Shown: piece after piece, positions 1 to 55,089 of the stretch
Numbering within the stretch: the first letter of the stretch is position 1
Layout of the letters: every line of letters starts with the position of its first letter
DNA from: Betaproteobacteria bacterium
GTDB taxonomy: Bacteria > Pseudomonadota > Gammaproteobacteria > Burkholderiales > Burkholderiaceae_D
Assembly: GCA_013287275.1 (NCBI GenBank)
Contig: JABDED010000012.1
Span: forward strand, 1-55,089
DNA length: 55,089 bases
Reading direction: 5' to 3'
Position numbers and translations under genes: made by a program
The notes under the pieces: model-generated
What the model was told of the DNA's origin: nothing
Seen by the model: only the letters and a program-made list of their open reading frames with translations
Database searches by the model: none

Positions 1-47
1 TAGCCTATCCGCTGCAGATACTGCGCCAGCTTTTTATCATCCAGCAT
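1..47 (-). CDS. N-terminus of a probable arylamine N-acetyltransferase (partial, runs off the left edge)
   Basis: Only 15 complete codons are inside the window. They read MLDDKKLAQYLQRIG, followed by an incomplete codon. A short helix of the type AYLxRIG is how arylamine N-acetyltransferases (NAT, acetyl-CoA dependent acetylation of aromatic amines) usually begin, so NAT is my best guess, but the catalytic Cys-His-Asp residues lie outside the window. The start at 47 is supported by AGGAAA seven bases upstream. The gene overlaps the 3' end of the flavodoxin-like gene by 11 bases, so it is probably the third gene of the SoxR-linked operon and translationally coupled. Confidence 0.4.
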   Translation of the reverse strand, partial: MLDDKKLAQYLQRIG

Positions 48-552
48 GGAGTTTCCTGACAAAGTCATCCATCGCGAAACTGTGTAGCAGGTGTTGCGGG
101 TGCAGGATATCTTCTTCGCAAGCGCAATACAGGATGCCCTTGTACTGCATGCCCAGGTAATTGTAAGTCAACTGGAATATCTCTTCAAAACACGGAGTCA
201 GCACCGCATTGGCGCCGGTGGCGATGACGGCGCCGCTTTTCTGCCGCAATTGCCGTCCCAGGCCTTTTTCTATCGTGAGCAGGTCCGACCAGCGGTCCAG
301 GAAGACCTTCATCGCGCTGCTGGGCGAGTACCAGTAGATAGGCGAAGCCAGCACGATATTGTCGAAGCGCAGCACCTCCCGCATCAGCGGCAGGAAATCG
401 TCGCCGCTATTGTTGTGGCTATAGTCGTAGGGGCAGATGATGTAGTCGGCCAGGTCAAATACCTGCGCCGACGCGCGGTCTGCAATGTGATGGGCCAGTT
501 GATGTGTGTTGCCGCCGTTCCTGGCGGTGCCGAGTAGGATTGCCGTGCTCAT
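37..552 (-). CDS. Flavodoxin-like / NADPH-dependent FMN reductase family protein
   Basis: A 171-residue flavodoxin-fold protein. The N-terminal beta strand and phosphate loop (ILLGTARNGGNT, residues about 4-15) would bind the FMN phosphate, and ASPIYWYSPSSAMKVFLDR in the middle is the usual second flavin loop of the NAD(P)H quinone reductase / FMN reductase group. Such enzymes reduce quinones, nitroaromatics or azo compounds using NAD(P)H. The start at 552 was chosen because GGAG sits 12 bases upstream and the flavin loop follows directly; a longer open frame reaching 762 lacks family similarity in its extension. It is the second gene downstream of the sox box promoter and overlaps the following NAT-like gene, which suggests a role against redox-cycling or aromatic compounds. 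Confidence 0.82.
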   Translation of the reverse strand: MSTAILLGTARNGGNTHQLAHHIADRASAQVFDLADYIICPYDYSHNNSGDDFLPLMREVLRFDNIVLASPIYWYSPSSAMKVFLDRWSDLLTIEKGLGRQLRQKSGAVIATGANAVLTPCFEEIFQLTYNYLGMQYKGILYCACEEDILHPQHLLHSFAMDDFVRKLHAG

Positions 553-587
553 GCTAAATACTTTCTCCGGTTTGACATATCGGGCGC

Positions 588-1004
588 TCAGGCGGGCGCG
601 CCGTCTATTTGCCGCAACAGGCCCAGCCGGTCCGCCTGCAGCCAGGCCTGCCTGAGCTTGCCGTCGCTGACCCGGTAGATCGCAATCGCGGTCTGCGTCA
701 CCGGTGCGTGGCTGGCGGCGACGCCGGCAAACGGTCCCTGGTGGGTGGCCCGGAACGACCACCTGGCGGCTACCCTGTCGCCCTCGGCGAACAGGTCTTC
801 CACGACAAAATGCACGTCGGGGAAACCCGTCCTCAACGTGGCGAGCGTGGCGGCGAATTCGGCCGGGCCTTTCTCGCCGCGGCTGCCGATGAAGTCCTCG
901 CCCAGCAATTCATGCAACACCGCCAGGTTGCCGGTATTGAAGCAGTCTTCATACAGCCGGCGCACCAACGCCTTGTTCTTGTCCTGGATTTGCGTGGTCA
1001 ACAT
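588..1004 (-). CDS. SnoaL-like / NTF2-fold ester cyclase family protein
   Basis: A 138-residue protein of the SnoaL-like polyketide cyclase / ester cyclase group. Visible features are the N-terminal helix with LVRRLYEDCFNTGN, the DEF-type segment ELLGEDFIG, the FPDVHFVVEDLFAEGDRVAARW core typical of the family, and a C-terminal strand ending in DRLGLLRQI. The natural substrate cannot be deduced; the fold is a small conical pocket used by cyclases, isomerases and hydrolases. The start at 1004 has AAGGAAG upstream. It is the first gene after the SoxR-type promoter on this strand, so induction by redox-active compounds is likely. Confidence 0.82.
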   Translation of the reverse strand: MLTTQIQDKNKALVRRLYEDCFNTGNLAVLHELLGEDFIGSRGEKGPAEFAATLATLRTGFPDVHFVVEDLFAEGDRVAARWSFRATHQGPFAGVAASHAPVTQTAIAIYRVSDGKLRQAWLQADRLGLLRQIDGAPA

Positions 1005-1037
1005 GGGATTCTTCCTTGTTTCGTTTAAGGTAGAATC

Positions 1038-1068
1038 ACTATAAAACCTCAACCATACTTGAGGTCAA
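1038..1068 (-). promoter_or_regulatory. SoxR-type promoter with 19-bp spacer
   Basis: On the minus strand a -35 TTGACC (1068-1063) and a -10 TATAGT (1043-1038) are separated by exactly 19 bases. An overlong 19-20 bp spacer is the hallmark of promoters remodelled by MerR-family activators such as SoxR, and the sox box lies inside this spacer. It reads into the SnoaL-like / flavodoxin / NAT-like genes. Confidence 0.85.
1047..1064. promoter_or_regulatory. Sox box (SoxR operator)
   Basis: An 18-bp dyad CCTCAACCATACTTGAGG. The outer half sites CCTCAA and TTGAGG match those of the enterobacterial soxS operator (CCTCAAGTTAACTTGAGG) exactly; the central bases differ. It is 12 bases upstream of the first possible soxR start and within the promoter of the divergent operon. 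Confidence 0.88.
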
Positions 1069-1075
1069 GGGGAAA

Positions 1076-1543
1076 ATGATGGCCAAGATAAATCCTGCCA
1101 ATATCGCCAAGCGGCTAGCCGTGGGCGAAGTGGCGGCGCGCAGCGGCGTGGCGGTTTCCGCTATCCATTTCTATGAATCCAAGGGTCTGATCAAGAGTCT
1201 GCGCAACGAAGGCAACCAGCGCCGGTATACGCGCGACGTGCTGCGGCGGGTAGCGGTGATCAAGGTGGCGCAGCGCATCGGCATCTCGCTGGCCTCCATC
1301 CACGAGGCGCTGGCATCGCTGCCGGAAGGCCGCACGCCGACCGCCGCCGACTGGGCCAGGCTGTCGCGCCGCTGGCAACAGGAACTGGACGACAGGATCA
1401 AGCAATTGACGCAGCTGCGCGACCAGCTGGACGACTGCATAGGCTGCGGCTGCCTGTCTATCGGCGCGTGCAAGCTGCGCAACCCGCTGGATGAGTTGTC
1501 GGAACAGGGCACCGGGCCAAGGCTGCTGGAGCCGGACGCATAA
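1076..1543 (+). CDS. soxR: Redox-sensitive MerR-family activator SoxR
   Basis: A 155-residue MerR-type regulator. The N-terminal winged helix (residues about 13-52: [25 protein letters not shown], then the RRYTRD wing) is followed by a dimerisation helix and by the SoxR-specific iron-sulfur site C-x2-C-x-C-x5-C at Cys121, Cys124, Cys126 and Cys132 (CIGCGCLS), which holds a redox-active [2Fe-2S] cluster. Length matches SoxR of other proteobacteria. There are two adjacent ATGs at 1076 and 1079; the ribosome site AAGGGGA fits the second slightly better. Outside enterics SoxR has no SoxS partner and directly controls flavin enzymes and efflux genes, consistent with the divergent operon here. Confidence 0.93.
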
Positions 1544-2061
1544 AAACCGGACGCGTAAAGCTAAAAAAATTGGGGGCGAATGCAGGGTGCCAATAGCGCA
1601 GCGTATTGCACCGCATGGGCGACTGGCAGAAGCCGCATTCAGGCCTACACCACCATCTCTGGCATTTTGGAGCCCAGCGCAAGTTTTGCAGCCGCATGCG
1701 GTGCAATACGCTGCGCTATTGGCACCCTACCTGCTTCGCTTGTTTAAATTTCTCTTCCAAGAAATATCACTACATCACCCAGTCGGCTAGCAATGCAATT
1801 TGCTCCGGCTGCGACAATGCGCAGCGGGAACGCTTCAAAGCTCAATAGCCGCACAACGCTGCAAGCGACGGGATTAATGCATTTCCTCGTTGTTTCTTTG
1901 AAGTGGATGACTATAATCAATAGGGATCTTTATCCTCAGCCTGCCCGGCCTATTTGCAATTCTAGCGCATGCCTGCATTTGCCGACAGAGGACGCGGGCA
2001 CGTGCAGCATCATCTCAATGACGTACGAATCACGTCCGAATCACATCAGGAGAAAAATAAT
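1544..2061. other. Intergenic region between soxR and the epoxide hydrolase-like gene
   Basis: No convincing gene is seen. The left half holds the large inverted repeat pair described separately. The right half is AT-richer and probably contains the promoter of the downstream gene, though I could not single out a good -35/-10 pair. Short open frames here have no ribosome site and no protein-like composition. Confidence 0.6.
1585..1727. repeat. Inverted pair of TAGGGTG-type palindromic repeats (family A, copy 1)
   Basis: The 32 bases at 1585-1616 are an exact reverse complement of 1696-1727, with 79 bases between. Each arm is itself an imperfect palindrome (GGTGCCAATA ... TATTGCACC). Related arms occur at 4902-4933 and 41154-41184, always between genes. 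The paired arrangement resembles BIME/REP-type elements. Confidence 0.85.
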
Positions 2062-2985
2062 ATGAAAACCCTCATGCGCATCCTGGCCCCGGCAGCGGCC
2101 TTCCTGCTGCTGGCAGTTGCAATCTCCGCAGATGCGGCCGGCGTACAGCCGTTTCCAAAATCTTTCCATACGCAAGAAATCCAGACCGACGGGGCGACCC
2201 TGTACGTGAGGGTCGGCGGCAGCGGCCCGGCCGTCGTCTTGCTGCACGGCTTTGGCGATACCGGCGACATGTGGGCTCCGCTGGCGGCCAGCCTGGCGCA
2301 AGACCACACGGTGGTGGTGCCCGACCTGAGGGGGATGGGGCTGTCATCCCACCCTGCCGGCGGCTACGACAAGAAAACCCAGGCGGCAGACATACGCGCC
2401 GTGCTCGCCAAACTGGGAATAGAGCATTCGGCGGTCGTCGGCCATGATATCGGCACGATGGTCGCGTATGCGTATGCGGCCAGGTATCCGGATAAAACCG
2501 ACAAGCTGGTTGTCATGGATGCGCCGGTGCCGGGCATTCCGCCGTGGGAACAGATCGTCCGCAGCCCTATGCTATGGCATTTTTCTTTCGGCGGCCCGGA
2601 TGCCGAGCGCCTGGTGGCAGGTCGCGAACGCATTTATCTCGATCGTTTCTGGAACGAGTTCGCCGGAACGCCGTCCAAAGTGGACGAAGCAAGCCGCAAG
2701 CATTATGCGCTTCTGTACGCCAGGCCCGGCGCCATGCATTCCGCCTTCGCGCAATTCCTGGCGATCCCGCAAGACGCGCAGGACAATCTTGCTTCCATCG
2801 CCAATAAGCTGGATATGCCGGTATTGGCGATCGGCGGCGCAAAATCCTTCGGGGCGAACGAGGCCATAGTGATGCGCAATGCGGCCAACAAGGTGACAGA
2901 GCTGGTGGTGCCGGATGCGGGACACTGGCTGATGGAAGAGCAGCCGGAGGCGACCATCGCCGCGATCAAGTCCTTCTTGAAATAA
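2062..2985 (+). CDS. Secreted alpha/beta hydrolase, Cif-like epoxide hydrolase
   Basis: A 307-residue protein with an N-terminal signal peptide (about residues 1-26, ending ADAA). It has an alpha/beta hydrolase core: HGFG oxyanion motif at 62-65, nucleophile elbow G-H-D-I-G at 127-131 with an aspartate (D129) as in epoxide hydrolases and haloalkane dehalogenases, and the catalytic histidine in DAGHWL (about 288). The segment MLWHFSFGGPDAERLVAG matches the cap region I recall from Pseudomonas Cif, a secreted epoxide hydrolase, so a periplasmic or secreted epoxide hydrolase is more likely than a dehalogenase. The start at 2062 has CAGGAG nine bases upstream. It is monocistronic and ends at a strong bidirectional terminator. 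Confidence 0.85.
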   Translation: MKTLMRILAPAAAFLLLAVAISADAAGVQPFPKSFHTQEIQTDGATLYVRVGGSGPAVVLLHGFGDTGDMWAPLAASLAQDHTVVVPDLRGMGLSSHPAGGYDKKTQAADIRAVLAKLGIEHSAVVGHDIGTMVAYAYAARYPDKTDKLVVMDAPVPGIPPWEQIVRSPMLWHFSFGGPDAERLVAGRERIYLDRFWNEFAGTPSKVDEASRKHYALLYARPGAMHSAFAQFLAIPQDAQDNLASIANKLDMPVLAIGGAKSFGANEAIVMRNAANKVTELVVPDAGHWLMEEQPEATIAAIKSFLK

Positions 2986-3044
2986 TGCGGCGCTAGGTCC
3001 GAGTCCGAGGCCACTCAAACAGGGATTCCTGGAGTGATTATAAA

Positions 3045-3075
3045 AAGAGCGCAATATCATGGATATTGCGCTCTT
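3045..3075. terminator. Bidirectional hairpin terminator
   Basis: A perfect 14-bp stem (AAGAGCGCAATATC and its complement) with a 3-base loop lies between the convergent hydrolase and POT transporter genes. On the minus strand the stem is followed by TTTTTATAA, a proper U-tract; on the plus strand by TGTCTTG. Confidence 0.85.
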
Positions 3076-3112
3076 GTCTTGTCCTGATTAACCAATGAAC
3101 TGTATCAGTCCA

Positions 3113-4630
3113 CTAGGCATGCAACTCCGCCACCGGCAAGGTCGCCAGCTCGGCGCCGGGTTCCGGCGATGCTTCGCTGTCCTTGATGATCTTGCGCAGG
3201 AAAGGGATCAGCGCCACCATCACGATGCCGATCGCGACGCTGGCCCAGCCCAACGTGGAGAAGATGCTGGTGTAGGTCGGATTGGTGGCGGCTGCGGACA
3301 GGCCTTCCTTGGCTTCCGGCACCATGCCTGAGAACCAGCTGGAGATCACCGAAGCGACGCCGGTCACCAGCATGAAGCTGCCCATCATGATGCCCTGGTA
3401 TTGGCGCGGCGCCAGGCGGCCTACCATCGCATAGCCTACCGGCGAAATCAGCAGCTCGCCCACGCTCTGGAGCAGGTAGCTGATGAAGATCCACTTGAAG
3501 CCGACCATGCCGTCGCTGCCGGCCAGCATGATGCCCAGCGGCAGCGCCAGGAAGCCTATGCCTATCAAGATCAGCGCGGCGGCAAATTGCCGGCTGAGGT
3601 CGATGTTCCAGCCTTTTTTGCGCAGGCTGTCGAACAGCATCGCGGTCAGCGGGCCGCCTATCATGATGATGAAGCTATTGATGTTCTGTATCCATTGCGG
3701 TGCGATCTCAACGCCCCACACCATGCGGTTCACATTGTCGGTTGCGAAGATCTGCAGGCCGGAAGGCGCCATCTGGTACAGCGTCCAGAACACCAGCGAG
3801 CCGGACGTCAGGATCATGTAGGCCCACATATTGTTGCGCTCGCGCGCGTCCTTGTGCCTGAAAGCGAGGAAGGCCAGGATCGCCGCGATCAGGCCTCCTA
3901 CGCAGATGACCAGGTTGCCGCTGAATTCTGAATGCTGCAACATGATGTACACCAGCGGCACCAGGCCGACCAGGATCGCCGCGCCGGCTAAAAAGCGCAG
4001 CTTGAATTGCGAGGGCGTGGCATCCAGCAAGGGCGTGTTCAAGTCTTTCAACACCTTCCAGTTACCGGCCGCCAGCACGATGGCGAGGAAATTGCCCACA
4101 GTAGCGAAGATGAACAGGCTGGTGTAGTCGCCTTGCAGCTGGTAATAGCCGGCAACGGTAAAGCCGATGAAAAAGCCCAGGTTCATGCCGGCGTAGTTCC
4201 ACAGGAAGGCGCTTTCGCGGCGGGTGTCTTCCGGTTTGAACCTTTGCGTCAGCATCAGGTTCAGGCAGGTGACGTTCAGGCCGCTGCCGGTCAGGAACAG
4301 CGCCAGGCCCCAGTACAGCAGATGGGTGGTGCCGCCGGAGATGCAAAAGCAGCCTATCACCTGCAGCATCATGCCGCCCACGAACAGGTTACGGTTGCTC
4401 AGGAAGCGTCCGGCCAGGTAGCCGCCGAACAGGTGCAGGCCATAGTTGAACGCGCCGAACACGCCCATGATCGCAGTTGCTTCCTTATTGGAAAAGCCCA
4501 GCTTCTTGGTCGCGTACAGCACCAGCGTGGAATACAAAACGGCAAAGCCCAGCGTGGCAAAAATCTGGATGAAGAACAGCGCGCCGGAACCTTGTGGGAT
4601 CTGCGAGAGTTTTTGTCTGAGTGTTAACAA
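3113..4630 (-). CDS. POT/PTR-family proton-dependent oligopeptide transporter
   Basis: A 505-residue integral membrane protein with about 12-14 hydrophobic segments. The N-terminal part has the POT/PTR signature region (FFIQIFATLGFAVLYSTLVLY, then GAFNYGLHLFGGYLAGR), and the C-terminal half has YLLQSVGELLISPVGYAMVGRLAPR, the conserved GE-LxxSPxG motif of the family. It would import di- and tripeptides with protons. The start is taken at a TTG (4630) because GGAG lies six bases upstream and the protein then begins LLTLRQKLSQIPQ just before TM1; an ATG at 4768 would add a non-family extension of poor protein character. It is transcribed in the same direction as the glycosidase genes but 446 bases away, so probably separately. 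Confidence 0.9.
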   Translation of the reverse strand: MLTLRQKLSQIPQGSGALFFIQIFATLGFAVLYSTLVLYATKKLGFSNKEATAIMGVFGAFNYGLHLFGGYLAGRFLSNRNLFVGGMMLQVIGCFCISGGTTHLLYWGLALFLTGSGLNVTCLNLMLTQRFKPEDTRRESAFLWNYAGMNLGFFIGFTVAGYYQLQGDYTSLFIFATVGNFLAIVLAAGNWKVLKDLNTPLLDATPSQFKLRFLAGAAILVGLVPLVYIMLQHSEFSGNLVICVGGLIAAILAFLAFRHKDARERNNMWAYMILTSGSLVFWTLYQMAPSGLQIFATDNVNRMVWGVEIAPQWIQNINSFIIMIGGPLTAMLFDSLRKKGWNIDLSRQFAAALILIGIGFLALPLGIMLAGSDGMVGFKWIFISYLLQSVGELLISPVGYAMVGRLAPRQYQGIMMGSFMLVTGVASVISSWFSGMVPEAKEGLSAAATNPTYTSIFSTLGWASVAIGIVMVALIPFLRKIIKDSEASPEPGAELATLPVAELHA

Positions 4631-5076
4631 GCTTGTCTCCGAGGGGTAGGAGGTCACCGTGAATGAAGCGTAAATACCCGCCAGGGCAATTGTATATACG
4701 ATTCGGTAGGCCGCCATAGTAATGCTTATTGCGCCGGGTGTGAAGCGAACTTCATTGCTGCAATGCATGGTAAGCGGCTTGTCTTTTAGGCAAATGCCGG
4801 ATACGATGAATTTCTTTCAACAGACTGGGCCCCTGCTGCAGGAATTTATCTCCACTTCGCCGCTGCGCGCGGCATTGTCATGGGGCGTAAACCGATAGGT
4901 AGGGTGCCAATAGCGCAAGCGTATTGCACCGCATGCGAGGATACAACACCACCCCGCATTCATTTAAAATCACGGATTACCCAGCCATGATCCGGTGCAA
5001 CACGCTTACCCTATCCGCGCCCTGCTTTCTTCTTTTGCCAGCCTGGAGCCGGCCGAATTTTCAGATACGGCAATGC
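4631..5076. other. Intergenic region upstream of the POT transporter
   Basis: No gene is recognised. It contains family A repeat copy 2 near its right end and presumably the promoter of the transporter; no clear -35/-10 pair was found. Confidence 0.5.
4902..5014. repeat. TAGGGTG-type palindromic repeat, family A, copy 2 (degenerate pair)
   Basis: The left arm (4902-4934) matches the arm at 1585-1616 except for one inserted base. The right arm (4993-5014) is a shortened inverted partner that keeps CGGTGCAA and CGCTTACCCTA but has lost the middle. It appears to be a decaying version of the inverted pair seen after soxR. Confidence 0.7.
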
Positions 5077-6387
5077 TCAGTCCAGCCAGCCGCCCTCAAA
5101 TCCGGCGCGCTGCAGGCCCCGCTTAATATAAGGGCACTGGCGCATGATGCTCCAGATGGTATCGTACTCATAGTTTTCCAGCATGATGACGGTGGGTCCT
5201 TCATTGATGCCGAAATGGTAAGGCGATACCCAGCCTACCTTGTGCGTGGATACGCATTCAAACGTGGGGGAGAAAGACGCCTTGAAGCCATACGGATTCA
5301 CCTCGCGCAGGCGCAGCTTGTGGAAGTGCTCCACCGTGGGCAGCACGATCTCCGGCGCAAACGGCAGGCAGGCGGCCACCGCCCATGGCGCCAGCGTGCC
5401 GTCATCCGGGCCAAAGGGCACGCCGCGCGCGATGTAGTCAAAGAAGGTGCGCTGTACGCCCTTGATCTTTTGCGTGAAATTGCCCGGCCCGTCGCTGGCC
5501 GTGACTCCCCAGCAAAATTCGCCATAGCGTTCAAAGCCCATGGGATTTTGTATCGCATACTGCTGCTGGACATACGTGGCGCGCCGGCTGTTCTCGAAAT
5601 AATCGCAATCGTGGTCGCGCATGAAGGCATCGCGTGTGCCACGAAAATCTATCCACAGGTGCGATAGCTGGTGGATGAACAAGGGGCCGGCATACAGATA
5701 CTCTATGCCGTACACCTTTTTCCATTCGTAGGTGCTCATCCAGGCGGCGTAGTTCTCTGGCGCGATGTGGTGCGTCGGCGAGCCCAGCGCCAGCACATAC
5801 ATGATCAGCGCTTCGTCATAGCCTTCCCAGTGCCAGGGCAGGAAATGGCTCTCCGGTTTCCAGCCGTGGCACATCACGGCGGCGCCACCCATCATCCATT
5901 TCCAGTCCACGCGCCGGTACAGCATGTCGGCCAGCTTGCGTATCTCTGCCTCGCCTTCGGTATCCTGCTGGAAGTAGGCAGCGGCGGCCAGCATGCCGGC
6001 GATCAGCAAGGCCGTGTCGATACTGGACAGCTCGCAATTCCACGCGCGCGCGCCGCTTTCCATGTCGATGAAATGGTAATAGAAGCCCTTGTAGCCCGTG
6101 GCGCCGGCGGCCGTGCTCTGCTCGCTGGCGGCAAAGAAGCGCAAGGTGGTCAGCGTGCGCTTGACCGCGTGCTGGCGCGACATGAAGCCGCGCTCCACGC
6201 CTATCGGGTAGACCGTCAGCGCCATGCCTGTCGCGGCGATGCTGGAGGGCCAGTTATCCGTGGTCTTGTCGCGCACCAGGCCGTTTGCTTCATTGACTTC
6301 ATGCAGGAAGTAGTTAAACGAGTCTTTCTGCAGATTGTAGAGCAAGGGATGCTGCGGCGGCGCTTTCAGATTCAATGTGGACGTCAT
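5077..6387 (-). CDS. Glycoamylase-like family glycoside hydrolase (GH144-type, probable beta-1,2-glucanase)
   Basis: A 436-residue protein without an obvious signal peptide. It carries the PF10091 'glycoamylase' alpha/alpha barrel signature: DKTTDNWPSSIAATGMAL near the start, GFYYHFIDMESGAR with WNCELSSIDTALLIAG, then YEWKKVYGIEYLYAGPLFIHQLSH and HDCDYFENSRRAT. This architecture is shared with GH144 endo-beta-1,2-glucanases and with the C-terminal domain of cyclic beta-1,2-glucan synthase, so beta-1,2-glucan or a related glucoside is the likely substrate. Its start lies 74 bases inside the upstream GH39 gene, implying coupled translation. Without a secretion signal it probably acts on imported or cytoplasmic oligosaccharides. 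Confidence 0.85.
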   Translation of the reverse strand: MTSTLNLKAPPQHPLLYNLQKDSFNYFLHEVNEANGLVRDKTTDNWPSSIAATGMALTVYPIGVERGFMSRQHAVKRTLTTLRFFAASEQSTAAGATGYKGFYYHFIDMESGARAWNCELSSIDTALLIAGMLAAAAYFQQDTEGEAEIRKLADMLYRRVDWKWMMGGAAVMCHGWKPESHFLPWHWEGYDEALIMYVLALGSPTHHIAPENYAAWMSTYEWKKVYGIEYLYAGPLFIHQLSHLWIDFRGTRDAFMRDHDCDYFENSRRATYVQQQYAIQNPMGFERYGEFCWGVTASDGPGNFTQKIKGVQRTFFDYIARGVPFGPDDGTLAPWAVAACLPFAPEIVLPTVEHFHKLRLREVNPYGFKASFSPTFECVSTHKVGWVSPYHFGINEGPTVIMLENYEYDTIWSIMRQCPYIKRGLQRAGFEGGWLD

Positions 6388-7840
6388 GATGTTCCCATTC
6401 TATGCGCAGGAAAGAAACCGACTGCGGTGCGGCCTGAAAACGGATCAGGGTTTGCTTGTCTTGCGTTGCGAATTCGGTTGCGCTTTCCAGCAGCACTGTA
6501 GCTTGCTGCAAGGCGGAGACTTGGGCCGGGCTCAGGTAATCCGGCCGGCCCATATGCTGCCACAGCAGCGCCGGATTGCCGCTTTCTTCGTCGATGCGCT
6601 GCAGCTTTACCGTTTTGGCGCGCCGGCCCGGCGGGTTTTGCAGGCTGACGGCAATCTCTTCGGCCTGGATTGCATGGCGTGGCATCGCCTGGTTGATGCA
6701 CAGGATATGCGCCTCGGCCGGGTTGTAGCTCTGCTCACCCACCCACAGCACGACGTTCGCATGGCTCTGCGCCAGCGGATAATGCCGGTCACCCAGCGCC
6801 GCCATCAGCTCAAAGGCCTTGTACACCGGCTTCTTGATGCCGTGCAGGCTCAACAGGCCGAAGCCGCCGTGGAAAGGCAGGCTGGGGAAGTGGCTCTCTT
6901 CAAAAATATCGGAAAAAGTCCAGTAGCTGTAGGCATCCACCACCTCATCCACACTCATCGCGATACGCACCGCCAGCGCGGCGGCAAACGAGGAATCGCG
7001 CAGCGGATCACGCTGCTGCGATGTGATATTCCATTCTGTATACAGCACAGGCAAGCTCCCGGCCTGGCGGCGCGCAGCCAGCGCACGCTCGCGCATGACA
7101 TCCAGCGGGGCATGCTGCAGCTGGGTAACAGAGCTGGTGCCGGTTTCGCCGCAAGCGTCGGTAGGATAAAAATGCGTGCTGATAAAGTCCAGCGGCAGCT
7201 TGCGCTCCTTGCAGAACGCCATGAAATCATCCAGCCAGGCATTTTGCGCAGTAGCCGGGCCGCCCACCCGCAGACCGGCGTCCACCTCCTTGAGCGCCCT
7301 GGCCGTGGCTTCATACAAATCAAAATAGGCTTGCTGGCTGCCGCTCCAGAAAATTTTCAGGTTAGGCTCGTTCCAGACTTCAAAATACCAGCGCGAGACT
7401 TCCTCTATGCCATAGCGCTGCACCCAGTGCGTCGCCAGTGTATGGATCAGCTCGCTCCACTGCGCCATGTCGCGCGGCGGCGTGATATTGGCGCGGTAGC
7501 TGAATACGGTATTGCTGCCGGACGCCAGCGTGAGCGGCATGAAGGACAGTTCCACAATCGGCCGCATGCCCAGCGACAACAGATAGTCAAACACCTGGTC
7601 CGCATTGAAGAAGGAATAAACGAGCTGCTTATCCCGGCAAACCAGCGTGCCCATGTCGTCCGACAGGATGCCGTGAAAACGCACATATTCAAAACCCAGG
7701 TCTTCCCTGGCCTGCCGCAATTGCGCCTGCCAGTCCGCACGCAGCCCGGTTGGCGCATGACAACTGCCAACGCAAAACCGCCACGGCTGGCGCAGCGGCA
7801 CAGAAGGACCGTTCAAGTCGCAATCCACATGGATAGCCAT
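6314..7840 (-). CDS. GH39-family glycosidase (beta-xylosidase-like)
   Basis: A 508-residue TIM-barrel glycosidase of family GH39. The acid/base glutamate is in FEVWNEPN (E158) and the nucleophile in LYTEWN (E269), with FVYR-type strand EYVRFHGILSDDM near residue 55. Length matches XynB-type beta-xylosidases. No signal peptide is present. The start at 7840 places the conserved DLNG-x-PL-x-x-PWRFCVGS opening right at the N-terminus; a longer frame reaching 8008 adds an unrelated sequence. No good Shine-Dalgarno is visible. It is the first gene of a two-gene unit with the overlapping glycoamylase-like enzyme, so the two likely act in sequence on the same glycan. Confidence 0.88.
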   Translation of the reverse strand: MAIHVDCDLNGPSVPLRQPWRFCVGSCHAPTGLRADWQAQLRQAREDLGFEYVRFHGILSDDMGTLVCRDKQLVYSFFNADQVFDYLLSLGMRPIVELSFMPLTLASGSNTVFSYRANITPPRDMAQWSELIHTLATHWVQRYGIEEVSRWYFEVWNEPNLKIFWSGSQQAYFDLYEATARALKEVDAGLRVGGPATAQNAWLDDFMAFCKERKLPLDFISTHFYPTDACGETGTSSVTQLQHAPLDVMRERALAARRQAGSLPVLYTEWNITSQQRDPLRDSSFAAALAVRIAMSVDEVVDAYSYWTFSDIFEESHFPSLPFHGGFGLLSLHGIKKPVYKAFELMAALGDRHYPLAQSHANVVLWVGEQSYNPAEAHILCINQAMPRHAIQAEEIAVSLQNPPGRRAKTVKLQRIDEESGNPALLWQHMGRPDYLSPAQVSALQQATVLLESATEFATQDKQTLIRFQAAPQSVSFLRIEWEHHDVHIESESAAAASLALQSAERLV

Positions 7841-8231
7841 AAGTTTGCTTGGGAGAGATAATTTTTTGACTGTAGCACCAGCGACGCAGCTGGAATGTGC
7901 GCTACCGAACAATGCCCCGGGACGTCGGTGCGATATGCCGCACCGGGGGATCATTGCCGCTTCACTGCAAGGGCTTGACTGTGAAAAGCAAATGCCCTCA
8001 GGTGCCAAGTACGCCAGTAATTGGGATACAGGTAGCTACGATACATGCGGCGCAAGATGATTACCCTATCCGATGCATCCTGGAATTTATGGGGTATGAC
8101 TCAGCAGCAAATCGGCCCTTTGCTCCAAAGTTACAGTTACTTACGCCGGAAACATCTCCAGTACATCCCGTCCCGGCCCTGAGCCGTTATCAGTGTATCT
8201 GCGCAGACTGCGCTCCACACAGGAGAAACAC
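7841..8231. other. Divergent intergenic region between the GH39 and glycine-zipper genes
   Basis: No gene is seen. A 20-base dyad CGGTGCGATATGCCGCACCG at 7926-7945 (7-bp arms) sits about 90 bases upstream of the GH39 start and is a possible operator for the glycosidase unit. No regulator gene is adjacent. Confidence 0.45.
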
Positions 8232-8750
8232 ATGGAATCCACGATGACCTCGAATCGCATCCACCCATTGATGGCCGCCGCCGCTACTTCGCTTACCCTG
8301 GTCTGCCTGGTCGGGGCCGCCGCAATTGCAGGTATTTTGCCCAGCTCACACAGCGCTGCCGCAGCTAGCCCGGCAATCGACGGTGCAAACGGTGGTGCGC
8401 TGGTAGCTCAGCAGCCGATGCCAGAGCCTGCGGCAAAACCGGTCGTCCAATACAAAACCATCGTGCATCATGAATACCCGCGTTACCGGGAAACGGCAAC
8501 TAATAGCGCCCACGCACAGGTCGCACAGGCAGAAAGCACTCCGCAGTATTCACATGCTCCATCAACTCAACAAGCTGCTCCTGTTGCGCCCGTCGCCCAA
8601 AATAGCCCGGTAGGCATAGGCCTGGGCGCGCTGGTCGGCGGCCTCGTCGGCAGCCAGGTCGGTAGTGGCAATGGCCGGACACTGGCTGCCATCGCCGGTG
8701 CGGTCGGCGGCGGATATGTCGGCAATGAAATCGCCAAGCGGAACCAGTAG
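8232..8750 (+). CDS. Glycine-zipper 2TM domain protein (17 kDa surface antigen type)
   Basis: A 172-residue envelope protein. After an N-terminal hydrophobic segment (about residues 13-38) comes a low-complexity Ala/Pro/Gln linker, and the C-terminus has the glycine-zipper 2TM repeat GIGLGALVGGLVGSQVGSGNGRTLAAIAGAVGGGYVGNEI, typical of the SlyB/17-kDa antigen family (PF05433). Such proteins sit in the inner or outer membrane and are often stress induced. AGGAG lies six bases before the start at 8232. No lipobox cysteine is seen, so it is probably anchored by its N-terminal segment rather than lipid. Confidence 0.8.
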   Translation: MESTMTSNRIHPLMAAAATSLTLVCLVGAAAIAGILPSSHSAAAASPAIDGANGGALVAQQPMPEPAAKPVVQYKTIVHHEYPRYRETATNSAHAQVAQAESTPQYSHAPSTQQAAPVAPVAQNSPVGIGLGALVGGLVGSQVGSGNGRTLAAIAGAVGGGYVGNEIAKRNQ

Positions 8751-8844
8751 GGGATAAAGGCAGGCGGCGAAGAGCGGTGCAATGGATGAAACCCATTGCA
8801 CCCTTGGCCGCTTCGGAAAAGTGCCGGCTCCAGGCGCAAGCACG

Positions 8845-9450
8845 CTAGGCGCGAATCCATCCCTTCGCTATCGGCCACGCCAGGAGCTTGCGGTAGATGC
8901 CGGCTATCCAGGAAGCAAGGCCCTCTCCGACATGCTGCCAGATCAGGCTGACGGGGAAATACACCGCCAGCGCGACGGCTGCGGCGCCTAGCATGTCGAA
9001 CGGAAAATGCACGCCGAGGAAAATGCGCGCCCAGCACACGCAAAGTCCCAGCAACAGGACTCCCCCGGCCAGGGCCTTGCGGCATCCGGTAAGCAGCAAG
9101 GTGAATCCAATCGCAGCAAAGACCGTGGCATGGTCGCTAGGGAAAGATGAGTCGCTCGCATGGGCGATGTAGGTGCGTCCCAGCCCCATCATGAACGGAC
9201 GGGGATGCGGCCAGGCGATTGCCAGCAGTTGATTGATGCCCAGGGCGATGAAGCAGACTGCCACCGCCTTTAGCGCAGCGCTGCGTTCGGTTTTTGCCCC
9301 CCATAGCCACAGCCCAAGCAAAACCAGTGGAATCGCATAGATGAAATAGTCGGCAGCGATAGCGGCGGCACCAAGCGCCCACCCGTTCGCGCTTGCATCC
9401 GCATTCATGCGCAGGAATAACATTTGATTGAATTGCTCAAGATTGTTCAT
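8845..9450 (-). CDS. PAP2-family phosphatase, probable undecaprenyl-diphosphatase (BcrC-like)
   Basis: A 201-residue membrane protein with about five to six hydrophobic helices. It has the three acid-phosphatase motifs of the PAP2 superfamily: PHPRPF (81-86), SSFPSDHATVF with PSDH at 104-107, and ARIFLGVHFPFD with R142, H148 and D152. Size and layout match BcrC/YbjG undecaprenyl pyrophosphatases, which recycle the lipid carrier for peptidoglycan and confer bacitracin tolerance. A lipid A phosphatase role is an alternative. No operon partner. Confidence 0.85.
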   Translation of the reverse strand: MNNLEQFNQMLFLRMNADASANGWALGAAAIAADYFIYAIPLVLLGLWLWGAKTERSAALKAVAVCFIALGINQLLAIAWPHPRPFMMGLGRTYIAHASDSSFPSDHATVFAAIGFTLLLTGCRKALAGGVLLLGLCVCWARIFLGVHFPFDMLGAAAVALAVYFPVSLIWQHVGEGLASWIAGIYRKLLAWPIAKGWIRA

Positions 9451-9594
9451 TGAGATATCTGGCTTCGATTTAGGCCCGCCAGATTAACGCAAGGCCGGCG
9501 AAATAGCCATCGCATTGCCGCCAAAAGCCGTAGGCCGCAGCAAGCCGCCATCCGCAGACGGCATCCGGCGCGCTGCGCTATTCTGCGAGTACTA

Positions 9595-9960
9595 TCAATC
9601 CCCTATCGTCAACTGGAAAGGCGTGCTGCCCTTGAAATTGACGCCTACCACAGCGTCCTGCTCGTGGTCCGTTTCGAAATAGACGCTCCACTCGTCCCCG
9701 CTTTCAATAAACACGCCGGGTTCGGTGAAAACACTGGCTTGCAGATCATAATCCGCACGGCACGCTTCGATATACGCCAGGCACTGGGCCAGGATTTCCG
9801 GCCAATGGGCGCAAATCCGGCGCGCCCGGTCTTCCTGCGCCTGCGAGACCAGGTCGGATTCAATACTCAGCGTCGCCCCATTCAGGACCGCCGGTTCGCA
9901 TTCCCAATAGCCTGCGTGTTCAGCCAGATTGCCGACGCCGTCAATATGCAAATAGCTCAT
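9595..9960 (-). CDS. Hypothetical protein, 121 residues
   Basis: I do not recognise a family. It is an acidic soluble protein beginning MSYLHIDGVGNLAEH with a central helix rich in Ala and Glu (ICAHWPEILAQCLAYIEACRADY), followed by strands ending VVGVNFKGSTPFQLTIGD. The layout resembles small single-domain DUF proteins. AAGG is found about ten bases before the start. It has no signal peptide. Neighbouring genes are separate and give no hint of function. Confidence 0.7.
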   Translation of the reverse strand: MSYLHIDGVGNLAEHAGYWECEPAVLNGATLSIESDLVSQAQEDRARRICAHWPEILAQCLAYIEACRADYDLQASVFTEPGVFIESGDEWSVYFETDHEQDAVVGVNFKGSTPFQLTIGD

Positions 9961-10035
9961 ATGCGATATACCTTATCCAAATCAAGTCAGAATAAATTCT
10001 TGCTTACCCCTGGATTAACTGATAAATGCGGAGCA

Positions 10036-10689
10036 CTATGCCATGACCGCCGCCGTGACCGGCGACACCAGCGTCCATCCGATAGCCTCGTACAGCGCTC
10101 GGCCATCTTCCGTAGCGACCAGTATGCCTGTCTTTGATCCGTTGGCGATACAAGTTTTGCTGAGCGCCGCCATGATGATGCGGCCCAGCCCTTTTCTACG
10201 ATGCGCAGGCTCGGTCACAATCTGGTCAAAGATGGCGAAGCCATTGCTTTGCGCTACCCGTCCCTTGGCTGCCAATTGCCCATTCTTGTCCCTGAGCTCC
10301 ACATCGGTGACCGCACCGCTGGTGAGCGCGGATAGCTGGTAGTCCTGGTGCGGCGTACTGGCTGCCTCACTCAATGCCGCCGCCATCAGATACTCGGGCG
10401 GCTGGATGTCCCAGGCATCGGACAGAAACGGCGTTACCGTTTCCGGGCTGGCGCAGACTTTAAGCCAGGTACCGGGAAGCGTCAGGCTGTCGCTTAGTTC
10501 ATGAAAAATTTGTGCATCGAAATGATCAACGACATGGCGCTCCAGGTGCCCGGGCGCGCCGAGGTCGATTTTGGCTCCATACGCTTGCCTGACCGGCGGC
10601 AGCTTGTCCCTGCTAAGGGTCCATCCATGCGCCCAAGCCTGCGCGACGGCTCTCTGGTTAAACTCGCCCTGGCTATTTTTCAATGTCAT
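10036..10689 (-). CDS. GNAT-family N-acetyltransferase
   Basis: A 217-residue protein whose C-terminal half is a GNAT fold. The acetyl-CoA pyrophosphate loop is QIVTEPAHRRKGLGRIIMAALSK (R-x-x-G-x-G/A pattern in RRKGLGR), followed by GILVATEDGRALYEAIGW, the usual motif B with ALYEAIGF. The N-terminal third (residues 1-110) is unlike standard GNATs and may be a substrate-binding module. I chose the ATG at 10689; a longer frame to 10752 is possible, and neither has a strong ribosome site. The substrate is unknown. Confidence 0.8.
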   Translation of the reverse strand: MTLKNSQGEFNQRAVAQAWAHGWTLSRDKLPPVRQAYGAKIDLGAPGHLERHVVDHFDAQIFHELSDSLTLPGTWLKVCASPETVTPFLSDAWDIQPPEYLMAAALSEAASTPHQDYQLSALTSGAVTDVELRDKNGQLAAKGRVAQSNGFAIFDQIVTEPAHRRKGLGRIIMAALSKTCIANGSKTGILVATEDGRALYEAIGWTLVSPVTAAVMA

Positions 10690-10995
10690 TTTCCATTCGT
10701 AAAAGAGCGGACTATCGTTTGTGGCCTGCTTGTGCCGCCTTGCGGCCCGCATGTGAAACGCGATGAGTCAAGAAAGATGGCAAGGGTGCACCGGCCATGC
10801 AAATGCGGGTTTCTTACTTGGTGGATAGGTAGAGATGTATTCTGCCATAAAATAGTTGCCAATGCTGGATGCAACTAATGCTATGCACCTGTATTATTCA
10901 CAGCGCAGCAGGCCGTGGGCAGCACCCCGAAATCCCGCCCCGGCCTTTCCCTGTTCTTTCCCCGTTTACGGCTTCGCCCTACCCTCTTATTGCAC

Positions 10996-11526
10996 ATGAC
11001 CATACTCACTACCCCGCGCCTGCGCCTGGAACCGCTCAATGAATCCCACCTGGAGGAACTGTTCGTCCTGAATAGCGACCCGGAGGTGATGCGCTATATC
11101 ACCGGCAAACCGCAAACGCGGGATGAGGCGCTGGAGATGATAGAGCTCGTCAAGGCGCGCTGGGAAAAATTCGGCTTTTCATGGTGGGGCTTTATCGAGC
11201 TAGCCAGCGGCGAGCTGATAGGCGCAGGCTGCATCCAGTATCTGGGACGGGACCCGGCCAATCCGCTGGAGATAGGCTGGCGGCTGCGGCAGGATAAATG
11301 GGGCCAGGGCTTTGCTTCCGAGGCTGCACAGCGCATGGCTGCCTTCGCCTTTGAAACACAGGGCGCCGATCTGCTATGCGCCGTTTGCCACCAGGAAAAC
11401 AGCGCCTCCGCCAAAGTCATGCAGCGCCTGGGCATGCATTATCGCGGCGTCGAAAAATGGTATGACATGGATACCGCAGTCTATGAAATGACGCGCGGCG
11501 AATGGGACGCGAAGCCGGTGGCATAA
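10996..11526 (+). CDS. RimJ/RimL-type GNAT acetyltransferase
   Basis: A 176-residue protein of the ribosomal-protein-serine acetyltransferase type (Acetyltransf_3). The typical opening TPRLRLEPLNESHLEELF is present, followed by MRYITGKPQTRDEA, then LEIGWRLRQDKWGQGFASEAAQRM with the coenzyme A loop (Q/R-x-x-G-x-A: KWGQGFA), and ENSASAKVMQRLGM near the end. Such enzymes acetylate N-termini, small molecules or antibiotics. The ATG at 10996 is set by the family N-terminus; no clear Shine-Dalgarno precedes it. It is divergent from the other GNAT gene but not similar to it. Confidence 0.87.
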   Translation: MTILTTPRLRLEPLNESHLEELFVLNSDPEVMRYITGKPQTRDEALEMIELVKARWEKFGFSWWGFIELASGELIGAGCIQYLGRDPANPLEIGWRLRQDKWGQGFASEAAQRMAAFAFETQGADLLCAVCHQENSASAKVMQRLGMHYRGVEKWYDMDTAVYEMTRGEWDAKPVA

Positions 11527-11607
11527 ACCGGATTTTGCGATCTTAGGCGCAGCCCCAATGAATTGGGCCCTCCTGCCTGCCTGGATTAGTGAAATATTTC
11601 GCCATCA

Positions 11608-12207
11608 TCATATCTCGTTGCCGATATTCGCGACAAGATCATCGATCGCCAGCGTAATCACCGAATCAATATTTTTGCTGGTGAGCATTCCGGAAAAACT
11701 ATCGCGTGCGGCCCCATATGCAGGATGGCCATCTATATTCACTTCGATGGAAACGTTCACCAGCTTGCTGGTGCGGAACGACTGGATTCCCTGTATCAGG
11801 AGCGAGGCCAATACCTGCGTCCCGATATTCGCCCGCGGCGTGCCAGCCGCCGATGCATCAAGCTGTCCCTGGTTGACGCCCGACGATCCTGGCCGGAAGA
11901 TTTTGACCGTAAACTCAACCAGCTTTATTTGTTTCCCGCTTAGCCTTAAAGACTGGCTGTGCTTCAATGCAGCGGAAACTACGCTCATCGGCTTAGGTTC
12001 CAGAGCATCGTCACCAAAGTAGACTGTCTGTCCATATTGCTCGGCCTCGCGCCTTGACGCCAAATTCTCAGGTAACCGCGCATCGACCAGCGAGAAGGAT
12101 GCCGGCTCCGCCGCCGGGATATTACCCACCCCATCCTCGGCAATGGCGCTGAACGCCAGTGTAGCCAACAAAATGAAAGCGAAAGCGAGTTGAGCAGGAC
12201 GGGACAT
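11608..12207 (-). CDS. Secreted protein of unknown function, 199 residues
   Basis: A signal peptide spans about residues 1-23 (hydrophobic stretch FAFILLATLAFSAIA, then EDG). The mature part has no family I recognise; it contains FSLVDARLPENLASRREAEQYG and KLVEFTVKIFRPGSSGVN. A short, generally similar secreted protein lies at 50803-51240 but the similarity is not strong enough to call a family. Ribosome site is weak. A broken gene lies just upstream on the same strand, so the two may once have formed an operon. Confidence 0.75.
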   Translation of the reverse strand: MSRPAQLAFAFILLATLAFSAIAEDGVGNIPAAEPASFSLVDARLPENLASRREAEQYGQTVYFGDDALEPKPMSVVSAALKHSQSLRLSGKQIKLVEFTVKIFRPGSSGVNQGQLDASAAGTPRANIGTQVLASLLIQGIQSFRTSKLVNVSIEVNIDGHPAYGAARDSFSGMLTSKNIDSVITLAIDDLVANIGNEI

Positions 12208-12258
12208 ATAAACGCCAGCAAGTGGTTATCAACGGTGAGCAAGCAGAGCACACGGCGC

Positions 12259-12589
12259 TCAGCCATAAGGTATGTAATCTTTGCCATGCGATATCCGTCC
12301 TATCACCTGGGTGATGTTTTCGGTGCTTTCGCTGAAGCTGGATGATATAAGACAGGTTCTTGATCTGTAGCAGCTCGTTGCAGTTGGCGTCCTTCAGCTT
12401 GAACGATGTAAAGGTGCCGCGGGTGGCGATATAGGTGGCCCAATCATATGTCAAGTTGGAGCCGGTCCAGTCCAATTGATCGTTCTGGCTGTGGCAATAG
12501 CCGGAGTTCGCATTCAGCGAATAATTGGTGAAACTGTCTGTCTGGTTGACAAGCTGCATACCCGCCCCGCACACCGTGATATCTGCCAC
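12259..12589 (-). pseudogene. Small gene apparently broken by one frameshift
   Basis: From a GTG at 12589 (with AGAGG eight bases upstream) a good-looking protein runs about 80 residues: VADITVCGAGMQLVNQ, then SQNDQLDWTGSNLTYDWATY, ending near NELLQIKNLS. Beyond about 12343 this frame becomes poor and continues into the signal-peptide region of the next gene. The adjacent frame instead gives SSSFSESTENITQVIGRI and stops neatly at 12259, 51 bases before the next gene. One inserted base would explain this. It is either a pseudogene or a sequence error; the family is unknown. Confidence 0.5.
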
Positions 12590-12857
12590 TACCGTGCCTC
12601 TGTAGTTACGGAAATTACAATGTTATCATTAGAACATATTTCTACATGCACAAGCGCAATAAAGAATGCCTTTCTGCCACTTATCTTTTGCTGCTTTGCA
12701 AAATGGATACGGTACAGGGCCTTTGCATTCGTGATATCTCGTCGTATATTACGAAATCAGGCACCATTTCACGGCTTTCATGAACAATCCGTCCGTTCTG
12801 AAAGCGCTCTGCCGCAATGGCCAATCCAATAGCAGACAAACCCAGGAGAAACAAACA

Positions 12858-13400
12858 ATGATCAGGCTTATCCCCGCCCTGCTCTTCGCGTTTGCCGCAG
12901 TGAGTACACAGACAGCCATGGCGGCCGGCAGCAGCGCAGAACCATCCAAACTCGTCACCGACAGCATCACCGTCAGCGGCGCGGTAGAAAACAAGCTGAC
13001 TTTGCGGGTCGAGGATTTGCGCAACTTCCCGCCGCAGCAGATCAGCGAGCTACAGTTGCAGGGACGCGGCGGCGCCAATGTGGGCAAGCTGGTCAATGTG
13101 AAAGGTGTGCGGCTGCGCGACATCCTGGAGAAAGCGGTGGTCGTCGCCAAGGATCATAACGACGTGAAAAAAACCGTGATCATCGCCGGCGCCAGCGACG
13201 GCTACAAGGTGGTGTATTCGTGGAGCGAGGTGTTCAACTCGACGCTGGGCGATGGCGTGCTGGTGTACTTTGAAAAGGACGGCGCGCCGCTGGGCGACGA
13301 CGAGGGCCGCATCGCGATGATCTCGGCCCAGGATCTGCGCACCGGCCCGCGGCATGTGAAATGGCTGCAGTCGATAGAGGTGAAAAAGGTCGCTGAGTAG
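12858..13400 (+). CDS. Periplasmic molybdopterin-oxidoreductase-like protein (sulfite oxidase-fold domain, small)
   Basis: A 180-residue secreted protein. The signal peptide is residues 1-23 (ending AMAAG). The mature part resembles a stripped-down Oxidored_molyb (PF00174) domain: ITVSGAVENKLTLRVEDLRNFPPQQI at the start, VKGVRLRDILEKA, then DGYKVVYSWSEVF and the end motif GRIAMISAQDLRTGPRHVKWLQSIEV. The conserved molybdopterin-binding cysteine is not visible, so it may be a non-catalytic relative. AGGAG precedes the start by nine bases. It is flanked by unrelated genes and seems monocistronic. Confidence 0.8.
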   Translation: MIRLIPALLFAFAAVSTQTAMAAGSSAEPSKLVTDSITVSGAVENKLTLRVEDLRNFPPQQISELQLQGRGGANVGKLVNVKGVRLRDILEKAVVVAKDHNDVKKTVIIAGASDGYKVVYSWSEVFNSTLGDGVLVYFEKDGAPLGDDEGRIAMISAQDLRTGPRHVKWLQSIEVKKVAE

Positions 13401-13493
13401 AAATCCGCGAACCGGACGTTTTTTTGCGCCTTCCGTCCTCGTTTGCAGGATGAAAATCCCCTGATCCCGATTTTGTTTTTACCGATCTTTTTA

Positions 13494-13521
13494 TTGATTA
13501 TTTTGCAATCTCAATTAGAAT
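13494..13521 (+). promoter_or_regulatory. Probable sigma-70 promoter of the deaminase-like gene
   Basis: TTGATT (13494-13499) and TAGAAT (13516-13521) are separated by 16 bases in a markedly AT-rich stretch, 63 bases before the ATG at 13585. The palindrome TTGATATCAA at 13525-13534 directly downstream could be an operator. Confidence 0.5.
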
Positions 13522-13584
13522 GGATTGATATCAAAAATTAAATATTGAATATCAGGAATATCCCCAATTCTTCGAGAGGGCAGT

Positions 13585-14238
13585 ATGGACATCGTTGATT
13601 TCGTTGCCGAATATGTTCCTCCCCAGACAGCGAACAAGCAATATGCGGTGATGGCTTTTGACCTGAATCTGCAAGCGCATTACACTGCCCACCCTCCTCC
13701 GCAGCAGATGGCGGATTTTTCTTTTGATGTAAACAGCAATAGCGATTCCGGCCCATGGTGCGCTCCTGTCGTTAATTATGAGAAAAGCGGCACACTGCAA
13801 GGCATGGTGGACAATTCGAACCGCTTCAACAACCCCGGGCATATCCATCCCGAGGAATTGCTGATGAAGCTATTTGATCACTACCTCCTCAGATACTATG
13901 CCCGTTATAGACAAGCGCCTTCGAGTGTTGCGCTGTATTCATTCAACAGCCCCTGCGAGAATTGCAATACCTGCCTGCGGTATATGCCCGGCAACTCTTA
14001 CCAGGTGGAATTTGAAAAGACAGTCACCATTCCCCACTGGCTGTTGAAATTTGAAGAATGCTACTGCGATACAAACGTCAATCAGGACACGCTTGTCCAG
14101 AAGGAAGCTGAGCTTTACCAAGCCCAGTATAACGGCGACATGAAGGCCAGGACCGGCCGCTACCTGAGCGCAACTACCGCGATGAACAGGGCCCACGCCC
14201 TAAGAGGGTCCGGCTGGTCGGTGTACCAGATCGTTTGA
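13585..14238 (+). CDS. Orphan predicted nucleic-acid/nucleotide deaminase (AID/APOBEC-like zinc motif)
   Basis: A 217-residue cytoplasmic protein. Residues 86-91 read GHIHPE and residues 122-127 read SPCENC, i.e. the H-x-E and P-C-x-x-C zinc and catalytic motifs of the cytidine deaminase superfamily, with 33 residues between E90 and C124. The flanking pattern (HPEELLMKLFDHYLL, then SSVALYSFNSPCENC) resembles AID/APOBEC (HxELL ... SxSPCxxC) and the bacterial toxin deaminases more than the metabolic enzymes. H88, C124 and C127 would bind zinc and E90 would act as the general acid/base. No signal peptide and no fused secretion domain are seen. The start has GAGAGGG four bases upstream. The substrate and role are unknown; upstream DNA is AT-rich, which may indicate transfer. 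Confidence 0.6.
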   Translation: MDIVDFVAEYVPPQTANKQYAVMAFDLNLQAHYTAHPPPQQMADFSFDVNSNSDSGPWCAPVVNYEKSGTLQGMVDNSNRFNNPGHIHPEELLMKLFDHYLLRYYARYRQAPSSVALYSFNSPCENCNTCLRYMPGNSYQVEFEKTVTIPHWLLKFEECYCDTNVNQDTLVQKEAELYQAQYNGDMKARTGRYLSATTAMNRAHALRGSGWSVYQIV

Positions 14239-14307
14239 TCGCCGGCCTCGCCGGCGGGGCTTGATCTTCCCTTGCCTGCCATCCCTACCACCCCTGCATC
14301 AAAATAT

Positions 14308-14323
14308 TCAACCAATTGGTTGA
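14308..14323. promoter_or_regulatory. ArsR-family operator 1
   Basis: A perfect 16-bp palindrome TCAACCAATTGGTTGA overlapping the -35 box of the arsR promoter. It matches operator 2 in 14 of 16 positions and is centred about 40 bases upstream of it. Confidence 0.75.
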
Positions 14324-14347
14324 CAATTAAAATTCGCAAACTATAAT
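14320..14347 (+). promoter_or_regulatory. Consensus sigma-70 promoter of the arsR-SRPBCC-GST operon
   Basis: TTGACA (14320-14325) and TATAAT (14342-14347), both perfect consensus, with a 16-base spacer, 27 bases before the start codon. Two palindromes overlap its -35 end and lie just after its -10, the arrangement expected for tight autorepression. Confidence 0.85.
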
Positions 14348-14364
14348 TCAACCAATTAGTTGAA
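14347..14364. promoter_or_regulatory. ArsR-family operator 2
   Basis: An 18-base near-palindrome TTCAACCAATTAGTTGAA directly after the -10 box. It has the same CAACCAATTxGTTG core as operator 1. The two centres are about four helical turns apart, allowing two dimers to bind on one face. Confidence 0.75.
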
Positions 14365-14373
14365 TATAGCTTT

Positions 14374-14736
14374 ATGAAAAATACAAAACCCCAAGAACAC
14401 GCGCTGGACCTGGACCAGGTCTTCATGGCCCTGGCCGACCAGACCCGCCGCCAACTGGTGCGCATGCTGGCCGAACAGGACCGCAGCGTCAGCGAACTCG
14501 CCGAACCCTTTGAGATGTCGCTGGCGGCCGTCAGCAAGCACATCAAGGTGCTGGAGGCCGCCGGCATTGTCGGCCGCCGGGTTGAGGGACGGGTGCATAC
14601 GCTGGCGCTACGGCCGGAGGCGTTGACCGGCGCGCTGGACTGGATTTCGATTTACCGCAATTTTTGGCAACGCCGGCTGGATGCGCTGGACGAGCTGTTT
14701 ATCACGGCCGGGGACCGGCCAAGCAAAGGAGATTAA
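14374..14736 (+). CDS. ArsR/SmtB-type winged-helix repressor
   Basis: A 120-residue regulator of the SdpR/PhnF-like ArsR branch. The winged helix covers residues about 15-75: FMALADQTRRQLVRMLAE, the recognition helix SLAAVSKHIKVLEAAGIV and the wing GRRVEGRVHTLAL, followed by the helix WISIYRNFWQRRLDAL common in regulators that sit in front of SRPBCC genes. There is no metal-binding Cys motif, so it probably senses something other than a metal. It is the first gene of a three-gene operon; two bases separate it from the SRPBCC gene. Operators around its own promoter indicate autorepression. Confidence 0.9.
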   Translation: MKNTKPQEHALDLDQVFMALADQTRRQLVRMLAEQDRSVSELAEPFEMSLAAVSKHIKVLEAAGIVGRRVEGRVHTLALRPEALTGALDWISIYRNFWQRRLDALDELFITAGDRPSKGD

Positions 14737-14738
14737 GC

Positions 14739-15152
14739 ATGTTTGAACTAACACTGAACAAACGCTGCAAAGCCCCCGTAGAACACGTCTTTGCCGCCTG
14801 GAGCAGCGTCGAGCAATTGAAGCGCTGGTTTGCGCCGGGCGACATCAGCGTGGCGCAGGCGGAAGTCGATTTCCGCGTGGGCGGCCACTATCGCATCGCG
14901 ATGCTGAAACATGACGGCCAGCAGCTCGTCATCGCCGGCACCTATCATGAGATCGTGCCCAACCAGCGCCTGCGCTTCAGCTGGCGCTGGGAAGGCAGCG
15001 AGGTCACGACCGAGGTCGACGTCAGCTTCCGCCCCGCCGACGGACAGACCGACTGCATCCTGACCCACCGTGAATTCCCCAGCGAAGAAATGCGCGACAA
15101 GCACAGGGAAGGATGGGAAGGCTGCCTGGTCAAGCTGATGGCGCTGGATTGA
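14739..15152 (+). CDS. SRPBCC / AHSA1-family protein
   Basis: A 137-residue START-like domain protein (Activator of Hsp90 ATPase 1 family). Typical segments are APVEHVFAAWSSVEQLKRWFAPG at the N-terminus, RVGGHYRIAM in the middle, and THREFPSEEMRDKHREGWEGCLVKL at the C-terminus. The family binds hydrophobic ligands in a deep cavity and often occurs with ArsR regulators exactly as here. AAGGAGA lies seven bases before the start. The ligand is unknown; a link to electrophile or xenobiotic handling is suggested by the following GST gene. Confidence 0.9.
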   Translation: MFELTLNKRCKAPVEHVFAAWSSVEQLKRWFAPGDISVAQAEVDFRVGGHYRIAMLKHDGQQLVIAGTYHEIVPNQRLRFSWRWEGSEVTTEVDVSFRPADGQTDCILTHREFPSEEMRDKHREGWEGCLVKLMALD

Positions 15153-15199
15153 GCGAGCTTGCTCAGCCCAATTTTTAAAACATTTTTCAGGAGCAGACC

Positions 15200-15841
15200 A
15201 TGCAACTCTATTACAACCCACTGTCGACCTATTCGCAAAAAACCCTGATCGCACTGTATGAAAAACAGGTGGCCTTCGAACCCGTGCAGGTCAGCCTGTC
15301 CACGCCGGAGGGCAAGGCCGAGTATGAAAAAATCTACGCCATCGGCAAGGTGCCGCTGCTGAAACTCAACGAAGACCACCACATCCCCGAATCGACGATC
15401 ATCATCGAATACCTGGAAGGGCATTACTCCACAGGTACCCGCCTGATACCGGAAGGCGTGGATGCGGCGCGGCAGGTGCGCTTCATGGACCGCATGAGCG
15501 ACCTGTACCTGATCGACCCATCCGGCACGCTACTGTTTGAAAAATTCGGCTTCAGCAAGCACACCGAAGCGCAGCTGGCCAAGGCGGAGAAATATCTGCA
15601 CATCAGCTACACCCAGCTCGACAAGCGGCTCGCCGGCAAGGACTGGCTGTGCGGCGAATTCTCGATGGCGGACTGCTCCGCCATCCCCGCCCTGTTCTAC
15701 TGCCAGTTTGTCGCCCCGTTCAGCGACTATGCCAATATCGTGTGTTACTACGAGCGCGCCAGGCAGCGTCCGAGCTACGCCAAGGTGATGGCGGAGTTTG
15801 TGCCTATCTGGGAAGGTTTGATGAGCAAGGCGGCGGCATAA
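15200..15841 (+). CDS. Glutathione S-transferase family protein
   Basis: A 213-residue GST. The thioredoxin-like N-terminal domain has YYNPLSTYSQKTLIALYE (possible catalytic Ser or Tyr in the first helix turn), KVPLLKL with the cis-Pro, and PESTIIIEYLE, which contacts glutathione. The helical C-terminal domain has the N-capping box FSMADCSAIPAL. It is the third gene of the arsR operon with AGGAG six bases before the start. Probable role is conjugation or reduction of an electrophile sensed by the regulator. Confidence 0.9.
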   Translation: MQLYYNPLSTYSQKTLIALYEKQVAFEPVQVSLSTPEGKAEYEKIYAIGKVPLLKLNEDHHIPESTIIIEYLEGHYSTGTRLIPEGVDAARQVRFMDRMSDLYLIDPSGTLLFEKFGFSKHTEAQLAKAEKYLHISYTQLDKRLAGKDWLCGEFSMADCSAIPALFYCQFVAPFSDYANIVCYYERARQRPSYAKVMAEFVPIWEGLMSKAAA

Positions 15842-15942
15842 GGCGCGCGGCATGCCCGGCCGGGTTGGTGTTGTCGCGGGTTGATATCGTCCGATGGAGT
15901 TGAGAAATCTTTTTTTCAACTCCGCCAAACCAACGCAAGCCG

Positions 15943-16275
15943 CTAGATTTGCGGCTGCATCGCAACGACCGCCATGCCCGCCAGCGCCAGGCCCGCGCCG
16001 GCCATATCCCAGCGGCTGAGCGCGATGCCATCCACAAACCGCAGCCACAGCAAGGCCACCGCAATATACATGCCGCCGTAAGCTGCATAAGTGCGGCCCG
16101 CTGCGGCCGGGTGCAGCGTGAGCAGCCAGGCGAACAGAGCCAGCGAGGCGGCAGCTGGCAGCAACAGCCACACCGGCCTGGCTTGCTTCAGCACCAGCCA
16201 CGGCAGATAGCAACCCACAATCTCGGCCAGCGCCGTGACGGCAAACAGGGCCGCCAGTTTCAAGAGTTCCAGCAT
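15943..16275 (-). CDS. YnfA-family (UPF0060) small membrane protein
   Basis: A 110-residue protein with four predicted transmembrane helices. It shows the family pattern [16 protein letters not shown] in TM1, [25 protein letters not shown] in the centre and [15 protein letters not shown] in TM4. YnfA proteins are related to small multidrug resistance exporters, and some mediate efflux. It lies convergent with the GST gene and upstream of nothing obvious. Confidence 0.9.
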
Positions 16276-16323
16276 TTTTTCTCCGGTGGATGGTGCGTGG
16301 CCAGGTCACCGGGCCGTCAATTT

Positions 16324-16623
16324 TTAGCCGCGCAGCCGCCGCATCAATTCCGCAGTGCTGTCGTCCATCGGCAAGCCATCCTTGCGCAACAGCTGGACGT
16401 GCAGCACTAGATTTTCCAGCACCAGCTTGGCAGTGGTCGCCAGCAAAGACAGCTGGCGGTCTTCGTCGCTGAGCACGTCCATTTCTGACATCATCTCGCA
16501 CAGTTTGTTGGCGACCAGGGACCGTAGTGCTTCTTCCTCAAACGGCAGATCGGCAAAGTCGATAGGATCCTCTGTTTCGACTTCCTGGATCAATACTTCT
16601 AATTGCTCTGGAGTAACCGACAT
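16324..16623 (-). CDS. Hypothetical small acidic protein, 99 residues
   Basis: Not a family I recognise. It is very acidic and predicted mostly helical (MSVTPEQLEVLIQEVETEDP at the start, SLLATTAKLVLENLVLHVQLLRK in the centre). There are no Cys motifs beyond one cysteine and no signal peptide. GGGAGGT precedes the start by eight bases, which supports it as a real gene. It lies directly upstream of ynfA on the same strand (48 bases), so the two may be cotranscribed. Confidence 0.75.
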   Translation of the reverse strand: MSVTPEQLEVLIQEVETEDPIDFADLPFEEEALRSLVANKLCEMMSEMDVLSDEDRQLSLLATTAKLVLENLVLHVQLLRKDGLPMDDSTAELMRRLRG

Positions 16624-16741
16624 GATGGAATACCTCCCCGTGATTTGGCGCGTCCATGATTAAGGTAACACCCAGCCGCCGGAAAGTACATATGCGGATA
16701 CCTTCCAATACGTCCTTCACTACCGAACTTGAGAATCCCGC

Positions 16742-18307
16742 TTACCGCTGATTACCATATACATACCAGCGGTCACCGTTCTTGATGAATTGTGTTTCAA
16801 CACGAATCTGGCCAAGTTCAGTCTGTACGATTGCTTTTACATAGGCGAGATTTCCTTCCTCACGAAATTCTGTGAGTTTCCATTCGTAGCTGCGGATGAA
16901 CGAAAATGCCCCCTCTAAAAACTCACTGCGCAAGGCGACGCGATCTTTGCCATCTCTTTTATAATTCACATGGTATTGCACCATAAGCTCGTCGATGTTG
17001 CTGCTACCCCAGGCAGCAGCGAGTCTGCCTAGCAATTGATTAACGCCGGCAGGGATCGTCAGAGTGGCAAGCGGTTGTATCGTAGCGTTTTTTGATTCCA
17101 GGGCAGACCACAGGCTGTAAGATTCCAACCCCATTGACTCATTGTATATATTCGCATTCCTGGCGACTCCTGTCTGCACCATCACGAGCTTTGAGCCGGG
17201 ATCTACATAGATCATCTGGCCGTACACGCCGATTAAGGCAAATCGCCGCTTCTCGCCGGGCATTATCCAGAACTGATAGCCATAGCCGAAGAGTCCGGTG
17301 GCTTTCCCTGGCCAGAATGCTTGCGGCTGACTATGCCAATCGGTCGCTTCCAGTAAATAGGATTTCGGCAAAATCTGGATTCCATTGAGCATGCCATCAT
17401 AGGCAAGCAGCGTACCCAGCCTGCCATAATCTCGCAAGACCGCGTTAAAACTTCCCTCGGCGGTCTCGTTTCCCTGCAGATCAATGCTCCAGGTAGCATC
17501 TTCCTCTGCACCCATTGGTTTCCACAACTTCTCGTCCATGTAGTCGGAAAGGGTTTTCTTGGTGGCAGATCTAATGACCAAGCCCAAAATACACGTCTGG
17601 ACCGATGCATAGTGGAAGCGCGTGCCGTCTTCTGTCTCACGTTGGTCAAAGGTCTGTATTGCTTCAACCAGGTTCCGTTTTCCCCAAATTTCGGCAAAAC
17701 GCGCAAGATCATCCTGGCCGCCATAGTCTTCTGTAAATTTGACACCGGACGACATCCGCAACAGGTTGCGCAGCGACGTGTCTCCATACGTATAACCCGC
17801 CAGTTCCGGCAGATATTTTGACGCTTTATCATCTAAAGAACCTATGCTCTTGTCTTCAAGCGCAAATCCTATCGCAAGACTGGTAATGGACTTCACCATT
17901 GAATGCGAAGTAAACCTGTCGCCAGGCTTGCGGTCATATTGATAGCGTTCAACCAGTATTTCGCCGTCCTTCAATATCAGCAGCCCGGTAATACGCTGAC
18001 GCTGCATGAAATCATCGATGGAATACGACTTTCCTTGGAATTCATAGCGAAGCGTAGGCTCTACCGGTGCCCTGCGCAGCATGCTTGGAAACTGCGCCCT
18101 TTCCAGCGTGCGGTTGAGAAGTATCTTGTCCAGATTAGAGAAGGAACCGACCCGCGTCGCTTCATCGTAGTACCAGTTTTTGTACGTTCCGTACGGATAT
18201 CCATGAGCCTTGCCGAGCAAAGCTTCATCGGGTGCCGCAGCAGTTGAATTTATAAACATGCAGAGCAGCAGCGCACCTGGCAAATACAACAGATTTGAAA
18301 ATCTCAT
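16742..18307 (-). CDS. Serine hydrolase, class C beta-lactamase / NylB-like, secreted
   Basis: A 521-residue exported enzyme. The signal peptide is residues 1-24. The beta-lactamase fold has the S-x-x-K motif at S136-M-V-K139 (SHSMVKS), the second-motif tyrosine at Y233 (FHYASVQT) and the third motif region GVYGQMIYVDP. The sequence around the motifs is like 6-aminohexanoate-dimer hydrolase (NylB) and esterase EstB relatives rather than true AmpC. About 120 extra residues at the C-terminus form a separate alpha/beta domain of unknown role. GC is lower than in neighbours and no ribosome site is visible, which hints at transfer. Confidence 0.88.
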   Translation of the reverse strand: MRFSNLLYLPGALLLCMFINSTAAAPDEALLGKAHGYPYGTYKNWYYDEATRVGSFSNLDKILLNRTLERAQFPSMLRRAPVEPTLRYEFQGKSYSIDDFMQRQRITGLLILKDGEILVERYQYDRKPGDRFTSHSMVKSITSLAIGFALEDKSIGSLDDKASKYLPELAGYTYGDTSLRNLLRMSSGVKFTEDYGGQDDLARFAEIWGKRNLVEAIQTFDQRETEDGTRFHYASVQTCILGLVIRSATKKTLSDYMDEKLWKPMGAEEDATWSIDLQGNETAEGSFNAVLRDYGRLGTLLAYDGMLNGIQILPKSYLLEATDWHSQPQAFWPGKATGLFGYGYQFWIMPGEKRRFALIGVYGQMIYVDPGSKLVMVQTGVARNANIYNESMGLESYSLWSALESKNATIQPLATLTIPAGVNQLLGRLAAAWGSSNIDELMVQYHVNYKRDGKDRVALRSEFLEGAFSFIRSYEWKLTEFREEGNLAYVKAIVQTELGQIRVETQFIKNGDRWYVYGNQR

Positions 18308-18681
18308 AGTCGTAGACCGTTATAGAATTATTTCAAAATTATTGCTGTATTTGCGTATTGTTGACTGCGTTGCGGAAGGTAGCCATCTTGAAAAGTCGTT
18401 GACATATGCTGCCACGAAAACATTGCCAAAGCAACATTAGGTAGCATTATGTTGGACAGCATGGTCGCAGTCGCTTAGTTTCCCGCCCGCAAGGCCGGCA
18501 GCACCCCACGGCCTGCGATCGACCTTGATAAACGTTGAGATTTGGGCTGAGATGAGGGGCCTCGCTGCACCATCCATTCATCAGCCGTGTGAATTTTGTT
18601 ATGATGTGGGGTAACGCCCTTGCCGGCACTGTTACCTGCCGCACATATTTCCATTCTTCACTACTATCCAGAGCCTATCCC
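18308..18681. other. Intergenic region upstream of ilvE
   Basis: Divergent spacer of 374 bases. I see no gene, riboswitch fold or leader peptide with runs of Ile, Val or Leu codons. A TTGACA at 18399-18404 has no good -10 partner. The promoters of the serine hydrolase and of ilvE presumably lie here. Confidence 0.45.
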
Positions 18682-19776
18682 ATGAGCACCCCCAACCTCA
18701 TCGTCACCCCTTCCGCCACCATGCTCAGCGATGCCCAGCGCGCCGAGAAGATGAGCAATCTCAGCTTTGGCCGCACCTTTACCGACCATATGGTCGTGAT
18801 CCCCTATCGCGACGGCGCGTGGCAACAGGGCGAAGTCAAGGCCTACGGGCCTTTGAGCCTGGATCCTTCGACTTCTTCGCTGCACTATGGCCAATCCATT
18901 TTTGAGGGCTTCAAGGCCTTCTCGCAGGCTGATGGCGGTGTCAAGACCTTCAGGCCGCAAGCCAACGGCGAGCGTTTCAACCGCAGCGCCAAGCGCCTGG
19001 CCATGCCTGCCTTGCCGGTAGAATTGTTCATGGAAGCGGCGGATACGCTGATAAGCCTGGACCACCCGTGGGTGCCGGAAAATATCGGTGAAAGCCTGTA
19101 TCTGCGCCCCTTCATGATCGCGACCGATCCCTACCTGGGCGTGCGCCCTTCCCTTGAATACCTGTTCGTGCTGATCGCATCGCCGGCTGGCGCCTACTTC
19201 CCCAAAGGGGTGAAGCCGGTGACTGTCTGGATCAGCGAAGACTATGTGCGCGCCGCGCCCGGCGGCACCGGCGAAGCGAAGTGCGCCGGCAACTACGCCG
19301 CCAGCCTGCTGGCCCAAGAGCAGGCCCAGCAAAAGGGCTGCGACCAGGTGGTATGGCTGGATGCGGTGCATCGCGAATATATAGAAGAGATGGGCGGCAT
19401 GAACCTGTTTTTCGTGTACCAGGAAAACGGCAAAACCACCATCGTCACCCCGGAATTGACCGGCACGCTATTGCCCGGCATCACCCGCCGCAGTCTGCTG
19501 GAGCTGGCCAAGGATCTCGGCTATGAATCCGAAGAACGCAAACTCTCGGTCCAGCAATGGCGCGACGACATCGCCGCCGGCCGCATGACCGAAGTCTTTG
19601 CCTGCGGCACTGCCGCCGTCATCACGCCAGTTGGCGAAGTCAAGGCCAATGGTTTTGAGATGAGCATCAACAAGGGCGAGAACGGCCCGGTCACGATGGC
19701 GCTGCGCGATGCGCTGCTGGCAATCCAGCACGGCACAGCACCTGATACCCACAACTGGATGCATACGGTGGTGTAA
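18682..19776 (+). CDS. ilvE: Branched-chain amino acid aminotransferase IlvE
   Basis: A 364-residue PLP enzyme of fold type IV. It catalyses the last step of isoleucine, valine and leucine synthesis, transferring the amino group from glutamate. Diagnostic features are LHYGQSIFEGFKAF (67-80), RSAKRLAMP, GESLYLRPFM, and the PLP lysine K200 in GTGEAKCAGNYAAS; the C-terminal part has GCDQVVWLD and EMGGMNLFFV. The length fits the longer IlvE subgroup. The start at 18682 fits family N-termini, although no ribosome site is clear. A GC-rich hairpin follows the stop. Confidence 0.95.
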   Translation: MSTPNLIVTPSATMLSDAQRAEKMSNLSFGRTFTDHMVVIPYRDGAWQQGEVKAYGPLSLDPSTSSLHYGQSIFEGFKAFSQADGGVKTFRPQANGERFNRSAKRLAMPALPVELFMEAADTLISLDHPWVPENIGESLYLRPFMIATDPYLGVRPSLEYLFVLIASPAGAYFPKGVKPVTVWISEDYVRAAPGGTGEAKCAGNYAASLLAQEQAQQKGCDQVVWLDAVHREYIEEMGGMNLFFVYQENGKTTIVTPELTGTLLPGITRRSLLELAKDLGYESEERKLSVQQWRDDIAAGRMTEVFACGTAAVITPVGEVKANGFEMSINKGENGPVTMALRDALLAIQHGTAPDTHNWMHTVV

Positions 19777-19784
19777 GTAATAAG

Positions 19785-19816
19785 TGGGCTGCCGCCTGTG
19801 TCAATGCGGCAGCCCA
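19785..19816 (+). terminator. Hairpin after ilvE (terminator-like, no U-tract)
   Basis: A perfect 11-bp stem (TGGGCTGCCGC with its complement) and 10-base loop begin nine bases after the ilvE stop. The run after it is GGTATCTATT, not a true U-tract, so it may stabilise the mRNA end or terminate weakly in either direction between convergent genes. Confidence 0.5.
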
Positions 19817-19848
19817 GGTATCTATTGCAATTCTTCAGCTTCAATTCC

Positions 19849-20154
19849 TCAGCCCCATTTCTTGCCCAACGCATCCAGCCCGGCTTTTTGCAGGTCTTCC
19901 GCCGTCATCGCAATCCGGAACTCGCAGTCCGCATTGAAATACAGGAACCAGGGTTCCGCCAATGCCGGAATCTGCGAGGCCTCGTCTACATTGACCACCA
20001 GCACCGCTCCCCTGTGCCCGTCCTGCTCGGTAAAATAGGCGGCTTCCGGTTTGCTTGCCTCCAGGATGTTGCGGATCTTGGCGCCCGCACTACCGTCCCT
20101 GACTGCCTTGTTGAAAGGCTCGTGGGGTAGCTCTACGTTGATTATCATGCGCAT
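19849..20154 (-). CDS. Hypothetical small protein, dimeric alpha-beta barrel type, 101 residues
   Basis: A short cytoplasmic protein. It opens MRMIINVELPHEPFNKAVRDG, has AAYFTEQDGHRGAVLVVNVDEASQIPALAEPWF in the middle and ends LQKAGLDALGKKWG. The pattern of two beta-alpha-beta units with a C-terminal RIAMTAEDL strand/helix resembles the ferredoxin-like DUF3303 / monooxygenase-like group, but I cannot name a function. AAGGAG sits seven to eight bases before the start. It is the second of two small same-strand genes; the NTF2-like gene lies 105 bases upstream. Confidence 0.8.
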   Translation of the reverse strand: MRMIINVELPHEPFNKAVRDGSAGAKIRNILEASKPEAAYFTEQDGHRGAVLVVNVDEASQIPALAEPWFLYFNADCEFRIAMTAEDLQKAGLDALGKKWG

Positions 20155-20259
20155 GACGTTTGTCTCCTTAGTTATATTGATGTCTGCATGGATAAGGGGA
20201 TGCAGTCAGCGCAACATTGCTGCCGCATCCCCGGGTTGATGCCCGGTATGACCGTCCTT

Positions 20260-20646
20260 CTACAGCCCGTAGCGCGCCGCCGTATCCGAAAATCCGCGCC
20301 AGCGCGTGACCCTGCCGTTTTTCACTGTGAACACATGCGCCCACTGGCTGGAAAATTCTTTCCCGGTTTCCACATTCTTCGCCTGCGACCAGCCAAGGAC
20401 AGTAACGTGCTCGCCGGCCTCTATGAATTCGCGCGGTTCGAATGCAGAGATCGCATCGGCCGTAGGGATTGCGGCAAAGAATGCACCGACCTCAGCGCGG
20501 CTATGCCGCGGACCGGCATACGGCAGGCTTTTTGGGCCGACGAATTCCCAGTCAATATCGTTGGCGACCAACTCCAAAATTGCCGGCACGTCTCCCCGGC
20601 CAAAGGCAGCATATGCCTGTTGAACAATATCAATAGCAGTACCCAT
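20260..20646 (-). CDS. SnoaL-like / NTF2-fold protein
   Basis: A 128-residue protein of the nuclear transport factor 2 fold. Signature segments are AAFGRGDVPAILELVANDIDWEFVGP at the N-terminus, FFAAIPTADAISAFEPREFIEAGEHVTVLG in the middle, and the ending WAHVFTVKNGRVTRWRGFSDTAARY, which is typical of the ketosteroid isomerase-like branch. The function is usually unknown; some members are epoxide hydrolases or isomerases. GGGGGAG precedes the start. It is not closely similar to the SoxR-linked SnoaL protein at 588-1004. Confidence 0.85.
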   Translation of the reverse strand: MGTAIDIVQQAYAAFGRGDVPAILELVANDIDWEFVGPKSLPYAGPRHSRAEVGAFFAAIPTADAISAFEPREFIEAGEHVTVLGWSQAKNVETGKEFSSQWAHVFTVKNGRVTRWRGFSDTAARYGL

Positions 20647-20757
20647 TTTGTAATCTCCCCCTCTCGATCAACTACCAGGAAACAGCGGCATCAGTTTTGT
20701 ACAGCCGCCAGCGGCGCGGCCTTTGCCCGATGCAGGATTTTTGTAGGTAGAGCAAGG

Positions 20758-20918
20758 TAGTGTCCTGAGTTAAAAATTCGTCGAAGAAAAAAGATGAAAT
20801 CAATGCCATGCGTCGTTGCAAATACTCGCAAGGGGGCCACCCTTGCTCCGTTTTGCGCCTAGCCTGGCACTGATTGCATCATTTTTCATTTTCAACGAAC
20901 TTCTAACTCAGGACACTA
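20758..20918. mobile_element. MITE-like palindromic element, 161 bp
   Basis: Perfect 15-bp terminal inverted repeats TAGTGTCCTGAGTTA bound a sequence whose two halves are roughly complementary over about 55 bases, meeting at a central hairpin GCAAGGG/CCCTTGC (20828-20846). It carries no coding capacity. It lies in the 583-base gap between an NTF2-like and an SRPBCC gene; the remaining 300 bases of the gap hold nothing I recognise. The parent transposon family is unidentified. Confidence 0.7.
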
Positions 20919-21229
20919 GGCAAAAGCACGCAGCCTTAAAAGTGTAGACCTTTTTACCCCGAATACCAGCCGTAGTTGCGGTTCTCAATACAGTTCCAGA
21001 CAGGCATGTTTACCATGCCTGGCATAAGCTCCGCGCATTGACCTCGTGCAATGATGCTGCTGGCTTTCCTGCTGTAGTGGAACGCATTGCATGCTGGGGA
21101 ATTAATTAGCCGCACGAGGGCGGCTTAAATAGCGATAATCGACGCCGTTTTGCTCAGTTCTGCTTGACTTCCCATGCTTCAAAATATTTCATTGATTACT
21201 GAAGAATGAAGGGAAGAATTGCCCCTTCC

Positions 21230-21619
21230 CTATTCTAGATAATTCCGCAGTTTAGCCCAGTACATTTCTTCCCAGCCGCTGGCGAGATGGCTGAAATGCT
21301 GTAATGGGAAACCGGTATGGTCGAAGACCAGCAGCGTGCCGGCGCCTGCCTGTGTTGTCAGGTCAAACCTGGCGATAGAATAAATGCCCTCCTCCCAACT
21401 GGCAACCCGCCACGCCTGGACTATACGCCGGTCCGGCAGCAATTCTATGTGGCGGCCGCTGATCATGCCGCCGAAACAGGAGAAGGCGGCGCCCGCGCCG
21501 TTGCCGATTTCGGCCGGGGCGCCGGTGAATTCGGCAAACTGGCGGCTATCGGTAAGGGCTTGATAGATACGCTGCGGGTTGGCGGCGAAGGCCACCTCCT
21601 GGTGTATGGTGCTGGACAT
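21230..21619 (-). CDS. SRPBCC / AHSA1-family protein
   Basis: A 129-residue START-like domain protein, a distant relative of the one at 14739. It has AANPQRIYQALTDSRQFAEFTG at the N-terminus, FGGMISGRHIELLPDRRIVQAWR in the core and FDHTGFPLQHFSHLASGWEEMYW at the end, the usual AHSA1 pattern. AAGGAG lies seven bases before the ATG at 21619; a TTG two codons upstream would leave only one base of spacing. No regulator is adjacent. Confidence 0.88.
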   Translation of the reverse strand: MSSTIHQEVAFAANPQRIYQALTDSRQFAEFTGAPAEIGNGAGAAFSCFGGMISGRHIELLPDRRIVQAWRVASWEEGIYSIARFDLTTQAGAGTLLVFDHTGFPLQHFSHLASGWEEMYWAKLRNYLE

Positions 21620-21734
21620 GTCCAATCTCCTTCACGGCAAGTGGGCAAGCCGGCTCAGGCTTGCCCCGGATTGTTCAATATACGCTATCAGCAAGGAAAC
21701 CAGTGGACTGTAACAGTGAAATCGGGAGCGGTAC

Positions 21735-21989
21735 ATGCAAGAACTGCTTACGCAAAGATGGATTAGTTGTCCACCGCGAGCCTTTTCCGCAGGCCGGGCG
21801 CAAACCGCATTAATTTCAGGAGCTCATGCCGTCCCGCATTCCAGCCCCGCTATGTACGCCAGCGTACTGTGCCGCCGCTGCGGTGCGCGTAGCCTCTGCG
21901 GCAAATGTGGTGTGTGTGCAGAATATGCTTTTACTTGTTCCTGCATGCACGCACCTTGCAGTAGCGATGGCCTGATCTGCCGACGCTGA
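21735..21989 (+). CDS. Possible small cysteine-rich protein, 84 residues
   Basis: An open frame whose second half is strikingly rich in cysteine: LCRRCGARSLCGKCGVC followed by FTCSCMHAPC and LICRR, ten Cys in about 40 residues, in the style of a zinc-ribbon or metal-binding peptide. GGGAG stands six bases before the ATG, which supports translation. Against it, the first 40 residues look random, and I know no family. It precedes the collagen-like lipoprotein gene on the same strand. Confidence 0.3.
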   Translation: MQELLTQRWISCPPRAFSAGRAQTALISGAHAVPHSSPAMYASVLCRRCGARSLCGKCGVCAEYAFTCSCMHAPCSSDGLICRR

Positions 21990-22671
<682 letters not shown>

Positions 22672-22832
22672 CTACCCATATACCCGCAATACCACGCCCG
22701 CCGGCATCAACCCACGAGGCAAATCCATGCGCGCCGCTGTCGATCACGGCCCTGCCCGATCGCGCATAATTTGCCCAGGCGCCAAAATTGAGGCTAAAAT
22801 GACAACACCCTCAACCCTGACAGGACTTGGCG

Positions 22833-23270
22833 ATGGACGTACCTGCGTGGTTCAAGCTGATCAAGTGGAATGCGCCTGTTGCGCTGGAAGCCCTCAGGGC
22901 CAACCGTTCGCAGATTCCAGCCGGCCCCGGCGTATATGTGTTCACCAATTATCCCGGCCCCTTGCAGGCCAACCTCGGCGTGCTGTATGTGGGCAAGGCA
23001 AAATCCCTGCATACCCGGCTGCAAAGCTACCTGGTCGATCCCAGCGAGCTGATGATATTTTCTCCGCGCGCCAAGGACGGCAAGCTGAACCGGGCCTTGC
23101 GCCATCCCGGCAAGGTGGCCTTGCTGGTCAAGGTGCAACAAAGATGCAGGGGGATGGGCCTGAACAATTCCGGCATCTGGGTGCGGTGGACGGAGTGCTT
23201 CGCGCCGGGGCCGCTGGAAGACCAGATGATTAAATACCTGCAGCCTGCATTCAACACGAATTTACTTTGA
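22833..23270 (+). CDS. Stand-alone GIY-YIG domain protein
   Basis: A 145-residue protein made essentially of one GIY-YIG nuclease domain. Motif elements are G-V-Y at 33-35 (GPGVYVFTNY), Y-V-G at 52-54 (VLYVGKAKSLHTRLQSYL, with the conserved arginine in TRLQ), and a C-terminal glutamate about residue 129 (LEDQMIKYLQPAFN), which would bind the metal. A basic central loop is present. Such small proteins include repair, restriction and homing relatives; the role here is unknown. AGGA stands seven bases before the ATG at 22833. No mobile element is directly adjacent. Confidence 0.8.
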   Translation: MDVPAWFKLIKWNAPVALEALRANRSQIPAGPGVYVFTNYPGPLQANLGVLYVGKAKSLHTRLQSYLVDPSELMIFSPRAKDGKLNRALRHPGKVALLVKVQQRCRGMGLNNSGIWVRWTECFAPGPLEDQMIKYLQPAFNTNLL

Positions 23271-23365
23271 TTTGCCTTACCCCGTTTTGCCCTGACTGAG
23301 CGGCCCGGACCGATTCATCCCCGACCAGGATCCCACCAATTCTCCTTCCCGCAACGGTGACAGAA

Positions 23366-24061
23366 ATGATCAGACGACACAAAGAGAGACACCGCATGGA
23401 CGCGATAGGCTGGTTGCGCGCGGCGGTGCTGGGCGCCAATGACGGCATTGTGTCCACCGCCAGCCTGGTGCTGGGCGTTGCGTCGGCCAATGCCTTGCAT
23501 GAAAATATCCTGCTGACGGGAATCGCCGGCCTGGTTGCCGGCGCCATGTCCATGGCGACCGGGGAATATGTGTCCGTGTCGTCGCAGGCAGACACTGAAA
23601 AGGCGGCGCTGGCGCAGGAAAAGGCCGAAATCCACACCGATTACCAAAGCGAACACCGGGAGTTGACAGCGATCTATGTCAAGCGCGGCCTGGACGTTCC
23701 GCTCGCGAGGGAAGTCGCAGAGAAGCTGATGCAACACGACGCGCTGGGTGCGCACGCGCGCGATGAGCTTGGCATCACAGAAACGACTACAGCACGCCCT
23801 TTGCAGGCGGCACTCGCTTCGGCCAGCAGCTTTGCGGCGGGGGCGGCTTTACCGCTGGCAGTAGTCGTGCTGGCGCCTGCCCGACACCTGATACCGCTGG
23901 TGGCAGTGGCGGCTTTTGTGTCGCTGATGATACTCGGCGGCCTGGCCGCAAAAACGGGCGGCGCCAACGTCTTCACAGGCGTGGCCCGTGTTGCTTTCTG
24001 GAGTGCGCTGGCGATGGGCGTGACAGCCGGCATAGGCGCGATGTTTGCGGCATTGGCTTAG
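23366..24061 (+). CDS. VIT1/CCC1-family Fe2+/Mn2+ transporter
   Basis: A 231-residue membrane protein. It has the family hallmark GWLRAAVLGANDGIVSTASLVLGVA in TM1, AGAMSMATGEYVSVSSQADTEKA in TM2 (metal-site Met and Glu residues), a cytoplasmic helical segment (residues about 70-140) rich in Glu and Lys, and three further helices ending IGAMFAALA. Family members move Fe(II) or Mn(II) against protons. The ATG at 23366 gives the usual start R-R-H-K-E-R-H-R. Its last 181 bases are duplicated at 25553-25733. Confidence 0.9.
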   Translation: MIRRHKERHRMDAIGWLRAAVLGANDGIVSTASLVLGVASANALHENILLTGIAGLVAGAMSMATGEYVSVSSQADTEKAALAQEKAEIHTDYQSEHRELTAIYVKRGLDVPLAREVAEKLMQHDALGAHARDELGITETTTARPLQAALASASSFAAGAALPLAVVVLAPARHLIPLVAVAAFVSLMILGGLAAKTGGANVFTGVARVAFWSALAMGVTAGIGAMFAALA

Positions 24062-24410
24062 CCGGGCTCAGGAAGTGCAACATCAGCCTGTGTCAATTCG
24101 GCCGCCATACGCAGCTGTCCGGATCGAAGGTGGCATAGCTATGGCGGTACAAATCCTCGGCCTCTTTTTCCCGCGTCTTCCTGCACTCTTCATCAAGCAA
24201 AAAGCCGTCCTCGGGAGGCAGGAATTCGATACGTGTGTCATCCGGCCATGCCGTATCGCCGAACGGCGGCTCCCAGCGCGCACGGAGGGCAATAACTTGA
24301 GTAAGCCATGCCTTCCGGGTTGCGGATACCCCTGGTGACGACAGAGTTGCCCTCCTTGCCGAGTGCGGACGCTGCTGCGGCCGTTTGCGCCTGCACACCT
24401 GACGTACACC
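23881..24410. repeat. Direct duplication, copy A
   Basis: Corresponds to 25553-25972 plus part of 26471-26640 (copy B). It begins inside the VIT gene and ends at the IS remnant. The 3' end of the intact VIT gene is in this copy, the intact downstream gene in the other. Substitutions between copies are few in both coding parts. Confidence 0.85.
24093..24410 (-). pseudogene. Truncated, internally deleted copy of the gene at 25765-26694
   Basis: Sequence from 24062 to about 24300 matches 25734-25972 nearly base for base, then jumps about 497 bases to match 26471 onward. The N-terminal fragment (SGVQAQTAAAASALGKEGNSVV in one frame) and the C-terminal fragment (WEPPFGDTAWPDDTRIEF in another) are thus joined out of frame. 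The 5' end is replaced by IS-derived sequence near 24410. It is a dead copy. Confidence 0.8.
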
Positions 24411-24416
24411 TTCCGA

Positions 24417-24790
24417 TTACCCATATCTTTCGGATGCGAGCTTGAAACCAAGCTGCATGTCCACCAGCCGGCGCATGCCTCGCCACATAACTTTGTTCCC
24501 TGGTGGTGAATCGTTGGAGCGTGCGAGGTAGCCGCCGAGTGGCACAATTTTTTCGAGATAGCGCGAAAGCGGCAGCGCCGCCTGGGATCTCTTGCTGTCT
24601 TTTACCAAGCGGTTGAGGAGGTCAATCTCCGTATGCATCAGTGCTATCTCTGGCTCGACATACGGACACGTGCGGTTGAGCATGGTCAGCCAAAAAATGC
24701 GCCGGTTGATGATGCAGAAAACAGAGACCAGATTGGCGAGCCGTTCCGCCGCGGCAATCCGCTTGCGTTTCGTGCTCGTTGCATTTTTTC
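24417..24790 (-). pseudogene. IS4-family transposase, C-terminal remnant
   Basis: The minus strand encodes about 120 residues of a transposase tail: AERLANLVSVFCIINRRIFWLTMLNRT, then EIALMHTEIDLLNRLVKDSK and the ending KIVPLGGYLARSNDSPPGNKVMWRGMRRLVDMQLGF, which is characteristic of IS4-type DDE transposases. A stop codon closes the frame upstream near 24790, so the catalytic domain is missing. No terminal inverted repeats were recognised. Confidence 0.75.
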
Positions 24791-24995
24791 AATATTGACA
24801 CTTTGTCATTTTGTAAATATCATCATGTTGACACACAAGTCATTTTGATGTTTAATGGCACCCGTTTCGCGCCCACGTCCATAACCGGCAGGTCAGCCAC
24901 CATGAAGAAACAACATGGCCGTGGCCGGAAAAAACCATTGCACCGCGCCGCGGTGCTCACGCCGGCAACCCCGGCCATTTCACAAGAGGATACCC
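24791..24995. other. Leader region of the DUF4136 lipoprotein gene
   Basis: It contains two similar AT-rich blocks, TTGACACTTTGTCATTTTG (24796-24814) and TTGACACACAAGTCATTTTG (24829-24848). Either could supply a -35 box. GC rises sharply after about 24860. Confidence 0.4.
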
Positions 24996-25538
24996 ATGAA
25001 TACCAACCGTCGTTCACTGCTGCTCGGCCTGGCCACCCTGACCCTGGCCTTAGTCGGATGCGCATCCAAACCCGACTTGTCCCACATCCAGGATCCCAAT
25101 GCCGACTTCCACTCATATCACACGTTTGCGTTCCTGCCGGATCAGCCAAGTACCTACCCCTCGCTCGTCGAACGGCACCTGCTCGCCGCCACGCGCAGCC
25201 AGCTCGAGCGCCGCGGCTACACCTTCGACGAGCTGGCCCCGGACGTGCTGGTGAACGTCGCCGCGATCGTGGAGGAGCGGCAAGGGCTGCGCTCGACACC
25301 TGGGAACTTCCCTGGCACGGAGAGCGTGGAGTCGGAAGACTACCGCCTGGGCCGCCTGGGTATCGACCTGATCGATGTGCGCCGCAGGGAGGTGGTTTGG
25401 CACGGCACCGCCGAAGGCCGTCTGAGCGCAGCCATGCTGCGCGAAGCGGGCACCGCAGCCGATAAGACGGTCGAGGCGGTCTTCAAAGGCTTCCCCATTA
25501 AGCCAGGCGCGCGAGCCGCGGCGACGACGGACCGCTAG
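24996..25538 (+). CDS. DUF4136-family lipoprotein
   Basis: A 180-residue lipoprotein. The signal ends in the lipobox LALVGC with the lipidated cysteine at 22. The mature domain follows the DUF4136 (PF13590) pattern: DFHSYHTFAFLP at the start, VERHLLAATRSQLERRGYTFDELAPDVLVNVAA in the middle, and a final strand DVRRREVVWHGTAEGRLS with KTVEAVFKGFP. Function is unknown. Its codon use is more GC-rich than the flanking genes, and it is sandwiched between the duplicated segments next to an IS4 remnant, so it was probably acquired with that insertion. GAGGA is seven bases upstream. Confidence 0.88.
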   Translation: MNTNRRSLLLGLATLTLALVGCASKPDLSHIQDPNADFHSYHTFAFLPDQPSTYPSLVERHLLAATRSQLERRGYTFDELAPDVLVNVAAIVEERQGLRSTPGNFPGTESVESEDYRLGRLGIDLIDVRRREVVWHGTAEGRLSAAMLREAGTAADKTVEAVFKGFPIKPGARAAATTDR

Positions 25539-25552
25539 GCGGCATGCACCGT

Positions 25553-25733
25553 CCGGCATCTGATACCGCTGGTGGAAGTGGCGGCTTTTGTGTCGCTGAT
25601 GATACTCGGCGGGCTTGCCGAAAAAACGGGCGGCGCCAACGTCACCGCCGGCGTGGCCCGTGTTGCATTCTGGAGTGCGCTGGCGATGGGCGTAACAGCA
25701 GGCATAGGCGCGATGTTTGCGGCGTGGGCTTAG
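25553..25733 (+). pseudogene. 3' fragment of the VIT-family transporter gene
   Basis: The last 60 codons of the VIT gene are repeated here, including the stop (TAG at 25731-25733). The fragment translates to LIPLVEVAAFVSLMILGGLAEKTGGANV, with A-to-E changes relative to the intact gene that would place charges in a membrane helix, as expected for a non-functional relic. There is no start codon or ribosome site. Confidence 0.85.
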
Positions 25734-25764
25734 CCAGACTCAGGAAGCGCAACATCAGTCTGTG

Positions 25765-26694
25765 TCAATTCGGCCGCCATACGCAGCTGTCCGGATCGAA
25801 GGTGGCATAGCTATGGCGGTACAAATCCTCGGCATCCTTTTCCCGCGTCTTCCTGCACTCTTCATCAAGCAAAAAGCCGTCCTCGGGAGGCAGGAATTCG
25901 ATACGTGTGTCATCCGGCCATGCCGTATCACCGAACGGCGGCTCCCAGCGCGTACGGTGGGCAATATAGTGGCTGCCGCTGGCGGCGACAGGAAAGACTT
26001 CCTGTCTGTTGTCTGATACCAGGCGTACGCGCATGCCAGGCTGTGGCAACCCTAGCGTAATAAAGGAACTTGAATCGCAATTCCCCCTCAACAAGGTCAT
26101 CATTTTCGTCGCGACGGAAGCGTCTGCCTTTTCCAGCGCCCACTTGACCCTGCAATACAGGCGCAAATCGCCCAAGCGCAATGTATCCTGGGCGAGTCCT
26201 GGCGAGCGGATTACCGGCAACCAGTATATTTCGCCATGCTTCTTGTCCGTGGTCACCTCAGCGTCGTCTCTTAGCGCAGCTTCGTCATACGGCAGCGTGA
26301 ACTGCCCCTTGTCGTCGTACGGAACCTGGATCAAGGCATTGTCGCCGGCAATCGTCAAACGCAATCCGTCAAATTTCCCTGAATGGGTTTTCATCTGGAA
26401 CAACAAGGGCGCGTCCGGCGCGTAATGCCGGTTTTCTTCATAGGCTTTCTGTGCCGCCACGAAACTGGAATAAGCCATGCCTTCCGGGTTACGGATACCC
26501 CTGATGACGACAGAGTTGCCCTCCTTGCCGGGCGTAGGTGCAGATGAAGGTGCTGCTGCGGCCGCTTGCTGCGGATTCGGCGCTTCCCGGCCGTCGGCTC
26601 CGACTGTCTGCGCCTGTACACCTGATGCGCACAGCATATAGATCAAGAGGAATGAGGCAATATTATTCATAGTCAACATGGGAGTCGATAGCAT
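25765..26694 (-). CDS. Secreted protein of unknown function, 309 residues (intact member of the duplicated pair)
   Basis: A periplasmic or secreted protein with a signal peptide ending near SGVQAQ (residue 29 from the longest start). The mature part starts with an Ala/Pro/Gln-rich linker, then KEGNSVVIRGIRNPEGMAYSSF; the core contains GEIYWLPVIRSPGLAQDTLRLGDLRLYCRVKW and the C-terminus RIEFLPPEDGFLLDEECRKTREK with DPDSCVWRPN. I recognise no family. Three in-frame ATGs (26694, 26679, 26670) are possible and none has a clear ribosome site. A broken copy lies at 24093-24410. Confidence 0.8.
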   Translation of the reverse strand: MLSTPMLTMNNIASFLLIYMLCASGVQAQTVGADGREAPNPQQAAAAAPSSAPTPGKEGNSVVIRGIRNPEGMAYSSFVAAQKAYEENRHYAPDAPLLFQMKTHSGKFDGLRLTIAGDNALIQVPYDDKGQFTLPYDEAALRDDAEVTTDKKHGEIYWLPVIRSPGLAQDTLRLGDLRLYCRVKWALEKADASVATKMMTLLRGNCDSSSFITLGLPQPGMRVRLVSDNRQEVFPVAASGSHYIAHRTRWEPPFGDTAWPDDTRIEFLPPEDGFLLDEECRKTREKDAEDLYRHSYATFDPDSCVWRPN

Positions 26695-26707
26695 GGAACT
26701 TCAGCGC

Positions 26708-27436
26708 TCAACCCGATACCACCCGCTTATAAGTGGAATTATAGAAGACGCGGCACAGCCAGAACAGCAAGAGCGCCACGACCACAATCTCCGGCACAAA
26801 TAACCATGGCGATCCGCGCAGCGAGGCTGGGAAAACTTGTTGCTGGCCCAGGAACAGGGAAGCGGCCGCGATGAACAACGCGGCGCACATGCGCCATAGA
26901 TGCCTGGCGATACGCTCGGCGCCCGCAATGCCGCGCCGCAAGATCAGCCTGATATCTCCGACAGCAGCAATCGCGCCGATGATCAGGAACAGGTAGAAAG
27001 CCTGCCGCGGCTGACCATCCAGCGTGCCGGTCGGACTATGCGATGCCATCCAGATGAATGTGGCACTGGCGACGGTGATGCCCAGCGAGACAAACAGCAC
27101 ACCGATATCGAATGGGCCAGCACCTCCGGCCTTGCGCCTGACGGTCATCCATGCGGTCAACACCAGATAAAACGTCACCACCCCGGCGACCACGGTCGCT
27201 CTTTCGGGTACCGGCAAAAAAGGCGCGACACTGGCGCCGATCGCGGACATGGTCAGCATGGCGCCGACAAACAGCTTTCCCGCGATGCGGTGCAGCCGCG
27301 AGCCCTTGCGAAAAATCAATGCGGCAGCACCGGATAACAGGCCTATGCTTCCTGCGCTGATATGAAGGAACAATACCAGCGTCGCCGCCGCGCGCACCAA
27401 CTCGGAACTGCCGGCGCTGACTTGCAGGACGCTCAT
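26708..27436 (-). CDS. DUF2306-type integral membrane protein
   Basis: A 242-residue protein with about seven hydrophobic helices. It shows the DUF2306 (PF10067) opening, LVLFLHISAGSIGLLSGAAALIFRKGSRLHRIAGKLF, with two histidines that could be a haem or metal site, and a second helix pair further on (ARHLWRMCAALFIAAASLFLGQQQVFP). The role is unknown. It ends 14 bases before the secreted-protein gene downstream on the same strand, so the two may share an mRNA. Confidence 0.82.
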   Translation of the reverse strand: MSVLQVSAGSSELVRAAATLVLFLHISAGSIGLLSGAAALIFRKGSRLHRIAGKLFVGAMLTMSAIGASVAPFLPVPERATVVAGVVTFYLVLTAWMTVRRKAGGAGPFDIGVLFVSLGITVASATFIWMASHSPTGTLDGQPRQAFYLFLIIGAIAAVGDIRLILRRGIAGAERIARHLWRMCAALFIAAASLFLGQQQVFPASLRGSPWLFVPEIVVVALLLFWLCRVFYNSTYKRVVSG

Positions 27437-27524
27437 CTCAATGCCCCGGTTACGGTGCGGGCCTGCATTCTATTTCCCGGTGCTTCGGCGGTGTTCGTCG
27501 CCGTGCAACGTGGCACGGGCCGGC

Positions 27525-28502
27525 TCATCGCTGCCGCTCGAAGAAGGCCCAGATCATTGCCGGTCCGTTCGGCGCCATTGGCGACGGGCCCAATAGCCGC
27601 GGACGGCGCCAGTATGGCTGCGGAATGCCGTGTCCACCGCCGTGAATGGTAACCAGTTCCACCTCCACTTTGGAAGCGTTGCGCCAGAGTGCCTGATCGA
27701 CGCCGACTCCATCGACCACTGAGGTCTGATTGCTTGCGGGCGTGCCGGCGATATGGTTGAAATCCGCAAAATATTGGCCTGAGCCTTGCGACGACCGGAC
27801 GTTGCCGTTCTTGTAGAACAAGCCGAGCAGATTGACCTCGCCACCGCCGAACGGGACCAGCGGATCCTTGGTGCCGTTCATGATCATGACGGACGTGCCC
27901 TGCCCCGCAGGCTTGCATTTGAAATTCTCCGGCATCGGCACGTTGGCCGATACCGCCGCCACTGCGCGGAAGCGGGAAGGATCTTCAAGCGCAAGCCGCA
28001 GCGACATGAAACCGCCAGCCGAAACGCCGGTCGCAAACACGCGGCTGCGGTCGGCGCCGGTTTCAGTAATCAGCTTGTCCGCCAGCGCATCCAGGAAACC
28101 CACGTCGTCGACCTCGCGCCCGTTCACGCTGAAGTCGCCGATCTTGCTGCAATCGTTCCAGTCGAAGCTGTAAGAATCGGGATAGGCGACCGCGAAGCCA
28201 TGTTCGTCGGCAAGGCGCTCGAATCCATACCCGGTCCCGACCCGAATTTGCGCGGCGTTTTCACCCGAACCGTGCATCACCAGCACCAGCGGCGCGCCCT
28301 TCGGCAGCCCCCGCGGTACATAGGTCAGGTAAGTCCGCTTCAACCCGCCCACTTCGATGCTACCCTTGGTCAGCGTGCCGGACAGTTGTGGAAGTTCAGG
28401 GTCAGGCGAGTAGACGAAGTAGCCCAACAGCCCGCCAGCCAGGACAACGAAGGCAACCAGGCCCAACAGGCAGAAACCCAGAAAACGCAGCACCCTTCTC
28501 AT
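27525..28502 (-). CDS. LpqC / PHB-depolymerase-type esterase, membrane-anchored
   Basis: A 325-residue protein with one N-terminal transmembrane segment (residues about 7-31) and an alpha/beta hydrolase domain of the feruloyl esterase/PHB depolymerase (LpqC) type. Seen are MHGSGENAAQ (77-86, oxyanion region), the nucleophile S161 in GVSAGG, D near MNGTKDPLVPF, and the histidine in IHGGGHGIP. The substrate is probably a short ester or polyester on the outer face. The start overlaps the stop of the upstream gene (ATGA), indicating translational coupling. It is the last gene of an apparent ArsR-headed operon. Confidence 0.87.
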   Translation of the reverse strand: MRRVLRFLGFCLLGLVAFVVLAGGLLGYFVYSPDPELPQLSGTLTKGSIEVGGLKRTYLTYVPRGLPKGAPLVLVMHGSGENAAQIRVGTGYGFERLADEHGFAVAYPDSYSFDWNDCSKIGDFSVNGREVDDVGFLDALADKLITETGADRSRVFATGVSAGGFMSLRLALEDPSRFRAVAAVSANVPMPENFKCKPAGQGTSVMIMNGTKDPLVPFGGGEVNLLGLFYKNGNVRSSQGSGQYFADFNHIAGTPASNQTSVVDGVGVDQALWRNASKVEVELVTIHGGGHGIPQPYWRRPRLLGPSPMAPNGPAMIWAFFERQR

Positions 28503-28942
28503 CGCACGCCCTCGGTTGCAGGACGGCCGGCAGATAAGCGAGGCAAGCTCCAACTATCGCCAAGCTCCTTGATGTAGTGCGCAAACACGTAACGCCAGGG
28601 AATGGCGATGTAGACGAGCACGACAATCGAACAGGCAACGATATTGGGCATGATTGCCTCGTCAATGTGACCGGCCCGCCATTGCGGCAGCGCGACGATT
28701 CCTAGCCAAAGCGTCTTCCACACCAACTCCCACAGGAGTACGGGCAGCATCCGTAGCGGATAGCGCAGTCCCAGCATGCAGAGCAGGGAAAAGGCGGCCA
28801 GCATGCAGGCGACCACGCCCTCGAAAAATTCCCACTTGTCGTGGTGGATGACGCCCGGCCATACATTGATAGCTAGGCCCACGACGACCAGAAGGTATAG
28901 TGCTCTCAGCAAATACAGGCGAGACAACGAGACTTCGTTCAT
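28499..28942 (-). CDS. Four-helix membrane protein of unknown function
   Basis: A 147-residue protein with four predicted transmembrane helices (about 10-30, 42-62, 66-88, 100-125). HHDKWEFFEGVVACMLAAFSLLCMLGLRYPLRMLPVLLWELVWK is its most distinctive part. AGGAG lies seven to eight bases before the start. Its stop overlaps the esterase start by four bases. No catalytic motif is seen; the context suggests membrane function together with the esterase. Confidence 0.8.
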   Translation of the reverse strand: MNEVSLSRLYLLRALYLLVVVGLAINVWPGVIHHDKWEFFEGVVACMLAAFSLLCMLGLRYPLRMLPVLLWELVWKTLWLGIVALPQWRAGHIDEAIMPNIVACSIVVLVYIAIPWRYVFAHYIKELGDSWSLPRLSAGRPATEGVR

Positions 28943-29015
28943 TCTGCTAACTCCTGATTGCCGGATGGTTTGACCGGCGTAGGTTCAAAAAAAGACCTGC
29001 TTGTTTGTTACCGGC

Positions 29016-29252
29016 CTACCCGACATCCTTGAGAATTTTCTCGACGGCGATAAGCCGGGACTGGATGTCTGCGAGCGCCGCGGCCGTCTCGGCCTGGGCG
29101 GTGGCGGCCTTGGCCGCGATCTCGCGATAGGCTTCATCCTGGCCGAGGCGCACTCTCGCCTGCAGGATTTCAGAGACATATTTCATGAAGAACACGATCA
29201 CCGCGGCGGCGGCGGGGAAGAAAAAAGCCGCATAAAAGACATTTTCGGACAT
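29016..29252 (-). CDS. Small membrane protein with coiled coil, 78 residues
   Basis: An N-terminal transmembrane helix (about residues 5-25) is followed by a long charged helix with heptad character (ARVRLGQDEAYREIAAKAA, then AETAAALADIQSRLIAVEKIL). AGAGG is six to seven bases before the start. It begins eight bases after the ArsR-type gene stops, so it is surely cotranscribed. It could act as a membrane-bound partner or oligomerisation scaffold of the regulator; this is inference. Confidence 0.78.
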   Translation of the reverse strand: MSENVFYAAFFFPAAAAVIVFFMKYVSEILQARVRLGQDEAYREIAAKAATAQAETAAALADIQSRLIAVEKILKDVG

Positions 29253-29260
29253 AGCTACCT

Positions 29261-29596
29261 CTACGGTTCAGGGTTGGTTTTCAGGGACTTCGCGGCCTCG
29301 GCAATGGCGGCCGGCGTGAGTTCGAATACGAAACTATTGACTTCAAAGTAATTGAGCGCCTTGCCATCCTGGGACAGCTCAAGCTGGCTGGTGACCAGGC
29401 CCGCGTCCTCAAGCTTCTGAAGATGCAGATGCAGCAAAGGACGGCTGATGCCAATTTCCCGCGCCAACTGGCTGATGTAGTTGCGCCCACCGGATTGGAG
29501 TGCTGCAATAACCCGCAAGCGGTGCGGGTTGGAGAGCGCCGCCAGTATCGCCAGCAACTGGTCCCCTGTGATAGCAAAATGCGATTTCTCTGTCAT
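29261..29596 (-). CDS. ArsR-type winged-helix regulator
   Basis: A 111-residue regulator with one winged helix: LLAILAALSNPHRLRVIAAL (helices 1-2), YISQLAREIGISRPLLHLHLQKLEDAGLV (recognition helix) and the wing LELSQDGKALNYFEV, closing with a helix AAIAEAAKSL. There are no metal-site cysteines. No Shine-Dalgarno is seen before the ATG at 29596; the operator-like palindrome at 29599-29614 occupies that place, so the mRNA may be leaderless or a later start used. It heads the operon running to the esterase. Confidence 0.85.
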   Translation of the reverse strand: MTEKSHFAITGDQLLAILAALSNPHRLRVIAALQSGGRNYISQLAREIGISRPLLHLHLQKLEDAGLVTSQLELSQDGKALNYFEVNSFVFELTPAAIAEAAKSLKTNPEP

Positions 29597-29598
29597 GT

Positions 29599-29614
29599 GT
29601 AAAGAATAGTTTAC
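29599..29614. promoter_or_regulatory. Probable autoregulatory operator
   Basis: A 16-base imperfect palindrome GTAAAGAATAGTTTAC lies two bases upstream of the ArsR-type start codon. Its position on top of the expected transcription start suggests self-repression. Confidence 0.5.
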
Positions 29615-29815
29615 GCATGTCAGAAAGTAAAGCAGAAATCTGCTTTTGTTGCTAATCCGCTCATGCCGGTTGGCTAGATACGCGTCTCGCTGGCCTCGGA
29701 TTGAGGGGCACAGGCAGCAACGCATAGCTGCGCCGCAGACGGCTATCGCTACAGCAAGCAGCTTTGTCGTGGGGATAGTAGCCTGCGGTTGCCGACAAGC
29801 AGGCAGGCAAGGCTT

Positions 29816-30364
29816 TTACTTTTCAGGGCTGGCCGGCAACATGCGGCGCAGCACTTGGTCTTTCCAGTAATAGTGATGCAGCAAGGCGGCCGCTGCGTGC
29901 GCCGCCGCCAGCGCCAGCAATACATTGGCAGCCAGGCCATGGAAGTCTTCAATACTCGCCTGCAGGTCCTTATTGCCTGGATCAAACGCGGGTATCTTCA
30001 CCAGGTTAAACAAATTGTCGCCGCGTTCCCAGGCATTGAACACACCGAGAGCCACAGTAACAATCAAGGCCAGATACAGCAGGACATGCACTGCCCTGGC
30101 CAGCATTTGCGGCACGCCGGTGCTGGCCGGAGGCAGCTTTGCACCGGCGGTGCTGCGCCACCAGATACGATAGAGCAGCAAGAATCCCAGTACGGCACCG
30201 GCACAGATATGCAGGCTGCGCACGGTGATTCTCGGCATGCCTTTGGGAAACCAGTCTATCGTCTGCCCCACGCACCACAGCGAGATAACCAGCACAGCGG
30301 TCAACCAGTGCAGCCAGATCGACCTGCGGTCATAGTGTGCAACTGCGTCGGAAACAAGGGTCAT
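29816..30364 (-). CDS. Cytochrome b561-family protein
   Basis: A 182-residue membrane protein with four helices typical of bacterial cytochrome b561. Histidines for two b haems are visible in SIWLHWLTAVL, RSLHICAGAVLG, IEDFHGLAANVLLALAAAHAAAAL and the following HHYYWKD. Such proteins shuttle electrons between quinol and superoxide or periplasmic partners. The ATG at 30364 fits the family; the ribosome site is weak, and a TTG three codons upstream is possible. Monocistronic. Confidence 0.88.
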   Translation of the reverse strand: MTLVSDAVAHYDRRSIWLHWLTAVLVISLWCVGQTIDWFPKGMPRITVRSLHICAGAVLGFLLLYRIWWRSTAGAKLPPASTGVPQMLARAVHVLLYLALIVTVALGVFNAWERGDNLFNLVKIPAFDPGNKDLQASIEDFHGLAANVLLALAAAHAAAALLHHYYWKDQVLRRMLPASPEK

Positions 30365-30488
30365 GTTGAGCAATCTTTGGTTTGGGAAAAATCCAGTTTA
30401 ATTCCCAACACAGGCATTTGTCGACTACATCTTCATTTGCCGGACATGCGCATGCCGCGCCGTCCCAAACCGCCATGCCCATGTCTGC

Positions 30489-30851
30489 TCATGTCTGTTC
30501 ACTGACCTTGGCCAGCGCTGCCTTCAGGCGGACACGCAGCACCGTTTCTTCCTGGTCGCCGCGGTCAAACTCCGGCGCCTGCAAAAAGGCTTCTATCGCT
30601 GCCAGCAAGGGCGGGGACAGCGGAGGCAAGTCCGCCTGGTCCACCTCGGCCATCCGGCGCAACAGGTCCATGGCCAGCCGGCGCTGCTCTATCAGCTTGG
30701 TCAGTTGCACGTCGCAACGGGCAATCGGCGTCGGATAGCTGTGCACCTCTTCGCTGAGGTCCTTGCCCAGGCGTTCCAGGTAAGCCCTGAGGTCGGTCCA
30801 TATCGTCAATGCGGGCGGTGTGCCTATAAAGTCTTTGATGCCGGCATTCAT
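30489..30851 (-). CDS. Hypothetical protein, 120 residues
   Basis: No recognised family. It is a soluble, mainly helical protein (WTDLRAYLERLGKDLSEEVHSY near the start; LIEQRRLAMDLLRRMAEVDQADLPPL in the middle). GGGAGGA is found seven to eight bases before the start, a strong ribosome site. It is divergent from the LysR regulator (115 bases between), the classic arrangement for a LysR target, so this gene may be its target. Confidence 0.75.
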   Translation of the reverse strand: MNAGIKDFIGTPPALTIWTDLRAYLERLGKDLSEEVHSYPTPIARCDVQLTKLIEQRRLAMDLLRRMAEVDQADLPPLSPPLLAAIEAFLQAPEFDRGDQEETVLRVRLKAALAKVSEQT

Positions 30852-30966
30852 TTTTTCCTCCCTGGTCGATACGGCAAAAAATGCTCGCGCCGCTGGGAGT
30901 AATATGTCACATTCAGATCATGAATAAAATGGAATAATTGGAATACAACATAGTAGGATCTGGAAT

Positions 30967-31833
30967 ATGTTAGACGGAATTGATGCGCTCATCGCGCTGG
31001 AACGTTATGGCACAGTCAGCGAGGCGGCCGTGCAGCTACGCCTGACCCAGTCAGCGGTCAGCAAGCGCCTGCGCGCATTGCAAGACGCGCTGGGATTCCG
31101 CATCGCCGTCCCGGACGGGCGCCGGATCCGCCTGACGCCGCAGGCAGTCGATTTCCTGCAGCGCGCGCAGCCGTTGGTCGCCGAACTGCGGTCATTGGGA
31201 TCGCCGGCGCAGCGCGGCTCGATTTCACATTTTTCCTTTGCACTGGCCGATTCGATTGCCGCCTCCTGGGGGCCGGCGGTAGTGCGCCGCGCGCTGGACA
31301 GCCTGCGCGGGATTTCGGTCGATCTGCATGCGCATCGCAGCGTGCTGGTGATTGAAAGCGTACGCCTGGGACGCTATCACGTCGGTCTGTGTACCGACCC
31401 GCTGCTGGCGAAGGATCTGGTCCATCATCCCATTATTGACGAGCCCATCGTGCTGCTGCATTCCGCCGGTGCGACCAAACCGAATAAATCGCTGCCGCTG
31501 ATTTCGATAGAATCCGGCTCGGCAACCTGGCGCGAGATAGAGCCGCTGATCAGGACGCATCATCCGCAACTGCTCACCCGGCAACTGGTGCCGGTGGAAT
31601 CATTCAGCGCCGCCGCCCAGATGGTGAAAGCGGGTTTCGGCGACGGACTGGTGCCGCTGGGGCTGATCATGGAAATGGGACTGCCAAAACCGGCCTACCG
31701 TATCTTGCCCGCAGTCAAACGGCGGGTTGCCATCCTGACCCGCAAGACAGTCAACCAGTTGCCGAGCTTTGAACTCTTGCGGCAGCAATTGGTGATCGCT
31801 ACTGCGGAGCATTTTGCGGCGATGGCGGCGTAA
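30967..31833 (+). CDS. LysR-family transcriptional regulator
   Basis: A 288-residue LysR regulator. The N-terminal helix-turn-helix covers residues about 3-60 (ALIALERYGTVSEAAVQLRLTQSAVSKRLRALQDALG, then LTPQAVDFLQRAQPL). The effector domain follows (residues about 85-280) with the usual GLCTDPLLAKDLVHHP and VKAGFGDGLVPLGL segments. The ligand is unknown. Its divergent neighbour is the hypothetical gene at 30489-30851; the promoters must overlap in the 115-base spacer. Confidence 0.92.
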   Translation: MLDGIDALIALERYGTVSEAAVQLRLTQSAVSKRLRALQDALGFRIAVPDGRRIRLTPQAVDFLQRAQPLVAELRSLGSPAQRGSISHFSFALADSIAASWGPAVVRRALDSLRGISVDLHAHRSVLVIESVRLGRYHVGLCTDPLLAKDLVHHPIIDEPIVLLHSAGATKPNKSLPLISIESGSATWREIEPLIRTHHPQLLTRQLVPVESFSAAAQMVKAGFGDGLVPLGLIMEMGLPKPAYRILPAVKRRVAILTRKTVNQLPSFELLRQQLVIATAEHFAAMAA

Positions 31834-31950
31834 GCATCGGCATTAGCGTCGGGAGACGGAGTGTGCCATGGCGAATAGTTAGCCTAATTTATTGGCCCAA
31901 TTTATTATCCCGACTTACCACCCCGCTTCATCGCATCAATTCATCCAAGT

Positions 31951-31982
31951 AAAAATGCCGCCCGATCTTCATCGGGCGGCAT
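31951..31982 (-). terminator. Rho-independent terminator of the PEP-CTERM gene
   Basis: A perfect 12-bp stem (ATGCCGCCCGAT and its complement) with a 4-base loop, followed on the minus strand by TTTTT. It begins 31 bases after the PEP-CTERM stop codon and also separates it from the LysR gene converging from the left. Confidence 0.92.
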
Positions 31983-32013
31983 CTAAGCAAAAGCCGGATC
32001 AGCTTAAGCCGAC

Positions 32014-32799
32014 TTATTTTTGCTTGCGGCGGCGCGCTGCAGCAATGCCGGTCAGCCCCAGGCCGAACAGGGCGATGGACATCGGTTCCGGCAGGTCGGT
32101 AGGCGGGACCACTGCGCCGAAGCCGTCCAGGTAGGCATAGCCGACGTGGCCGGTAGGATTGCAATCCGCTGCCAGCAAGGACAGCGTGAAATCGTGGCCG
32201 GACAGGCTGGCGTCGATGGCCAGTTGCTCTATCTGCCATTGCGATGTGTAAAACAGGTCGCCGCTTGTAGAGAAACGGCTGTCCACGCCGCCGCCGCCGG
32301 CGCCGGCGTTGTAGACGCGGCTGATGACATCGGCGTTGGTGGTGTCGTCATGCAGCACTATCATCATCAGCGCCGATTCATCCTCGGAGTGGCCGCCGTT
32401 TTCCAGCACGGCTTTCCAGGCGAAGAAGATGTTGGCGTCGGTATAGCCGGTCACCTTCTGGCTGATCACGGAAGCATAGCCGCCGTTGACCGTGTTTTCA
32501 GCGCGGAAGGAGTAGTTGCCGTTATACACGGTGCTGCCGAGCAAAGCGCCCAGCAGCGGATCTACCGAGCCCGCAGAGATGATGGCCGAGTGGTTATTCT
32601 GAGATGCGTCATACAGTGCGCCGGTCGGCAAAAACAGGCCTGGCGACATGCCGGAGTTCAGCGTATCGCCGCGATATCCGGCGCCTGTCGTCCAGCCATT
32701 GGTGTTGCCGCCCTCAAAGCCGCCGTTGACAAACGGGTTAGCAAAGGCGCTGGCGCTGGTCATCAGGGCCAGGGTGAGCGCCAATGTTAATTTCTTCAT
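32014..32799 (-). CDS. PEP-CTERM sorting-domain surface protein
   Basis: A 261-residue exported protein. Signal peptide 1-20 (ending SAFA), then NPFVNGGFEGGNTNGWTTG, a beta-sandwich of the carbohydrate-binding type; the C-terminus has the PEP-CTERM signal LPEPMSIALFGLGLTGIAAARRRKQK (PEP motif, hydrophobic helix, basic tail). Exosortase would cut at PEP and link the protein to exopolysaccharide or the outer surface, so an exosortase/EPS locus should exist elsewhere in the genome. GGAG lies seven bases before the start. Upstream AT-rich DNA (32800-32960) probably holds its promoter. Confidence 0.93.
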   Translation of the reverse strand: MKKLTLALTLALMTSASAFANPFVNGGFEGGNTNGWTTGAGYRGDTLNSGMSPGLFLPTGALYDASQNNHSAIISAGSVDPLLGALLGSTVYNGNYSFRAENTVNGGYASVISQKVTGYTDANIFFAWKAVLENGGHSEDESALMMIVLHDDTTNADVISRVYNAGAGGGGVDSRFSTSGDLFYTSQWQIEQLAIDASLSGHDFTLSLLAADCNPTGHVGYAYLDGFGAVVPPTDLPEPMSIALFGLGLTGIAAARRRKQK

Positions 32800-33055
32800 G
32801 ATTTCTCCAATATTCAGGTAAATGTATTAACTTTATTACAATATTGCCCAAGCTTTATAGCAAGGGCTATGCCAATAAAATTAATGCATAAAAATCATGT
32901 ACTTGCATCATTGTTGCCAATATATCTAGCTATTTTGTAAAGAATTTCGACATATTAAGTTACGTACAGTTACACAATAAAAAGCAGCGCGCCCAGGAAG
33001 TGCTGCCGCTCAAGCTCGCCTTTGCCAAGAACAAGATGCTGGACACCAGGCTGGC

Positions 33056-33415
33056 TCAACCATGCATCAGCGCACCCCACCCTGTTCCGGCCCACGCGCC
33101 CGGCGGCGCTGCCGGTGCGGGTGGGGTCGGCGGGGCCAGCGGCGTATTCAGTGTTGGCGGTACAGCCGGCACGGGTGGCGTAGGCGGGATCGGTGGCGTG
33201 CCGCCGACGATATGGCCCGGCGTAAAGGCGACCGCGCCGGCCTTGCGGTCGCGGAAGATGCCGTCCATGAAAAAGCCCAGGTGCTTCGCGCGCAGCGAGA
33301 ACAGGCCGCGCCCATGCACAAAGGCGATAAACTGCATGCGGGTATCGTACACATACGCATGTTCTGCGTTGTACCAGCCGACATGGCTGCAATTGCGATC
33401 GAAGATGGGGGTCAT
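33056..33415 (-). CDS. 4-fold beta flower domain protein with proline-rich tail
   Basis: A 119-residue protein. Residues 1-70 match the 4-fold beta flower domain: TPIFDRNCSHVGWYN, then YDTRMQFIAFVHGRGLFSLRAKHLGFFMDGIFRDRKAGAVAF with the repeated short strand-turn units. Residues 72-107 are a Pro/Ala-rich stretch with the TPP and PAPPTPP patterns, and the end is GWGALMHG. The function of this fold is unknown, and the proline-rich tail is unusual for it. CAGGAGAGG precedes the start. The 256 bases between its stop and the PEP-CTERM gene contain no gene. Confidence 0.82.
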   Translation of the reverse strand: MTPIFDRNCSHVGWYNAEHAYVYDTRMQFIAFVHGRGLFSLRAKHLGFFMDGIFRDRKAGAVAFTPGHIVGGTPPIPPTPPVPAVPPTLNTPLAPPTPPAPAAPPGAWAGTGWGALMHG

Positions 33416-33551
33416 GTCCTCTCCTGTTCTTACGGTTCTACAAGGCGTTCCAGCGGTCGGAATCTGTGATGCCGGTTTCAATGCGCCGCCATCCATGCTA
33501 AATTGATTTGTGCAATTTACCATCTTTCATCTAGCCCGCAAGGAGAATTCC

Positions 33552-34016
33552 ATGCTCGACAATCCGCATGTCGCCGTCACTGCCGCCCAGCAAACTGCGG
33601 TGATCCGCTTCACGATCCCGCGCGAGGAAATACAGAAAGTCATGGGGCCGGCCTTCCAGGAAGTGATGGATGCCGTCGCCGCGCAGGGCTTGGCGCCTGC
33701 CGGCCCTTTTTTCTCCCACCACTTCAGGATGGATGCCAAAGTTTTCGATTTTGAGGTCGGCGTGCCGGTCCATGCCAGGATCACGGCGGCCGGCCGCGTG
33801 CTTGCCAGCCAGTTGCCGGCAACCAGAGTGGCCACGGCCGTCTATCGCGGTCCTTATGAGGGGCTGGGCCCGGCCTGGGGCGAGTTCACCGACTGGATCA
33901 CCGCCCAGGGGCTGCAGCCTGCAGACAACTTGTGGGAAGTCTATGCCGCCGGGCCGGAGACGGGGCCGGACTCCGCCAACTGGCGCACGGAATTCTTTCG
34001 ACCGTTAAAGCCTTGA
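33552..34016 (+). CDS. GyrI-like / effector-binding domain protein
   Basis: A 154-residue single-domain protein of the GyrI-like (bacterial transcription activator effector-binding, PF06445) fold. Typical segments are the first strand TAAQQTAVIRFTIPREEIQKVMGPAFQEV, the loop FSHHF, FDFEVGVPV, the glutamate and arginine region RVATAVYRGPYEGLGPAW, and the closing WEVYAAGPET. Such domains bind hydrophobic drugs or, as SbmC, DNA gyrase. There is no DNA-binding domain here. AGGAG six bases upstream supports the start. Monocistronic. Confidence 0.85.
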   Translation: MLDNPHVAVTAAQQTAVIRFTIPREEIQKVMGPAFQEVMDAVAAQGLAPAGPFFSHHFRMDAKVFDFEVGVPVHARITAAGRVLASQLPATRVATAVYRGPYEGLGPAWGEFTDWITAQGLQPADNLWEVYAAGPETGPDSANWRTEFFRPLKP

Positions 34017-34182
34017 TGCAGGTACTGACACACGTAGATATTTACTGCAAGGGTGGGCGGGTATCCCGTCGGCAAGCCGGCTTCCGGCAGACTCGCGAAT
34101 TGTTTGGCAAATCGGAGGCGCCCGTATATGATGGGGCAAAGACAAGCCCTGACCTGGACAATGCCCCCTTGACAGCGAGACG

Positions 34183-34902
34183 ATGAGATTTCCCCTGACA
34201 GCCATTGTGGCCTGCCTGTTCCTGATACCCCACGCGCCCACCGGCGCAGCCGAACTGATTATCATCCAGAAAGAAGAAACCGGCCCGCAAACCAATGACG
34301 TCGGCACCCGCGACCGTTTCCAGTCCGAGCTTGGAAAAATACTGGCCGAACGCATGGGCCGCAGCCCCAGGTTTCTCAATTTGTCGCGCAAGCGATTTAG
34401 GGATGCATTGGAAAGCGGCGACGGCGATATCCTGTGCGGCTATCTGCCCGAATGGCTGCCCGGCGCTTTCGACTGGAGCCGCCCGTTTATTCCTGTAACG
34501 GAAGTCCTGGTCTCGGCCAGCCGCGTCCCACCACCTGCCGCCGTCAGCGACCTCAAGGGAAAACGCATAGGCACTGTGCTCGGCTTTACCTATCTGGAAC
34601 TGGAAAAGGCGCTGGGTGCAGATTTTGTGCGCGACGACGGACCATCGAACGACTCGTCCTTGCGCAAGATGATGGCGGGCCGCTTTGATTATATGGTGAC
34701 CACCATGTCCATGATCGGCCCTCACCTCAAAAGCGGCGGCTTGCCTGTCCCGCTGAATCCTCCGCTGGTCGTCAAGGAATTCCATACGCAGTGCGCGGTG
34801 TCGCGGAAAGGCAATATCAAGGTAGAAGAGCTGAACAAGACCATCGACGGACTGATCAAAAGCGGTGAGCTCGCCAGATTGCTGCAGCGCCACAGGCAAT
34901 AA
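34183..34902 (+). CDS. Periplasmic amino-acid-binding-like protein (SBP_bac_3)
   Basis: A 239-residue exported protein (signal 1-23, ending GAAE). The fold is the family 3 solute-binding type: GTRDRFQSELGKILAERMGRSPRFLNLS, DILCGYLPEWLPGAFDWSRPFIP, VSDLKGKRIGTVLGFTYLELE with the hinge, and SSLRKMMAGRFDYMVTTMSM. No transporter subunits are adjacent, so it may act as a sensor or stand-alone binding protein. The ribosome site is weak. A minus-strand reading frame of 486 codons over this region is only a shadow. Confidence 0.82.
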   Translation: MRFPLTAIVACLFLIPHAPTGAAELIIIQKEETGPQTNDVGTRDRFQSELGKILAERMGRSPRFLNLSRKRFRDALESGDGDILCGYLPEWLPGAFDWSRPFIPVTEVLVSASRVPPPAAVSDLKGKRIGTVLGFTYLELEKALGADFVRDDGPSNDSSLRKMMAGRFDYMVTTMSMIGPHLKSGGLPVPLNPPLVVKEFHTQCAVSRKGNIKVEELNKTIDGLIKSGELARLLQRHRQ

Positions 34903-34942
34903 ATGAAGGCCTCGCGTTGACAAATGAAGGCCTCGCGTTGAC
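34901..34942. repeat. Tandem 21-bp direct repeat
   Basis: AAATGAAGGCCTCGCGTTGAC occurs twice head to tail, starting within the stop codon of the periplasmic binding protein gene. A recent slippage or unequal event is the likely origin. Confidence 0.85.
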
Positions 34943-34998
34943 GCCGGCCGATCCCGCTTATACCTTATAATTACACACGAGCAAGCGGGTGGCGAGCC

Positions 34999-35463
34999 AT
35001 GAAAAAATTTGAATTGCACGGCGATTTCACCCTGTCGGTAGAGGGGAATATACTCGTTTCCCTGGTACGAGGGCCGTTCAATGTCGAATGCACCCGCGCC
35101 TACCTGCGCGAACTCACGCCCATCGCGCAAAGCCTGGCGGCGGCGGGCCCCTGGGCCGGCATTTCCGAATACCGCGTCAGCGCCCTGTTTCCGCTGGATA
35201 GCTCGGTCATCATGCGCAAGAACATGGAAATTGCAGTGAAGCATATGAAGCTCGTCGCCAATTGCTGGGTAGTGCCGCCTACGGTAGAAGGTTATGGCAT
35301 TGTCTACAACCAGGCGCGCCACGTGTTCGACGGCATCCTGCCGTTTGAAGTATTTGAAAGCGGCGAGGATGCGCGCGCCTGGACACGGCAGCAATTGGCG
35401 CTGCACCTGTCCAGCACACAAAATGGCATAGCGCGCAACGACGCCGTCAAACATCCCGAATAG
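34999..35463 (+). CDS. Hypothetical protein, 154 residues
   Basis: Not assigned to a family. It is a soluble alpha/beta protein that opens MKKFELHGDFTLSVEGNILV, with a central SVIMRKNMEIAVKHMKLVANCW and a C-terminal helical part (FEVFESGEDARAWTRQQLALHLSS). The alternation of strands and helices is compatible with a STAS/SpoIIAA-like fold, but I would not press that. GGGTGGCGAG lies just upstream of the ATG. No operon partner. Confidence 0.72.
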   Translation: MKKFELHGDFTLSVEGNILVSLVRGPFNVECTRAYLRELTPIAQSLAAAGPWAGISEYRVSALFPLDSSVIMRKNMEIAVKHMKLVANCWVVPPTVEGYGIVYNQARHVFDGILPFEVFESGEDARAWTRQQLALHLSSTQNGIARNDAVKHPE

Positions 35464-35498
35464 AGGCCCAACGCGCGGACGTGTCTTCTTCGTGCTGA

Positions 35499-35906
35499 TC
35501 AACCTGGCTCGTGGGCCGATTCCAGCGCCCTGCTCATCGCCGCCACACCCTGCTCCATCATTGCGGCGATCGGCGCCGCCATCGCATCGGGCAGCACGTC
35601 GGTGATCCAGACGAAACGGGTGCGGCCTGGGCCAAGTTCAAACAATTGCGCCGACGCATTGTGGTGCGTGGCCATGCCGCCCACCGCGCTGTAACTCAGG
35701 CGCCGCAGCGTATCGTCTATGCCGACCAGCAACTCGCGCGCGCTCATGCCGTTGGCAAAACGGATCACGCGGGCGTCCTCTTCCATCACGCATGCTGTGA
35801 CAAAACCGGGCGCCAGCCTTTGATGCACAGCGCCAAAATCGCGCAGAGCATCCCATACATCTTCCACGCCGGCATTGACGTTGAACTCTTTATAGATGGT
35901 GGCCAT
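35499..35906 (-). CDS. SRPBCC-family protein
   Basis: A 135-residue START-like domain protein of the polyketide cyclase/dehydrase branch. The signature is KEFNVNAGVEDVWDALRDFGAVHQRLAPGFVT at the N-terminus, the strand LSYSAVGGMATHHNASAQLFELG, and FVWITDVLPDAMAAPIAAMMEQG in the C-terminal helix. GAGGAG precedes the start by about six bases. It is the last gene of the AraC-VOC-SRPBCC unit (12 bases behind the VOC gene). Confidence 0.88.
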   Translation of the reverse strand: MATIYKEFNVNAGVEDVWDALRDFGAVHQRLAPGFVTACVMEEDARVIRFANGMSARELLVGIDDTLRRLSYSAVGGMATHHNASAQLFELGPGRTRFVWITDVLPDAMAAPIAAMMEQGVAAMSRALESAHEPG

Positions 35907-35918
35907 GGCCGCTCCTCG

Positions 35919-36278
35919 TTACAGACAGACGGCTTCGACATTATTGCCGTCCGGATCGATCAGGAAGGCAGCATAGTAGCTGGCGCTATAGTCGGGACGC
36001 GGGCCCGGAGCGCCGTTGTCGCTGCCGCCGGCTTCCAGCCCTGCCTTGTGGAAAGCCTTGACGGCCTTATGTTCGGCAGCGCGGAAGGCGATGTGGGTTT
36101 TTGCCAGGGCCGTGCCCTCGCCGGCGTACAGCCACAGCGCGGGCGCATCCGGCGGGCCGAAACCGGCATAGCTGTCGTCGTGCGAGCCCAGCACATGGCC
36201 CAGCGGCGCCAGTGCTGCCTGGTAGAAACGGATGCTCGCCTGCAAGTCGCTGACTGTTATTCCAATGTGGTCATACAT
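35919..36278 (-). CDS. VOC-family protein (glyoxalase/dioxygenase-like)
   Basis: A 119-residue vicinal oxygen chelate protein. The metal ligands expected for the family are visible at H4 (MYDHIGITV), H62 (KTHIAFRA) and E115 (NNVEAV), so it likely binds a divalent metal. The GST-like 2x beta-alpha-beta-beta-beta layout is complete. Relatives include glyoxalase I and fosfomycin-resistance-like enzymes; the substrate is unknown. Its start lies 22 bases inside the AraC gene, which implies coupling. Confidence 0.9.
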
Positions 36279-37156
36279 GATGGAGTCCTTTGAGTGGTGA
36301 GGCGTCCATCATCCAATAAGCTTGCAATACGTTCTTGGAAAATCTTGCGGTCTCCTTTGGCTGCGCGGCGGAAGGCCAGCGGCGACACGCCCGCTGCCCG
36401 GTGGAAAGTCCGCACAAAATTGCTGAGGTCGGCAAAGCCGACGTCGTAGGCGACATCGGTGACGGGCCGCCCGTCGTCAGCCAGCAGGCGTGCTGCATGG
36501 CGCAAACGGGAGCGCACCAGGTATTGGTGCGGCGTCACACCGAGTACCCGTGAAAACAGCCGCAGGAAATGGAAAGGGCTCAGGCCCGCCTCAGCCGCGG
36601 CATTGTCCAGGCTGATGTCTTGCGGCGCATGCGCGGCGATCCACATGGCCGCCTCCACCGCGCGCCGCCGGTCCGGCCCGGTAGTTGCCTGCGGCGCATG
36701 CTTGCGGCCGGCCATCAATTCAACAAAGCGGTTGGCAAAGCACATGCCGACTTCATCCAGCCCTGCATCGCTGCGGCCTTCGGCCACGGTTTGCGCCAGT
36801 TCACCCAATACCATCAGCTCCGGCAAAGGCGGCAGGCCGCCGCTGCTCCATATCCGCTCGGCGCCGCCCAGCGCAGCGATGCAGGCTTCCGACAAATGAA
36901 ACGCCAGGCATTCGTCGCCGCAGACGTGGTGGTCGTGCGTGCATAAGAATTCATCGCCCGGCCGCCCGACCAGCACCGACCCGGCCACCAGCTCATACGA
37001 TGCGCCGCGCACGCGGTAGCCGAAGCTGCCCTTGCGCACATAGGCCACCGAATAGCCTTCGTGCAATTCTGGATAGGGTTGGTCTTCCGGGTTGCTGGTG
37101 CAGCGGTAGTCCACTACCTGCACAGGACCGGATTGCAGTTCGGTAGCGGTGAGCAT
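36257..37156 (-). CDS. AraC-family transcriptional regulator
   Basis: A 299-residue regulator. The N-terminal cupin-like part (residues about 1-120: [20 protein letters not shown], then the His-rich [16 protein letters not shown]) probably binds an effector. The C-terminal pair of helix-turn-helix motifs is [33 protein letters not shown] and the second [37 protein letters not shown] is six bases before the start. It heads an operon with VOC and SRPBCC genes, which it probably controls. Confidence 0.92.
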
Positions 37157-37354
37157 GGAACCTCCAGGGAATGGTTACGCCAAAGCAAAGAAAGAATTGG
37201 CGAAGGATACTCGCTCAGAAATACATGATATCGCCAAATGCGGATCGCAGTGAAACGCCGGAAACGCGCCAGGTTTACCACTATCTTAGACGCCCAATAT
37301 GAACTATAACGATTAGACATTCCGGCGCACGTGGCCAGCGTGGTCGACAAAGTA

Positions 37355-37579
37355 GAACTCATTTCATAAATAGCCGTGAATGCAAACGAGTCTAGTTGGG
37401 ATGCAGCGCTAGGCGCGTCGCGACGCAAAGGGTGGTTCCCTTTGCTAGCGGCGCAACAACGCGATGCGCCCAAATAGACCGTTCCCGAAGGGTTTGTCCC
37501 CTGCGCCGAGTGTCCAGAATGACCCAGGTGCCCGCGCAGGGGACAAATGCATCTCACGGGTATTTATGAAATGAGTTCT
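37355..37579. mobile_element. MITE-like element, 225 bp, with 26-bp terminal inverted repeats
   Basis: The terminal repeat AGAACTCATTTCATAAATA (37355-37373 and onward to 37380) is matched in 25 of 26 positions by the inverse at 37554-37579. Inside are two more dyads: GCAAAGGG/CCCTTTGC (37425-37445) and TTTGTCCCCTGCGC with its inverse (37493-37547). There is no coding capacity. The right end stops 36 bases before the DUF4242 start codon. The element accounts for half of the 459-base AraC/DUF4242 spacer; the other half holds nothing recognised. Confidence 0.75.
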
Positions 37580-37615
37580 GGCGTTCGCGCGGAAATCAAT
37601 AATGAGGAGAATGTC

Positions 37616-37888
37616 ATGCCAAAATATGTCATCGAACGCGACATCCCCGGGGCCGGGAAATTGTCGCAAGAAGAACTGCGGGGCATTTCACAAAAATCCT
37701 GTAGCGTGCTGGGCAAGATGGGGCCGCAGATCCAGTGGGTGCAAAGCTATGTGACCGGCGACAAGGTCTATTGCATCTATAACGCACCGAACGAAGGCAT
37801 GGTCCGCGAGCATGCGCAGCAAGGCGGTTTCCCGGCCAACCGCATCTCCGAAGTCACCACGATCATAGACCCGGTCACGGCGGAATAG
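37616..37888 (+). CDS. DUF4242-family small protein
   Basis: A 90-residue protein of the DUF4242 family (nickel-binding SCO4226 type). The pattern MPKYVIERDIPGAGKLSQEEL, then IQWVQSYVTGDKVYCIYNAPNEGMVREHAQQGGFPANRI is complete, with H in EHAQQGGFP as a likely metal ligand. The family is a dimeric ferredoxin-like fold of uncertain role. AGGAGA is found seven bases upstream. The gene sits just behind the MITE-like element, which may supply or disturb its promoter. Confidence 0.9.
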   Translation: MPKYVIERDIPGAGKLSQEELRGISQKSCSVLGKMGPQIQWVQSYVTGDKVYCIYNAPNEGMVREHAQQGGFPANRISEVTTIIDPVTAE

Positions 37889-37916
37889 GCCTGCAGCGCG
37901 CCCTTCTTGCCTGGTC

Positions 37917-38399
37917 CTAAGTTGCGCGCAGGTAATTCCTTGCGATCAACGCAATAGGCAAGCCCACGCACAGGATATGCGTCGCTATTCCTGTGGCCAT
38001 GAATGCGGCATCGTATTTCAGGTGATGCGGAAACGCCGATAAAGGCAGCACCACGGCGTTCATCAGCGCATAGACGGCGATACCGTAGAGTGTGCCAGAG
38101 AACAGCGCGTTGGCGCGGACCAGGGAGTATCTGCCATAAGCCAGCATGTAAGTGAACGAGAAGGCCAGCATCATCACGAAATGCAGCGCCAGCCCCAGGC
38201 TTGCCGTACTGGCGCCGCCTGCATACGCATCCTTGCCCAGCAACCCGCTGGCGACGGATTGCAGGATGCGCACGGCCGGTACGCCGTGCCAGGCGCTGGT
38301 GACGATCGCCCCCGTGATATCCATCGTGCCGGCCACCAGCCAGGCCAGCAATACCGGATGGAGGATGTTGCGCTGTGCTGAAGCAATGCCGTTTGCCAT
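37917..38399 (-). CDS. Membrane protein of unknown function, 160 residues
   Basis: A polytopic protein with four predicted helices (about 15-35, 68-90, 98-118, 130-152). It carries GTMDITGAIVTSAWHGVPAVRILQSVASGLLGKDAY, the pattern of DUF1440/YagU-like membrane proteins, but I am not certain. AAGGAAG is six to seven bases upstream. No neighbour suggests a role. Confidence 0.8.
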   Translation of the reverse strand: MANGIASAQRNILHPVLLAWLVAGTMDITGAIVTSAWHGVPAVRILQSVASGLLGKDAYAGGASTASLGLALHFVMMLAFSFTYMLAYGRYSLVRANALFSGTLYGIAVYALMNAVVLPLSAFPHHLKYDAAFMATGIATHILCVGLPIALIARNYLRAT

Positions 38400-38455
38400 C
38401 TCTGTCTTCCTTTATGTTTTTATGTTTATAGGCAAACCTGATCAGACGTGATGCG

Positions 38456-39094
38456 TCAGTCGGCGTGCCGGTAGGTGCTGTCGCCGAAAGGCGCAGCCTT
38501 GAACTCCTTCAGCGACTCTGCCCGGTGCGAATATTCTTGCAGCGCAGGATAGGAAGCGGCAGGAATCACATCAGAGACCATTTCCAGTAAAAAGTTCCAT
38601 CCCACCGCCACCGTGACGCCGGCCTGGCCCATCGCCTCGCTGTCGGCTGCCAGCGGCCGGGCTTTCAGCTCCGCTTCCAGCAAATCCAGCGCCGCCAGCA
38701 TTTGCGAGGAAACCCGGGCCATCCAGGGTTCATGCAGTTTTTCCGGGGGCCGCACCATGCGTTCATAGACGATCTGCACGCCCTTGTCGATCGCGGCCAG
38801 CGCCAGCCCGATCACGCGCAACTCTTGCTGGCGAGCCGCAACGCCGGCCGGCATCAGGCTCCTGCGCGGGGCGGCGAGCGCTTCCGCGTAATCAATGATC
38901 AAGGTGGAGTCCATCAGCACCGTGCCGTCGTCGCACACCAGCGACGGCGCCTTGACCACAGGATTGATCTGCCTGAACTGTTCATAGGTGCGGAACACCG
39001 AGATGGACTGGTGCTCGAAGCGCAGGCCGAGCAACTGCAACGAGATCGCCACACGGCGTACATAGGGGGAGTCCAGCATTCCTATCAATTGCAT
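38456..39094 (-). CDS. Glutathione S-transferase family protein
   Basis: A 212-residue GST. The N-terminal thioredoxin-like part is MLDSPYVRRVAISLQLLG, with Ser8 in place of the classic Tyr, VVKAPSLVCDDG with the cis-Pro region and MDSTLIIDYAEAL (glutathione carboxylate contacts). The C-terminal helical domain starts near residue 85. The sequence differs from the GST at 15200, so they are not recent duplicates. It stands alone. Confidence 0.9.
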   Translation of the reverse strand: MQLIGMLDSPYVRRVAISLQLLGLRFEHQSISVFRTYEQFRQINPVVKAPSLVCDDGTVLMDSTLIIDYAEALAAPRRSLMPAGVAARQQELRVIGLALAAIDKGVQIVYERMVRPPEKLHEPWMARVSSQMLAALDLLEAELKARPLAADSEAMGQAGVTVAVGWNFLLEMVSDVIPAASYPALQEYSHRAESLKEFKAAPFGDSTYRHAD

Positions 39095-39173
39095 AGCAGA
39101 TCCTTGGTTTTTGTAAGGCTGAAAGTCTGGAAAGCCTGGTTACCGCTAGCGGCAATCGCGGCTGATGTGGATT

Positions 39174-39659
39174 CTAATGCACCGGGGTCATATCGATAGG
39201 CTTGGGCGCCAGCCGGTAAAAGTGCATCGCAGCCCTGGTTTCGGTGGGCGTCAACACGCGTGGTTTCGCCTGCTTGAGCGCCTCATCTTCAGGGAACATG
39301 GAGCGCAGCAACAGCACCCGGTAGACATCCATGCGTTCTATATCGGTCTTGCAACGCGACCGGCAAAAAGACTTGTAGGCCTTCAATATTTCTTCCCAAA
39401 GTGCAATATTTGCCTCGGCGTCCGTATCCCGTTTATAGATGTTGACCGCCTGGTCGTAGCTAATGCCGTCGATCGGTTCAAAGGTATCGGTGATGGCGCG
39501 GATGCGCTTCAGGAAAGCTTCCGAAAGTTCGCTGCGCTGGGGCTGGACGGCCGGCGTTTTATTTGGATTGACGGGCGTTGCCGTTTGCCCAGAGGCAAAA
39601 GCGGACAAGGCTGCGGATACTACAAAAGCGGCGGTGGTCAGTAGTGCAGATGGGCGCAT
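39174..39659 (-). CDS. Secreted protein of unknown function, 161 residues
   Basis: The signal peptide covers about residues 1-24 (ALLTTAAFVVSAALSAFASG). The mature part is helical: SEAFLKRIRAITDTFEPIDGISYDQAVNIYKRD, then WEEILKAYKSFCRSRCKTDIERMDVYRVLLLRSM, with two nearby cysteines that may form a disulfide. No family is recognised, and no clear ribosome site precedes the ATG at 39659; the frame itself stays open to 39764. Confidence 0.75.
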   Translation of the reverse strand: MRPSALLTTAAFVVSAALSAFASGQTATPVNPNKTPAVQPQRSELSEAFLKRIRAITDTFEPIDGISYDQAVNIYKRDTDAEANIALWEEILKAYKSFCRSRCKTDIERMDVYRVLLLRSMFPEDEALKQAKPRVLTPTETRAAMHFYRLAPKPIDMTPVH

Positions 39660-39752
39660 GGCGTTTGCTAATGATAAGAAGAACCGGCTTCCATGGTACG
39701 ATAAAACATCGGTGTTTGCATGGATTGCGGTGAATGGCGCCACCGGAATTTG

Positions 39753-39845
39753 TAGGGTGGGCAAGCATTGCCCACGCCGTCCATGGCATTCAATGGAAGG
39801 CAGCTGAATAAGATGGAAACGCGTGGGCAGTTCCTGCCCACCCTA
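39753..39845. repeat. TAGGGTGGGCAAG inverted repeat pair (family B, copy 1)
   Basis: Arms TAGGGTGGGCAAGCATTGCCCACGC (39753-39777) and its near complement at 39821-39845 flank 43 bases. Each arm is itself a GTGGGCA...TGCCCAC palindrome. It lies between the secreted-protein gene and the dienelactone hydrolase-like gene. A second copy is at 41016-41112. Confidence 0.85.
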
Positions 39846-39847
39846 CC

Positions 39848-40870
39848 CTATTCAGGAAGGTGGAAAGCCTTCTTCAGGAATAGCTTCACATCCGCTTCGG
39901 CCTTGTCGCCCTGTCCAAGGTCGGACCCGGTCGCTACTCCGCGCATGATGCAGGCCTTGGTCAGTTCCTCGACTGCACTCAGCGACGCCAGTTTTTCCCC
40001 GGTCAGCAGATAGCGATATTCGCCGTGCTCCATGTCGAATTGAATCTGCGGGCACTTCTGGACAGAGGTTGATGAGGGGTGGTATTTGTAATAGGCATTG
40101 GTATTGTCGAAATCATGATAGGCGCCGGGATACACATGCACCTCCACCTGCTGCTGGTCGCGCTGCATCACTTCGGCGAAGTTCTGGCACAGTTTTGCCG
40201 GCGTGTAGTTGTCCTTTTCTCCCAGCGCCATCATCAGCGGCGTGCCCGTCAGCTTCGGCGCCGGCGTAGCCCACCAGACCTGCGCGCAGCCAGGATAAAA
40301 AGCGATCAGCGCGGCAAACTTGACGTCGTCATCGATCATGCCTTTCCTGAAGGCTTCCATCGTCATTTCCAGGGCGACTCCGCCACCGCGGGAAAAACCT
40401 ATCTGGCCGATTTTTGTAGGATCGATGCGCGGATCGGTCGCCAGCAGCCTGAGCGCGGCCAGTGCATCGGCATCGTTGGCGGCGGGACTCAGCTTGCCCT
40501 GGTCGGCCTCGGTGCTGGCGATATTGCGCGGGCCATAAGAATCGACAATAAACGCGGCGACGCCGATTTCATTAAAGGCCCGTGCCCAGCGCCGCACATC
40601 CTTTTCCTGCGGGCCGGCCGAGCCATGCGAAATCACCATCGCCGGGATGCGCCCCTTTATCTCCTTGGGTAGATACAGGTTGGCCCAGATGACGGTCGGC
40701 GTCTTGTCATACTTGCGATGCACCAGATCCCACTTGGACTTTGGCGTGGCGCTGTTGAAGTAGATCCGGCCTTCGGGCTGTGTGGACAGGTCGGTGTAGA
40801 CCTGCTGCGCGGGGGCGATGGATGGAAGTAGCGTGGCAAGGGCCAGGCTTAAAACCAGTAGCCGGGACAT
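39848..40870 (-). CDS. Secreted dienelactone-hydrolase-like esterase
   Basis: A 340-residue exported alpha/beta hydrolase (signal 1-21). The catalytic elements are HGSAG (82-86), the nucleophile S160 in IGFSRGGG, D in LGEKDNYTP and H in YHDFDN, the DLH family arrangement with a serine instead of the cysteine of true dienelactone hydrolase. A long C-terminal tail follows. The start at 40870 is supported by TTAGGATCG upstream; an extended frame to 40945 would spoil the signal peptide. Both ends of the gene are bordered by family B repeats. Confidence 0.88.
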   Translation of the reverse strand: MSRLLVLSLALATLLPSIAPAQQVYTDLSTQPEGRIYFNSATPKSKWDLVHRKYDKTPTVIWANLYLPKEIKGRIPAMVISHGSAGPQEKDVRRWARAFNEIGVAAFIVDSYGPRNIASTEADQGKLSPAANDADALAALRLLATDPRIDPTKIGQIGFSRGGGVALEMTMEAFRKGMIDDDVKFAALIAFYPGCAQVWWATPAPKLTGTPLMMALGEKDNYTPAKLCQNFAEVMQRDQQQVEVHVYPGAYHDFDNTNAYYKYHPSSTSVQKCPQIQFDMEHGEYRYLLTGEKLASLSAVEELTKACIMRGVATGSDLGQGDKAEADVKLFLKKAFHLPE

Positions 40871-41015
40871 CACGATCCTAATCAATTGAGTTCTTCTCGT
40901 GACCACGGCGGCATTATCGGAAACTGCGAATTTTTTCATTACCATCCTGTGTCATGGATTGAATGAGCTTGTTGACGCGTGCCGGCAATTCGAAGTGCCT
41001 TGCATTCGAAAATGG

Positions 41016-41112
41016 TAGGGTGGGCAAGCATTGCCCACGCTGTCAACGACGGTATTAAAATGGAAGGCACCTTAATGAGGTGAGAACGCGTGGGCAGTTC
41101 CTGATCACCCCA
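41016..41112. repeat. TAGGGTGGGCAAG inverted repeat pair (family B, copy 2)
   Basis: The left arm (41016-41040) equals the left arm of copy 1 exactly. The right arm (41088-41112) begins GCGTGGGCAGTTCCTG as in copy 1 but ends with a changed tail. The space between arms (47 bases) is not conserved. Confidence 0.85.
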
Positions 41113-41153
41113 CATGGCTGGTCAATATTCGTACGGCGTGATGTAGCCACCTT

Positions 41154-41184
41154 CGGTGCAATACGCGTTGCTATTGCACCCTAC
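41154..41184. repeat. Single TAGGGTG-type palindrome (family A, copy 3)
   Basis: CGGTGCAATACGCGTTGCTATTGCACCCTAC, a single arm related to the pairs near 1.6 and 4.9 kb. With family B copy 2 it fills most of the 386-base gap between the esterase and gdh genes. Confidence 0.8.
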
Positions 41185-41256
41185 TTTAGGTGCTGGTGAT
41201 TTGGCAGGCGGCTGTCGCTCCGAAGTACGGAGAATTCACCGCCTGCCTATACCGCG

Positions 41257-44200
41257 TCAGGCCAGCATCCTCAACTCCCGCAACAACACCGACAGCATCG
41301 CCAGGTCCGATTCGCGTGCGGCTTTTACATCGGCCATTACCTCATTCACGCGTACCAGCGCCTTGCCGCTGTGCTCTTCCCATGCGGCCAGCAGTTTTTC
41401 CGGGTCGTTCAACCCTGGCGAATGGGCCAGGATGCCGGCTGTCATCTGGCGTTGCAGGCTGGCGAGGTCATCGCGCATGGCGGCCCTGGCCATGGTTTGC
41501 CAGTGGGTGTCGGAGGGCAGGTTGCCGATTTGCGAGGCGACCCAGCGCAGGCCCAGCTTGCCGCCCAGCTTGAAGTACAGCGCGGCGGCGAGTTCTACCG
41601 GGCGGCCGGATTCGTGCGAGGTTTCCACCACGTCCAGTAGCGCATACATATTGTCCAGGCGGGCAATGGTCTGAGCCACCTCATTGGGTACGCCCTGCTC
41701 TTCCAGCGCGTTTTGCGCTGACTGGCAAGCGTTCAGGTCTTCTGCCGCCAGGTAGCTGCCGGAATCGCGCGCGATGACCGCGGCGCCGGGCGAGAAAAAT
41801 TCCAGCACTTGGGTGATCGGCATCTTGACCGAGCGGCGGCGCAGGAACCACAGCGTGGCGCGCAGGATCAGGCGGCCGGCGTCGATCAGCATTTCGGACT
41901 GGGCCGAGGCCGGCACCTTGCCATCCAGCGCATCTATCTCTTTCCACAGCTTGCTGATGCCGAACACTTCGCGCGCCAGGATGAAGCAGCGCACCACTTC
42001 CGGCGCGGTGGCGCCGGTTTCTTCGCGCATGCGGTGTACGAATACGCTGCCGGTGCTGTTGATGGTGTCGTTGGAAATGACGGTGGCGATGATCTCGCGC
42101 TTCAGCGGATGGCGCGGCATGATGGCGGCAAAGCGGTCTTGCAGCGCCTGCGGGAAGTAGCCAGTCAGCGCCTGCGCCACATATTCATCGTCGATCAGGT
42201 CGGACTTGATCAGCTCGTCGAACAACTCCATCTTGCTGTAGGCCAGCAGCACCGCGCGTTCCGGCGAGGTCAGGCCCAGCTTGGCGGCCTTGCGCTCGCT
42301 GATTTTTTCTTCGGAGGGCAGGTATTCCACCGCGCGGTCCAGGCGGCCGGCTTTTTCCAGGTGTCGGATAAAGCGGGCGTGGTCGTCCAACAGCTTGCCG
42401 CCGCGCACGCCTGACACCGCCAGCGACTGGGTCTGGTAGTAATTGTCCTTCAGCACCAGCAGACCCACTTCATCGGTCATGCTGGCCAGCAGGTCGTTGC
42501 GCTCGCTTTCCGGCAGCGCGCCGCCTTCGATGACGGCGTTCAGCAATATCTTGATATTGACTTCATGGTCGGAGCAATCGACGCCGGCGGAGTTATCTAT
42601 CGCATCGGTATTGATGCGGCCGCCGTTCATTGCGTATTCTATGCGGCCCAGTTGCGTGCAGCCTAGGTTACCGCCTTCGGCCACGACCTTGCAGCGCAGC
42701 TCGTTGCCGTTGACGCGCAAGGCGTCGGTGGCGCGGTCGCCTACGCTGTCATGGCTCTGGTAGCTGGCCTTCACATAGGTGCCGATGCCGCCGTTGTACA
42801 GCAGGTCTACCGGCGCCTTCAGGATGGCGCGCATCAGTTCCACCGGCGTCATGCTCTGCGCATTGATGTCCAGCGCGGCCTGGATTTCCGGCGACAGCGG
42901 GATGCTCTTGGCGCCGCGCGAGAACACGCCGCCGCCGGCCGAGATCAGCGACTTGTCGTAATCCTCCCACGACGAACGCGGCAGGTTGAACAGGCGCTCG
43001 CGCTCGGCAAAGCTGCTGGCCGCCACCGGGCTTGGGTCCAGGAAGATATGGCGGTGGTCGAATGCGGCGATCAGGCGTATGTGTTTGGACAACAGCATGC
43101 CGTTGCCGAAGACGTCGCCGGACATGTCGCCGACGCCGGCCACCGTGAACTCGGTGCTTTGCGTATCAACGCCGAAGTCGCGGAAGTGGCGCTTGACGCT
43201 TTCCCACGCGCCGCGCGCGGTGATGCCCATTTTTTTATGGTCGTAGCCGACCGAGCCGCCGGATGCAAATGCATCGCCTAGCCAGAAATTGTATTCGGCG
43301 CTGATCGCATTCGCATAGTCGGAGAAGGTGGCGGTGCCCTTGTCGGCGGCCACCACCAGGTAAGGATCATCTTCGTCGTGGCGCACCACGCCTTCCGGGT
43401 GCACGACTTTGCCCTTGACCAGGTTGTCGGTCAGGTCCAGCAGGCCGCGCAGGAAGGTCTGGTAGCAGGCCACGCCTTCTTTCAGGTAAGCTTCGCGGTC
43501 GGAGGCCGGCGGTGCGGCTTTCAGCACGAAGCCGCCCTTGGAGCCTACCGGCACGATCACCGCATTCTTGACCATTTGCGCCTTCACCAGGCCCAGCACT
43601 TCAGTGCGGAAGTCTTCCGGCCGGTCCGACCAGCGCAGGCCGCCGCGGGCGACCTTGCCGCCGCGCAGGTGGATGCCTTCCACCCTCGGTGAATACACGA
43701 AGATCTCGAACATCGGCCGTGGCTGCGGCAGCTCCGGTATCTTGCTGGAATCGAACTTGATCGACAGATAGGCTTTGCGCTTGTCGCCCTCGCCTATCTG
43801 GTAGTAGTTGGTGCGCAGTGAAGCCTGCAGCACCGCCAGGAAACGGCGCAGGATGAAGTCTTCATCGGCGACCGCGACCTTGTCCAACTGACCCTCTATC
43901 GCAGCGGCGGCCATGCTGATGGACTTGTCGCGCCCTTCCGAATGGGCCGGCACGAAGCGCGCATGGAACAGGCGCACCAGCGCCTGCGTGATGCCGGCGT
44001 GCTTGGACAACGTTTGCTCTATATAGCTCTGGCTGTAGGTAAAGCCGGCCTGCTTCAGGTATTTGGCATACGCGCGCAGCATCACGATCTCGTCGCTGGA
44101 CAGGGCGGCGGCCAGGGTCAGGCGGTTGAAGCCGTCGTTCTCCACCTGCTTGCCCCAGATGCGGGCGAAGGATTCTTCAAACTTGGATTTGACTTGCTCA

Positions 44201-46086
44201 AACTGCAGTTCGCCAAAGGTGTGGCTGAGGCCGAAATCGTGGATATGGATGGCCGGCAGATCGGCGCGCTCTATTACATACGAGCGCTCGCTCTCCACGC
44301 GCACGCCCATGTTTTCCAGCATCGGCAAACTGCCGGACAGCGGCACCGCGCGGCCCAGGCTGTACAGGCGGAAGCGCAAGATGCTCAGCGCATCGGATTC
44401 GGTATCGGCCGGCGCCGGGCGGTACAGCGACATGGCGACGGGCGAAGTGGAACTCAGGCTGCGACTGGCTACGAAATCGTCCACCGCCTGGTCTACCGAC
44501 ACATCTTCGCGATAGGCTGCCGGGAAAGACATGGAAAATTCGCGGCGCGCCAGGTTGGCGCTTTCCTCACCCTTGAGCTTGCCCAGGTGCTCGAACACGC
44601 CCTCTTCCCAGCGGCGCACGGCGGCGGCCAGCTGCGCCTCTATCGACTTGACGTCCACCGGCTGCGTAGGACCGGGATCGGTGCGTATCAGCATGTGTAC
44701 GCGTGCCAGTGCCGACTCTGACAATTGCAGGTTGAATTCCACGCTGATGCCGTTGAAGGCGCGCTTCAATATCTCTTGCATGCGCAGCCGCACTTCGGTG
44801 TTATAGCTTTCGCGCGGCAGGTAGATCAGGCAGGAATAGAAACGCGCATAGTCGTCGCGCCGCACGAACAGGCGGGTGCGGCTGCGCTCGCCCAGGTGCA
44901 GGATGCCCATCACCGTGCTATACAACTCATCTTCGCCGATCTGGAACAGCTCATCGCGCGGCAGGCTCTCAAAGATGGACAGCAGCGTCTTGCCGGCGTG
45001 GCTGTGCTCAGGGAAGCCGGCGCGCTGCATCACGCGCGACAGCTTGTTGCGCAGCAGCGGGATTTCGCGCGGATAGGCGTGGTAGGCGCTGGAGGTATAC
45101 AGGCCGACGAAGCGGCGCGCGCCGATGACCTTGCCTTCGGCGTCGAAGCGCTTGACGCCGACATAGTCCAGGTAGCCGGCGCGATGCACGGTGGCGCGCG
45201 AATTGGCCTTGGTCAGCACCAGGATCTGCGGCTTGCGCGCCAATGCGCGCACTTCCGGCGACGATTGCATGAAGCTTTCGGAGATGCCGCCGGCTTGCGG
45301 CTCGCGCAGGATGCCCAGGCCGGAATTGGCGACGACGTACATCACGTCTTCGCCATTTTCCTGTTTCAGTTCATATTCGCGGTAGCCGATGAAGGTGAAG
45401 TGGTTATCCGCCATCCATTGCAAAAAGGCGCGCGCCTCATCCAGCTCTTCCAGCGGCACCACTTTGGCGGCGCCACCCAGGCTGGCCAGGATTTCCGGCA
45501 CTTTTTGCGTCATCTGCGGCCAGTCTTCCACCGAGGAGCGCACGTCCGACAAGATCCTGCGCAAACCCTCTTCCAGTTCGGCGATGCGCTTGGGGTCGGT
45601 GATCTTGTCCAGTTCTATATGGATCCAGGATTCCTGCTTCTTGCCACCCTGTGCCGGCGCCAGCGACGAGCAGACGCCCTTGGCGTCGCGCTCGGCGGCA
45701 AACAAGGGGTGCACGATGAATTGCACGGCGCCGCCCTGGCGGTTGATTTCCATGGAGATGGAATCGACCAGGAAGGGCATGTCGTCATTGATGAATTCCA
45801 CCACGGTGCGGGCGGCGTCCCAGCCGTTGTCGCTGAGTTTGGGGTTGAAAATACGGATCTTGGGGGCGCCGCTGGCGAATTCGCTGCCGAACTGGTAGTG
45901 GGAAAGGGCTATTGCGGTCCAGGTTTTTGCATCGCGGGTCAGGAAATCTTCCTCGTCGATGTCGCCATAATATTGGGTGATGAATTGCCTCGCCTGGTCT
46001 TGCTCTGCGGCAGCAACGGATTGAGCCATTAATTGTTGAATTTGTGCGACGATTGCCGCCTTGCCTTGTTCTGGAACTGAAGACAT
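41257..46086 (-). CDS. gdhB: Large NAD-specific glutamate dehydrogenase (GDH-180 type)
   Basis: A 1,609-residue protein, the size of the 180-kDa NAD-GDH family. It oxidises L-glutamate to 2-oxoglutarate and ammonium with NAD+, feeding carbon into the TCA cycle. The N-terminal half holds ACT-like regulatory segments ([22 protein letters not shown] near residue 95); the catalytic part has [41 protein letters not shown] (about 812-850, with the substrate-binding lysines) and the nucleotide-binding region [14 protein letters not shown] (about 985). CAGGAG precedes the ATG at 46086 by six bases; the longer frame up to 46164 does not. It is monocistronic. A CGGCTAATTTAGCCG dyad lies upstream at 46170-46184. 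Confidence 0.96.
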   Translation of the reverse strand: [1609 protein letters not shown]

Positions 46087-46264
46087 AAAAACTCCTGAGT
46101 TTCTTGTTGTGCGGACAGTATAGCTCTGCTTGCCGGTCGGCGCGCAAGTTTGGAGTGTGGGCAATATGGCGGCTAATTTAGCCGTTAGTTCTGTCGATTT
46201 TTCCGAATTTTATGCGGTTGGGATGGCCGTTTTTAAGCAGTTTTTGCTCGGCCCATGGCATCGG

Positions 46265-47233
46265 TCATGCCGCCGACAGCTTGCGCAGATTATCCCGGAA
46301 GCGCCGGCTGATCGGCACCTGGCTGCCGTCGCGCATGGTGGCGCGGGCGTCACCGGAATCCAGCGGCACGATCTCCTGGATGTAATCCAGGTTGACGATA
46401 TAGCTGCGGTGCACCCGCACGAAGCGGCTGGCGTCCAGACGGCCTTCTATCGCCGCCATGGTCGAGCGCAGCGGGTAATCATGCGCTCTCACCCGCAGGT
46501 TGACGTAGTTGCCCCAGGCTTGCAGCCACTCCACCTCGGCCGCCGGCAGCAGGAATTCCTTGCCCAGCTTGCGCACCAGGAAACGCTCCGGGTGCTCGAT
46601 TGAACCTTCAGGCGGGCCGGCTTCCGGCGCTTCCAGTAGCCGCGCCTCGCCCTGCAACCTGAGCAAAAACAGGTGGTACAGGGCCACCACCGCCAGGATG
46701 CTGGCATAGGCGCGCACGTCTTTCAGGTATTCATAGCCTATTTCGCGCATCCAGCCGCCGAAATCGTAGTGATAGCCGGCCAGCAGATAGACCAGCTTGC
46801 GCAAGGCGACCATGCCGCTGACGTGCAGCAGGCAAAACACTGCGCTGGCGGCCAGGTGCAAGCGCCAGTTTTGCCGCCACGTGGCCAGTTGCAGCGGATA
46901 GCGCCGTTCAAAAGCCAGTATCACAGGGATCAGCGCCAGCACCATCAGGTTGCTGCTCAACTCCCAGACCACAGGTTCCCATGCGGCAAAACCCAGCCCG
47001 GAGCGGCTCAGGTCCAGCCAGGTCACCATGCTGTTCATCGTTGCTTCAAAGCAAAGGAGGACAATCCAGAAGCCAGGCTCGACGATGCGCCGCCACGGCT
47101 GGTAGCGCGCCAGCAAGTCATGCGCGGCCGGATTGGCCGGCGCCGGGCCAGCTAATATATCGACGCTTGCGCCGGTTTGCGCTTCAGTTGACGCTTTGAT
47201 GTGGGTAATGGAAGTTGGCGGGTCTGGGCTCAT
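46265..47233 (-). CDS. LytTR-domain membrane regulator
   Basis: A 322-residue protein with a short cytoplasmic N-terminus, four transmembrane helices (about residues 50-75, 85-107, 125-147, 175-195) and a C-terminal LytTR DNA-binding domain (about 218-318: FLVRKLGKEFLLPAAEVEWLQAWGNYVNL, then MAAIEGRLDASRFVRVHRSYIVNLDYIQEI). It lacks a receiver domain, so it is a membrane-bound regulator of the 2TM-LytTR type rather than a response regulator. It is divergent from the acyltransferase gene, which is its likely target. Confidence 0.92.
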   Translation of the reverse strand: MSPDPPTSITHIKASTEAQTGASVDILAGPAPANPAAHDLLARYQPWRRIVEPGFWIVLLCFEATMNSMVTWLDLSRSGLGFAAWEPVVWELSSNLMVLALIPVILAFERRYPLQLATWRQNWRLHLAASAVFCLLHVSGMVALRKLVYLLAGYHYDFGGWMREIGYEYLKDVRAYASILAVVALYHLFLLRLQGEARLLEAPEAGPPEGSIEHPERFLVRKLGKEFLLPAAEVEWLQAWGNYVNLRVRAHDYPLRSTMAAIEGRLDASRFVRVHRSYIVNLDYIQEIVPLDSGDARATMRDGSQVPISRRFRDNLRKLSAA

Positions 47234-47265
47234 GCGGGCATTTTACCCGCCGCCTTGAAAAAAGC

Positions 47266-47280
47266 TGACGAAATTCGTCA
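47266..47280. promoter_or_regulatory. Palindrome in the LytTR/acyltransferase divergent promoter
   Basis: TGACGAAATTCGTCA, a perfect 15-base dyad around a central A, 33 bases upstream of the LytTR gene start. A related CGTCACATTTCG lies at 47317-47328, so the two could be paired sites for the regulator. Confidence 0.4.
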
Positions 47281-47387
47281 CTACCGGCCTCCTTTTATCC
47301 CTTTTTACCCTCAGGTCGTCACATTTCGCAGCGCGGTGACGGGCAAACCCCTACATTGCGGGTGTCACCCACAAGGAGAACTTTGAC

Positions 47388-48611
47388 ATGCAGAGTTTTA
47401 CACCAAGCAAGCGTCGTCACGATATCGATGCGCTGCGCGCACTGGCCTTCGGGCTGCTGATCCTGTACCACCTGGCGATGGTCTATGTGCAGGATTGGGG
47501 TTTCCATATCAAGAGCGGCCATACCGCCGAATGGCTGCAATGGCCGATGCTGTTCGTCAACCGCTGGCGCATGGACCTGATCTTCCTGATCTCCGGCATG
47601 TCCACTGCGATGCTGCTGCAGAAATTGCAGGAAAAGAGGGCCGGCGGCTTGAAAGCCAGCTTTTTCCTGCAAAGGACTAGCCGCCTGTTGTTGCCGCTGC
47701 TGTTCGGCATGGCGGTGGTGGTGCAGCCCTATTGCCAGGGCGTGGCCAATGGCCTGGTGGAACCGGGTTTCTGGCAATTCCTCGTCCATTACTATAGCGG
47801 CTACCACTGGCCGGCGAATGCCTTTGACGGCTGGCAGTACGGCTTTACCTGGAACCACCTGTGGTACCTGGTCTATCTATGGATCTATACCGCCGTCCTG
47901 CTGCTGGGCCGGCAACTGGCGCGCGTGCCCGCCATCGGCGAAATCGCCACCCGCTGGCGCGCCGCCTTCCTCGGCCTGCGCGGCTGGAAACTTTTTGTCT
48001 TGCCGGCCGCGATCATCTATGTGTGGATCATCTCGCTGCAGCTGAGTTTCCCGGACACCCATGCGGTGATCAATGACTGGTATGCGCATGCGGCCTATTT
48101 CACCATGTTCATCTTCGGCTGGTGGATGGGCGGGGATATCGCCATCTGGACCGAGCTGGCACGCTTGCGCAAGCCGTCTATCGCCGCCGCGCTGCTGCTG
48201 TTTGTCGTCTACAGGGTAGTCGGCAATCTGCTGGCCGATGATCCGCCAATCTGGCAGTTGCTGACGATCTGGGCGCTGCGCGCGCTATATGCCTGGAGCA
48301 TGCTGTGCGCAGTGCTGGGCTGGGGCCATGCCTTGCTGAACCGGCCTTTCCGCTGGCTACCGTGGGCCAACCAGGCGGTGTATCCGTGGTATGTGCTGCA
48401 CCAGAGCCTGATAATCTTGCTGGCTTACTGGCTGATACCGCTGAAACTGGGCGGTGCGCTGGAAGCTTTGCTGGTAGGCGTTGGAACCGTGCTGGGTTGC
48501 TGGCTGATTACTTCGGGCCTGGTGGCGCGGGTGGGATGGCTGCGGACTTGCTTTGGGATGAAGCAGGCCGAGCGTTCTGCCGGCTTGAATCTGGCCAGGG
48601 CCAAGGCTTAA
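47388..48611 (+). CDS. Acyltransferase family 3 (OpgC/OafA-like) membrane protein
   Basis: A 407-residue polytopic membrane protein with about ten helices. The AT3 signature RRHDIDALRALAFGLLILYH is at the start (residues 8-27), MDLIFLISGMSTAM follows, and the final helices have WLPWANQAVYPWYVLHQSLIILLAYW with the conserved tyrosine and histidine. It should transfer acyl groups, for example succinyl or acetyl, to periplasmic or surface glycans (OpgC-like). AAGGAG lies nine bases upstream. It is divergent from the LytTR regulator, a combination seen in other bacteria. Confidence 0.9.
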   Translation: MQSFTPSKRRHDIDALRALAFGLLILYHLAMVYVQDWGFHIKSGHTAEWLQWPMLFVNRWRMDLIFLISGMSTAMLLQKLQEKRAGGLKASFFLQRTSRLLLPLLFGMAVVVQPYCQGVANGLVEPGFWQFLVHYYSGYHWPANAFDGWQYGFTWNHLWYLVYLWIYTAVLLLGRQLARVPAIGEIATRWRAAFLGLRGWKLFVLPAAIIYVWIISLQLSFPDTHAVINDWYAHAAYFTMFIFGWWMGGDIAIWTELARLRKPSIAAALLLFVVYRVVGNLLADDPPIWQLLTIWALRALYAWSMLCAVLGWGHALLNRPFRWLPWANQAVYPWYVLHQSLIILLAYWLIPLKLGGALEALLVGVGTVLGCWLITSGLVARVGWLRTCFGMKQAERSAGLNLARAKA

Positions 48612-48673
48612 CAGGCAAACCGCGCTCCGCAGCGGCAGAATGGGCAAGCGTCAAACCACGCAGCAGCGGAATT

Positions 48674-48709
48674 GCAGGGCGCCATGAACGGCATGGCGCC
48701 CTGCTTTTT
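48674..48709 (+). terminator. Rho-independent terminator after the acyltransferase gene
   Basis: A perfect 13-bp stem (GCAGGGCGCCATG and its complement), 5-base loop and TTTTT run, 63 bases after the stop codon. The DUF1508 gene converges on it. Confidence 0.92.
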
Positions 48710-48744
48710 CTTGCCGCTGAGACCAGGCCTGAGCCTTGGCGGCA

Positions 48745-49077
48745 TCAGGTATGGTCTTTGACCGTTTCAGATTTGCCGTTAACCTTGACGGATTCTATGC
48801 CGGTTGCGCGCGATGCTTCCGTCTTGTACATCTGGCTGCTGCCTATGACTTGATGGTTGGCCGCTTTCAGGTTGAAAAAGAATTTCTCGTTGGAAGATTC
48901 CTTACGTTCATAGCGCTCGTCCAGCGCACAGTTGGTGCGGACCGAAGCCATGCCGTTTTCTGCAGAGGCCCTGGTGTGATACAACTCGCTGGTCAAAATG
49001 GTTTCCCCGTTGCCGGCCTTGAGAACGAAGTGGAATTGACCATCCTTGCTTTTGCTCAGTTCAAACCAACCTGCCAT
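48745..49077 (-). CDS. DUF1508 (YegP-like) protein with two tandem repeats
   Basis: A 110-residue protein made of two DUF1508 repeats: FELSKSKDGQFHFVLKAGNGETILTSELYHTRASAENGMASV and the second FFFNLKAANHQVIGSSQMYKTEASRATGIESV. Each unit forms a beta-beta-beta-alpha fold; the function is unknown, although the family is widespread and stress related in some species. AAGGAG is seven bases before the start. It is monocistronic. Confidence 0.92.
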   Translation of the reverse strand: MAGWFELSKSKDGQFHFVLKAGNGETILTSELYHTRASAENGMASVRTNCALDERYERKESSNEKFFFNLKAANHQVIGSSQMYKTEASRATGIESVKVNGKSETVKDHT

Positions 49078-49299
49078 TTTTCGCTCCTTGATTTTAAAAT
49101 TAAAGATGCAAAACGTAACGCGGAAATTTCAAACCTGATGCATGCGCATCGTACACACACATCGCACATGCAAATCTTGTCAATATTGAATGTACGTTCT
49201 TATAGTCTCATGAATTTATCCGCACATGCCAGCCCGGCAGATTATTTTTCGCTAAATTGCAGCCAGGCATCATGGACAGCAGATTAGGAAATCGGGCGC

Positions 49300-50121
49300 T
49301 CAGGCGGCGCCTACCCTGACATATTGTTTTGCATTGTCCTGCAGCCAGCGCTGCGATAGCCCGCTGTCCTGCTGGCCAGGATGGAAGTCTCGCCGCAGGT
49401 AGGCGCGCCAGGGCTGGTAGGTTTGCCGGATCAGGCCTTGCCTGCCGAACAGGAAGGCAGCGGCGCTGGCCAGCGTGCGCCATTTCCATAGCGCGCCGTC
49501 GCGCCTGAGGTTGTTCACCGTCTGCCGCAATACATCGGTTAAAAAGATAAAGGTGGTGCGGCGAAACCAGGTGAGGCGCCACGCATGGTCGCCGCCCAGC
49601 GCCAGGTAGAGGTCGAAGGCGGTGCTCTTGTGCTCCACCTCTTCGGCGGAATGCCACAGCCACATGGTCTGCAAACGCTGCTCGCTGCCGTCCAGCGCGT
49701 GCGGGTGCTGCAGCATCCACTCCGCGAAAATCGCGGTGAAATGTTCGGTGGCAGCGGTGATCGCGAGGCAATGGCGCGGATCGCTGCCTTCCATCAGTTT
49801 CATGCGCTGCGTTGCACGATCCTCCCACGCGTTGTGCAAACCCTGCTGTTCCAAATGCTGGTTGAACAGCGCATGGATACGGCGGTGCGTCGCCTCCTGC
49901 CCGATGAAGCCTTGCACCTGTTGCTGGAATTCTTGCTGCTGCGCTGCCGGCAGCATCGCCTGCGCATTGCGCACCGCATCGATAAAGAATTGCTCGCCGA
50001 CCGGGAAGCTCATCGACAGCGCATTGAAAAAGGCCGAGCGGAACGCGTCACCGCCGCACCAGCGGCGGGCGAAAGGCGCTTTTAGGTCGATCAATAAACG
50101 GCGGACTACGAGATTGCTCAT
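49300..50121 (-). CDS. Metal-dependent hydrolase family protein (PF10118, diiron ferritin-like)
   Basis: A 273-residue protein of the 'predicted metal-dependent hydrolase' family with a four-helix diiron-type core. Metal ligands are visible as the acidic/histidine motifs GQEATHRRIH (E and H), TAATEHFTAIFAEW (E and H) and WLWHSAEEVEHKSTAFDLY (H, E, E, H). It may hydroxylate or hydrolyse a lipid-like compound. GTGGGG is eight bases before the ATG at 50121; the frame itself extends further. It is divergent from a TetR-family gene, which is probably its repressor. Confidence 0.87.
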   Translation of the reverse strand: MSNLVVRRLLIDLKAPFARRWCGGDAFRSAFFNALSMSFPVGEQFFIDAVRNAQAMLPAAQQQEFQQQVQGFIGQEATHRRIHALFNQHLEQQGLHNAWEDRATQRMKLMEGSDPRHCLAITAATEHFTAIFAEWMLQHPHALDGSEQRLQTMWLWHSAEEVEHKSTAFDLYLALGGDHAWRLTWFRRTTFIFLTDVLRQTVNNLRRDGALWKWRTLASAAAFLFGRQGLIRQTYQPWRAYLRRDFHPGQQDSGLSQRWLQDNAKQYVRVGAA

Positions 50122-50152
50122 ATTTGCCCCACGGGAACAGTTAATTGCATAG

Positions 50153-50170
50153 CGGTACGATGGAGTACCA
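50153..50170. promoter_or_regulatory. TetR-type operator, site 1
   Basis: CGGTACGATGGAGTACCA, half sites GGTAC and GTACC separated by six bases. It is 32 bases upstream of the diiron gene. It is the partner of the stronger site at 50196. Confidence 0.6.
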
Positions 50171-50195
50171 TTTTTGCGATACTGCGCCCGATTTA

Positions 50196-50213
50196 TGGTA
50201 CTGTCAAGTACCA
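50196..50213. promoter_or_regulatory. TetR-type operator, site 2
   Basis: An 18-base dyad TGGTACTGTCAAGTACCA with perfect 7-base arms, 12 bases upstream of the TetR start. Its centre is 43 bases from the centre of site 1, about four helical turns. Confidence 0.75.
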
Positions 50214-50224
50214 AACGATTTTCC

Positions 50225-50800
50225 ATGCTTATGACCCAGACCTACACCGACAACGAACACCGCCACCGCCTGCTGGACGGCATGGCCAATGCAGTCGCCG
50301 CCAATGGCTATGCCGCCACCACGATCGCCGACATCGTCCGGCTGGCGGGCGTATCGCGCCGCACCTTCTACGAACACTATGCCACCAAGCAGGAATGTTT
50401 TATTGCGCTGTATGAGGCGGCCAGCCTGCATGCGCTGAAGGTCTTGCGCAATGCCATCGACCCCGCGCACGACTGGCAAACCCAGCTGGAACGCGCGATG
50501 AACGCCTACCTTGGCTCCATCGCGCAAAACCCGGTGCTGATGCGCACGCTGTTCATAGAAATCCTCGGCCTGGGCGAAGAAGGCCTGGCGGCGCGGCGCC
50601 GCATCAATGAAGAGATCGTCGCCTTCATGTTGAAGGTGGTGAACGCGGAACAACGCGAAACGCCGCTGTCGCCGGAACTGGCGATGGCGGTCGTCGGCGG
50701 CGTCAATGAACTGGTGCTGCAAGCGATAGAGCGCAAGCGCGTGGATACGCTGCAGGATATTGTGGCGCCGGCGCTGCAGCTGATACGGGCGGTTATCTGA
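50225..50800 (+). CDS. TetR-family transcriptional regulator
   Basis: A 191-residue regulator. The N-terminal TetR helix-turn-helix is MANAVAANGYAATTIADIVRLAGVSRRTFYEHYATKQECFIALYE (about residues 20-64). The C-terminal ligand domain is helical and matches the TetR_C subgroup with LFIEILGLGEEGLAARRRINEEIVAFM. The ATG at 50225 is preferred; another lies six bases on. Operators on either side of the promoter region suggest it represses itself and the divergent diiron protein gene. Confidence 0.92.
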   Translation: MLMTQTYTDNEHRHRLLDGMANAVAANGYAATTIADIVRLAGVSRRTFYEHYATKQECFIALYEAASLHALKVLRNAIDPAHDWQTQLERAMNAYLGSIAQNPVLMRTLFIEILGLGEEGLAARRRINEEIVAFMLKVVNAEQRETPLSPELAMAVVGGVNELVLQAIERKRVDTLQDIVAPALQLIRAVI

Positions 50801-50802
50801 AG

Positions 50803-51240
50803 CTAGCGGCCTGCCGGATCTGTTAATTTGGAAATGGTCCAGTCGACACTGCAGGCCTTGTCCATCAAATCAGCCAGTGCCTGCTGTATCCGCCGGCTTT
50901 GCAGGTCTGAATCAGCGATGATCCGCGCAGATTTGAAAACCCACTTACTGGATACCACGCTCCCATCCTGTATCACCGACCCCGGCTGCACCGCTTGCCC
51001 TGCAACCAGGAATCTACTAGCGACGCTGCGGCTGACAAGTGTCACCCCCAGCCCGTCTAGAGGTACTAACGTGCTCAAGGCATTCGCCTGCTCCTCATTG
51101 CAAGCTTCCGCAGTGATGCTGACCTTTAGCGGATAACCCATGCTTTTTGCTGCTTCCCTCACTTCGTCACCAGGTGCGGCGATGGCGGCTGATGCAAACA
51201 TCAGTCCGCTGACAAACAACGCTAATCGTTGCATATTCAT
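50803..51240 (-). CDS. Secreted protein of unknown function, 145 residues
   Basis: The signal peptide is residues 1-22 (LALFVSGLMFASAAIAA). The mature part contains two cysteines (EACNEEQ and KACSVDW), probably one disulfide, and VVSSKWVFKSARIIADSDLQSRRIQQAL. No family is recognised. It converges on the TetR gene with only a two-base gap, so transcripts overlap. Confidence 0.78.
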   Translation of the reverse strand: MNMQRLALFVSGLMFASAAIAAPGDEVREAAKSMGYPLKVSITAEACNEEQANALSTLVPLDGLGVTLVSRSVASRFLVAGQAVQPGSVIQDGSVVSSKWVFKSARIIADSDLQSRRIQQALADLMDKACSVDWTISKLTDPAGR

Positions 51241-51493
51241 TCTTCAATAAGGATATCAACATAAAGATGATATCTCATTAATTATCTTTTTTACATTCAA
51301 ATATACTTCTGCCAGTTACGTTCCACGCCATAAACGCTCCAAAACCGGCAAGCCTGGCCATGTTGGACATGGGATTAGCCGAGCATCCTGACAAACCCAA
51401 CATTTCCTTACAAAGCCAGTCCGCAGCGAAGCAATCCGGTTACACCGCCATGTTTAAATAAACTCCGTCGTCACGCACAGCGGGGTAATAGAA

Positions 51494-51622
51494 ATGACAG
51501 GATCCGTATTCGTAGAGGCCGAATTTTTCATGCTGCTGTTTTCATCTTTTATAGTGCCTTTTTGCATCAACGCCTACATGATGTGGAAGAAAACGATCTC
51601 GCGCAAAGCAGCACCAAGCTGA
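51494..51622 (+). CDS. Possible small membrane protein, 42 residues
   Basis: A short open frame starting ATG at 51494 with GGGG about eight bases upstream. It reads MTGSVFVEAEFFMLLFSSFI, then VPFCINAYMMWKKTIS and ends RKAAPS: one transmembrane helix followed by a lysine/arginine tail, inside positive. Such small single-span proteins are common but easily missed. Support is the composition and the ribosome site only. Confidence 0.5.
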   Translation: MTGSVFVEAEFFMLLFSSFIVPFCINAYMMWKKTISRKAAPS

Positions 51623-51801
51623 TAGCTGCCGAAAGAAAATTCGGCAGCGAAACCACCAAACAGATGCCGGACAGATGCCGGACGAACGGGGTTAAAATGA
51701 AAAAGCCCGCTTGCCGCCGCGAGCGACGGCCTTTTGGGTTAGCTGTAGATGGCCGCCGGGATCAACCGAAATCATGAACGAGCTCTTGCTATGGAGCCCA
51801 A
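51623..51801. other. Spacer with a hairpin, before the GGDEF gene
   Basis: A 9-bp perfect hairpin (GCTGCCGAA / TTCGGCAGC, 51626-51649) follows the small ORF but lacks a U-tract. A further imperfect GC-rich hairpin surrounded by AAAA/TTTT (about 51697-51737) could terminate. No further gene is seen here or in the 253 bases between 51241 and 51493. Confidence 0.5.
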
Positions 51802-52686
51802 ATGGATAAGAAAAGATTTTTCGCTCACGTCGACAGGCGGCTGAAAAATTTTCCACGCCCGGCGATCCTAATAGCGGCACTTGCCGCCACCATCTTCATC
51901 GGCGTCCCCGATTATCTGATCGGCATCGATATTTCCCTCTCCATTTTCTATATCATTCCGGTCGGCTTCGCCACCTGGTATGCCGGAAAAAATACCGGCA
52001 TCTTCGTCGCCTTCATTTCCGCAGTGCCCTTGCTCGTGGAACAGTTGAAGGAAAACTATCTGGCTAGCCGGCCCGGCATCCTGTTCTGGAATCTTTTCCT
52101 GCATGTGGCGACCATGGCGGTCATCGTGCTGCTGCTGGAGCGCCTGGCGGTACACCTGCAAAATGAAAAAGACCTGGCGCGCACCGACGCCGTCACCGGG
52201 ATATTGAATCGCCGCGCTTTCCTGGAGCGCCTGGAAGCGAGCCTGGCATTGATGGCGCGCGAAGAAGCCGACTTCGCACTGGCCTACATCGACCTGGATG
52301 ATTTCAAGGGCATCAACGACAGGGACGGGCATGATGAAGGCGACCGGGTGCTTCGCCTGCTGGCGCACACCCTGCAGAAATCGATACGCCAAAGCGATGT
52401 CGTCGCCCGCCTGGGCGGCGACGAATTTGCCCTGCTCATCCATGGAGCCAGCCTGCCGCAGGCCTGTACCTTCATTGAAAAAGTCCGGCATGCAATCCAG
52501 CTGGCGTTTCAGATGGAAAGCCTGCCGCTTACCTGCAGCATGGGATGCGTTACCTTTAAAGGCCGCGCGCATGATATCCACAGCATCATCAAGGCAGCGG
52601 ACCTGCTGATGTACAAGGTCAAGCGCGAAGGAAAAGATGGCGTCGCGGTTGAAGAATATACGCCATCGACGGTATCCTCTTCCTGA
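51802..52686 (+). CDS. Membrane-bound diguanylate cyclase (GGDEF)
   Basis: A 294-residue protein. The N-terminal 115 residues hold about four hydrophobic helices (21-40, 44-62, 64-80, 95-113). The GGDEF domain begins at DLARTDAVTGILNRRAFLERL (124-144), with the active loop R-L-G-G-D-E-F at 203-209 and the upstream inhibitory-site motif R-Q-S-D at 196-199, so it should make cyclic di-GMP and be subject to product inhibition. No EAL domain is present. TATGGAGC precedes the start by about eight bases. Confidence 0.93.
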   Translation: MDKKRFFAHVDRRLKNFPRPAILIAALAATIFIGVPDYLIGIDISLSIFYIIPVGFATWYAGKNTGIFVAFISAVPLLVEQLKENYLASRPGILFWNLFLHVATMAVIVLLLERLAVHLQNEKDLARTDAVTGILNRRAFLERLEASLALMAREEADFALAYIDLDDFKGINDRDGHDEGDRVLRLLAHTLQKSIRQSDVVARLGGDEFALLIHGASLPQACTFIEKVRHAIQLAFQMESLPLTCSMGCVTFKGRAHDIHSIIKAADLLMYKVKREGKDGVAVEEYTPSTVSSS

Positions 52687-52996
52687 CGCTGTGATAGCTG
52701 CCACCATTCGGCCGCATTCCTTGGCAATTAGAACGAGCCCCCCTTCCTTTTCCAGGCCCCGACCCATGCCAGCCGTGTCGGCCCGGCGCCCCTGCTCCGT
52801 TCACTGGATGATCTTGTTACGAGCGATTTGCCCATATCCCCGGCAGTGCAGAAGTTGATGCCGCCGCGCCACAGATCAGGGGCAAATGGAAGCCATATCC
52901 ATTTATTCTTGCCCTGCAAGTAACTATTTAAGGGGGCAATTTGATACAATTTGTGCAATTGACAATCTGGCATGCGCCACCTACTACGGAGAACAA
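52687..52996. other. Intergenic region upstream of the CsgG-like gene
   Basis: 310 bases with no gene. The last part (52920-52980) is AT-rich with repeated CAATT steps and a possible -10 TACAAT at 52945-52950, but without a good -35 partner. Confidence 0.4.
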
Positions 52997-54169
52997 ATGA
53001 AACACCCTTTCGAAAAAACGCCCGCTCCTGCACTCCTGCACTCTTTTTTACTCGCTGCCGGCCTGGCCGCAGCTTCCGGTGCGGCGTTTGCAGAAAGTGT
53101 CGATAAGGGCGCCATCGAAAAATGCAACGTCAACCTGGGAACGCTGGCCGTGGCCGAACCGCAAAGCCAGATGCTGGCTTCGTTGAGCCAGTACAGCCTG
53201 GGCTCCCCATCCACCATGCTGCGCATGATCGTGCAAGAGTCCGGCTGTTTTACCGTGGTGGAACGCGGCGTGGCGATGCAAAACCTGCAGCAGGAGCGCG
53301 CGCTGTCGGCGGGCGGGCAATTGCAGGAAGGTTCCAATCTGGGCGGCGGCCAGTTGCAGGCAGCCGATTTCGTGATGACGCCTTCGGTCCAGTTCTCCAG
53401 TGATACCGGCGGTGTCGGCGGTGCGGTGGGCGGCCTGTTCGGCAAAATGGGCGGCGCCTTGGGCGCCATCGGCGGCCTGGTAGGCGGCGTCAAGTTCAAG
53501 GAAGCGGAAACCACCTTGCTGGTGGCGGACGTGCGTTCCGGCATCCAGGTTGCCAGCGCCGAGGGCCAGGCCAGCAAGATGAATTTCAGCCTGGGCGGCT
53601 GGGGCTGGGGCGGCTTCGGATGGGCCAGCGCTGGCGGCTACAGCAAAACCCCGGAAGGCAAGCTGATCGCCGCCAGCCTGCTGGACAACTTCAACAAGAT
53701 CGTGCTGTCGGTGCGCGACAGGCCGCAATTGATACAGACCACGTCGACCGCATCCAAGAATAATGCCGCCATGTCGGTGCGCGCCACCGGCACAGGCGCA
53801 TCCAGGAATGCGCAGCCCGGCCAGCATGCAGCTAACAGCACCAACAACAGCAGTGGCGCGCAGTCGCCGGCGGCCTATGCCGGCATGTACTCCGGCAAAT
53901 TTGTCGGCGACGACAACGGCAGCATCAACGTCATGATCAACAACAACGGCAACGTGACCGGCATGGGCATGTCAAAGAAATATAACACCAGCTTCAACAT
54001 CTCCGGCACTATCACGGCGACCGGCGATTTTGTCATGGCGGGCAGCGGCCAGGCCGGCGCGGCAAAATTCATCGGCAACATCAATCCGCAAAGCGGCGGC
54101 CTGATGGGCGTATGGCAGTGGGCGGGCGCGTCTACCGCGCAGGGCACTTTCAGCGGCCAGCGCCAGTAA
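52997..54169 (+). CDS. CsgG-like exported protein with glycine-rich insert and C-terminal beta domain
   Basis: A 390-residue exported protein (signal about 1-32, ending AFAE). Residues about 45-250 follow the CsgG/LpoB-type pattern: LGTLAVAEPQSQMLASLSQY, LRMIVQESGCFTVVERGVAMQNLQQERAL, QLQAADFVMTPSVQFSS, AETTLLVADVRSGIQVASAEGQA and LLDNFNKIVLSVRDRP. A glycine zipper-like stretch (GGVGGAVGGLFGKMGGALGAIGGLVGGV) interrupts it near 140-170. After a Ser/Asn-rich linker, residues 325-390 form a separate beta domain (AGMYSGKFVGDDNGSINVMI). CGGAG is five bases before the start. Likely envelope or outer-membrane localised; no curli genes are nearby. Confidence 0.85.
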   Translation: MKHPFEKTPAPALLHSFLLAAGLAAASGAAFAESVDKGAIEKCNVNLGTLAVAEPQSQMLASLSQYSLGSPSTMLRMIVQESGCFTVVERGVAMQNLQQERALSAGGQLQEGSNLGGGQLQAADFVMTPSVQFSSDTGGVGGAVGGLFGKMGGALGAIGGLVGGVKFKEAETTLLVADVRSGIQVASAEGQASKMNFSLGGWGWGGFGWASAGGYSKTPEGKLIAASLLDNFNKIVLSVRDRPQLIQTTSTASKNNAAMSVRATGTGASRNAQPGQHAANSTNNSSGAQSPAAYAGMYSGKFVGDDNGSINVMINNNGNVTGMGMSKKYNTSFNISGTITATGDFVMAGSGQAGAAKFIGNINPQSGGLMGVWQWAGASTAQGTFSGQRQ

Positions 54170-54223
54170 TGATGCCGGCCGGCGTGAGCACTAGTACTAG
54201 TCCCACGCTGTACCGGCACGCTG

Positions 54224-55089
54224 TCACAAGGTGCCCAGCGAAGACAATTCTGTCAGCCTGTGCATTTCCCTATCTTCTTCCTTCGCCTGGACTTCACCCA
54301 GGCACCTGAGGCTGGCCTGCACGATCGCCGCCGCATCCACTTCAAAATGCCGGCGTAAAGCGGAACGGGTGTCGCTGCGGCCGAAGCCGTCCGTGCCCAA
54401 GGTGACGCATTGCCTGCCGGCAGGCAGGAAGGCCCTGACCTGCTCCGGCACCGCGCGCACATAGTCGGTGGCGATTACTATCGGCCCGGCGGTTGCCGCC
54501 AGCTTCTGGGCCAGGTAGGGATTGCACTCCGCCGCCTCGCCGTGCCGCCACGCGGTTTCGCAGGCGACGCCGTCGCGCGCCAGCTCGCTGAAGCTGGTTA
54601 CGCTCCAGATATCCGCGCCGACATGGTAGTCAGCCTCCAGTATCGCGGCGGCCTTGATCACCTCGCCCAGGATCGCGCCCGCACCCAGTAACTGTATCCG
54701 CTGCGGCGCGGCGCAATCCGACTTGCGGAAGCAGTACATGCCCCTGATCACTTCTTCGTGCACTTCTGCCGGCAATGTAGGCTGGGCGATGTTTTCATTG
54801 ACGACGGTGACGTAGTAGAACACGTCCTTTTGCCGCTCCAGCATCTCGCGCATGCCGTGGTCGATGATGACCGCCAGCTCGCCGGCAAAGGCCGGGTCGT
54901 AGGCCTTGCAATTGGGGATGGTGGCTGCGATCAGGTGGCTGCTGCCGTCCTGGTGCTGCAGGCCCTCGCCGCCCAGCGTGGTGCGGCCGGACGTGGCGCC
55001 GATCAGGAAACCGCGTGGGCGCTGGTCTGCCGCCGCCCAGATCTGGTCGCCGACGCGCTGGAAGCCGAACATCGAATAATAGATGTAGA
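54224..55089 (-). CDS. aceE: Pyruvate dehydrogenase E1 component, AceE-like (3' part only)
   Basis: The gene enters from the right edge; about 288 C-terminal residues are visible. The stretch YYSMFGFQRVGDQIWAAADQRPRGFLIGATSGRTTLGGEGLQHQDG is the hallmark of homodimeric E1, followed by ERQKDVFYYVTVVNENIAQP, GADIWSVTSFSELARDG and LGTDGFGRSDTRSALRRHFEVDA. It would decarboxylate pyruvate with thiamine diphosphate. The tail after the HFEVDA block is shorter and different from the usual AceE end (no PEKPNP-type ending), so it may be a second, divergent E1 paralogue rather than the main PDH gene. The 54-base gap to the CsgG-like gene contains only an ACTAGTACTAGT palindrome. Confidence 0.92.
   Translation of the reverse strand, partial: YIYYSMFGFQRVGDQIWAAADQRPRGFLIGATSGRTTLGGEGLQHQDGSSHLIAATIPNCKAYDPAFAGELAVIIDHGMREMLERQKDVFYYVTVVNENIAQPTLPAEVHEEVIRGMYCFRKSDCAAPQRIQLLGAGAILGEVIKAAAILEADYHVGADIWSVTSFSELARDGVACETAWRHGEAAECNPYLAQKLAATAGPIVIATDYVRAVPEQVRAFLPAGRQCVTLGTDGFGRSDTRSALRRHFEVDAAAIVQASLRCLGEVQAKEEDREMHRLTELSSLGTL

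What the first reader, a model, noticed from the sequence alone, without database searches (positions are those of the whole stretch)
13494..14238. Orphan bacterial deaminase with an AID/APOBEC-like zinc motif
A stand-alone 217-residue protein carries H-P-E (88-90) and S-P-C-E-N-C (122-127) at the spacing of the cytidine deaminase superfamily. The surrounding residues resemble AID/APOBEC and toxin-type nucleic-acid deaminases more than metabolic cytidine or tRNA enzymes. There is no secretion module, no immunity gene and no obvious pathway partner; the upstream DNA is AT-rich with its own promoter. It could be a mutator, a defence effector, a detached toxin domain or a small-molecule deaminase.
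Basis: partly seen in the sequence, partly recalled or inferred. Interest (0 to 1): 0.72.

Follow-up and report, generated by a model that had tools for sequence, protein, structure and literature searches.

The report
Lone divergent deaminase-like bacterial gene
This is a real bacterial gene for a protein with the zinc-binding signature of base-deaminating enzymes, but no relative turned up in the collections searched, so its likeness to the antibody-mutating AID/APOBEC enzymes is no stronger than that of ordinary deaminases and its job is still a guess.

Summary
The ORF (13585-14238, +, 217 aa) is real. It carries H88-P-E90 and S122-P-C-E-N-C127, sits in the coding-biased frame and has a ribosome-binding-like site. 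The best Pfam models are AID/APOBEC ones (APOBEC_N 24.3 bits, NAD1 23.3 for residues 66-152), all under their cut-offs. None of 20 shuffles that keep the motif reach those scores, so membership of the zinc deaminase superfamily is likely. The AID/APOBEC label is not specific: five other bacterial deaminases, housekeeping-like and toxin-type, score 17.6-26.9 bits with APOBEC_N. Unlike those five, this protein matches no family of its own. No homologue was confirmed in 392 genomes of its family, 398 of its phylum, two narrow genome-contig scans, three viral-contig scans, phages or plasmids. AlphaFold2 without relatives failed (pLDDT 31-32), so the fold is untested. No immunity, secretion or defence partner was recognised beside it. 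Best reading: a fast-evolving accessory zinc deaminase, probably acting on nucleic-acid bases and derived from the bacterial conflict/toxin pool.

The parts
13585..14238 (+). 217-aa deaminase-like protein gene (stop included)
   Evidence: APOBEC_N 22.5 bits for the whole protein, 24.3 for residues 66-152
13846..13854 (+). codons H88-P89-E90: inferred zinc ligand and catalytic glutamate
   Evidence: sequence; role inferred from the superfamily, not tested
13948..13965 (+). codons S122-P123-C124-E125-N126-C127: inferred zinc cysteines
   Evidence: sequence; role inferred, not tested
13575..13580 (+). AGAGGG, ribosome-binding-site-like, 4 nt before the ATG
   Evidence: sequence
13494..13521 (+). 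weak promoter-like match TTGATT-16-TAGAAT (9 of 12) in AT-rich DNA
   Evidence: not above the chance level of that scan

Best explanation
The gene encodes a divergent, stand-alone member of the zinc-dependent deaminase superfamily. Inferred chemistry: H88, C124 and C127 hold a zinc ion that activates a water, E90 shuttles the proton, and an amino group is removed hydrolytically from a base, most likely cytosine in a nucleic acid. Inferred role: an accessory, fast-evolving conflict gene, either a toxin-type deaminase domain that has lost its delivery module or an intracellular effector against mobile DNA/RNA, carried by few strains. Shown: a real gene, the motif, more likeness to deaminase profiles than the motif alone gives, no relatives in the searches made, no recognised partner genes, a poorly conserved neighbourhood. 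Not shown: fold, zinc binding, activity, substrate, role. I put superfamily membership near 0.8 and the full reading (nucleic-acid target, conflict origin) near 0.45.
For: Profile scores above motif-preserving shuffles: APOBEC_N 24.3 against a best of 14.5 in 20 shuffles, NAD1 23.3 against 19.7. Weak further matches are to APOBEC2, SNAD1, SNAD4 and the toxin family XOO_2897-deam, while dCMP_cyt_deam_1 is absent, unlike the three housekeeping-like deaminases scanned. Accessory setting: of 42 genus genomes searched with 7 kb of DNA, no scored match in the 41 others covers the gene (at most 7 candidates scored per genome). The molybdopterin-type gene before it is in 3 of 43 genus genomes, this one included, and in the two other carriers none of the other 14 window genes tested, this gene among them, lies in the 18-19 kb around it. 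GC is 0.51 against 0.57-0.66 in five neighbours with Pfam matches. Precedent: a stand-alone 321-aa ORF with a BURPS668_1122 domain over Pfam's cut-off exists in another genome of the family (L080), and bacterial toxin deaminases can mutate DNA (PMC7901873, passages).
Against: All profile scores are below Pfam's cut-offs. hhalign against four small bacterial deaminase profiles gave nothing better than shuffles that keep the motif. No toxin architecture, immunity gene or defence model was found for it. Low GC is not peculiar to it: nearby genes at 16742-18307 and 11608-12207 have 0.50 and 0.54. Nothing speaks directly to substrate. Without homologues, conservation of the zinc residues cannot be tested.
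Confidence: 0.45

Rival explanations
1. A small-molecule deaminase (nucleoside, nucleotide or pterin type) of secondary metabolism that has diverged beyond recognition.
For: Stand-alone, no toxin architecture; the neighbours with Pfam matches are ordinary metabolic or regulatory genes.
Against: No match to dCMP_cyt_deam_1 or MafB19-deam, which match a GuaD-type, a TadA-type and a third bacterial deaminase at 48.8-132.2 bits (type names by my reading); no pathway partner recognised; no NCBIfam match.
Confidence: 0.2
2. A genuine bacterial branch of the AID/APOBEC clade (helix-4 division), by common descent or by transfer from a eukaryote.
For: The top Pfam models are APOBEC_N, NAD1, APOBEC2, SNAD1 and SNAD4. 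By eye, the C-terminus looks like a helix followed by a last strand (residues about 192-217), as helix-4 deaminases end; inference only.
Against: APOBEC_N also scores a GuaD-type protein 26.9, a TadA-type 18.5, a third bacterial deaminase 19.1 and two BURPS668_1122 deaminases 17.6 and 19.6 bits. The whole-protein alignments end at residues 128-132, so the C-terminal half of the APOBEC models is not matched. A SNAD1 search of 300 order genomes put this gene (E 0.048) among noise.
Confidence: 0.12
3. Not a deaminase: an orphan protein whose HPE and SPCENC fell in place by chance or which binds zinc for another reason.
For: No homologue found; structure models at pLDDT 31-32; 3 of 20 motif-preserving shuffles also drew AID/APOBEC models, one at 19.7 bits; hhalign not above shuffles.
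Against: Chance motif about 4e-4; APOBEC_N E 3.6e-5, about 10 bits over the best of 20 shuffles.
Confidence: 0.18

Closest known systems
AID/APOBEC family models (Pfam APOBEC_N PF08210, NAD1 PF18778, SNAD1/SNAD4)
   Same: HxE then S-P-C-x-x-C at compatible spacing; best-scoring Pfam models
   Different: below cut-off; with APOBEC_N and NAD1 only residues about 66-132 align; five other bacterial deaminases score in the same range
BURPS668_1122 toxin deaminases (Pfam PF14424), stand-alone relative in L080
   Same: bacterial, nucleic-acid deaminase-type motif with PCxxC; a stand-alone copy exists in the same bacterial family
   Different: PF14424 is not reported for this protein; BLASTP to L080 only E 0.11 over 18 residues
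SsdA (BaDTF2) and DddA interbacterial DNA deaminase toxins
   Same: bacterial zinc deaminases with a nucleic-acid target
   Different: delivered toxins with immunity genes (PMC7901873, passages; partly recalled); no PDB sequence match here
AvcD, phage-defence dC deaminase with RNA antitoxin
   Same: bacterial deaminase outside housekeeping metabolism
   Different: no PADLOC match, no tandem repeats and no credible Rfam RNA upstream; PMC10511110, abstract and outline only
TadA / GuaD / CDA housekeeping deaminases
   Same: zinc motif and general superfamily
   Different: no dCMP_cyt_deam_1 or MafB19-deam match reported

Membership tests
Zinc-dependent deaminase superfamily | HxE and PCxxC in order and spacing | tested here: met
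   H88, E90, C124, C127; motif in 109 of 300,000 shuffles
Zinc-dependent deaminase superfamily | likeness to a deaminase profile beyond the motif | tested here: inconclusive
   APOBEC_N 24.3 bits against a best of 14.5 in 20 shuffles, but below the 25-bit cut-off; hhalign to four bacterial profiles not above shuffles
Zinc-dependent deaminase superfamily | alpha/beta deaminase fold with the ligands together | tested here: inconclusive
   single-sequence AlphaFold2, pLDDT 30.6 and 32.2
AID/APOBEC | Pfam family score over cut-off | tested here: not met
   best 24.3 against 25 (APOBEC_N), 23.3 against 27 (NAD1)
AID/APOBEC | scores clearly better than other deaminases with these models | tested here: not met
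   five other bacterial deaminases score 17.6-26.9 (APOBEC_N) and 16.5-25.1 (NAD1); one of the five is above this protein with both
AID/APOBEC | helix 4 between strands 4 and 5, which then run parallel | not testable with these tools
   no usable model; no homologues for an alignment
BURPS668_1122 / polymorphic toxin deaminase | family profile match | tested here: not met
   PF14424 not reported (the tool's filters drop most matches above E 0.1)
BURPS668_1122 / polymorphic toxin deaminase | delivery domain and adjacent immunity gene | tested here: not met
   stand-alone 217 aa; the genes on either side are Oxidored_molyb and ArsR, then AHSA1 and GST
Known anti-phage deaminase systems (PADLOC) | profile match | tested here: not met
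   0 families for this protein

The most novel reading that the evidence does not exclude
A free-standing bacterial nucleic-acid deaminase that founds a new clade close to the root of AID/APOBEC, acting inside its own cell on invading or single-stranded DNA/RNA rather than as a delivered toxin.
Probability: 0.1. Interest if true: 0.65.

Novelty: new member of a known kind. Interest (0 to 1): 0.3.

Why it matters
If it is an active nucleic-acid deaminase, it is a small single-domain enzyme outside the named families: one more sign that bacteria hold unclassified base-editing enzymes, and a candidate cytosine editor. The wider lesson is technical: sub-threshold hits to AID/APOBEC Pfam models do not identify AID/APOBEC relatives, because ordinary TadA/GuaD-type proteins give the same scores.

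Tried and rejected
AID/APOBEC membership from Pfam ranking: rejected as specific evidence after the controls.

Homologues: 14 of 392 family genomes have a match at E 0.1 or less, the gene itself among them; the 13 others are at E 0.004 or worse, 24-40% identity over parts, 10 of 13 with internal stops, and I took them as noise. The one other match in 398 phylum genomes (L070, E 5.6e-4, 4 stops) lies antisense to an ORF that reads like a sugar-nucleotide enzyme. Phages: two matches at E 2. Plasmids: none (DNA also none). Viral contigs three scans and genome contigs two scans, none confirmed; these use narrow peptide patterns and would miss distant relatives. NAD1 in 392 family genomes: 14 with a match. 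In ten of the 14 loci my script printed a motif ORF: this gene, three GuaD-type, one TadA-type, two other small deaminases, two within giant open frames (L075, L076) and L080; types are by my reading except L076 and L080. L071, L077, L079 and L081 showed no motif in that script and were dropped.

RNA antitoxin idea (as in AvcI): no tandem repeats, no fold signal upstream (z -0.84), and the four Rfam matches at E 1 or less are far below gathering scores and sit on the dyad at 14304-14367. hhalign to home-made TadA, GuaD, CD-like and toxin profiles: 13.4-20.7 for this protein, up to 23.3 for 6 motif shuffles and up to 19.7 for 12 other window proteins (L006 gave no domain, 34 of 35 loci used). 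Five paper searches were answered; none of the rows listed (10-25 of each larger set) looked like a description of this protein. They were not aimed at it and cover only the held open library. PMC11004436 was seen in passages and gave nothing on bacterial members.

Full report
The observation. The ORF at 13585-14238 (+) encodes 217 residues with H-P-E at 88-90 and S-P-C-E-N-C at 122-127. It is a gene by ordinary criteria: a 229-codon open frame, codon bias in that frame only (+0.217 bits per codon, the other five frames negative), GC at codon position 3 of 0.63, and AGAGGG 4 nt before the ATG. The HxE...PCxxC motif occurs in 109 of 300,000 shuffles of the protein.

What the sequence resembles. 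hmmscan of the whole protein gives APOBEC_N 22.5 bits (E 1.3e-4), NAD1 21.9, SNAD1 15.5 and APOBEC2 14.3, all under their cut-offs. Residues 66-152 alone give APOBEC_N 24.3 (E 3.6e-5), NAD1 23.3, APOBEC2 15.9, SNAD1 15.3, SNAD4 14.7 and XOO_2897-deam 12.2, again under the cut-offs. NCBIfam, PADLOC, PHROGs and the PDB sequences give nothing.

Two controls. First, the motif alone does not explain the score. In 20 shuffles of residues 66-152 that kept H88, P89, E90, S122, P123, C124 and C127 in place, 3 drew any AID/APOBEC model, with best scores of 14.5 (APOBEC_N) and 19.7 (NAD1). Second, the AID/APOBEC models are not specific. In 398 genomes of the phylum APOBEC_N rings in 49 at E 0.01 or less, this one included; 30 loci were taken, and the 29 besides this gene all hold a motif ORF that reads as a TadA-, GuaD- or related small bacterial deaminase (my reading of the sequences). 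Of these, three scanned in turn score APOBEC_N 26.9 (GuaD-type), 18.5 (TadA-type) and 19.1 (another), and two BURPS668_1122-type toxin deaminases 17.6 and 19.6. All five also match a family of their own over its cut-off. This protein matches no such family. It is therefore probably a deaminase but not demonstrably an AID/APOBEC one. hhalign of the single sequence against four small bacterial deaminase profiles gave no score above motif-preserving shuffles, which counts against closeness to any of them and adds nothing to the superfamily claim.

Relatives. None was found: own genome (56% complete by the tool), only itself; 392 family genomes, only noise; 398 phylum genomes, one spurious antisense match; phages by tblastn, two matches at E 2; plasmids, none; viral contigs, three pattern scans, and genome contigs, two, nothing confirmed.

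Structure. AlphaFold2 on the single sequence failed twice (217 aa, pLDDT 30.6; residues 57-217, pLDDT 32.2). No fold search was made with such models.

Surroundings. Upstream lies an Oxidored_molyb protein; downstream ArsR, AHSA1 and GST genes with a perfect consensus promoter whose ends overlap two copies of an 18-nt repeat. No secretion, immunity, phage or integrase family was seen among 19 other window proteins scanned with Pfam, of which 5 matched nothing. Of ten neighbouring proteins scanned with PADLOC, this one included, only the ArsR regulator matched (17 models, Csa3, CasR, CARF3 and PDC-M05A; by inference the shared HTH). The neighbourhood is poorly conserved: the molybdopterin gene is in 3 of 43 genus genomes, in the two others none of 14 further window genes tested is within the 18-19 kb around it, and a 7-kb DNA query found no scored match over the deaminase gene in the other 41 genus genomes, with at most 7 candidates scored per genome.

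Interpretation. The superfamily chemistry (zinc held by one His and two Cys, a glutamate as proton shuttle) is recalled knowledge applied to the motif. That the target is a nucleic acid rests on the lack of likeness to the metabolic families, on the single, apparently fast-diverged, accessory gene, and on the existence of a stand-alone BURPS668_1122-type ORF in another genome of the family (L080). PMC3482391 (passages) names deaminases as, after nucleases, the most common toxin domains acting on nucleic acids, calls those of endosymbionts fast-evolving, and speaks of standalone toxin cassettes; PMC8201067 (passages) says the SNADs may have come from bacterial toxins. PMC11754093 (passages) chose APOBEC_N as one of its two search domains, the model shown here to cross-react. 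None of this is direct evidence for this protein.

Verdict. An ordinary-looking orphan gene with a credible deaminase signature and no classifiable kin.

Noticed in passing
14304-14367: Two near-identical 18-nt palindromic repeats (20-nt inverted arms, 95% complementary) bracket a perfect TTGACA-16-TATAAT promoter ahead of the ArsR-AHSA1-GST genes: a likely operator pair of the ArsR regulator.
   Followed up: partly
12257-12633: DNA 72-86% alike, in two pieces, to part of a 311-aa ORF on contig C60 of the same genome (L087:790-1725); the window ORF is shorter and looks like a decayed paralogue.
   Followed up: partly
L080:369-1334 (-): Stand-alone 321-aa ORF with a BURPS668_1122 toxin-deaminase domain over Pfam's cut-off (31.5 against 29.6 bits), by eye with DSE in place of HxE, next to a chemotaxis-receptor-like ORF (my reading).
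   Followed up: partly
L075 and L076: Deaminase sequences within giant open frames (3486 and 4984 aa by the table) of two genomes of the family; the L076 domain scores 85.3 bits with PF14424, L075 was judged by eye only.
   Followed up: partly
16742-18307: Beta-lactamase-family (PF00144) protein with low GC (0.50) among higher-GC genes; another possibly acquired gene.
   Followed up: no
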